Shown here in pieces: positions 1 to 36,479 of a DNA stretch of 36,479 nt. The stretch's first letter is position 1, and each line of letters begins with the position of its first letter. Location: positions 1-36,479 of the forward strand of contig JAEUJX010000030.1 of assembly GCA_016794545.1 (NCBI GenBank), given 5' to 3'. A program made the position numbers and the translations under genes. The notes beneath the pieces are model-generated. The model made no database searches. It worked only from the letters and a program-made list of their open reading frames with translations, and was not told the origin of the DNA. This DNA is from Myxococcales bacterium. GTDB taxonomy: Bacteria > Myxococcota_A > Polyangia > Haliangiales > Haliangiaceae.

Positions 1-193
1 CGGGGAGGGCCGGCGTCGTCGGCAGCAGGCCGGGCGTCTTGGGCGCCGCCTCGGCGACACCCTCCTTCTTCTCCTCGCCCGACGGCTGCGGGCCACCCAT
101 GCCGGGGCCCATACCGCCGCCCGGGGAGATCTGGGCCTCCGCGACCGCGGTGGTGAGTAGCAGTAGCCCGGTGATGACGCGTGAGTAAGTCAT
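1..193 (-). CDS. Secreted protein of unknown function, N-terminal part only (runs off the window)
   Basis: An ATG at 193-191 on the minus strand opens a reading frame that stays open for 64 codons to the window edge. The first 19-20 residues (MTYSRVITGLLLLTTAVAEA) look like a Sec signal peptide ending in an AEA cleavage site. The mature part begins QISPGGGMGPGMGGPQPSGE and continues Gly/Pro/Lys/Glu-rich, which suggests a disordered linker. No domain can be recognised in the visible part. It diverges from the lipoprotein gene starting at 330, with 136 bp between the start codons. No convincing Shine-Dalgarno sequence precedes the ATG. The frame and signal peptide are seen; the function is unknown. 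Confidence 0.7.
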   Translation of the reverse strand, partial: MTYSRVITGLLLLTTAVAEAQISPGGGMGPGMGGPQPSGEEKKEGVAEAAPKTPGLLPTTPALP

Positions 194-329
194 GGGAGTT
201 ACACTGGATTTAGTCATCTACGGGGACCGCTCAGGCGGCGGACTATAGACAGGCCATTTGCGCCGGGTCAAACGCGCGAGGCAACGAAGTCACCAAACAG
301 GCGCGTCTAGATTCCGGAGGTTATGGTTC

Positions 330-1283
330 ATGTCGATGCCTACTGACCGCCCCGCATCGCATCGCGTTGCCTGGCTCGGCGCGTTCGCGTCCGCGATGGC
401 GATCGCCGCGGGCTGCGGACCCGCGTTCAAGCCGCCGGCACACCCCCCCGAGCCCGGGCCGGTCGGCAAGCCCGACCCCGGTCCGCGCGGCCCGGTCGTC
501 TCGGGCCGGCAGATCATGGTCGGCGAGATGTGCCCGCAGGGCGCGGGGGGTCGGCCCGCGGTGATCCCGCTCATGATGCGGACGGTGCGGTGGAGCGACA
601 CCGCCGCCGAGGTCTCGGAGGTCGTCGAGCGCGGCAGCATCCCGCGCTGGACGGTGTACGGCACCGACGGCAAGAGCGCCGGCGCGTTCGACACGCTCGG
701 CGTCGCCGACGTCGGGCTCCAGCAGTCCGTCGCGTCGGGCACGTACGTCGGCGCGTCGCCGTGCACCGCCGACGCGGGCAAGGGGCAGCGCTCCGAGGAG
801 CCGGCGTGCGTCGCGGCGACCGAGGGCTGCGGCCTCGCGGTGGGCGAGCTCACGCGGCCGGACGATCCGCCGTCATCGCCCGCGTTCCCGGTCGGCGGCG
901 CGTGCCTGTCGGGCGACGCGATCGCGATCGACGTCGACGGCGACGGGCAGATCGAGTCGTTCCCGCTCGCGAGCGCGCTCGACGGCATCCGCGGTCCCGC
1001 GCAGGAGAGGAGTGCCGCACCGACCGCGGCCGCGGCGTGCACGCCGACGTTCAAGCTGTTCGACATCAAGCTCGTGCGTCCACCGGAGCCGGGCAAGGCC
1101 GTCGATCCGAAGTCGCTCGTCGTGCTGGACGTCCTCGGCGTGCTCGACCTCGACGGCGATGGCCGCAAGGAGCTGGTCCTGGCGCTGCGGTTCTCGACCG
1201 TGCGGACGGTCGCGGTGTACTCGGCCACCTCACTGCCCCAGCGGCTCGAGCTCGTCGCCGAGGGACAGTCCGGGCACCGGTAG
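330..1283 (+). CDS. FG-GAP/VCBS-like secreted lipoprotein, unknown function
   Basis: The ATG at 330 is chosen because a GGAGG lies at 316-320, nine bases upstream; in-frame upstream starts would place a long basic stretch before the signal peptide. The 317-residue product has a hydrophobic leader ending in IAAGC (Cys29), a plausible lipobox, then a Pro/Gly-rich linker at about residues 30-60. Two acidic DxDGDGxxE motifs are visible (DVDGDGQIE at 201-209, DLDGDGRKE at 273-281), typical of the calcium-binding loops of integrin-like/FG-GAP repeats. Cysteines recur in the middle region. The likely location is the envelope, lipid-anchored. A similar but non-lipidated protein is encoded at 28828-29820. 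No enzyme motif is seen. The gene probably leads the run toward the lipoprotein at 1431. Confidence 0.75.
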   Translation: MSMPTDRPASHRVAWLGAFASAMAIAAGCGPAFKPPAHPPEPGPVGKPDPGPRGPVVSGRQIMVGEMCPQGAGGRPAVIPLMMRTVRWSDTAAEVSEVVERGSIPRWTVYGTDGKSAGAFDTLGVADVGLQQSVASGTYVGASPCTADAGKGQRSEEPACVAATEGCGLAVGELTRPDDPPSSPAFPVGGACLSGDAIAIDVDGDGQIESFPLASALDGIRGPAQERSAAPTAAAACTPTFKLFDIKLVRPPEPGKAVDPKSLVVLDVLGVLDLDGDGRKELVLALRFSTVRTVAVYSATSLPQRLELVAEGQSGHR

Positions 1284-1310
1284 GGCAGGACGGAGGTAGG
1301 ACATCGTGGG

Positions 1311-1325
1311 GCCAACCAGGTTGGC
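1311..1325. repeat. Perfect 15-bp palindrome (7-bp arms) between two lipoprotein genes
   Basis: The sequence GCCAACCAGGTTGGC has perfect 7-bp arms around a single A. It lies 27 bases after the stop of the gene ending at 1283 and about 105 bases before the ATG at 1431. It could be an operator, or form a hairpin with a five-base stem and five-base loop. No T-run follows, so it is not a canonical intrinsic terminator. The symmetry is seen; the role is unknown. Confidence 0.35.
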
Positions 1326-1430
1326 GGTGCGGGGGGCGGGGCCGGCAGCGGCGTCGTGCCCTGGGCAGCGACGGGGCGCCCAAACGGCGGGTTAGCCGCT
1401 GGCGCCGCGGTTGCACCGAGAACGGCTCCT

Positions 1431-2735
1431 ATGCGTCGCCTCGCCTGTCTCCTCGTGCTCGCCGGGTCTTCGGGCTGTAGCAGCACGCCCGACGAGGGCG
1501 CGATCCTGACGTTCCAGACGCCGGCGGGCGAGCTGACCGCCACGCGCGTCGAGGTCGTGCTCGCCAACGCACAGGCGGAGTCGATCGCCGAGATCGACAA
1601 CCAGCGGCGGCAGCCCGGCTCGCTGGCGTCCGATGGCGTGCGGTACTACCGCCAGCGCGCGCGAGGCGGCGTGATCGACGGGACGAAGACCGTCGGTGGC
1701 TTCGAGCTGCGGATCGAGCCCGACCTGGGGGCCTCGACCGACGAGACGTTCATCCCGTTCGCGTTCCTCTACGACGGCGAGCGGCTGATCGGCGTGGGCA
1801 GCGTGGTCGGGCCGACCGGGGAGCCGGCGGCGGTCGAGATCAAACCCGGCGTGATCACCGCGTACGACGTCGTCGTCACGGCGGTCCACGACGTCGCCGA
1901 CGAGGACGCGCTCGACGCCGGCGGCGCCCGCGTCGTCACGTGCTCCACGCGCGATCAGACCGCGTGGCGAAGCGGCTACGCGTGGTCGACGGCCACGCAC
2001 GAGCTGCGACTGCTCCTGCCCGACACGGGCACCGATCCGACGGCGAGCGACGCGACCGAGCGCGCCGCGGATCTCGACTGCGACGCGCACGCGGCCGACG
2101 AGAACGACTGCGACGACGTGCGCGGCCGCTACTTCCTCGGCGCGGCGGAGAGCTGCGATGGGCTCGACACGAACTGCGACGGGCAGCGCTATCAGGCCAC
2201 GGGGTGCACGCAGTCGGACGTCGTCTGCAACATCGTCGGGGGACAGAACGGTGTGCAGATCTGCGACGACGATGCAGGCACGCTCGGCGCGTGCACCCCG
2301 ACGGCCGGCTGTGCGTGCAGCTCGGCGACCGGTGGCGGTGGCTGCGCGCGGTGTCAGGTCGTGTTCACGGGAGCCACGGCCTCGAAAGCCGCGTGCTCGC
2401 CCTCCGTCGGCAAGCTCCACCTCGAGAGCTGTCCGCCGAACGGCTGCACCGTCGAGCTGGCCGGCGCGACCAATGGCTGGAAGGGCTATGTCGGTCCGAT
2501 GGAGAGCGGCCCGTTCTCGACGAAGCTCACCGGGGCGCCGGGCTACTTCTACCTGGAGGCCAAGCGGACCGGCACGCTCGCCCAGACCCAGCTCCCGGTC
2601 GGCGAGATCTACCTGCTCGTCACCAACGACCAGGGCACGTACACGCTGCCCGTGCAGATGGACATGTACGCGACCGATGCGTGTCCGCTGCTCGTGCCCG
2701 GGGGATCGAGCTCGCGCATGATTTGCTCGCCGTGA
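1431..2735 (+). CDS. Cys-rich lipoprotein with MopE-type metal-binding motif
   Basis: The ATG at 1431 starts directly at a lipoprotein leader (MRRLACLLVLAGSSGCSS, Cys16); the open frame upstream reads as non-coding. The product is 434 residues. Residues about 20-190 look like a beta-rich domain. Residues 214-251 carry DLDCD...DCDD...CDGLDTNCDG, which matches the putative metal-binding motif of the Myxococcales MopE-like family (named after a copper-binding surface protein), although here there is one copy rather than several. A Cys-rich stretch follows (about 255-325), then a C-terminal beta-rich domain. The expected location is the outer membrane or cell surface. It sits 17 bp upstream of the NagZ-like gene, so co-transcription is likely. 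Metal binding is inferred from family resemblance only. Confidence 0.75.
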   Translation: MRRLACLLVLAGSSGCSSTPDEGAILTFQTPAGELTATRVEVVLANAQAESIAEIDNQRRQPGSLASDGVRYYRQRARGGVIDGTKTVGGFELRIEPDLGASTDETFIPFAFLYDGERLIGVGSVVGPTGEPAAVEIKPGVITAYDVVVTAVHDVADEDALDAGGARVVTCSTRDQTAWRSGYAWSTATHELRLLLPDTGTDPTASDATERAADLDCDAHAADENDCDDVRGRYFLGAAESCDGLDTNCDGQRYQATGCTQSDVVCNIVGGQNGVQICDDDAGTLGACTPTAGCACSSATGGGGCARCQVVFTGATASKAACSPSVGKLHLESCPPNGCTVELAGATNGWKGYVGPMESGPFSTKLTGAPGYFYLEAKRTGTLAQTQLPVGEIYLLVTNDQGTYTLPVQMDMYATDACPLLVPGGSSSRMICSP

Positions 2736-2752
2736 GCTGCTAACGTCGCCGC

Positions 2753-3895
2753 GTGCCGTCCGCCGCCGCTCTCGACGTGGGCCAGCTCCTCTGGGTCGGG
2801 TTTCCGTCGCCGGCGCTGCCCGACAGGCTCGCCGCCAGGCTCGCCGCCGGCGAGGTCGGCGCGACGATCCTGTTCAAGCGCAACCTCGCGTTCGAGGTGA
2901 TCGCGAGCGCGGGACCGAACGGTGTCACGCAGGAGGTCGCGGATCTCGACGCGCTCGTCGCGCTGAACCGCGCGCTGCACCGGAGCGCTCCCGATGGCAC
3001 GCCCGCGCTGATCGCGGTCGACCAGGAGGGTGGCCTGGTCCAGCGCGTGCGCGCGCCCGCGACGCAGTGGCCGCCGATGCGGTCGCACGACGGGCTCGCC
3101 GCGCCCGAGGACGAGCGCACCGCCGAGCAGGTCGGCAAGGCGATCGGCGACGAGCTGCGCGCGCTCGGGTTCGACATCGACTTCGCGCCCGTGCTCGACG
3201 TCCACACGAACCCCGCCAACCCGATCATCGGCGACCGCGCGTTCGGCACGGACGCGGACGTCGCGGCGCGGCGGGCGCTCGCGTTCGCGCGCGGCCTCGA
3301 TGCGGCCGGCGTGCTCGCGTGCGGCAAGCACTTCCCCGGGCACGGCGACACGTCGACCGACAGCCACCTCGAGCTCCCGCGGATCGATCACGCGTGGGAT
3401 CGGCTCGAGAAGGTCGAGCTCCTGCCATTCGCGCGCGCCGCCCAGGCGAAGCTGCCGATGATCATGACCGCGCACGTCGTGTTCGCCGCGCTCGACGCCA
3501 CGAAGCCGGCGACGCTGTCACACGCGGTCGTCACGGGCCTCCTCCGCGACAAGCTCGGCTACCAGGGCGTGATCGTCTCCGACGATCTCGACATGAACGC
3601 GATCGCGTCGCACATGGGGGCCGACGTCGCCGCCGTCGAGGCGATCCGCGCCGGCTGCGACGCGCTGCTCCTGTGCCGCGACGAGGCGCACCAGGCCGCG
3701 GCCGAGGCCGCGCTCCTGCGCGAGGTCGAGAAGGACACCTCGTTCCGCGCGCGCGTCGGCGAGGCCGCGGCGCGGATCCGCGCGATGAAGCGCGCGCACG
3801 CCGACAACCAGCGCGCGCGCCCGGCGCCCGAGCGCACCATCATCGGCAGCTTCGAGCACCGGCGGCTGGCCGACCGGCTCGCCGGCCGCGCCTGA
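2753..3895 (+). CDS. nagZ: Beta-N-acetylhexosaminidase, NagZ-like (glycoside hydrolase family 3)
   Basis: This 380-residue protein starts at GTG 2753, 17 bp after the previous stop. It shows the family-3 N-terminal TIM-barrel signatures: AVDQEGGLVQR near residue 90, the KHFPGHGDTSTDSH loop at 192-205 with the Asp203/His205 dyad characteristic of NagZ, and SDDLDM at 276-281 with Asp277 as the expected nucleophile. NagZ removes N-acetylglucosamine from 1,6-anhydro-muropeptides during peptidoglycan recycling. No signal peptide is seen, so it is probably cytoplasmic as in other Gram-negatives. The length fits a NagZ with a modest C-terminal tail. It ends three bases before the stop of the convergent BatA-like gene. 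Family assignment is firm; exact substrate is inferred. Confidence 0.9.
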   Translation: MPSAAALDVGQLLWVGFPSPALPDRLAARLAAGEVGATILFKRNLAFEVIASAGPNGVTQEVADLDALVALNRALHRSAPDGTPALIAVDQEGGLVQRVRAPATQWPPMRSHDGLAAPEDERTAEQVGKAIGDELRALGFDIDFAPVLDVHTNPANPIIGDRAFGTDADVAARRALAFARGLDAAGVLACGKHFPGHGDTSTDSHLELPRIDHAWDRLEKVELLPFARAAQAKLPMIMTAHVVFAALDATKPATLSHAVVTGLLRDKLGYQGVIVSDDLDMNAIASHMGADVAAVEAIRAGCDALLLCRDEAHQAAAEAALLREVEKDTSFRARVGEAAARIRAMKRAHADNQRARPAPERTIIGSFEHRRLADRLAGRA

Positions 3896-3898
3896 CGC

Positions 3899-6022
3899 CT
3901 ACCGCTGGACGAGCAGGCCCTCGGCGAGCAGCAGCAGCAGCAGGGCGGCCGCGAGCGCGTGCCACAGCTCGATCCGGCGCGTCGAGTCCGCCGGCGTGCC
4001 GCCGGTGCCGGTGCCCGACACCGGGAGATCGCCGGGGGCGGCCTGCGCGAGATCCGAGCCGCGGGGATCGAGGTTCACGACGAAGTTGAGCTCGTCGCGC
4101 TCGTGCGTGGCGCCGGTCTGATCGGTGCCGACGACCTTGTACAGACCGGGCCGATCGGTGCGCCCGAACCGGACCGTCGAGCGGCCGGCGAGGCGATCGC
4201 CCTCGAACACGGCGCCGAGCCCCTCGGGGCCGCGGACCTCGAGCTTCTTGAGATCACCGGCCGGCAGCGCGACCGAGTTGCCGACGATGTGCACCGGGTC
4301 GCTGAACGCGGCGTGCTTGCGCGCGAGGTGGCGCATCGACTGCTGGAGCAGCGGCAAGAAGCCGGGGTGGATCGGCAGGTCGTTCCAGTCGCGATCGAGC
4401 GTCGACGTGTAGAGCAGCGTGCGGCCGCTGCCGAGCGAGGCCTCGACGATCGCGGCGGCACCGTTGGTGAAGCGCGCGAGCACCTTGCGGTCGGCGGTCG
4501 ACGTCGTCGGGCCGAGCAGCGAGATCTTGAAGAACCTCGCGTCGGCGAGCTCGGGGGCCGCCTTCGAGAACGGCGCGAAGATCGGGTGATCGGCCTCCCA
4601 CTTCACGAGGTGCAAGGCGCGGCTGTCCTTGTCCTCGGGCGACGCCCCCCACGTGGTGTCGATCGGATCGCGCAGGCTCTGCGGGAGCAGCGGCAGCATC
4701 GTGCGGTCGTACGCCGCGGGGTCGACCTGATCGCCGGGCGCGACGAGGATGCCACCGCCCGCGCGCACCCACTGCGCGAGCACGGCGACGCGTTCGACCG
4801 GCAGCGCGGGGACGTTCGCGAGCACGACGACGTCGAAGCTCTCGAGCTCGATCGCGGCCGGCGTGCCCTTCGCCTTCGGGTCGATGCCCGCGAGCTCCTC
4901 GGCGGTGATCGTGCGGACCTGCGTGCCGGAGTCCTCGCGGTCGCCGGGGCGCAGCGCGGCCTCGACGTAGAACAGCTCGTCGTCGTGTCGCACGGTGCGC
5001 GGATCGCCGTCGACGAGCAGCACGCGGACCTGATCGCGCAGCGACGCGCGGACCCACCGCTTGTCATCGATCGGCAGCGCGTCGCCCGAGATCGCGACGT
5101 TCGCGTCGGCAGCACGCGCACCGGCGGGCAGTGTGGCGAGGAACCGCTTGCTCTTGCGTTCGCCGGCCGCGAGCTCGAGCTGGCCGCGTGCGACGACGCG
5201 GTCCGCGACGGTCAGCGAGAGCTCGAGCTTGACCGGCTGATCGGAGAAGTTCGCGACCTCGGCGTCGAACGCGACGCCGCGCGTGCCCGCGCCCGGATCG
5301 GCATCCGCGCGCAGCGAGGTCACCGCGACGTTCGGCATCATCCTGGCCGGGCGCAGCTCGAGCTGCACGAGCGCCGGACCGTCCTCTCCCCACGGTGGAT
5401 CGTCGGGGCGGAGCCCGCTCCGCGCCTGGAGCGACGCGAGGTACACCGTCTTGCGCAGGTGGCTCGATGCGGTGAGCAGCTGCGCCGCCTTCGCGAGCGC
5501 GCGCGTGGTGTCGGCCGGGCGCGAGCTCGGCTCGAGCGCGAGGAGCTGATCGCGGAGGCGCAGGTGGTCGCGTGTCAGCTCGGTCGGGTGATCGGCGCCC
5601 TCGCTCGTGCGCACGATCGCGACCTCGGCCTCGGGGCCGAGCTGCTGGAGCAGCTTGCGGACGTCCGTGGTCGCGCGCGTCAGCCACGGCTTGCCATCGA
5701 CGAGGTAGCCCGCGGCGAACGAGTCGTCGATCACGATCACCGCGGCCTGCGGGCCGCGCGTGACCTGCGGGCCCTTGCGCTCGCACGAGGTGAACGGCTT
5801 CGCGAGCGCGAGCGCGACGGCGGCGCACGCGATCACGCGGACGATCAGCAGCAGCCGCTCGCGGAGGCGCAGCCGCCTCGCGGTGCGCCGCTTCGTCGCG
5901 AGCAGGAAGTCGAGCGCCGCGAACTTCACGACCTTCGCGCGCCGGCGGCCGATCAGGTGGATCGCGATCGGCACCGCGAGCCCGAGCAGGCCCGCGAGCA
6001 TGAACGGCGCGAGGAACCCCAC
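3899..6022 (-). CDS. BatA-like membrane protein (double-TM N-terminus, degenerate VWA, GATase-like domain)
   Basis: The GTG start at 6022 shares its first G with the TAG stop of the DUF58 gene (TAGTG), so translation is probably coupled. The 707-residue protein opens with the BatA/DUF1550-type N-terminus: TM segment about 2-24, a basic cytoplasmic loop (RRRAKVVKF then ARRLRLRERLLL), and TM segment about 57-75. A von Willebrand A-like strand follows at 95-103, but the MIDAS reads DDSFA (Asp99, Ser101, Ala103) rather than DxSxS. The middle is beta-rich. Residues about 330-560 resemble the glutamine-amidotransferase-like region of this family (VLLVDGDPRT, then a long alpha/beta stretch). A final TM segment (about 685-703) ends in VQR. 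It is likely an inner-membrane partner of the MoxR ATPase. Its molecular function is not established. Confidence 0.85.
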   Translation of the reverse strand: MGFLAPFMLAGLLGLAVPIAIHLIGRRRAKVVKFAALDFLLATKRRTARRLRLRERLLLIVRVIACAAVALALAKPFTSCERKGPQVTRGPQAAVIVIDDSFAAGYLVDGKPWLTRATTDVRKLLQQLGPEAEVAIVRTSEGADHPTELTRDHLRLRDQLLALEPSSRPADTTRALAKAAQLLTASSHLRKTVYLASLQARSGLRPDDPPWGEDGPALVQLELRPARMMPNVAVTSLRADADPGAGTRGVAFDAEVANFSDQPVKLELSLTVADRVVARGQLELAAGERKSKRFLATLPAGARAADANVAISGDALPIDDKRWVRASLRDQVRVLLVDGDPRTVRHDDELFYVEAALRPGDREDSGTQVRTITAEELAGIDPKAKGTPAAIELESFDVVVLANVPALPVERVAVLAQWVRAGGGILVAPGDQVDPAAYDRTMLPLLPQSLRDPIDTTWGASPEDKDSRALHLVKWEADHPIFAPFSKAAPELADARFFKISLLGPTTSTADRKVLARFTNGAAAIVEASLGSGRTLLYTSTLDRDWNDLPIHPGFLPLLQQSMRHLARKHAAFSDPVHIVGNSVALPAGDLKKLEVRGPEGLGAVFEGDRLAGRSTVRFGRTDRPGLYKVVGTDQTGATHERDELNFVVNLDPRGSDLAQAAPGDLPVSGTGTGGTPADSTRRIELWHALAAALLLLLLAEGLLVQR

Positions 6023-6948
6023 TAGACGGCCCTCCGCGCCGGTCCGAGCCGCGAGCGCGCCACGAGCAGCTCGAGCAGCGTGGCCTCGAGCGGGCGATCC
6101 GTCGTCGTGAAGTGATAGTCGACGCCCGCCGCCGCCAGCGTGGTGCGGCAGCGCGTCAGGAACGCGTCCATCCGGTCGAGGTACTCCCTCTTGATCGCGA
6201 CCGGGTTGACCAGCATCCTGTGCTGGTTCTCGAGCGACTCGAACTGGGTGAGACCGTCGTACGGGAACCCGGTCTCGTGCGGATCGAGCACGTGCAGCAC
6301 GCTGACGTCGTGCTTCTGCGCGCGCAGCAGCGCGAGCGCGGCCAGGGTCTCGTCCTCGGGATCGAACAGGTCCGATGCGAGCACGATCAGCGCGCGGCGC
6401 CGGCGCGTCAGCTCCGCGATCCGGCGCAGCGCGGCCGCCGGAGACTCGTCGCCGGTGCCGCCCTTCGCCATCACGGTGTCCATCACGGACAGGAGATCGT
6501 GCAGGTGCGTCGAGCGGCCGCGCGGCGGCACGATGGTCTCGACCGCGGGATCGCCGCTCGCGAGGAGCCCGACCTTGTCCTGCTGCTGGATCCCCAGGTA
6601 CGCGAGCGCCGCGAGCGACAGCCCGGCGTACTCGAGCTTCGGGATGCCACCGCCGGAGAACCCCATCGACGCGGAGCCGTCGAGGACGAGGTAGATCGTC
6701 AGCTGCGACTCCTGCTCGTACTGCTTCACGTAGTAGCGATCGACCTTCGCGTACGCCTTCCAGTCGACGTGGCGCAGCTCGTCGCCGGGCGTGTACTCCT
6801 TGTGCTCGGCGAACTCGACCGAGGACCCGTGCAGCGACGCGCGGTGCATGCCCGTGAGCGCGCCCTGCACGATCACGCGCGCCTTGATCGGCAGCGTGCC
6901 GAGGCGCGACAGCTGCGCCGGGTCCATCCGCTGCGGCAGCGACGGCAC
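6022..6948 (-). CDS. DUF58 family protein with intact VWA MIDAS motif
   Basis: The product is 308 residues from GTG 6948; GGAG lies six bases upstream and overlaps the TAG stop of the MoxR gene (TAGGAGCCTGGCGTG), which decides the start. The DUF58 signature GDELRHVDWKAYAK is at 56-69, followed by a VWA-type strand with DGSAS (Asp90, Ser92, Ser94), a complete MIDAS DxSxS. ALIVLASDLFDPEDE near 185-199 supplies the later acidic VWA region. No signal peptide or TM segment is seen, so it is probably cytoplasmic. DUF58 proteins are nearly always encoded beside MoxR ATPases and are thought to act with them, but their biochemical job is unclear. The next gene begins inside its stop codon. Confidence 0.92.
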   Translation of the reverse strand: MPSLPQRMDPAQLSRLGTLPIKARVIVQGALTGMHRASLHGSSVEFAEHKEYTPGDELRHVDWKAYAKVDRYYVKQYEQESQLTIYLVLDGSASMGFSGGGIPKLEYAGLSLAALAYLGIQQQDKVGLLASGDPAVETIVPPRGRSTHLHDLLSVMDTVMAKGGTGDESPAAALRRIAELTRRRRALIVLASDLFDPEDETLAALALLRAQKHDVSVLHVLDPHETGFPYDGLTQFESLENQHRMLVNPVAIKREYLDRMDAFLTRCRTTLAAAGVDYHFTTTDRPLEATLLELLVARSRLGPARRAV

Positions 6949-6957
6949 GCCAGGCTC

Positions 6958-8106
6958 CTACGGCGTCACGACCGACAGCAGCCGGTCGACGATCTCGCCC
7001 GCGCGCATCCCTTCGGCCTCCGCGCGGTAGTTCAGGATCAGGCGGTGCTGCAGCGTCGGCCGCGCGAGCGCCGCGACGTCATCGACGGCGACGGCGAACC
7101 GGCCGTCGAGGATCGCGCGCGCCTTCGCGGCGAGGATCAGGAACTGCGATGCGCGCGGGCCCGCGCCGTACGACACGGACTCGCGGATGAACGCGGGCGC
7201 GGTCGGCGAGGTCGGCCGCGTCGCGCGCGCGAGCGCGACCGCGTACTTCACGACGTGGTCTGCCGCGGGCACGCGGCGCACGAGATCCTGGAGCTGCATG
7301 ATCCGCTGGGGCGACAGCACGCGGCCGAGCTCGGGGCGGTGATCGCTCGTCTGCTGGCGGACGATCTCCTCCTCCTCGGCCTCGGTCGGATAGTCGACGT
7401 CGACCATGAACATGAAGCGGTCGAGCTGCGCCTCCGGCAGCGGGTACGTGCCCTCCTGCTCGATCGGGTTCTGCGTCGCGAACACGAGGAACGGGAGCGG
7501 CAGGTCGTGCGTGGTGCCGCCCGCGGTCACGCGATACTCCTGCATCGACTGGAGCAGCGCGGCCTGGGTCTTCGGCGGAGTGCGGTTGATCTCGTCGGCG
7601 AGGACGAGGTTCGCGAACACCGGCCCCTTGATGAACTTGAACACGCGCTTGCCGGTCGTGTGGTCCTCCTCGAGGACCTCCGTCCCGGTGATGTCGCTCG
7701 GCATGAGATCCGGCGTGAACTGGATGCGCTGGAACGACAGGTTCAGCGTCTCGGCGAGCGTCGAGATGAGCAGCGTCTTCGCGAGGCCGGGGACGCCCAC
7801 GAACAGCGTGTGGCCGCGCGCGAACAGCGCGACCAGCAGCTGCTCGACGACGCGGCGCTGGCCGATGATGCGCTTCTCGATCTCGCGCAGGATGTCGGCG
7901 TGCGCCGCGGCGAGCTCCTGCACGGCGTCGAGGTCCGTTTTCGGAGACGGGGGCGGGAGCTGCTGCGACACGCCGGGCGGTGGGACGACCGCGGTCACCT
8001 GCGTCGACGTGACATCCTCCGACGCGAGCGGGTGCTGCTCGGGATCGGAGCCGACGATGCGGATCGGCGGCTCGCCGTGGGTCGGAGTGGGGATCGGTTG
8101 CTTCAT
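6958..8106 (-). CDS. MoxR-family AAA+ ATPase
   Basis: The start is ATG 8106, which overlaps the upstream TGA stop (TGATG). The product is 382 residues. A Pro-rich, probably disordered extension occupies residues 1-58 and is not part of the usual MoxR core of about 320 residues. The core shows Walker A GVPGLAKT (104-111), Walker B LVLADEIN (167-174), sensor 1 ATQNP (210-214) and the LDRF element with Arg230. MoxR ATPases act as chaperone-like remodellers with VWA-domain partners. Its neighbours supply both an intact VWA protein (DUF58) and a degenerate one (BatA-like). Earlier in-frame start codons further upstream fall inside the peptidase gene in another frame and are not used. Family assignment is firm; the target is unknown. 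Confidence 0.95.
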   Translation of the reverse strand: MKQPIPTPTHGEPPIRIVGSDPEQHPLASEDVTSTQVTAVVPPPGVSQQLPPPSPKTDLDAVQELAAAHADILREIEKRIIGQRRVVEQLLVALFARGHTLFVGVPGLAKTLLISTLAETLNLSFQRIQFTPDLMPSDITGTEVLEEDHTTGKRVFKFIKGPVFANLVLADEINRTPPKTQAALLQSMQEYRVTAGGTTHDLPLPFLVFATQNPIEQEGTYPLPEAQLDRFMFMVDVDYPTEAEEEEIVRQQTSDHRPELGRVLSPQRIMQLQDLVRRVPAADHVVKYAVALARATRPTSPTAPAFIRESVSYGAGPRASQFLILAAKARAILDGRFAVAVDDVAALARPTLQHRLILNYRAEAEGMRAGEIVDRLLSVVTP

Positions 8107-9725
8107 CAGTTCTTCAGCTCTGAACAGGCGGCTCGTTCGCGGTCGGCGCGCGGGTCGGACAGGCGTGTATACGCCTCCGAGAGCCCGCAGCGGGTGGTGG
8201 GGTCGAAAGGACTGATCCGGAGCGCCTGTTCGTAGGCCTGCGCGGCCTCCGGCCATTGTTGCCGCGCGGATCGGGCCATGCCAAGGGTCACGGCGGCCAC
8301 GGCGTCGCGGTCGTCCGCCGCGGCGAGCGGGGTGGCGAGCTCGATGGCCCGATCGAAGCGCCCCAGCTCGACGAGGGTCCGGGCGAGCTTGCCGGCCACG
8401 AACGGCTCCTGGCCACCGACCGAGAGGGCCTTCTCGTACTCGATCGCGGCGGCCTCGAGCATGCCGCGCGCCCGCAGCATGCCGCCGATCCGGGCGTGCT
8501 TGCGGGCACGGACCGAGACCTGCTCCAGGCCCACGTTCTCGGAGTCGACGCCGCCCTTCGCGAACTTGATCGGCTTGCCGGCGCGGGTGTTGCCGGCGGC
8601 CGGCTTCTCGGCCTTGAGGTGCGCGTGCCAGTCCTTCTCGACGCCGGCCCAGCTCGTGCCCATCACCTCGGCGACGGCGCGGCGCGCGCTCTTGCCGTCG
8701 CGCTGCGCGGCGAGCGCGTCGCGGATGCCCTGGTAGCCGACCTTCTTCTGCATCCAGCCGATCAGCGTGTAGACCTCGGCGTACGCGAGCGCCGCGGCCT
8801 CCTGGCTCGGCAGCTTGGCCATCGACGGGTGCATCTCGTCGAACGAGATCAGGCGCCCCTTCTTGAGCGCGCTCGCGAGCAGCGCCTGCTCGGTCGCGGC
8901 GAGCACGACCTCGGGCGGACGGCGCCAGCGCGTCTGCTCGAGCCGCGCGATGCCCTCCTGCATCCACACTGGCACCGTGTCGTGGCTGATCCGCGACACC
9001 ACGAGGTGCGTGTACTCGTGGGCGAGCGTGTCCATCCACGGGTAGCCGAAGATCGTCGCGCGCGGCGAGACGACCATCAGCTTGTTGTACTTGGACAGCG
9101 CGATCGTGCCGGTCGTCTCGATCTCCGCCTCGGTCAGCGGCGACAGCTTCGCGAGATCCGCCGGCGCGCCGAGCAGCTCGACGCGGATCGGGTCCGCCGG
9201 TCGCAGGCCCAGGTCCTCGCCGATCGTCTCGTACGCCGCATCGAGCACCTCGCCGGCGAGCGCCGCGATCGTGCCGTCGGGCCCGGGCGCGTACCGGATC
9301 AGGAAGTGGCCCTTCGGCGAGCGCAGCTCGGTGAACGTCGCGGTCACGCCGAGCGTCGACGACGCGAGCTTGCGCGTCTGTGCGACGAGCCCGTCGACGG
9401 CATCGTCGGGCAGCTTGTCGAGGCTCTTCAGGGCGCCGGCGTAGTCGCCGGTCTGGAACGCCAGCTCGGCGCGCAGCCACTTCACCTCGGCGGAGTCGCT
9501 GGCGCGCTTCTCGAGATCGGCGAGCAGCGCGCGGGCGTCGTCGAGCCGCGCGGTCTGGAGGAACCGCGCGGCCTTGATCACGTCACCGGTGACCGTGCGA
9601 TCGCGCCGCGCCTCCGTCGGCGCGGGGAGCGCGCACAGCGCCATCGCGACCACGGCGACGGCAAGGCTTGCCTTCGGCAGGCCGCGCAGCGCGGCGGAGC
9701 GGCGCGCAGGTAGCCGAGCCCTCAC
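8106..9725 (-). CDS. Secreted gluzincin-type metalloprotease (peptidase MA-like) with TPR regions
   Basis: The GTG start at 9725 overlaps the upstream TGA by four bases (GTGA). The 539-residue product has a hydrophobic leader at about 18-39 ending near TEARRDR, suggesting export. TPR-like helices follow (about 45-105). The peptidase core contains HEYTH at 236-240 and a downstream Glu257 in VWMQEGIARLEQ, the HExxH-E arrangement of gluzincins and of the peptidase-MA-like family. Helical TPR-like repeats recur at about 400-520 (for example AQAYEQALRISPFDP). Its location in a MoxR/DUF58 operon suggests an envelope job, perhaps processing or assembly of envelope proteins; that is inference. All zinc ligands expected for activity appear present. 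The gene ends at TGA overlapping the moxR ATG. Confidence 0.85.
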   Translation of the reverse strand: MRARLPARRSAALRGLPKASLAVAVVAMALCALPAPTEARRDRTVTGDVIKAARFLQTARLDDARALLADLEKRASDSAEVKWLRAELAFQTGDYAGALKSLDKLPDDAVDGLVAQTRKLASSTLGVTATFTELRSPKGHFLIRYAPGPDGTIAALAGEVLDAAYETIGEDLGLRPADPIRVELLGAPADLAKLSPLTEAEIETTGTIALSKYNKLMVVSPRATIFGYPWMDTLAHEYTHLVVSRISHDTVPVWMQEGIARLEQTRWRRPPEVVLAATEQALLASALKKGRLISFDEMHPSMAKLPSQEAAALAYAEVYTLIGWMQKKVGYQGIRDALAAQRDGKSARRAVAEVMGTSWAGVEKDWHAHLKAEKPAAGNTRAGKPIKFAKGGVDSENVGLEQVSVRARKHARIGGMLRARGMLEAAAIEYEKALSVGGQEPFVAGKLARTLVELGRFDRAIELATPLAAADDRDAVAAVTLGMARSARQQWPEAAQAYEQALRISPFDPTTRCGLSEAYTRLSDPRADRERAACSELKN

Positions 9726-12700
9726 TTGATGAGCTCCTCGTAGTAGCGCTTGATCATGTCGTCGTAGCCGTCCGGCGCGACGGAGCCCTTCTTCTTCATC
9801 GCCTCGAGCAGATCTTCGCGGAACCGCTCGGGCGCGCGGTACTCGTCGGCGCCGGGGATCCGGATCGGCTCGTCTCCGACCGAGCTGCCCTCCTGCGCCT
9901 GGCGCGCGGCGCTGCGTGCGCGGTCGCGGGCCTTCGCCAGTGCCTCGGCCGCGGCGCGCGCCGCTTCCCGCGTCCCGGACGGGTCGCGCGCCTTCGCGCG
10001 GTCGTCCGCGTTGCCCATCTGATCGACGGCGCCGCCGAGCTTCTTGCCGAGCTCCGCGCCGGCGTCGCCGGGCAGGTCGCCGCCGAGCTGCTTGGTGCGC
10101 TCCGCGAGCCGCTGCGCGCGGCCCTTGTTCATCTGCTGGCGCCGGCGCAGCCGGTCCATCGCGCGCATGTCATCCGGCGACATGATCTGATCGGGCCGCG
10201 GCGACAGCGACTGGAGCTCCTTGATGAGGTCCTTCGCGATCGGGTTCGCGCGCTCCACGCCGTCCAGTGCGTCCTGCGTGGCGTCGGCCCACTTGCTCTT
10301 CGGGTCGTCGTTGATCGCGGCCTCGAGCTCGCCGGCGATCGTGTCGAGCGACGTCTTCGCCTGCCGTGCCATGCCGAGCGCCTCCGCGAGGTCGCCGTCC
10401 TCGACCATCTTCTCGACGTCGCCGAGGCGCCGCTCGACGATGTCGAGCTCCTCCTTCGCGAACGGCGTCAGGCCGGCCTCGTTGATGTCACCGAGGCGCT
10501 TGCGCAGCTTCTCGACGAGCGCGCCGACCTTCTTCGAGGCCTCGCGCCGGCTGTCCTTCGCCACCTCGTCGGCCTTCTCGGCATACGACTCGAAGATCCG
10601 GTTCGCCTCGGCGGCGATGTCGTCCTGGTCCTTCGCGACGTCCGCGAGCTCGTTCATCACCTCGTCGAGCTTCCTCTGCTCGTCGGAGAACTTGTCACCG
10701 CGCAGGTTCGCGAGCGAGCCCTCGAGCGCGCTCGACGAGCGGTCGTGCTGCGTGCGGCACTGCTCGAGCTTGGCCTGCGCCTGCGCCGTCTGGCCGGCGC
10801 GCAGGAGCTTGCGGACCTCCTCGAGGCAGCTCTGGCCCTGTTGCGCCTGGACGGCGCTGCGGTTGACGTACTGGTCGAGCACGTCCTCGGCCATGCCCCT
10901 CCGGTGCTTCTCGAGGTCGGCGTACGCGCGCTCGAGCGCCTTCATCTCGCGCTCGATCTCGTCGAGCAGGCGCGGGTCCTTGGTCTTCGCGTACTGCGCC
11001 ATCAGGTCGGCGAGCCGCTTCTGGTGCGCGCTGATCTCGTCGGACACGTCGAGCAGGCCCTCGAGTCGCTCGCGGTCGAGCCAGTCGGCGAGCGTGATGG
11101 TGTCGTCCTCGAGCTCGGCGATGATGCGCGGATCGAGGCCGGCGAACCGCCCGGGCGCGAACCCCGCGGCCTTGCCGGCCTTGCCGCTCGGCAGGAGTCG
11201 CGCCTCCGCGGTCGCGAGCTTGTCGAGCCGCTCGCGCATCGCGGCGAGCGCCTTGCGCATCGCCTCCGACGCGTGCGGGTCCTTCTCGTACGCGGCGCCG
11301 ATCGAGCCGAGCTCGACCACCGCCTCCTTCAGCACGCGCGCGAGCTCCTCGCGGGGCGCCGGCTCGGCCTCGTCCTTCAGCACGAGGCGGCCGCCGAGGT
11401 TCTTCACGATCTTCTCGGCGAGCTCCTGCTGGCGGCCGAGCGTCTCCTCGTGGCGCTCGCGCGGCGACACGACCTTGAGCCGCAGCTCGCGCGACTTGCC
11501 GATGCTGCCGCCGCCGACGCTGTTGTTGTCCTTCGCCTCGACCCAGTAGCGGACCTCGCCGCCGCTCGGCACCACGATCTCGGCGATGTCCCACAGCAGC
11601 TTGCCCTGTGCGCGGCCGCTCCCCATCGCCGCTCCGCCCTCGAGCGGGATCGGCTTCTTGCCCTTGTCGCGGCCGGCTTCCCACACGAGCTCGGCGGTGG
11701 TGAGGCCGAAGTCATCCTCGATCACGAACGCGAGCTCGACGCGCCGCAGGTTCGTCACGTCGAGCTCGTCGGCGGGCGCCATCAGCTGGACGTTCGGCGC
11801 CTGGTCGGGCTCCGCGTCGATCGAGCGCGGGGTGGTCTCGATCGCGCGCGAGCCCGCCGGCCCCACGACCGCGAACCGGTAGCGCGTGCTCTTGTCGATC
11901 ACGAACGACGCGCGCATCTGGTCGCCCTCGAGCGTCGCCTTGATCGTCGTCGGCTCGTCGGGCTTGTCGGTGTCGACGAGGAGCTCGACCGCGGCGGCGG
12001 GCACGAGCACGCGCGCCTTGAGATCGACCTTCGTGCCGGGCAGGCCGCGCACGTCGCCCGACGACGACGGCAGCGGCAGCGGCTGCCGCTTCGAGTACGC
12101 GGGGAACGTGAGCACCGCGTCGAGGTCGCCGACCAGCGGGACGGTCGAGAGCTGCGCGCCGTCGAACGGCTGCTCCGGCGACCGCACGAGCGAGAGCCAG
12201 CCGCCGGCGACGACGCCGGGCGCCGCCGCGATCAGCAGGGCGTTCGCGAGCAGCGCGACCAGCATCCACCGCAGCGCGCGGCGGACCTCGCCCTCGGGGA
12301 GCAGCGCCCTGGGCTCGACGCCGTCGAGGCGCGACGCCGTCGAAGCGATCAGCGCGTCGACCAGCTCCTGCGACGGCGCGCCCGGGCGCACGGGAGCCTC
12401 GGCGAGCTCGACCGAGGACAGGAGATCGCTCGCGACCTCGCGCTTGCGCGTGCCGACCCAGCGCGCGACGTCGGCGTCGCTCCGGTAGCGGCGGCGCGGC
12501 GCGACGAGGCCCATGACGATCGCGCCCAGCACGACGAGCGCGGCGGCGAGCCCGGCGATGCCGAGCACCGTGACCGCGCTCGCGCGCGAGCCACCGAACA
12601 GGTGGCCGAGCACCGGCACGACGAGGCAGACCCCACCGACGGCCGCGACTGCGTAGAGCACCGCCCGCGCGGCCTCGTGGCGATAGAGCACGTGGCGGAC

Positions 12701-12832
12701 GCGCGCCAGAAAGCCTGGAATGGCCCTCGCTTGCGAGGGCTCCTGCGTGCCCGGTGTCGTCGAAGATGCTGCCACGATCTCGCCTGCGTCCCGCGACCTG
12801 TCGAGCATAGCTCTAGCGAGGTGTTCCGACAC
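9722..12832 (-). CDS. DUF4175-like large membrane protein with long coiled-coil C-terminus
   Basis: This is the first gene of the operon. If translation begins at GTG 12832 the product is 1036 residues; an alternative is ATG 12808 (1028 residues). Neither has a clear Shine-Dalgarno sequence. Three TM segments are visible at about 57-79, 85-110 and 189-210. Residues about 220-480 look like beta-rich extracytoplasmic domains. From about 490 to 980 the sequence is Lys/Glu/Arg/Ala-rich and strongly helical, consistent with long coiled coils. The overall architecture and the MoxR/DUF58 neighbourhood match DUF4175 proteins. The C-terminus ends DMIKRYYEELIK. It is probably anchored in the inner membrane with a large periplasmic helical part. 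No enzymatic motif is seen, and function is unknown. Its TGA overlaps the next gene's GTG. Confidence 0.8.
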   Translation of the reverse strand: MSEHLARAMLDRSRDAGEIVAASSTTPGTQEPSQARAIPGFLARVRHVLYRHEAARAVLYAVAAVGGVCLVVPVLGHLFGGSRASAVTVLGIAGLAAALVVLGAIVMGLVAPRRRYRSDADVARWVGTRKREVASDLLSSVELAEAPVRPGAPSQELVDALIASTASRLDGVEPRALLPEGEVRRALRWMLVALLANALLIAAAPGVVAGGWLSLVRSPEQPFDGAQLSTVPLVGDLDAVLTFPAYSKRQPLPLPSSSGDVRGLPGTKVDLKARVLVPAAAVELLVDTDKPDEPTTIKATLEGDQMRASFVIDKSTRYRFAVVGPAGSRAIETTPRSIDAEPDQAPNVQLMAPADELDVTNLRRVELAFVIEDDFGLTTAELVWEAGRDKGKKPIPLEGGAAMGSGRAQGKLLWDIAEIVVPSGGEVRYWVEAKDNNSVGGGSIGKSRELRLKVVSPRERHEETLGRQQELAEKIVKNLGGRLVLKDEAEPAPREELARVLKEAVVELGSIGAAYEKDPHASEAMRKALAAMRERLDKLATAEARLLPSGKAGKAAGFAPGRFAGLDPRIIAELEDDTITLADWLDRERLEGLLDVSDEISAHQKRLADLMAQYAKTKDPRLLDEIEREMKALERAYADLEKHRRGMAEDVLDQYVNRSAVQAQQGQSCLEEVRKLLRAGQTAQAQAKLEQCRTQHDRSSSALEGSLANLRGDKFSDEQRKLDEVMNELADVAKDQDDIAAEANRIFESYAEKADEVAKDSRREASKKVGALVEKLRKRLGDINEAGLTPFAKEELDIVERRLGDVEKMVEDGDLAEALGMARQAKTSLDTIAGELEAAINDDPKSKWADATQDALDGVERANPIAKDLIKELQSLSPRPDQIMSPDDMRAMDRLRRRQQMNKGRAQRLAERTKQLGGDLPGDAGAELGKKLGGAVDQMGNADDRAKARDPSGTREAARAAAEALAKARDRARSAARQAQEGSSVGDEPIRIPGADEYRAPERFREDLLEAMKKKGSVAPDGYDDMIKRYYEELIK

Positions 12833-12888
12833 GCGCCATGGGAGGACATGCGATATAACAACCGCGCGAGCGGTGCATCTTGCCGAGG
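12833..12888. promoter_or_regulatory. Divergent intergenic region with an AT-rich TATAAC patch
   Basis: Only about 56 bases separate the DUF4175-like gene from the sigma factor gene, so both promoters must lie here or inside coding sequence. The patch GATATAACAA at 12852-12861 stands out in this GC-rich DNA; TATAAC at 12854-12859 matches five of six bases of a sigma-70 -10 box reading rightward. No matching -35 hexamer is visible at 16-18 bases. The patch could serve either direction. Promoter activity is inferred. Confidence 0.3.
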
Positions 12889-13604
<716 letters not shown>

Positions 13605-13605
<1 letters not shown>

Positions 13606-14168
13606 TGGCCACCCCCGACGACATCGAGCTGATGCAGCACCACGACGGCGAGCTCCCCGAGCGCCTGTCGGCGGACGTCGAGGCGCGTCTCGCGGCCGAT
13701 CCCGAGGCGCGCGCGAAGGCCGAGTCGCTCGCGCAGGTTGACGAGCTGCTCCGCGGTCACCTCGAGCTCGCGGCCGACAACGTGAGCGATCGGCGGTTCG
13801 ACGCGATGTGGAAGGAGATCGACGCGGCGACCTCGGCGCCGGCGACCGCGACGTCGCCGGGCGTGTGGGCGCGGATCACGGGGTGGCTCGATCGCTACCG
13901 TGGCCACGTGATCACCGGCGCGTTGTCGGCCGGCGCCGTCGCGGCGCTCGCGTTGATCCTGCGCACCACCGGTGGCTCGCCCGAGGACCCGGCGCAGGCG
14001 CAGCGCCCGTTCGCGATCGACGTGCGTCCTGCGGCGATGCGCACGGCGCCGGAGATCGAGTCGCTCGAGACGCCGAACGGCGAGGGCACGGTGCTCAACC
14101 TCGAAGACGAAGATGGACACACGACGGTGATCTGGGTGACGCGTGAGGATACTGTGGAGGGCATATGA
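13605..14168 (+). CDS. Membrane-anchored anti-sigma factor candidate without zinc-binding cysteines
   Basis: ATG 13605 overlaps the sigma stop (TGATG); the GTG just before it at 13602 is in frame but less likely. The 187-residue product has an acidic helical cytoplasmic part (1-99) beginning MQHHDGELPERLSADVEARL, which resembles the N-terminus of many anti-sigma factors, but the HxxxCxxC ligands of the zinc-binding class are absent (no Cys at all). One TM segment lies at about 101-119 (HVITGALSAGAVAALALIL). The periplasmic tail of about 65 residues ends with GTVLNLEDEDGHTTVIWVTR, a motif-like segment I cannot assign. Function is inferred from position and topology rather than from a clear family match. 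Its stop is embedded in the next gene's ATGA. Confidence 0.7.
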
Positions 14169-14638
14169 GGTCGCCCGTTTCGCTCGCGCTCGCGGTCGCG
14201 CTCGCGCTCGCGCCCGGCGTGGCCGCGGCGCAGCCCAAGCAGGCCCCGCCGCCGCCGCCGACGGTGAGCTGCGACTTCTTCGAGATCAGCGCCTCGTCCG
14301 GCAAGGACGGGTCGATCGATCCCGAGCTCGAGAAGCTGAAGAAGAAGTTCAAGAAGCCGCCGTTCTCTTCGTGGAACACGTTCAAGCTGCTGATGAAGTC
14401 CGAGAAGCAGCTGACCCAGAAGAAGCTGGAGACGATCCCGCTGAAGCTCGGGAAGGCGGAGGCGACGCTGCTCGGCGTCGTCAACGCGAGCCAGGTGCGC
14501 CTCACCATCTCGATCGACGACGAGAGCGGCAAGAACTTCGTGAACAACACGTCGACGTTCGCGGCCGGTGACTACCTGGTCTACGGGCACTCCCTGCCCA
14601 ACAATGACGGGCACTTGCTCGCGCTGACCTGCAAGTAG
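14165..14638 (+). CDS. Small secreted protein, third gene of the sigma operon; unknown function
   Basis: The start ATG 14165 forms an ATGA overlap with the preceding stop. The 157-residue product has a classic Sec signal peptide (ALALAPGVAAAQP, cleavage after about residue 23), then a Pro stretch and one compact domain of about 125 residues. Two cysteines in the mature protein, one near its start (VSCDFF) and one at the end (LTCK), could form a disulfide joining the ends of the domain. The sequence is Lys- and Leu-rich with predicted helices followed by beta strands. It is probably periplasmic. I do not recognise the family. Coupling to the sigma and anti-sigma genes suggests that it senses or modulates the signal, or is a target of the pathway; that is inference. 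Confidence 0.8.
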   Translation: MRSPVSLALAVALALAPGVAAAQPKQAPPPPPTVSCDFFEISASSGKDGSIDPELEKLKKKFKKPPFSSWNTFKLLMKSEKQLTQKKLETIPLKLGKAEATLLGVVNASQVRLTISIDDESGKNFVNNTSTFAAGDYLVYGHSLPNNDGHLLALTCK

Positions 14639-14656
14639 CGATCTTCGCACCGCCTT

Positions 14657-14671
14657 CGGCCCGGTGGGCCG
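14657..14671 (+). terminator. GC-rich hairpin after the sigma operon (no T-tract)
   Basis: CGGCCC-GGT-GGGCCG is a perfect six-base stem with a three-base loop, starting 18 bases after the stop at 14638. No run of T follows, so it is at most an imperfect intrinsic terminator or a 3' end stabiliser. Hairpins this short arise easily by chance in such GC-rich DNA. Confidence 0.3.
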
Positions 14672-14727
14672 GCCCCGGCGATTCCTCGAAGACAAGCCGG
14701 CGCTGACGTGTTGTATACGGTCACGTC

Positions 14728-16935
14728 ATGAAGTCGGCCGGGACCGGGACCTCGTCGCGCAAGCGACCGCGCTGGGTGATCCCGGCGGCGGCGGCGGCGA
14801 CGGTGGCGGTGCTGCTGGTGCTGGGCCTGTTCGTGGTCTACCCGCGCGTCGGCGCGTGGATGATCCGCGGCAAGCTCGGCGACCGGCTCGCGGCCAAGCT
14901 CGGGCGCGAGGTCCGGTTCGGCGACATCGACGTGCGCCTCGGTCACGCGACGCTGCGCGACCTCGAGATCCGGGGGCCGAACGACGGCGACACGCCGCTC
15001 GTGCACATCGACAAGCTCGAGATCTCGTTCGACACGCTGCGGTCGTTCGTCGGCTCGGTGAAGCTCGGCGAGGCCGAGATCGACGGCATCGTGATCACGG
15101 TGCGTCGCGACGCGGCCGGCAAGGACAACCTCGGCGACCTCGTCGAGCGCGTCCTCGAGAAGAAGGAGTCGACCGGCAACGAGGGTGGTGGGTCGAGTGG
15201 GCTCCGCCCGACGTCGCTCGCGGTCACGCACGCGCGCGTGCTGGTCGATGATCAGGTGACCGGCGCGACCGCGCTCGTCGCCGATGGCACCGCGACGTGG
15301 CAGCCGGGCGAGCTGGTCGCGCGGGCGCGCCAGGTGTCGGCGACCACGCTGAACGCGCCGAAGGCGAGCGCGAACCTCGTCGAGATCACGAAGCAGACGG
15401 GCACGCCGCCGACGATCCGGATCGAGGGCGGCGAGCTCGCGGTGTGGCCGAAGCTCGCGCTGTCGGGCATCGACGGCACCGTCGTCGCGAACCCGGCGAA
15501 GGCCGGGGAGTACACGCTCGACTTCGCGGGCGGCTACGGCGGCGTGCCCGGCAAGCTGTGGACCGCGAAGGGCGCCGTGGACGTCAAGGCGGTGGCGATG
15601 AACGTCGATCTGGTCGCCGCGAAGTTCCAGCTCGACAAGCTCGCGCCGCTGCTCGCGCAGACCCCGGTCGTCGACTACCAGACCACGTCGGTCGACGCGA
15701 CCCTCCACCTCACCGCGGATCGGGCCGGCGCGAAGTTCGCCGGGGCGCTCACCCTGCGCGGCCTCAACGTCGGCCACCCGCTGATCGCGGACAAGGAGGT
15801 CCACGATCTCGATCTCGCGGCGCAGGTCGAGGGCAGCTTCGACCGCGCGTCCAAGAAGCTCGAACTGGTGCGCGGCGACTTCATGGTGCGCGACGTGCCG
15901 TTCTCGGTCACCGGCGCCGTGGTGCGCGCGCCGGCGAGCGCCGAGGCCCCGCACGGCCCGGGCGGCATCACGCAGGTCACCGGTCGCCTCGTCATCCCGT
16001 CGGTCGACTGCCAGCGCGTGCTGAACGCGATCCCGCCGGAGATGGCGCCGTACCTCGCGGGCTACAAGCTGAAGGGCATGTTCGACACCGACGTGGTGCT
16101 CGAGATCGACTGGGCGAACCTCGACGCGACCAAGCTCGACGGCCACGTCGGCATCCGCCACTGCAAGGTCACCGACGAGCCCGCCGACTCGCCGAAGCGC
16201 CTCAAGGAGGAGTTCGAGCACTACGTCGAGGTCGAGAAGGGCCAGTGGATGAGCTTCGTCGTGGGGCCCTCGAACGAGGACTTCGTCCCGCTCGATCAGG
16301 TCAGCCCGTACCTCATCAAGTCGATCATGAGCACGGAGGACTCCGCGTTCTATCAGCACCGCGGCTTCATCACGTCCGAGTTCCGCACCGCGCTCGTCCA
16401 CAACCTCAAGGCCGGCGCGTTCAAGTTCGGCGCGTCCTCGATCACGATGCAGTTCGTGAAGAACGTCCTGCTCTATCGCGAGAAGACGCTCGCCCGGAAG
16501 CTCCAGGAGCTGTTCCTCACGTGGCACGTCGAGAACACGCTCTCGAAGGACCGCATCCTCGAGATCTACCTGAACGTGATCGAGTACGGCCCCGCGCTCT
16601 ACGGCATCGGTCCCGCGAGCTGGCACTACTTCAGTAAGCCGCCGAAGGATCTGAACCCGGTCGAGGCCGCGTTCTTCTCGTCGATCCTCCCGAGCCCGAA
16701 GGCCCGCTACAAGCAGTACTGCGCCGGCACGCTGACCAAGTGGACCACCGGCAAGATCGAACGGATCCTCGCCATCATGAAGAAGCGCGAGCGGCTCACG
16801 CAGGCCGAGTACGATCAGGCGATGGCCACGCCGCTGCTGTTCGCCAAGGACGACTCCGAGACGGAGGACGAGTGCATGCGGCGTGTGACGAAAGCCATCA
16901 AGAACGCGCGATCCACGAATCCGCTGAAGCGCTGA
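14728..16935 (+). CDS. AsmA/DUF748-like protein fused to a GT51 peptidoglycan glycosyltransferase
   Basis: This 735-residue protein starts at ATG 14728. A basic cytoplasmic tail is followed by one TM segment (about 17-38). Residues about 40-490 read like an AsmA/DUF748 repeat-beta protein (LGREVRFGDIDVRLGHATL, then LRDLEIRGP and GKDNLGDLVERV). Residues about 505-690 are a GT51 domain: STEDSAFYQHRGF with Glu537, GASSITMQFVKN as motif 2, RKLQELFLTW with Glu594, and KDRILEIYLNVIEYG. There is no transpeptidase domain. GT51 enzymes polymerise lipid II into glycan strands at the outer face of the inner membrane. Motif 2 has Met where GxSTITQQ normally has Gln. The catalytic glutamates are present, so activity is plausible. 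The role of the AsmA-like part is unknown; lipid-bridge proteins share this fold. Confidence 0.85.
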   Translation: MKSAGTGTSSRKRPRWVIPAAAAATVAVLLVLGLFVVYPRVGAWMIRGKLGDRLAAKLGREVRFGDIDVRLGHATLRDLEIRGPNDGDTPLVHIDKLEISFDTLRSFVGSVKLGEAEIDGIVITVRRDAAGKDNLGDLVERVLEKKESTGNEGGGSSGLRPTSLAVTHARVLVDDQVTGATALVADGTATWQPGELVARARQVSATTLNAPKASANLVEITKQTGTPPTIRIEGGELAVWPKLALSGIDGTVVANPAKAGEYTLDFAGGYGGVPGKLWTAKGAVDVKAVAMNVDLVAAKFQLDKLAPLLAQTPVVDYQTTSVDATLHLTADRAGAKFAGALTLRGLNVGHPLIADKEVHDLDLAAQVEGSFDRASKKLELVRGDFMVRDVPFSVTGAVVRAPASAEAPHGPGGITQVTGRLVIPSVDCQRVLNAIPPEMAPYLAGYKLKGMFDTDVVLEIDWANLDATKLDGHVGIRHCKVTDEPADSPKRLKEEFEHYVEVEKGQWMSFVVGPSNEDFVPLDQVSPYLIKSIMSTEDSAFYQHRGFITSEFRTALVHNLKAGAFKFGASSITMQFVKNVLLYREKTLARKLQELFLTWHVENTLSKDRILEIYLNVIEYGPALYGIGPASWHYFSKPPKDLNPVEAAFFSSILPSPKARYKQYCAGTLTKWTTGKIERILAIMKKRERLTQAEYDQAMATPLLFAKDDSETEDECMRRVTKAIKNARSTNPLKR

Positions 16936-17015
16936 ACGCCCCTCCACCCACAAGGTGGGACAGGCTGGCGCAGCTTCGAAAGGCGCGACTTCGAGGCGCC
17001 CGGCGTATCATCAGC

Positions 17016-18521
17016 ATGATGAGCCTACGCACCTGGACTGCCTCGCTGGCCCTGGCGGCGCTCGCCGCCTGCGGCACCGTGAAGGGCGATGACGCCCCTG
17101 GTGACGACATGCCGGATGTCGACACGACGCCGCCCCAGCTGATGACGTCGACCCCCGGCGATGCTGGCACGAAGGTATCTCTCCTCGCGCCGTTCACGTT
17201 CGTGTTCGACGAGGACCTCGACGCCTCGACGGTCACCGATCAGGCCATCCAGGTCACGTGGGTCACCAACAACTTCACGGGCATCTCGGCGCTCAACCTG
17301 GGCTACTCGATGCCGGTGCCCGGTGTCGTCACGTTCGACGCCGCGTCGCGGACGATCACGTTCGACCCCACGTTTCCGCTCAACCCGAACCAGCGCTACG
17401 TGGTGCGGATCGCCGACACCATCGCGGACGCTGCTGGCAACAAGTTCGCCGGCAAGGACCTGAGCTTCAACACGGTCACGAATCAGACGGTGAAGCGGGT
17501 CGGCTACAACACCAGCACCTCGGCCGTCTCGTACTGGCAGTCGTACGCGATCGACAACAACGGTCACCAGAGTCGAGTGGTGAACTTCTCCGGCCCAGGC
17601 GTCGACAACATCTGGCTCAACAGCGATGACGCCGCCAGCGCGCACTACGAGTACGTCTACGCGGCGTCGGGCTCGCTCCTGGAGTACCGGAACTACACGG
17701 CCGGAGCCGACGGCGTGTACAACACCGGCGACGACGCGATCAGCTACTTCGAGAAGCACGTCCTCGATGCGATGGGTCGCGAGAGCGAGTACTCGTACAC
17801 CGACGCACCTGGGCCCGACGCGATGTGGGGCACGGCCGATGACCCGATCAATGGCTATCAGCGCTACAGCTACATGCCCGGCAAGATCCGCTTCATGTAC
17901 TTCAGCGGGGCGGGCAACGACGGGATGTGGAGGACGCCGGATGACCGCGTCACGTCCTACCAGGAGTACACCGTCGACGCGCGAGGCCTCCGTACCCGGT
18001 ACTCCACGTTCAACGCCGGGGCCGACCAGCTGCCGGATACGACCGACGATCGGATGACGAGTTACCAGGACTACGAATACGACGCGAAGGGCAACCAGAC
18101 CTTCACGCGGCGGTACAACAATGCGGGGCCCGACATGACGTGGATGACGGCCGACGACGTCACCAGCTACATCCAGAAGTGGACGATCGACGCGAATGGC
18201 TTCCCGGCGTCGTACTCGTTCTACAACGCGCCGGGCACGGACACGATCTGGAACACCGCCGACGACGTCATCAGCAGCTACTACCAGTACACGTACAGCG
18301 CGCAGGGACTGGTGACGTCGCAGACCATCTTCAACGGATCTGGCGCCGATCGTGTCTGGGGCACCGCCGACGATGAAGTCGGGTACTACCACACGTACAC
18401 GTACGATCAGAACGGCCAGCGCACCGACTACAAGTACTACGGGGCTCCCGGTGCGGATAACGTCTGGAAGACCGGCGACGACCGCGTGGCGCAGGACGAA
18501 GACTTCGACGTCGCGCACTGA
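17016..18521 (+). CDS. Lipoprotein with Ig-like domain and nine tandem ~36-residue repeats
   Basis: Two adjacent ATGs (17016, 17019) open the frame; 17016 gives 501 residues. The leader ends ALAALAACG with a lipobox Cys at residue 19. A short acidic linker (GDDAPGDDMPDVD) precedes an Ig-like domain at about 40-165 of the bacterial Big_5 type (DTTPPQLMTSTPGDAG... FVFDEDLDASTV... YVVRIADTIADAAGNKF). From about residue 173 to the end there are nine repeats with a consensus close to YxYDAxGxxxxYxxYNxxGxDxxWxTxDDxxxxY. The acidic TxDD and GxD positions recur in nearly all copies. It is probably exposed on the outer membrane or cell surface. The gene looks less GC-rich than its neighbours, partly because Tyr, Asn, Asp and Thr dominate. 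Function is unknown; an adhesin-like or ligand-binding role is a guess. Confidence 0.85.
   Translation: MMSLRTWTASLALAALAACGTVKGDDAPGDDMPDVDTTPPQLMTSTPGDAGTKVSLLAPFTFVFDEDLDASTVTDQAIQVTWVTNNFTGISALNLGYSMPVPGVVTFDAASRTITFDPTFPLNPNQRYVVRIADTIADAAGNKFAGKDLSFNTVTNQTVKRVGYNTSTSAVSYWQSYAIDNNGHQSRVVNFSGPGVDNIWLNSDDAASAHYEYVYAASGSLLEYRNYTAGADGVYNTGDDAISYFEKHVLDAMGRESEYSYTDAPGPDAMWGTADDPINGYQRYSYMPGKIRFMYFSGAGNDGMWRTPDDRVTSYQEYTVDARGLRTRYSTFNAGADQLPDTTDDRMTSYQDYEYDAKGNQTFTRRYNNAGPDMTWMTADDVTSYIQKWTIDANGFPASYSFYNAPGTDTIWNTADDVISSYYQYTYSAQGLVTSQTIFNGSGADRVWGTADDEVGYYHTYTYDQNGQRTDYKYYGAPGADNVWKTGDDRVAQDEDFDVAH
17532..18518 (+). repeat. Nine tandem coding repeats of about 110 bp (about 36 residues)
   Basis: The repeats begin at YWQSYAIDNNG and end at the C-terminus of the lipoprotein. 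Each copy carries a Tyr-rich strand, a central Gly, then G-x-D-x-x-W-x-T-x-DD and a Tyr near the boundary. Recognisable cores include VDNIWLNSDD, ADGVYNTGDD, PDAMWGTADD, NDGMWRTPDD, ADQLPDTTDD, PDMTWMTADD, TDTIWNTADD, ADRVWGTADD and ADNVWKTGDD. Copies differ in sequence, so the expansion is not recent. The Tyr/Gly pattern recalls YD repeats of RHS proteins, but the WxTxDD block is different. Confidence 0.85.
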
Positions 18522-18557
18522 CCTGATCGTGGCACCCGATGGGGCGCCGCCGATCGG

Positions 18558-19259
18558 TCACGCAGGCCTGGCCAGCGTCCGCTCGAGGACGCCGACGACG
18601 CCGCGGACCTTGAGCGCGAACCACCGGGCGCGCATCACGCGGCGCTGCTCGTCGGGGAGGTCGCCGGGCGCGCCGAGCGCCGCGCGGCGGCGGGTGGCGA
18701 GGCGGGACATCGCGAGCGCGACGGTGACGGAGAGGTTGAAGCTCTCGGTGAAGCCGTACATGGGGACGCCGAGCGCGCCGTCGCACGCGGCGATGGTGGA
18801 GTCGCGGAGGCCGTCGTGCTCGTTGCCGAAGGCGACGGCGATCGGGTGCGTGATGTCGACGTCCTCGATCGAGTGCGGGGCGCCGGGCAGGGTGGCATAG
18901 ACGCGGAAGCCGCGGCCCTGGAGGCTGCGAATCGCCGCGACGGGGTCGGCCCAGCGGACCAGATCGATCCACTTGTGGGCGCCGCGCGTGACGCCGCCGG
19001 CGGCCGAGAACCGGGCCTCGGGCTCGATCACGTGGAGCTGGTGAATCCCGATCGCCTCGGTGGTCCGGATCGTCGCGGCCGCGTTGTGCGGGTCGTAGGT
19101 GTCCTCGACGATCGTCGCGAGCGAGACGAGGCGGTGCGCGAGGACGGTGTCGATGCGCTGGATGCGCTCCCGGGTGAGCATCGGCTCGAGCGCGGCGCAG
19201 ATCGCCTCGGGACCATGGCGCTCGATGAGCCGCTGGATTGCGTCGGCCACGGCCGGCAC
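18558..19259 (-). CDS. trmH: tRNA (guanosine-2'-O)-methyltransferase, TrmH/SpoU family
   Basis: The 233-residue product starts at GTG 19259. The three SpoU-family motifs are all present: motif 1 EDTYDPHNAAATIRTTEAIG with Asn59 and Arg65, motif 2 FGNEHDGL (144-151), and motif 3 VPMYGFTESFNLSVTVAL (165-182), which form the knotted S-adenosylmethionine site. TrmH methylates the 2'-hydroxyl of G18 in the tRNA D-loop. Length and the short C-terminal extension fit TrmH better than the larger rRNA enzymes, but substrate is not proven by sequence. It converges with the repeat lipoprotein (36 bp apart) and diverges from the kinase gene, with only 17 bp between the two likely start codons. No TM segment is seen; it is cytoplasmic. 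Confidence 0.9.
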   Translation of the reverse strand: MPAVADAIQRLIERHGPEAICAALEPMLTRERIQRIDTVLAHRLVSLATIVEDTYDPHNAAATIRTTEAIGIHQLHVIEPEARFSAAGGVTRGAHKWIDLVRWADPVAAIRSLQGRGFRVYATLPGAPHSIEDVDITHPIAVAFGNEHDGLRDSTIAACDGALGVPMYGFTESFNLSVTVALAMSRLATRRRAALGAPGDLPDEQRRVMRARWFALKVRGVVGVLERTLARPA

Positions 19260-19276
19260 GATACCGTCCGGAGCGG

Positions 19277-22200
19277 GTGATCGAGGGGGCTCCGGGCCGA
19301 TTCGTCGGCGACCGTTATCACATCGTGCGCGAGCTCGGCCGCGGCGGGATGGGAGTCGTGTACCTCGGGCGCGACCTGCGGCTCGACATGGACGTCGCGA
19401 TCAAGTTCCGCGGCGTCACGCACTCGGACGCGACGCTGTGGCTGAAGCGCGAGTTCCGCGCGGTCGCCTCGTTGAGGCACCGTCACCTCGTGGAGCTCTA
19501 CGAGCTCGTGGCGCACGACACGACCTGCTACTTCACGATGGAGTACCTGCCCGGGCTGGACCCGCGGCGCTGGGTGGAGCGTCGGCGGACGATCGCGGCG
19601 ATCGACGACACGATGCCGCGGTCGACGGATGACACCACGGCGAGCGTGGTGCCCTTCCAGGAGGCGCACACCGAGGCGCCGATCGCGCCACCGATCGCGA
19701 CGGTCGCGGTGGGGACGGCGCACGTGCCGCGGCCGGTCGCGCAGGTCGACTTCACGCGCGTGAAGAGCGTGATCGGGCAGCTGGCGGAGGGGCTCGCGTT
19801 CCTGCACGCGCGCGGCGTGATCCACCGGGACGTGAAGCCGTCGAACACGATCGTGGTCGATGGCAACGTGAAGCTGCTCGACTTCGGGCTCGCGCTCGAA
19901 CGGCACCGCCAGGAGGAGGACCTCGCGCGCGAGGCGCGGATCGTCGGCACGGCGGCGTACCTGTCGCCGGAGTACGTCGAGCGGCTGGTGGCGACGCCGC
20001 AGATGGATGTCTACGCGCTCGGCGTGCTCGCGTACGAGCTGTGCACGGGCGCGCCGCCGTTCGGCGGCACGATGCACGTGCTGTCGCGGATCCGGCGGAA
20101 CCTGGTGATCCCGCGCCCGAGCGAGGTCAACCCGGACGTGCCGGCGGAGCTCGATGGCCTGATCGACTCGATGCTCGCCACGGATCCGGCGCAGCGGCCG
20201 AGCGCGCTCGACGTGGCGAGCCGGCTGTCGGGCAGCCAGTCGCAGCCGCGACGGATGCGGCGCGAGCTGTCCTTCATCGGGCGCGAGGCCGAGCTCGCGC
20301 AGCTCGCGGAGCGGCTGCACGACCTGACGCCGAAGGGGCGGCTCGTGCTCGTCACCGGCTCGTCGGGCGCGGGCAAGACGGCGCTGATCGACGCGGCGAC
20401 CCGCGCGGCCGACCTGCTCGTGTGGCGCGGCCGCTGCCACGAGCGCGAGCGGGTGCCGTTCCGCGCGTTCGACTCGATCATCGACGACCTCGCGACCGAG
20501 CTCGCCGGCGATCCGCGGCTCGCGAGGCAGCTCGGGCACGCCTCGGCGCTCGCGCGCGTGTTCCCGGTGCTCGCGCCGCTGATCGATCCGCAGCTCGGCG
20601 CCGAGGCGCCCGCGGCCGACCTGCGTGTCGAGCGCGAACGCGCGCTGCTCGCGCTCGTCCAGATGGTGCGCGTGATGATGACCGCGCCGCGCGGCGTGGT
20701 CGTCATCGATGACCTCCAGTGGGCCGACGAGGACAGCCTCGAGCTCCTCGCGCTGCTGGTCGAGAGGATCGAGCGGCCGCTAACGGTGGTCGCCTCGTGG
20801 ACGACGGAGGACGGCGCCGCGCCCGCGCGCGACGCACTGATCGAGCGGCTCGGCGGCGCGGCGGAGGTGATCGACCTGCCCGCGATGAGCGACGCCGAGC
20901 TCCTGCGCGTGATCGCGGAGCTCGCGCCCCGCGCGCCGACCGAGCGCATCGTCGCGGCCGCGCAGCTCGCCGCGGGCAGCCCGTACCTCGCGGAGCTGAT
21001 CGGCCGCGAGCTCGGTGATGCCGACATCGCCGACCCGCACGACGCCGAGGTCCGCCGGCTCGAGCGGCTCTCGCCGCCGGAGCGCGCGGTCGCCGAGATC
21101 ACGGCCCTGGCCGGCGGCACCACGAGCTTCGAGCAGCTGCGCGCGCTCGCCGATCTACCGTCGGCGCGCCTCCAGTCGGTGCTGCGCGGTCTCGAGGACG
21201 CGCGGATCGTGCGCGCCGCTCCCGCGGTCAGCGGCGAGCCGGTCTACGTGTTCTATCACCAGCGCCTCAAGGAGATCGCGCACGCCGCGATCGCCGACGA
21301 GGTGCGCTGCGCGCTCCACCGCCGGTTCGCGAGCTGGTTCGAGTCGACGACGAGCGACGCCGGTCAGCTCGCCTATCACTGGAAGGAGGCGGGCGACCCC
21401 AGGCGCGCGGCGCACTGGGCGATCGTCGCGGGCGATGCGGCGCGCGCGCAGCTCGCGTGGGGCGTCGCGTCGGACTGGTACGCGCGCGCGCTCGCGCTCG
21501 GCGATGACGAGGACGGCCGCGCTCGCGAGGCCACGGGCTTGCGCGGCAAGCTCGCCGAGTGCCTGTTCCTCGGGGGCAAGCTCGCCGCCGCGGCCGACGA
21601 GTTCCTCGCGCTCGCGACCGCCGATGGCGACGCGCGCGGCGATCGCTGGCGCGTGCGTGCGGCCGAGGCGTACCTCAAGCTCGGCGAGCTCGAGCGCGGG
21701 ATGCGCCTGCTCGACGAGGTGCTCGAGCGGCGCGGTGCGCGGCGCACGAAGCACCGCACGGTCAGCGTGCTGCGAGCCCTGGGCGTGGCCGCGCGCTGGC
21801 TGTCGCCGCTGCCCGTGAGGAAGCAGGCGCACGACGACGTCCTCGCGTCCGCGTACCGCGTGATCGCGAGCTTCCTGTCGACGCCGTATCCGCTCGAGTC
21901 GCTCGAGTACGTGCTGCGGGGCGTCGCGCTCGCCGAGAGCTCGGGCGATCGCGCCGCGCACGCGATGGGGATGGCGATGCTGTCGGCGTACGTCGCGACC
22001 GGATCGCTCGGGCGGTTCGGCGACCGCGCGATCGCGAACGCGCACCGGCTGTGCGCGCAGAGCGGCGCGCCGTATCCCCGGATGGTCGCGGCCGGTGCGA
22101 CCGGCATGCTCGCCACGCTGCGCGGCGACTGGGCCGGCATGCGCTCGGCGCACACCGAGGCCGAGAGCGTGTGCCGGCGGCTCGGGCTCGAGCGCTCGTG

Positions 22201-22909
22201 GGAGGCGTCGTTCCTCCGCAGCTACTGGGCGCTCGGCGAGCTGTATGCCGGCGAGGCGCCGCGCGCGCTCGAGCTGCTCGACGCGCTCGCCGACACCAGC
22301 GAGGACCTGTGGACGCGCGCGATGCTCGGCTCGTGCCGCGGCCGCGTGCTCGTGCTCGCCGGCGATCTCCCGGCGGCGCGCGCGGTCGCCGACGAGCTCG
22401 CGAGCGCGCCCGCGGCGCAGCAGGGCATGTCGTCGATCTACCGGCAGGTGTTCCTCGGCGAGCTCGCGCTGGCCGAGCACGACTGGCGGGCGGCGCGGCG
22501 GCTCGGCGATGCGCTCGCGGCGTCGGCGCGGGCGCAGTGGCTCTCCGCGATGCCGGCGATCTCCGCGATGGTCGACGTCATCACCGGCACCGCCGACCTC
22601 GGGCTCGCCGCCGCCGGCGATCGCGCCGCCGCCGAGCGCGCCCGCGCGACGGGCCGCGCGCTGTACCGCCGCGGCAAGAGCTCGTTCTACGCTCCGACCG
22701 GCCTGCGCCTCGTCGGCCAGGCGGAAGCGCTCCTCGGCGATCACGCCGCGAGTCGCGCCACGCTCGGGCGCGCCGCGGAGGCCGCCGCCGGCCGCGGAGG
22801 CAAGGTCGACCGTCTCGCGATCGACGCGCTCACCGGCGCGCGCATCGAGCCCGGACCACTGGCGTCGGCGGTCGCGTGGAGCACCGGAGGTCTATGGCAG
22901 GCAACGTGA
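19277..22909 (+). CDS. Ser/Thr protein kinase fused to AAA-type ATPase and TPR-like region
   Basis: GTG 19277 is preferred (1210 residues); TTG 19238 is in frame but would overlap trmH. The kinase domain spans about 13-315: GRGGMGVVYLG (21-31), catalytic Lys43, Glu59, HRDVKPSN (183-190), DFG (202-204) and a SPEY activation-segment end. An insert of roughly 55 residues (about 104-157) rich in Pro, Ala and Thr separates the two lobes' helices. An AAA_16-like ATPase follows: FIGREAELAQL near 336, Walker A GSSGAGKT (361-368), Walker B VVVIDDLQWADEDS near 475. The remaining 600 or so residues are helical and TPR-like. All kinase catalytic residues are intact. Such multidomain kinases are common in Myxococcota and act as signalling hubs. 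The 3' end overlaps the FAD oxidoreductase gene by 16 bp. Confidence 0.92.
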   Translation: MIEGAPGRFVGDRYHIVRELGRGGMGVVYLGRDLRLDMDVAIKFRGVTHSDATLWLKREFRAVASLRHRHLVELYELVAHDTTCYFTMEYLPGLDPRRWVERRRTIAAIDDTMPRSTDDTTASVVPFQEAHTEAPIAPPIATVAVGTAHVPRPVAQVDFTRVKSVIGQLAEGLAFLHARGVIHRDVKPSNTIVVDGNVKLLDFGLALERHRQEEDLAREARIVGTAAYLSPEYVERLVATPQMDVYALGVLAYELCTGAPPFGGTMHVLSRIRRNLVIPRPSEVNPDVPAELDGLIDSMLATDPAQRPSALDVASRLSGSQSQPRRMRRELSFIGREAELAQLAERLHDLTPKGRLVLVTGSSGAGKTALIDAATRAADLLVWRGRCHERERVPFRAFDSIIDDLATELAGDPRLARQLGHASALARVFPVLAPLIDPQLGAEAPAADLRVERERALLALVQMVRVMMTAPRGVVVIDDLQWADEDSLELLALLVERIERPLTVVASWTTEDGAAPARDALIERLGGAAEVIDLPAMSDAELLRVIAELAPRAPTERIVAAAQLAAGSPYLAELIGRELGDADIADPHDAEVRRLERLSPPERAVAEITALAGGTTSFEQLRALADLPSARLQSVLRGLEDARIVRAAPAVSGEPVYVFYHQRLKEIAHAAIADEVRCALHRRFASWFESTTSDAGQLAYHWKEAGDPRRAAHWAIVAGDAARAQLAWGVASDWYARALALGDDEDGRAREATGLRGKLAECLFLGGKLAAAADEFLALATADGDARGDRWRVRAAEAYLKLGELERGMRLLDEVLERRGARRTKHRTVSVLRALGVAARWLSPLPVRKQAHDDVLASAYRVIASFLSTPYPLESLEYVLRGVALAESSGDRAAHAMGMAMLSAYVATGSLGRFGDRAIANAHRLCAQSGAPYPRMVAAGATGMLATLRGDWAGMRSAHTEAESVCRRLGLERSWEASFLRSYWALGELYAGEAPRALELLDALADTSEDLWTRAMLGSCRGRVLVLAGDLPAARAVADELASAPAAQQGMSSIYRQVFLGELALAEHDWRAARRLGDALAASARAQWLSAMPAISAMVDVITGTADLGLAAAGDRAAAERARATGRALYRRGKSSFYAPTGLRLVGQAEALLGDHAASRATLGRAAEAAAGRGGKVDRLAIDALTGARIEPGPLASAVAWSTGGLWQAT

Positions 22910-24684
22910 TCGTGATCGGCGGTGGTGTCGGCGGGCTGACCGCCGCGCAGGAGCTGGCGGAGCGCGGGTACACCGTGCACGTCTACGAGTCGCGCCCGAC
23001 GTGGGGCGGCAAGTCGCGCAGTCAGCCGGTGCCCGGCTCCGGGACGGGCGGCCGCAAGGACCTGCCCGGCGAGCACGGCTTCCGGTTCTATCCGCGGTTC
23101 TACACGCACGTCATCGACACGATGAAGCGCATCCCGAGCCCGGCGGGCGGCTTCGTCGTCGACCACCTGCGCCCGACGACGGAGAGCGCGATCGCGCTCG
23201 TCGATCGCGGCACGTGGTACCGGTTCTTTCGCCGCCAGGTCTCGCGGCCGTTCGAGGTGATCGCCGCGCTCGAGCTGTTCTTCCAGGAGCTCGACTTCGA
23301 CGACCAGGACATCGCCCTGTTCACCGCGAAGATCCTCGAGTTCCTCACCGCCAGCGACGAGCGCCGGCTCGGCGAGTACGAGCGCATGAGCTGGTGGGAC
23401 TTCCTCGAGGGCGACCTGTACTCCACGAACTTCCAGCGCCAGCTCCGCGCCGTCCCGCGCACGATGGTCGCGATGGATCCGAAGCGCGGCTCGGCGCGCA
23501 CCGTCGGCGGCATCTCGATGCAGCTGATCCTCGACTACGCCGACACCGGCGTGTCGAACGACCGCACGATGGGCGGCCCCACGACCGAGATGTGGATCGC
23601 GCCGTGGACCGCGCACCTCGCCACGCTCGGCGTCTCGCTGCACGCGGGCGTCTCCGCCACGTCGATCGACGTCGCCGCCGGCAAGGTCAGCGGCATCCAC
23701 CTCTCCGACGGCACCACCGTCACCGGCGATCACTACGTGCTCGCCGTCCCGATCGACACCGCGATCGGCCTCCTGACGCCGGCGATCGGCGCGCTCGATC
23801 CGCAGCTCGAGAAGCTCCGCCTCGCCAACCCCGACGACCTCGTGTCGTGGATGACCGGTATCCAGTACTTCCTGTACGAGGACGTGCCGATGGTCCGCGG
23901 CCACACGTTCTATCCGGACTCGCCGTGGGCGCTCACCACGATCAGTCAGCCGCAGTTCTGGCGCGAGCTCGGCCTGTTCCGCACCCGCTACGGCAGCGGC
24001 GAGGTCGGCGGCCTGATCTCCGTCGATGTCTCCGACTGGGACACGCCGGGGAAGTACGTCGGCAAGCCCGCGAAGCAGTGCACGCCCGCCGAGATCGCCC
24101 ACGAGGTGTGGGAGCAGCTCAAGGCCGCGCTCAACGGCACGGGCCCCGGCGAGGAGACGCTCACCGACGCGCTGCTCCACTCCTGGCACCTCGACGACGA
24201 CCTCGACTTCACGTCGTCACCGCCGACGAACACGTCGCGCCTGCTCGTCCACCCACCCGGCAGCTATGACGTGCGCCCCGAGGCCGGCACGGCGATCCCG
24301 AACCTCGTGATCGCCGCCGACTACGTCCGCACGCACACCGACCTCGCCTCGATGGAGGGCGCGAACGAGGCCGGCCGCCGCGCGGCCAACGCGATCCTCG
24401 ACCGCGACCACTCCACCGCAACCCGCGCCACGATCTGGCCGCTCGTCGAGCCGAAGCAGTTCCACTACGCGAAGAAGATCGACCGCTGGCTCTACCAGCG
24501 TGGCAAGCCCCACGCGTTCGAGATCCTCGGCCTGCGCAACGCGGCGAAGGCGGCGAGCTGGCTCCGCCGGCTCGAGCAGGTCGCAGGCATCGCGCGGATT
24601 GACGACTGGCTCGACGAGCACGTCCGTCTGTCGCGGATCGCGCGCGGGATCCTGTCGTTCCTGGGGCTCGGCGGATCGGCGTAG
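22894..24684 (+). CDS. FAD-dependent oxidoreductase (amine oxidase/desaturase-like)
   Basis: ATG 22894 follows GGAGG at 22886-22890 and lies 16 bp inside the kinase gene, so the two are probably co-translated. The 596-residue product begins with the dinucleotide fold GNVIVIGGGVGGLTAAQELA (GxGxxG at 9-14) and an acidic residue at the end of strand 2 (Glu32). GEHGFRFYPRFYTHVIDTM at about 59-77 is typical of the hydroxysqualene-dehydroxylase/phytoene-desaturase-like branch of flavin amine oxidases. The C-terminal FAD motif is LVIAADYVRTHTDLASMEGA followed by NEAGRRAANAIL. An extra C-terminal helical region of about 90 residues follows. The likely substrate is an isoprenoid or other hydrophobic molecule, but this cannot be read from the sequence. 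No other terpenoid gene is near. Confidence 0.85.
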   Translation: MAGNVIVIGGGVGGLTAAQELAERGYTVHVYESRPTWGGKSRSQPVPGSGTGGRKDLPGEHGFRFYPRFYTHVIDTMKRIPSPAGGFVVDHLRPTTESAIALVDRGTWYRFFRRQVSRPFEVIAALELFFQELDFDDQDIALFTAKILEFLTASDERRLGEYERMSWWDFLEGDLYSTNFQRQLRAVPRTMVAMDPKRGSARTVGGISMQLILDYADTGVSNDRTMGGPTTEMWIAPWTAHLATLGVSLHAGVSATSIDVAAGKVSGIHLSDGTTVTGDHYVLAVPIDTAIGLLTPAIGALDPQLEKLRLANPDDLVSWMTGIQYFLYEDVPMVRGHTFYPDSPWALTTISQPQFWRELGLFRTRYGSGEVGGLISVDVSDWDTPGKYVGKPAKQCTPAEIAHEVWEQLKAALNGTGPGEETLTDALLHSWHLDDDLDFTSSPPTNTSRLLVHPPGSYDVRPEAGTAIPNLVIAADYVRTHTDLASMEGANEAGRRAANAILDRDHSTATRATIWPLVEPKQFHYAKKIDRWLYQRGKPHAFEILGLRNAAKAASWLRRLEQVAGIARIDDWLDEHVRLSRIARGILSFLGLGGSA

Positions 24685-24698
24685 GCGCTCGGCCACGT

Positions 24699-25793
24699 TC
24701 AGTCGCTCGTCGCGGCGAACCAGGCGGTGGCGCTCCAGATGGGCGAGGGATCCATCGCATCGGTATCGATCATCCGGGCCACCTCCAGCGCGCTCGCGAG
24801 GCGGCGCGCCCACTGCACGTGCAGCGCCGCGGCGCCCGCGGCGGTGTTCCGCGATGCCGCTACCCATGCCGCCGCCTGGAGCCACCGATTCAGTGGCGCT
24901 CCGCCCGACACCGACCCGATGACTCCGGCCGCCCGCAGCCGCGTGCTCGCGGCGAGCCAGCCCGTCGGTGCGACGAGGCTCGCCGACAGGCCAGCGCCCA
25001 GATCCGCACCCGAGGTCTCCCACAGCATCGCGCGCTCGGCTCGATACAGCGGACCGAACGCGCCACCGACGGTGCCGGTGCCCGCGCGAACGTCGGCGGT
25101 CGCCGAGAGGCGGGTGCCGCGCACGTCGCGCGCGAGCGATGCATAGGCGAGCGCGTGTGCGCCGGCGCCGGGCTCGACGATCGCGCCGCCGCCGAGGTCG
25201 AGCGCGCGGCCCGAGGCGCGCCACGTGCGCGCGAGCGCGAGCTCGAGAGCAGACTCGCCGAGCGAGGGATCGACGAGCGCGCCGGCGCGCAGCGCGATCG
25301 AGTGCGTCAGGCGGACGTCGAGGGCGCCGCCGGCGAGCGCGGGATCGCGGACGTCATCGATCACGAGGTCGCCGGAGACGGGACGGGTGGCGAGCGTGAC
25401 GCGCGCGCCGGTGCGCGGGCGATCGTCGAGGGCGGGGCGGTAGGCGTCGGACAGGTTCGCGATCGCGAGCGGGGCGAGCGCGCCGCCCGCGAGCGAGAGC
25501 GTGCGGCCGGGCGTGCGCGCCTCGACCAGGCGGATCACGGAGAGCGCGTCGGCGGGCTCGTTCCAGTCGGCGGTCCGGAACGCGCCGTCGAGGAACACGG
25601 CGCGGCCGCCGAGGCCGAGGCGGATGTCGCGCCACAGGGCGTCGAGCCGGAGCTCGAGCGCGCCGTAGGTCGCGGCGCCCTGGCCGCCCGCACCGATCGC
25701 GGCGCCGACCGCGAGGGCGTCGTCGTGCGATCGGTCACGCCGGTCGGCCGCGGCCGACGACGCGATCAGCGAAACGACGAGGACGAGCCGCAC
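24699..25793 (-). CDS. Secreted protein of unknown function, possible outer-membrane beta-barrel
   Basis: The frame opens at GTG 25793 with a short signal peptide (RLVLVVSLIASSAAADRR). The 364-residue product is rich in Ala, Gly, Leu and Arg with alternating hydrophobic/polar stretches (for example GALELRLDALWRDIRLGLGG), the pattern expected of amphipathic beta strands. It ends in aromatic-rich IWSATAWFAATSD, not a terminal Phe. No known family is recognised. The complementary strand also has long open frames, but they are Arg-rich and lack a sensible start. It lies 37 bp downstream of the small membrane protein at 25831-26115, so the two probably form an operon divergent from the PBP1A operon. 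Coding strand is moderately certain from the signal peptide and composition. Confidence 0.65.
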   Translation of the reverse strand: MRLVLVVSLIASSAAADRRDRSHDDALAVGAAIGAGGQGAATYGALELRLDALWRDIRLGLGGRAVFLDGAFRTADWNEPADALSVIRLVEARTPGRTLSLAGGALAPLAIANLSDAYRPALDDRPRTGARVTLATRPVSGDLVIDDVRDPALAGGALDVRLTHSIALRAGALVDPSLGESALELALARTWRASGRALDLGGGAIVEPGAGAHALAYASLARDVRGTRLSATADVRAGTGTVGGAFGPLYRAERAMLWETSGADLGAGLSASLVAPTGWLAASTRLRAAGVIGSVSGGAPLNRWLQAAAWVAASRNTAAGAAALHVQWARRLASALEVARMIDTDAMDPSPIWSATAWFAATSD

Positions 25794-25830
25794 CTGCGGA
25801 TCGTCGGACCGTCAGCGGCGGCGGGGCAAC

Positions 25831-26115
25831 TTATCGCGTCGCGCGGGACGGTGAGGAGCTCGGCGACGCGGCGTCACGCGCCGCGCGCTGCGCGTTCGCG
25901 CGGCGGACGAGGAGGAGCATGGCGCCGCCGGAGAGGGCCGCGAGGCCGATGCCGACATAGAGCAGGCGCCAGCGGTAGGCACCCGCGCCGGGGGGCTTGG
26001 GCGTGCTCCAGAAGCCGGAGCGGCCGCCGACCTGCTGCGCGTCGGCCTCGTCGCCGGCGGCCGCGGGACTCACCGCGGCGGTGGCGATCGAGAGCGCGAG
26101 CACGAGCCGCTTCAT
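25831..26115 (-). CDS. Small secreted/membrane protein of unknown function
   Basis: ATG 26115 opens a 94-residue protein. Residues 1-20 form a signal peptide (MKRLVLALSIATAAVSPAAA), followed by a short polar region (about 21-47) and one TM segment at about 50-70 (LLYVGIGLAALSGGAMLLLV), then a basic, Ser-rich tail. The order signal peptide, short loop, TM suggests a small single-pass membrane protein with its N-terminal part in the periplasm. No Shine-Dalgarno sequence precedes the start; TATACG lies six bases upstream, discussed as a possible leaderless promoter. No family is recognised. Confidence 0.7.
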   Translation of the reverse strand: MKRLVLALSIATAAVSPAAAGDEADAQQVGGRSGFWSTPKPPGAGAYRWRLLYVGIGLAALSGGAMLLLVRRANAQRAARDAASPSSSPSRATR

Positions 26116-26174
26116 GCGCGCCGTATAGCAGCTTATCGAGCTGGTTTCATAGCCGCAGATCGGCGCGGATCGTC

Positions 26175-26194
26175 GCGTGTCTCGACGGACACGC
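26175..26194. repeat. Inverted repeat (7-bp arms, 6-base spacer) in a divergent promoter region
   Basis: GCGTGTC-TCGACG-GACACGC lies between the divergent starts at 26115 (-) and about 26279 (+). The arms are perfect. A further half-like GCGTGT follows at about 26196. Its position fits an operator controlling the PBP1A operon, the small membrane-protein pair, or both. The symmetry is seen; regulation is inferred, and chance is possible in this GC-rich DNA. Confidence 0.35.
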
Positions 26195-26278
26195 CGCGTG
26201 TGGCAACGTGGCCGCGAGTGGGGGACAATCCAGGAATTCGGGGCGCCTTCGCGGTATCCCCCTTGCACACCTCGGGGC

Positions 26279-28828
26279 ATGCCCCCGGGTCAGACGCTCA
26301 GGATGTGGACCTCTAACCAGAAAGCCGAGCCCAAGCCGCCGGTTGCGCGGGCCAAGGAAGTGGGGCCGAAGGGGGCCGGATCCGGCGGCAAGAAGGGCAA
26401 GCCGCAGCTCGAGATCGTGAAGCCCCGGCGGCGCTGGGTGCGCGTGGTGAAGTGGCTCGCGATCCTGACGTTCTCCGGGCTGCTGCTGCTCGTCGCGACG
26501 GTCGCGTTCGTGTTCTGGATGTACGGGCGCGATCCGAACCTGCCCGACTACAAGAAGCTCGCCGACTACCGGCCGCGGCAGGTCACGACGATCCTCGACG
26601 CGAACGACAACCGCATCGGCGAGATCTACACGGAGCGCCGCACGTACGTGCCGTACACGGCGGTGCCCAAGGTGCTGGTCGACGCGTTCGTCGCCGCCGA
26701 GGACGCGAAGTTCTGGACGCACTCGGGCGTCGACTACTGGGGCATGTTCCGCGCGTTCCTCATGAACATCCGCGCGGGCGGCCGCAGCAAGCAGGGCGCG
26801 TCGACGATCACGCAGCAGGTGGTGAAGACGTTCCTCCTCACGCCGGAGAAGACGTTCAAGCGCAAGATCCAGGAGATCATCCTCGCGCGCCGGCTCGAGA
26901 AGGCGATGTCGAAGGAAGACATCATGACGCTGTACGTGAACCAGATCTACTTCGGTCACGGACGGTACGGCGTGCAGGAGGCGTCGCGGTTCTACTTCGG
27001 CAAGGACGTCGGCCAGCTGAATCCCGGCGAGGCCGCGATGATCGCGGGGCTGCCGCAGTCGCCGAACAACATCTCGCCGCGCGTGAACCCGAAGCGGGCG
27101 AAGGAGCGCCAGAGCTACGTCCTGAACCAGATGGCGAGCCAGGGCTACCTGACGCCGGCCGAGGCGCAGAAGTGGATCGACGCGCCGATCAAGATCGTCG
27201 ACACGCCGTTCCCCAAGCTCGGCTCGGCGCCCGAGTGGGTCGAGCTCGCGAAGCGGGAGCTCGTCGCCGAGAAGGGCGAGGACGCGCTCGACACGCTCGG
27301 CGCGAAGGTCCGCACCACGCTGAACCCCGACCTCCAGGCGTCGGCGCAGAAGGCGCTGCAGAGCGGCCTGCGCGCCGTCGACAAGCGGCAGGGCATCGGC
27401 AAGCCGCTGCGCTCGCTCAAGGAGGACAAGATCGCTTCCACGCTGAAGTCGCTGACCGCGCGGCTGCCGGCCGGAGGGCCGAAGGCGAAGGAGATCTACG
27501 AGTCCGTCGTGGAGGCGGTGTTCGACGACGATCACGAGGTGGTCGTCGACCTCGGCGGCTGGAGGGCCGCGCTCGTGCTCGACACGCCCGAGGACGCGCG
27601 GTTCAACCCGCCCGACGACGCCGGCGCGACGAAGAAGCCGAGCGAGCGCTTCAAGAAGGGCGATGTCGTGCTCGTCAGCGTGCCGCAGGCCGAGGTCGAT
27701 GCGGCCGTCGCCGCCGCGACCGGCGACGAGGACGATCCGCCGCCGGACGCGAAGGCCAAGAAGCCGGCGGCGATCACGGTGAAGCACGCGCCGCACCGCG
27801 TGACGTTCGCGCCGGCGCCGCAGGGCGCCGTCGTGATCATCGACCTGAAGACGCGCAAGGTGCGCGCGCTGGTCGGCGGCTACACGTCGAAGGTGGGCGG
27901 CTTCAACCGCGCGACCATGGCGAAGCGGCAGCCGGGCAGCTCGTTCAAGCCGTTCGTGTACGCGGCGGCGATCGACTCGGGCCGCTACACCGCGGCGAGC
28001 AAGGTCAACGACGCGCCCGAGGTGTTCGACCTGTGGAAGCCGAAGAACTACGAGACCGGCAAGTTCGAGGGCCCGGTGCTGCTGCGCCACGCGCTCGCGA
28101 AGTCGATCAACACCGTCGCGATCCGCGTGACGTACGACATGAAGCCCGAGAACGTCGCCGCGTTCGCGAAGAAGATGGGCATCTCGACGCAGCTGCCCCA
28201 CGAGATGTCGCTCGCGCTCGGCTCGGGCGAGGTCACCCCGCTCGAGATGACGAACGCCATCGCGACGCTCGCGACCGGCGGGATCGCGGCGCCCCCGAAG
28301 TTCATCGACGCGATCGACGGCGTCGCCACCCCGCCGGCGAAGGGCGAGCAGGTGCTGCGCCCCGAGGTCGCGTTCGTCGTCGTCAGCATGATGCAGTCGG
28401 TCGTGAGCGAGGGCACGGGCATCCGCGCCAACGCACTCAAGCTCGGCGTCGCCGGCAAGACCGGCACGTCGAACGACGGCCGAGACAACTGGTTCATCGG
28501 CCTCACGCCCGACTACGCGATCGGCGTGTGGCTCGGCAACGACGACAACCGGTCGCTCGGCAAGGGCGAGACCGGCGGCACCTCGGCCGTGCCGGTGTTC
28601 GTGGAGATCGCGAAGGCGATGAACCTGTCGGCGAAGCCGTTCCCCCGGCCGGCGAACGTGGTCGAGGTGACGATCGATCGCGCGACCGGCCTCCTCGCTC
28701 CCGAGGGCGCGCCGAAGGGCACGACCCGGTCGGAGATGTTCGTCGAGGGGACCGCGCCGACCGAGGTCGCCCCGATGGCCGGCGAGGTCACCGAGGACAA
28801 CGTCGTCGAAGGCGAGTACAACGACTGA
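26279..28828 (+). CDS. mrcA: Penicillin-binding protein 1A, bifunctional (GT51 plus transpeptidase)
   Basis: ATG 26279 gives 849 residues; ATG 26303 is equally possible because neither has a good ribosome binding site. A Lys/Pro-rich cytoplasmic tail precedes one TM segment (about 60-82). The GT51 domain (about 100-300) has AAEDAKFWTHSGVD with Glu141, GASTITQQ, KRKIQEIILARRLE and EDIMTLYVNQIYFG. An inserted region between GT and transpeptidase (about 375-540) resembles the OB-like domain of PBP1A and includes an acidic, Pro-rich loop. The transpeptidase motifs are SSFK (Ser554), SIN (609-611) and KTG (727-729). It polymerises and crosslinks peptidoglycan in the periplasm. The TGA stop overlaps the next ATG (TGATG). 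All catalytic residues are intact. Confidence 0.95.
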   Translation: MPPGQTLRMWTSNQKAEPKPPVARAKEVGPKGAGSGGKKGKPQLEIVKPRRRWVRVVKWLAILTFSGLLLLVATVAFVFWMYGRDPNLPDYKKLADYRPRQVTTILDANDNRIGEIYTERRTYVPYTAVPKVLVDAFVAAEDAKFWTHSGVDYWGMFRAFLMNIRAGGRSKQGASTITQQVVKTFLLTPEKTFKRKIQEIILARRLEKAMSKEDIMTLYVNQIYFGHGRYGVQEASRFYFGKDVGQLNPGEAAMIAGLPQSPNNISPRVNPKRAKERQSYVLNQMASQGYLTPAEAQKWIDAPIKIVDTPFPKLGSAPEWVELAKRELVAEKGEDALDTLGAKVRTTLNPDLQASAQKALQSGLRAVDKRQGIGKPLRSLKEDKIASTLKSLTARLPAGGPKAKEIYESVVEAVFDDDHEVVVDLGGWRAALVLDTPEDARFNPPDDAGATKKPSERFKKGDVVLVSVPQAEVDAAVAAATGDEDDPPPDAKAKKPAAITVKHAPHRVTFAPAPQGAVVIIDLKTRKVRALVGGYTSKVGGFNRATMAKRQPGSSFKPFVYAAAIDSGRYTAASKVNDAPEVFDLWKPKNYETGKFEGPVLLRHALAKSINTVAIRVTYDMKPENVAAFAKKMGISTQLPHEMSLALGSGEVTPLEMTNAIATLATGGIAAPPKFIDAIDGVATPPAKGEQVLRPEVAFVVVSMMQSVVSEGTGIRANALKLGVAGKTGTSNDGRDNWFIGLTPDYAIGVWLGNDDNRSLGKGETGGTSAVPVFVEIAKAMNLSAKPFPRPANVVEVTIDRATGLLAPEGAPKGTTRSEMFVEGTAPTEVAPMAGEVTEDNVVEGEYND

Positions 28829-29820
28829 TGCCGCGCGGCGGGCTCGTCGCTGTCTTCGCGCTGACGCTCGTCGTCGTGCCGGCGCGACCGGCGCGAGCGG
28901 ATCGCGGCACGTTCGCGCGGCTCGCGAACGAGGCCCACCACGCGCTCGCGCGCGACCTCGCGGCGAAGTCGCCGAAGCTCGTGCCGCCCGTCCCCGTCAA
29001 GGTGACGTGGAAGCCGGTGCGCATCGGCTCGCTCGATGTCGGCGGGGCGCTCGTCGCGCTCGGCGCGGCGGATCTCGATGGCGATGGCAGGGCCGAGCTG
29101 TACGCGGTCACGACGCGCGAGGTCGTCGCGATCGGCGCGGCGAACAAGAAGGCCGTCGAGCTCGGGCGGGTCGCGTACACCGGCGCCGCCGCGGTCCCGG
29201 CGTCCCGCGATCCGGTCGGCACGATCACGGTCGACCAGGGGCAGATCGTCGCGTCGACGTCGGCGTGGGACCTCGAGCTCCGCGTGTCGCGCCAGGGCGG
29301 GGCGCTCGTCGGGCAGCTGGGCTCGGCCGGCTCGCTCGTGTGCCCGGGCGAGCGCCTCCTGCGCGTGCCGGGCCGCAACCACTTCGGAGACCTCCAGCAG
29401 CCGCTCTACGGCGTGCGGTGCGCGAAGCTGGTCGATCCGCTCGGCGCGCCGCTCTCCGTCCGCGGCGCGCTGGTCGGCACCCGGCTCGAGGTCACGATCG
29501 AGCGCTGCACGCCGACCGGCTGCCTGCCGGTCGCCAAGCACGAGCTCAAGGACTACGGCTCGGCGTTCGCCGTCGCGGATGTCGATCGCGACGGCAAGCC
29601 CGAGGTGATCGTCACCGGGGCGGGAGCGCCAGGCGACGCCGATGCCGTGAAGGTGATCACGCTCGGCGGCGACGAGAAGAAGGGCTTGTTCCGCCGCACG
29701 TTCAACGGGGGCGTCGTCGGCGTGGTCGTCGCGGATGCCGACGGCGACGGCACCGCCGAGGTGATCGCGGCGGTGCGCCTCGCCGGTGCGACGCGGGTCG
29801 ATCTGTGGAGGCTCGATTGA
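28828..29820 (+). CDS. Secreted FG-GAP/VCBS-like protein, second gene of the PBP1A operon
   Basis: ATG 28828 overlaps the PBP1A stop. The 330-residue product has a Sec signal peptide (about 1-24, ending PARPARA). Three acidic loops of the FG-GAP/integrin type are visible: DLDGDGRAEL (82-91), DVDRDGKPEV (251-260) and DADGDGTAEV (303-312), each followed by hydrophobic strands, consistent with a partial beta-propeller that may bind calcium. Four Cys residues in the middle could form disulfides. It is probably periplasmic. Translation coupling to PBP1A upstream and to a solute-binding protein downstream suggests that the proteins work together, but no domain explains how. It resembles the lipoprotein at 330-1283 in motif style only. 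Confidence 0.8.
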   Translation: MPRGGLVAVFALTLVVVPARPARADRGTFARLANEAHHALARDLAAKSPKLVPPVPVKVTWKPVRIGSLDVGGALVALGAADLDGDGRAELYAVTTREVVAIGAANKKAVELGRVAYTGAAAVPASRDPVGTITVDQGQIVASTSAWDLELRVSRQGGALVGQLGSAGSLVCPGERLLRVPGRNHFGDLQQPLYGVRCAKLVDPLGAPLSVRGALVGTRLEVTIERCTPTGCLPVAKHELKDYGSAFAVADVDRDGKPEVIVTGAGAPGDADAVKVITLGGDEKKGLFRRTFNGGVVGVVVADADGDGTAEVIAAVRLAGATRVDLWRLD

Positions 29821-31307
29821 ACCGGCTCGCCACGCTCGCGCTCGTCGCCCTCGCGGCGCTGTGCGCACACCCGGCACAGGTCGGCGGCGAGGGCCGGCCG
29901 CGGTTCGGCGGGACGCTCGAGGGCTCGCTGCTCGGGGCGCCGGTGACGCTCGATCCGCCGCTGGCGCAGACCCACGCGGAGCTCACCGCCGTCGAGCTGG
30001 TGTTCGACACGCTGTACCGCGTGGGGCCCGCCGGGCTCGCGCAGCCGCACCTCGCCGTCGCGGCTCCGGTCGCGGCGGCCGGCAAGGTCGTGATCGACAT
30101 CGTGCCGGGCGTGCGGTTCCACGACGGCAGCGAGCTCGTGCCCGCCGACGTGGTCGCCTCGCTCGAGCGCGTCCGCACCACGCCGGCGCGCTGGACGCTG
30201 GCGCCGATCACCGCGGTCGCGGCGACGCCGACGGGCGTCGAGCTGACGACGGCGTTGCCGCCGGAGCAGATCGCGCTCCTGCTCGCGCTCCCGGCGACAG
30301 CGATCACGAAGGCGGGCCGCGCGCAGGGGGACCGGCCGATCGGCTCGGGACCGTTCGCCGTCGAGATCTGGGACAAGAAGACGCGGCTCGTGCTGCGCGC
30401 GTTCGACGGTCACTTCGCCGGCCGCCCGTACCTCGATCAGCTCGTGCTGCGCTGGTACGACACGCCCGACGGCGAGGCGCGGCAGTTCGAGAAGGGCGAC
30501 GCGCAGCTCTCCTCGCGCGGCGCGAGCGTGTTCACCGGTGTCCAGCCGAAGTTCCGCGCTCAGGACCTCGAGGGACCGGCGGCCCTGCTCGTGTTCGTCG
30601 GGTTCGGGCGCGTCCACGCCGACGTGCTCGCGGACCGGTCGTTCCGCCGCGCGCTCGACCTCGCGCTCGCGCGCAGCGCGTTGACGAGCGTGACGAGCGG
30701 CGAGCGCGTCGCGCCGTCGCGGTCGCCGCTGCCGGTCGAGGCCGGTGGGCCCATGCTCGACGTGCGCGGGGATGACGTCAACGGCGCGCGCGCGGCGCTC
30801 GCCGATGCCGCGAAGCGCGTGAGGGCACTCGCGCCCGACCGGCTTCCGCAGCTCAAGCTCGAGATCCTGATCCAGGACACGCGGCCCGACGACCGCGAGC
30901 TCGCCGAGCGCACCGCGCTCGCGCTGACCAAGCTCGACATCAAGAGCGTGATCACCGCGGTGCCGGCCGCGACGCTGCGCGATCGCGTGCGGCGGGGCGA
31001 CTGCGATCTCTGGATCGGCCAGCTCGCCGCACCGGTCTCCGCGGCGCCCGCGTGGTGGGGCGCGGCGTTCGCGGCCGGCGGTGACACCTGGGCCGAGCAG
31101 CGGCTCGCCGCCGGTGCGATCGACACCACGGCCGCGCACAAGGCGTTCGCCGAGCGCCTGCCGATCGTGCCGCTCCTGTTCCGCGCGGTCCGCATCTGGC
31201 ACCGCAGCGACGTGCGCGGGCTCGGATTCGACGCCACGGGGCGGCCGAGCTACGCCGACATGTTCTACTTCGGCGATCCGGCGCGGGCGGGGAGGGGCAA
31301 GCCGTGA
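29817..31307 (+). CDS. Family-5 (peptide/oligopeptide-type) solute-binding protein
   Basis: The start is TTG 29817, forming a TTGA overlap with the previous stop; GGAGG lies five bases upstream, which supports this rare start. The 496-residue product has a signal peptide (about 1-22) whose Cys16 sits in AALC, not a good lipobox. The body shows the SBP_bac_5 layout: GGTLEGSLLGAPVTLDPP near 31, ELVFDTLYRVGPAGLAQPHL near 60, the VRFHDGSELVPADVV block, and a RPIGSGPFAVEIW block. These proteins normally deliver peptides to an ABC importer, but no permease or ATPase gene lies in this window, and the next gene is a sensor kinase. A sensory role is therefore possible, as an inference. Confidence 0.85.
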   Translation: MNRLATLALVALAALCAHPAQVGGEGRPRFGGTLEGSLLGAPVTLDPPLAQTHAELTAVELVFDTLYRVGPAGLAQPHLAVAAPVAAAGKVVIDIVPGVRFHDGSELVPADVVASLERVRTTPARWTLAPITAVAATPTGVELTTALPPEQIALLLALPATAITKAGRAQGDRPIGSGPFAVEIWDKKTRLVLRAFDGHFAGRPYLDQLVLRWYDTPDGEARQFEKGDAQLSSRGASVFTGVQPKFRAQDLEGPAALLVFVGFGRVHADVLADRSFRRALDLALARSALTSVTSGERVAPSRSPLPVEAGGPMLDVRGDDVNGARAALADAAKRVRALAPDRLPQLKLEILIQDTRPDDRELAERTALALTKLDIKSVITAVPAATLRDRVRRGDCDLWIGQLAAPVSAAPAWWGAAFAAGGDTWAEQRLAAGAIDTTAAHKAFAERLPIVPLLFRAVRIWHRSDVRGLGFDATGRPSYADMFYFGDPARAGRGKP

Positions 31308-33034
31308 AGCTGCGCGGGCGGTTCACGCTCTCGCTCGCGCTCGCGGCGCTCGTCCCGATCTCGGTCGCCGCGGTCGTCACGCGGCAGGTGATCGCGTCGA
31401 GCTCGCGCGCGGGCTACGAGGAGGATCGCCGCACCGCCGAGAACGCGCTCCGGCGCGAGCTCGACACGCTCGGCGACGACGTGAAGGAAGCGGTCGGCTC
31501 GCTCGCCGACAACCGCAACCCGTTCGTCGGCGTGCTGCTCGGCGAGCTCGCGAAGGGCACGCTCGGGGACGGCCGAGTGCTCAAGCAGCTGCGCGAGCAG
31601 GCGGGGCAGGTCATGCGCGGCCTGCGGTTACAGGTGCTCACCGTCACCGGCGGCGACGACCGCGTGCTGATCACGCCGCACTACCGCGACGCGACCGATG
31701 ACACCAACGCGACGATCCGCGAGCGCGCGGTCAAGACCAACGGCGAGCCGTACTTCGTCTACGAGCAGCTGCGCACCGGGCCGACGGTCGAGACGGTGCT
31801 GGTCGCCGAGTCGGCGCACCTGTCGCGCAAGGACGGCTTCACCGTCGCGCTGTCCGGGGGGCGCAAGGTCACCGACAAGCTGCTCGCCGGGATCCGGCAG
31901 CAGGGCCGCGTCGACGCGCGCGTGCTCGACGCGAAGGGGCAGGTGCTGCTGAAGCCCACCTCCGACTGGGCGAAGATCGCGAAGGACGAGCTGATCACCC
32001 AGCCGCTGCTCGGGCCCGACGGCAAGCAGGTCGCGGTCATCGAGGTCGCGGTGTCCGATGGCGACCTCGACGCGGTGCTGCGCAACATCACCCTGATCAG
32101 CGCGCTGCTCGCGCTCGGCGCGCTCGGCGCGGTCGTGCTGATCGGCCTGTTCGTCGCGAAGCGGACCGCGCAGGACCTCGAGAAGCTCGTCGAGGGCTCG
32201 CTCGCCGCCGCGCGCGGCGACCTCGACCACCGCGTGCCGGTCCGCGCGAAGGACGAGATCGGCGCCGTCGCCGCGGCCTTCAACTTCATGATGGAGGATC
32301 TGAAGACGTCGAAGGAGCGCCTCGTGATCGCCGAGCGCATCGCGGCCTGGCAGGAGATCGCGCGGCGGCTCGCGCACGAGATCAAGAACCCGCTCACGCC
32401 GATCCAGATGGCGATGGACACGCTGCGCAAGACCTGGAAGAAGCAGCACCCCGAGTTCTCCGAGATCCTCGAGGAGTCGACGACGACCGTGCTCCAGGAG
32501 GCCGATCGCCTGAAGCACATCGTGTCCGAGTTCTCGGACTTCGCGCGCATGCCCAAGCCCGAGTTCGGACGCATCGATCTGAACGACGTGGTCAAGAGCG
32601 CGACGACGCTGTACCAGGAGGCCGCCCCCGTCGAGGTCCACCTCGGCGAGATGCCCGAGGTCGACGCCGACAAGGCGCAGATCAACCAGGTGGTGCTGAA
32701 CCTCGTCGAGAACGCACGCGACGCGATCAGCAAGCGGTCCGACGGCAAGATCACGGTGTCCACCCGGCTGGGCGAGAGCGGCGACCGCGTGTTCCTCGTC
32801 GTCGAGGACAACGGTCCGGGCGTCCCGGCCGAGCTCAAGGACAAGGTGTTCGCGCCGTACTTCACGACGAAGCACGCGAAGGGCGGCACCGGCCTCGGGC
32901 TCGCGATCGTGGCCCGCATCGTCAACGATCACGGCGGCCGCATCACCGTCACCGATGCCAAGGGCGGCGGCGCGCGGTTCACGATCGAGCTGCCGCTGCG
33001 CAACGGCACCGCGCTGCTCGCGTCGCGCATCTAG
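31304..33034 (+). CDS. Membrane sensor histidine kinase, NtrY-like
   Basis: GTG 31304 overlaps the upstream TGA (GTGA), with GGAGG at 31291-31295. The 576-residue protein has TM1 at about 7-27, a periplasmic sensor of about 230 residues (about 28-257), TM2 at about 262-284, and a HAMP linker (about 285-337). The phospho-acceptor is His358 in LAHEIKNPLTPIQM, the NtrY/PilS-style H-box. The catalytic ATPase domain shows NLVENARDAI (N box), VEDNGPGVP (G1), FAPYFTTK (F box) and GGTGLGLAIV (G2). No response regulator gene is adjacent. The linkage to a solute-binding protein and PBP1A suggests sensing of an envelope or peptide signal. Its stop shares the palindrome CTAG with the convergent deacetylase gene. 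Confidence 0.93.
   Translation: MKLRGRFTLSLALAALVPISVAAVVTRQVIASSSRAGYEEDRRTAENALRRELDTLGDDVKEAVGSLADNRNPFVGVLLGELAKGTLGDGRVLKQLREQAGQVMRGLRLQVLTVTGGDDRVLITPHYRDATDDTNATIRERAVKTNGEPYFVYEQLRTGPTVETVLVAESAHLSRKDGFTVALSGGRKVTDKLLAGIRQQGRVDARVLDAKGQVLLKPTSDWAKIAKDELITQPLLGPDGKQVAVIEVAVSDGDLDAVLRNITLISALLALGALGAVVLIGLFVAKRTAQDLEKLVEGSLAAARGDLDHRVPVRAKDEIGAVAAAFNFMMEDLKTSKERLVIAERIAAWQEIARRLAHEIKNPLTPIQMAMDTLRKTWKKQHPEFSEILEESTTTVLQEADRLKHIVSEFSDFARMPKPEFGRIDLNDVVKSATTLYQEAAPVEVHLGEMPEVDADKAQINQVVLNLVENARDAISKRSDGKITVSTRLGESGDRVFLVVEDNGPGVPAELKDKVFAPYFTTKHAKGGTGLGLAIVARIVNDHGGRITVTDAKGGGARFTIELPLRNGTALLASRI
33031..33034. other. CTAG palindrome serving as stop codon for two convergent genes
   Basis: On the plus strand TAG at 33032-33034 ends the histidine kinase gene. 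On the minus strand TAG at 33033-33031 ends the deacetylase gene. The two convergent coding regions therefore overlap by four bases and leave no room for an intergenic terminator. Confidence 0.85.
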
Positions 33035-33747
33035 GGGTATGGGCAGCCGCCGGGCGTGGTGCGCATGAACCGCACGTGCGGTCCGATCGCCGCGTCGGTC
33101 TCCTCCGTCCGCGAGCCGTACGGATACGCGAAGCTCTCCGGGGAGTATCCGCCGGCGCGAAGGTGCTCGATCTCCGGCGCGACCTCCTCGTCGTAGTACG
33201 CCTGTGCGCCGCCCTCGTACGTCGCGGCCTCGACGTGGTGCAGCGTGTGCGACTCGATCGCGTGGCCGTCGTCGGCGAGCGCGCGGAGCTGCGCCCGCTG
33301 GTCGGCCGTGAACGTGTCGAATCGCGTGACGAAGAACGTGACGCGCGCGCGGTGGCGCTGGAGCAGCGGCCGGATCTGCGTCCACGTGTCGACGCCATCG
33401 TCGTCGAAGCCGAACGCGACCGCGGGGCGCGGCTCGTCACTGGCCTCGAGGTCGGGATACGTCAGGTACTCGAGGCCGGCGGCGTCGAACATCGAGAACG
33501 CGCGGTCGAGCGTCTTCGGGTCGATCGTCACGCCGGGCGAGTGGGCGTAGACGTTGACCACCCAGCGCTCGGCGACGGCGTCGTCGATCCGGGCCTGCAG
33601 GTGGTCCCAGTTGGTACCGACGAGGTAGTCGTCGATCGCGAACGCGCAGAGGAGCCGGCGGTCGTCGTAGGTGAAGAACATCCGGTCGCTCGGCGGTTCG
33701 GTACACGCGGCGAGCGCGGTGAGGAGGAAGGCCAGGCGCACGCGCAC
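33031..33747 (-). CDS. Polysaccharide deacetylase (NodB-like) lipoprotein, short C-terminus
   Basis: GTG 33747 (or GTG 33741) begins a lipoprotein leader RVRLAFLLTALAACTEPP with Cys15. The product is 238 residues. NodB motif 1 is AVAFGFDDDGVDTW (Asp115/116), motif 2 is ESHTLHH with His167 and His171, and motif 3 is SFAYPYGSR. Together these give the metal-binding Asp-His-His triad of carbohydrate esterase family 4. The protein stops soon after (RFMRTTPGGCPYP), so the usual later motifs of the family are not evident and the C-terminus appears short. Possible substrates are peptidoglycan or another N-acetylated glycan in the envelope. The open frame continues far upstream of the leader without stops, but that part is Arg-rich and not needed. 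Confidence 0.8.
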   Translation of the reverse strand: MRVRLAFLLTALAACTEPPSDRMFFTYDDRRLLCAFAIDDYLVGTNWDHLQARIDDAVAERWVVNVYAHSPGVTIDPKTLDRAFSMFDAAGLEYLTYPDLEASDEPRPAVAFGFDDDGVDTWTQIRPLLQRHRARVTFFVTRFDTFTADQRAQLRALADDGHAIESHTLHHVEAATYEGGAQAYYDEEVAPEIEHLRAGGYSPESFAYPYGSRTEETDAAIGPHVRFMRTTPGGCPYP

Positions 33748-33795
33748 GCGTCGAGCACGGGGTGTGCCGCGCCGCGAAGCGCGCGGGCGGACCGA

Positions 33796-33805
33796 CCACG
33801 CGTGG
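33796..33805. repeat. 10-bp perfect palindrome between divergent genes
   Basis: CCACGCGTGG lies 49 bases upstream of the deacetylase start and about 200 bases upstream of the AAA ATPase start. The 259-base region from 33748 to 34006 contains no other recognisable gene or RNA. The palindrome could be an operator, but a site this short may be chance. Confidence 0.25.
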
Positions 33806-34006
33806 CGGGTGATCGCGCCCACGCGAAGTGGAAGGACAGCGGTGTCGCGGCCGCCTCGAAACTTCATCGCGGCGCGCACTTGTGAAGTCGTGCTTGCATC
33901 GCACGGCGCGATCCGTATTCTCGCGCGCGAGGGACCACGCTTGCGCGCGCTACCAGCGCTCGCGCGTCTGGCGACCTCCCCGTGGCGCGGGTGACGCGCC
34001 GTTCGT

Positions 34007-35170
34007 ATGCCTCCCCGTACCAAGCAGCAGGCCCGCAATCACAAGTGGGGCCGATATCTCAAGATCGCCGGTGACGCCGGAACGATCGCGATGGCCTTGC
34101 GCGACAAGCCCACGCCGCTCGACTGGCTCGGCGTCGCGCTGCGCGCGATCGGCCTGGGCCTCACCGTGCGCGACGAGCGCCGCCGCGCCGAGTCCGGCGA
34201 TCCCTGGAAGTACTTCTCCGACGTCCGCGGCGAGGAGTGGCTCGAGGTGCCCGACGAGTTCCGCCGCCTCGTGCTCGATCACGTCGCCCACGTCGAGGTC
34301 GACGAGAGCTACTGGGACGGCGATCCGCAGTCGCCGTACATCTGTCGCGGCACGATCGGCGAGGAGGTCTTCGCGTGGATCGGCGAGGGCCAGAACGCGA
34401 TCGCCGACGGCCCGTACCTCCTGGCGCGGCGCCAGACGGAGAGCTACCGTGCGCTCGGCGAGAAGCTGTGGCGCCGCCTGGGTGGCAAGCAGCTGCTCTA
34501 TGGCAACAGCGGCCTCGCGCTCGATCCGTTCACGTCCGAGGGCGTCGTCGCGACCGCCCAGATGCGCGAGCTGCGCGATCGCATGAAGCGCTTCGTCGAC
34601 GCGGGCCAGGCGCGCAGCTACCTGCTCGGCGGCCCGCCCGGCACCGGCAAGTCGGTCGCGATCCGCTGGATGATCGGCGAGCTCGGTCTCACCAGCGTGC
34701 GCATCGACCTCGGCGTGCTCGCGCGGCTGCACGGCTCGCACGCGGCGTCGCTGTCGACCTCGCTCGAGACGCTGCTGCGCCTGCTCCGTCCGCAGGCGAT
34801 GATCCTCGACGACCTCGACCGCGTCGCCGTCACCGCGCCGCTGCTCGCGTTCCTCGAGATGGCGCGCCGCACGTGCACCGTCGTCGTCGGTTCGGCGAAC
34901 TCGGTGCAGAAGTTGATGGGCGCCGCGGTGCGGCCCGGCCGGTTCGATGACATCGTGCGCGTCGATCGGCTCGATCCGGTCGTCCTCCAGACGCTGCTCG
35001 CCGCCGACGCGGACCTCCACGCGCGGCTCGCCGAGCTGCCCGCCGCCTACGTCGTCGAGTTCGCCGCGCGGCGCCGGGTGCTCGGCCGCGAGCAGGCGCT
35101 GGTGGAGCTCGACGAGCTGATCGCGCGCAGCAAGGCGATCGCCGGCAGCGCCGAGTGCGACGCCGACTAG
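34007..35170 (+). CDS. AAA-family ATPase, function unknown
   Basis: ATG 34007 opens a 387-residue protein. The N-terminal 190 residues are not a known domain to me; a weakly hydrophobic stretch (about 36-52, LDWLGVALRAIGLGL) is too weak to call a TM segment with confidence. The ATPase core shows Walker A GGPPGTGKS (208-216, Lys215), Walker B MILDDLDR (265-272), a sensor-1 strand VVVGSAN, and RPGRFDD, which matches the arginine-finger region of classical AAA proteins and of BCS1-like members. A short C-terminal helical lid follows. It is probably a substrate-remodelling or membrane-associated ATPase. No partner gene is obvious; the next gene is a metabolic dehydrogenase 22 bp downstream. Confidence 0.8.
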   Translation: MPPRTKQQARNHKWGRYLKIAGDAGTIAMALRDKPTPLDWLGVALRAIGLGLTVRDERRRAESGDPWKYFSDVRGEEWLEVPDEFRRLVLDHVAHVEVDESYWDGDPQSPYICRGTIGEEVFAWIGEGQNAIADGPYLLARRQTESYRALGEKLWRRLGGKQLLYGNSGLALDPFTSEGVVATAQMRELRDRMKRFVDAGQARSYLLGGPPGTGKSVAIRWMIGELGLTSVRIDLGVLARLHGSHAASLSTSLETLLRLLRPQAMILDDLDRVAVTAPLLAFLEMARRTCTVVVGSANSVQKLMGAAVRPGRFDDIVRVDRLDPVVLQTLLAADADLHARLAELPAAYVVEFAARRRVLGREQALVELDELIARSKAIAGSAECDAD

Positions 35171-35192
35171 CGCGGAGTACGCTCGGCGCGTG

Positions 35193-36479
35193 ATGGAAGA
35201 CCGGAGCCTCGCGTCGCTGTTCCCGACCTCTCTCGCCGACATCCCGGGCGTGCGCCCCGAAGCGAACCCCGCCGTGATGCTGATCGACGGCCGCGTGCGC
35301 CGCGTCGAGGCCGCGGATGCCGTGACGCCGATCTACTCGAAGGTCGGCGTGCGCGACGGCGAGGGCGTCGCGCCGGTGCTGCTCGGCTACGAGCCGAAGC
35401 TCGGCAAGGAGCACGCGGCCGAGGCGCTCGCCGCGGCGGAGCGCGCGTGGGCCAACGGCAGCGGTGCGTGGCCGACGGCGCCGCTCGAGACCCGGATCGC
35501 GGCGATCGAGAGGTTCGGCGCGCTCGTGCAGGCGCAGCTCGATGGCGTGGCCACCCTGCTCCAGCTCGAGATCGGCAAGCCGGTCGCCGCGGCGCGCGCG
35601 GAGGTCACGCGCAGCCTCGCGTACATCACCGAGACGATCGCGGCGGCGCGCCGGATCGGCGAGGGCACGTCGTTCACCGGAGTCAACGGGACGGTCACGC
35701 ACCACGCGCGCGAGCACGCACGGCCGCTCGGCCTCGTCCTGTGCGTGGCGCCGTTCAACTACCCGATCAACGAGTTCCTCACGACGATCATCCCGGCGCT
35801 GCTCGCCGGCAACGTCGTGCTCGCGAAGACGCCGCGGTTCGGCGTGCTCGCGAACCAGCTGCTGGCCGGCGCGTTCGCCGAGGCGTTCCCGCCGGGCGTC
35901 GTCGCGCTGCTCCCTGGCGACGGCCGCATCGTGCTGCCGGCGCTGATCGCGGCGTCGACGAACGACCTGTTCGGCCAGCCGATGGGCGCGATCGACGTGC
36001 TCGCGTTCATCGGCAGCGAGGGCGCGGCGAACGCGATCCTCAAGGGCCATCCGACACCGAGCTTCATCCACAAGATCCTCGGCCTCGGCGCGAAGAATGC
36101 GGCGGTCGTGCTCCCCGGCGCCGATCCGGCGGCGGTCGCCCCGAAGCTCGCGAAGGGCTCGCTCGGGTTCAACGGGCAGCGCTGCACCGCCGAGAAGCTG
36201 ATCTTCGTCCCCGAGGGCCCCGAGGGCGACGCGCACGTCGCGGCGCTCGCCGGCAAGATCGCCGCGCTGCCGCTCGGCATGCCGTGGGATCCCGCCGCCG
36301 CGATCACGCCGCTCCCCGAGGCGAACAAGCTCGAGGCGATGTGGGCCCTCGTCACCGACGCGACGGCGAAGGGCGCGCGGATCGTCAACGACGGCGGGGG
36401 CCGCGGCTTCTACTCGATCATGCGCCCCGCGGTGCTCGACGGCGTCGCCGAGGGAATGCGCGTGTTCCACGAGGAGCAG
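35193..36479 (+). CDS. GapN-like NADP-dependent aldehyde dehydrogenase (3' end beyond window)
   Basis: ATG 35193, or GTG 35190 just before it, opens a frame that runs to the window edge; 429 codons are visible. The aldehyde dehydrogenase fold is clear: GLVLCVAPFNYPINEF with the catalytic Asn, a LAFIGSEGAA block, GFNGQRCTAEKLIFV with nucleophile Cys331, and an AITPLPEANKLEAM region. The closest family I recognise is non-phosphorylating glyceraldehyde-3-phosphate dehydrogenase (GapN), which oxidises G3P to 3-phosphoglycerate with NADP. The segment that normally holds the general-base Glu (ELGGK) reads ILGLGAKN at 295-302, with Gly297 in the usual Glu position. Substrate and activity are therefore less certain. 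It may be co-transcribed with the AAA gene. Confidence 0.85.
   Translation, partial: MEDRSLASLFPTSLADIPGVRPEANPAVMLIDGRVRRVEAADAVTPIYSKVGVRDGEGVAPVLLGYEPKLGKEHAAEALAAAERAWANGSGAWPTAPLETRIAAIERFGALVQAQLDGVATLLQLEIGKPVAAARAEVTRSLAYITETIAAARRIGEGTSFTGVNGTVTHHAREHARPLGLVLCVAPFNYPINEFLTTIIPALLAGNVVLAKTPRFGVLANQLLAGAFAEAFPPGVVALLPGDGRIVLPALIAASTNDLFGQPMGAIDVLAFIGSEGAANAILKGHPTPSFIHKILGLGAKNAAVVLPGADPAAVAPKLAKGSLGFNGQRCTAEKLIFVPEGPEGDAHVAALAGKIAALPLGMPWDPAAAITPLPEANKLEAMWALVTDATAKGARIVNDGGGRGFYSIMRPAVLDGVAEGMRVFHEEQ

Follow-up and report, generated by a model that had tools for sequence, protein, structure and literature searches.

A conserved gene block of PBP1A, an FG-GAP protein, a family-5 solute-binding protein and a histidine kinase in one class of Myxococcota, a candidate envelope-sensing operon

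The window, by which we mean the whole stretch of 36,479 nucleotides analyzed here, is contig C400 of an 8.49-Mb genome assembled in 780 contigs (G000). Its forward strand carries a block of four genes for the wall synthase PBP1A, an FG-GAP repeat protein, a family-5 solute-binding protein (SBP) and a membrane histidine kinase (HK), with the following features:

26279 to 28828, forward strand: class A PBP1A (transglycosylase and transpeptidase), 849 aa; Pfam Transgly and Transpeptidase, TIGR02074 above cut-off
28828 to 29820, forward strand: FG-GAP repeat protein, 330 aa; FG-GAP_3 match, apparent cleavable signal peptide (by eye)
29807 to 29811, forward strand: perfect GGAGG, Shine-Dalgarno-like stretch inside the 3' end of the FG-GAP gene, 5 nt upstream of the SBP start codon (TTG)
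29817 to 31307, forward strand: family-5 SBP, 496 aa; PF00496, apparent signal peptide (by eye)
31020 to 31022, forward strand: codon of SBP Gln402 in the motif [WY]IGQL, aligning with the peptide-amino-binding Asp of OppA, DppA and MppA
31304 to 33034, forward strand: HK, 576 aa; TM, double-Cache-like periplasmic domain, TM, HAMP, HisKA, HATPase_c
31400 to 32074, forward strand: predicted periplasmic double-Cache-like sensor domain of HK, residues about 33-257 (AF2 and fold matches)
32375 to 32389, forward strand: phospho-acceptor motif H358-E-I-K-N (HExxN) of HK, invariant in the aligned orthologs

All four genes, with their overlaps, match exactly the description in an earlier note on this DNA. 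PBP1A and the FG-GAP gene share 1 bp (TGATG), the FG-GAP gene and the SBP 4 bp (TTGA), and the SBP and HK again 4 bp (GTGA). The sensor kinase, as the note had said, lies directly behind the binding protein, and the genes form a translationally coupled unit. Instead of at the TTG, the SBP could start at an in-frame GTG (29805), and the stretch around the GGAGG (ctgtggagg) was found again when the junction was compared in relatives. With 567.5 bits against TIGR02074 (cut-off 508.75) and both catalytic domains present, the first product belongs to PBP1A; the SBP, with 115.3 bits against SBP_bac_5 (PF00496, curated cut-off 32.4), is a member of its family. The FG-GAP protein has two nearly invariant cysteines, C172 and C198, and HAMP, HisKA and HATPase_c were assigned to HK by Pfam.

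We searched 36 relatives for the SBP and 144 genomes of the class with its profile, and fetched and mapped the flanks of the matches; a separate search for related loci (find_related_loci) yielded 4. The order PBP1A-FG-GAP-SBP-HK is found on one strand in families f1 to f4, f15 and f23; in f13 the last three genes are present and the contig breaks before PBP1A, and in f22 and f25 a more divergent SBP is still in place. Nearly all order-level relatives, and distant families of the class too, have FG-GAP-SBP-HK, in most cases behind PBP1A where the contig extends that far. The conserved pairing of SBP and kinase genes expected of an SBP-dependent kinase was thus observed, with the 4-bp SBP/HK overlap in most same-genus loci and a conserved junction sequence. 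In one genome (G017) the FG-GAP gene is not recognized, and some 0.9 kb separates PBP1A from the SBP; in another (G092) the FG-GAP gene is displaced and PBP1A was not seen. Restriction of the order to this genome had been named in the earlier note as grounds against its own proposal; since different families of the class preserve the order, a chance or genome-specific arrangement is ruled out. Neither fusion nor co-occurrence was found at E<=1e-50 in 379 genomes of the phylum outside this class, with only four candidates scored per genome, and our search of the open literature turned up no account of the operon. That the block stayed together across one class of Myxococcota suggests a dedicated envelope-sensing unit.

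The surroundings of the block vary. Upstream of PBP1A, trmH is present in 8 of 12 same-genus loci and absent in the window, and in several families a gene fusion that joins a DUF748/YhdP-like (AsmA-type) N-terminus to a GT51 transglycosylase domain is located upstream of trmH-PBP1A (L054:1685-3970; also L061, L064, L066, L106 and L107). The window itself has a small predicted membrane protein (25831 to 26115, reverse strand), divergent from PBP1A, which by eye resembles the cluster c20 gene of L050 and L053, located there on the same strand as PBP1A. Downstream genes differ among loci while the block stays: the window has a polysaccharide deacetylase gene on the opposite strand, an AAA ATPase and a partial aldehyde dehydrogenase, and dapA and dapB follow HK in several same-genus loci. 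Families outside the genus of the window share a conserved convergent gene 3' of HK (L057:11977-13683 and 11 other loci); its product, for which Pfam gave no match, is a membrane protein that has an extracytoplasmic domain.

About 33 of the 144 genomes of the class have a full-length ortholog of HK. One of these genomes (G024, locus L143) reads trmH-PBP1A-HK, the kinase following straight after PBP1A with both the FG-GAP gene and the SBP missing, a case of natural loss of the two genes in between. As two further genomes (G104 and G112) also have an HK ortholog without the SBP, the kinase has no strict need of it. The FG-GAP protein and the SBP appear to travel together, and HK appears able to do without both.

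We used a fixed-tree branch-length test with 31 branches and one unlinked periplasmic control, TolB. Partial correlations given TolB, PBP1A and the kinase core were 0.54 for SBP and sensor, 0.51 for SBP and FG-GAP and 0.50 for FG-GAP and sensor (p 0.002-0.004), and those with TolB, given PBP1A and the kinase, were 0.14 for the sensor, 0.39 for the SBP and 0.38 for FG-GAP. A partial correlation of 0.81 between SBP and sensor in distance matrices looks stronger, but there the branches are not independent. The branch-length values give moderate support to a shared periplasmic function of the FG-GAP protein, the SBP and the HK sensor.

The periplasmic part of HK, for which Pfam returned no sensor match, was modeled with a pLDDT of 88 (AF2) as a double-Cache-like domain. 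Its fold matches are DctB (Z 13.4), KinD (12.7) and LuxQ (12.3), together with CitA and CHASE4 domains; a Z of 12-13 is moderate, and many Cache-type sensors concur. The label 'NtrY-like' given to the kinase in the earlier note holds for the kinase core and was rejected for the sensor part, which is double-Cache-like: of the NtrY architecture (TM region, HAMP, PAS, kinase) the PAS domain was not found by Pfam, and no NtrY model is among the best 25 of 91 NCBIfam matches. Judged by its HExxN motif, HK probably has both kinase and phosphatase activity. No conserved adjacent response regulator was found among the neighbor clusters c3-c33, assessed by Pfam for some representatives and by reading for others.

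The SBP model is a complete bilobal family-5 fold (AF2, pLDDT 91.6), matching family-5 SBPs with VIA-align Z values of 27-35 (maximum 34.6) over 426-455 residues. As proteins that bind peptides, murein tripeptide, sialic acid, nickel or opines are all among the matches, the fold does not name the ligand. In MppA, Asp439 bonds the free amino group of the murein tripeptide (PMC6022919). We aligned 24 SBP orthologs with the E. coli K-12 proteins, and in this one alignment column OppA, DppA, MppA and the SBPs of a second SBP5-HK operon have Asp, the residue for the peptide alpha-amino group, whereas the orthologs have Gln (19 of 24) or His, Ser, Arg or Thr (5 of 24) and in no case Asp. The conserved Gln suggests a pocket retained for another ligand or for one with a blocked amine, and an ordinary peptide whose N-terminus is free is an improbable ligand. 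An ordinary peptide-binding role of the SBP is weakened by the missing Asp.

The same column bears on the model of the earlier note, in which murein peptides are captured by the SBP, which then informs HK of wall turnover. Such a role fits an SBP in an operon with PBP1A, the genes for meso-DAP precursors (dapA, dapB) behind HK in several same-genus loci, and the presence of MppA and of DppE with murein tripeptide among the fold matches. The residue that would hold the amino group is nevertheless replaced in all orthologs aligned, and the fold agrees just as well with binders of sialic acid, nickel and opines, so that we consider wall peptides an unlikely ligand; muropeptides with L-Ala still attached to MurNAc lack a free amine at that point and lie outside this argument. 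We likewise think it improbable that the SBP is an ordinary importer component whose permease is encoded elsewhere, its operon position being historical. The complete family-5 fold would allow this, and contig C398 carries a DppBC-type permease pair with no recognizable SBP in the stretch read, which might conceivably be the partner of the SBP studied here. An ABC importer operon would, however, include a permease gene, and in agreement with the earlier note no BPD_transp_1 permease was found by Pfam on the window contig, nor any ABC permease beside the SBP in any locus examined, while the SBP stays with HK. The genome has four SBP5 genes including that of the window: the one on C699 has two adjoining permeases, the one on C725, at the contig end, is of the second HK-linked kind, and the one on C81, a small contig without a permease, could itself be the partner of the C398 pair.

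A further alternative is direct sensing by HK, which we regard as possible rather than probable. Here the kinase would respond through its double-Cache-like domain, or to PBP1A or the state of the wall, and the SBP and FG-GAP protein would form an independent periplasmic module sharing the operon. The three genomes that keep HK without the SBP, one of them with HK beside PBP1A, are in line with this, as is the observation that Cache domains, such as those of DctB, CitA and KinD, are commonly ligand binders in their own right. On the other hand, the SBP adjoins HK in nearly all other loci, the rates of SBP and sensor are correlated, and the sensor has few conserved polar residues (H126, R206).

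We give about an even chance to the reading that the block specifies a dedicated cell-envelope two-component sensor, assisted by the SBP and tied to PBP1A. The SBP, its exported FG-GAP partner and HK are encoded in overlapping reading frames behind PBP1A; the SBP would act as a co-receptor instead of a transport protein, and the FG-GAP protein would work with it as accessory or anchor. The double-Cache-like domain may then read the open or closed (or empty or loaded) SBP, as LuxQ does with LuxP and TorS with TorT, and HK would signal to an unlinked, probably NtrC-type response regulator adjusting wall synthesis or envelope repair. Most likely, HK is modulated in the periplasm by the SBP and the FG-GAP protein, and the purpose of the system is homeostasis of the wall or envelope; the SBP-HK contact, the ligand and the output are what we infer. 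More tentatively, the SBP may represent a class-specific family-5 lineage that lost transport and became, with the FG-GAP protein, the ligand-reading co-receptor of a double-Cache-like kinase setting peptidoglycan synthesis by PBP1A, with a non-peptide or amine-blocked ligand.

Sensor kinases activated by binding proteins are established in LuxPQ, TorT-TorS and XylFII-LytS (PMC6321045), in which the periplasmic domain of the kinase reads a binding protein that has no transport duty or is used apart from transport. The periplasmic domain of LuxQ is itself, with DctB, among the fold matches of the HK sensor, a candidate domain for docking the SBP. In contrast to these systems, the SBP described here is of family 5 (dipeptide/nickel type) and is encoded with PBP1A and an FG-GAP protein. 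With MppA, OppA and DppA it shares the Pfam family and the complete fold, but it differs from them in the absence of the peptide-amino Asp and of an adjoining permease, and in its link to a sensor kinase. Two wall-stress two-component systems (PMC8359209), VxrAB of Vibrio cholerae and WalRK of Bacillus subtilis, resemble the operon studied here in tying a histidine kinase to the synthesis or state of peptidoglycan. Their descriptions include no SBP partner; here the kinase gene lies in a PBP operon and no response regulator adjoins it. The signals that report the state of the wall to Gram-negative bacteria are largely unknown, and a conserved operon of wall synthase, SBP and sensor kinase offers a defined, purifiable candidate whose SBP can be screened for its ligand. 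If the proposed mechanism is true, SBP-assisted kinase sensing would extend to family-5 SBPs.

The second SBP5-HK operon is unrelated and present in the same clade (L068:3908-9416, L072 on the reverse strand, L076 about 7989-13432, and C725 of the window genome, L170:898-2538), from which it follows that the pairing of SBP5 and HK recurs. Its order is SBP5 with the peptide Asp kept, an HK with HAMP-GAF-HATPase, and a REC-GGDEF response regulator, making it a candidate for a complete pathway from SBP to c-di-GMP. In L068 and L072 the SBP5 and HK genes overlap by 4 bp (GTGA), and the operon is divergent from TRAP-transporter-like genes.
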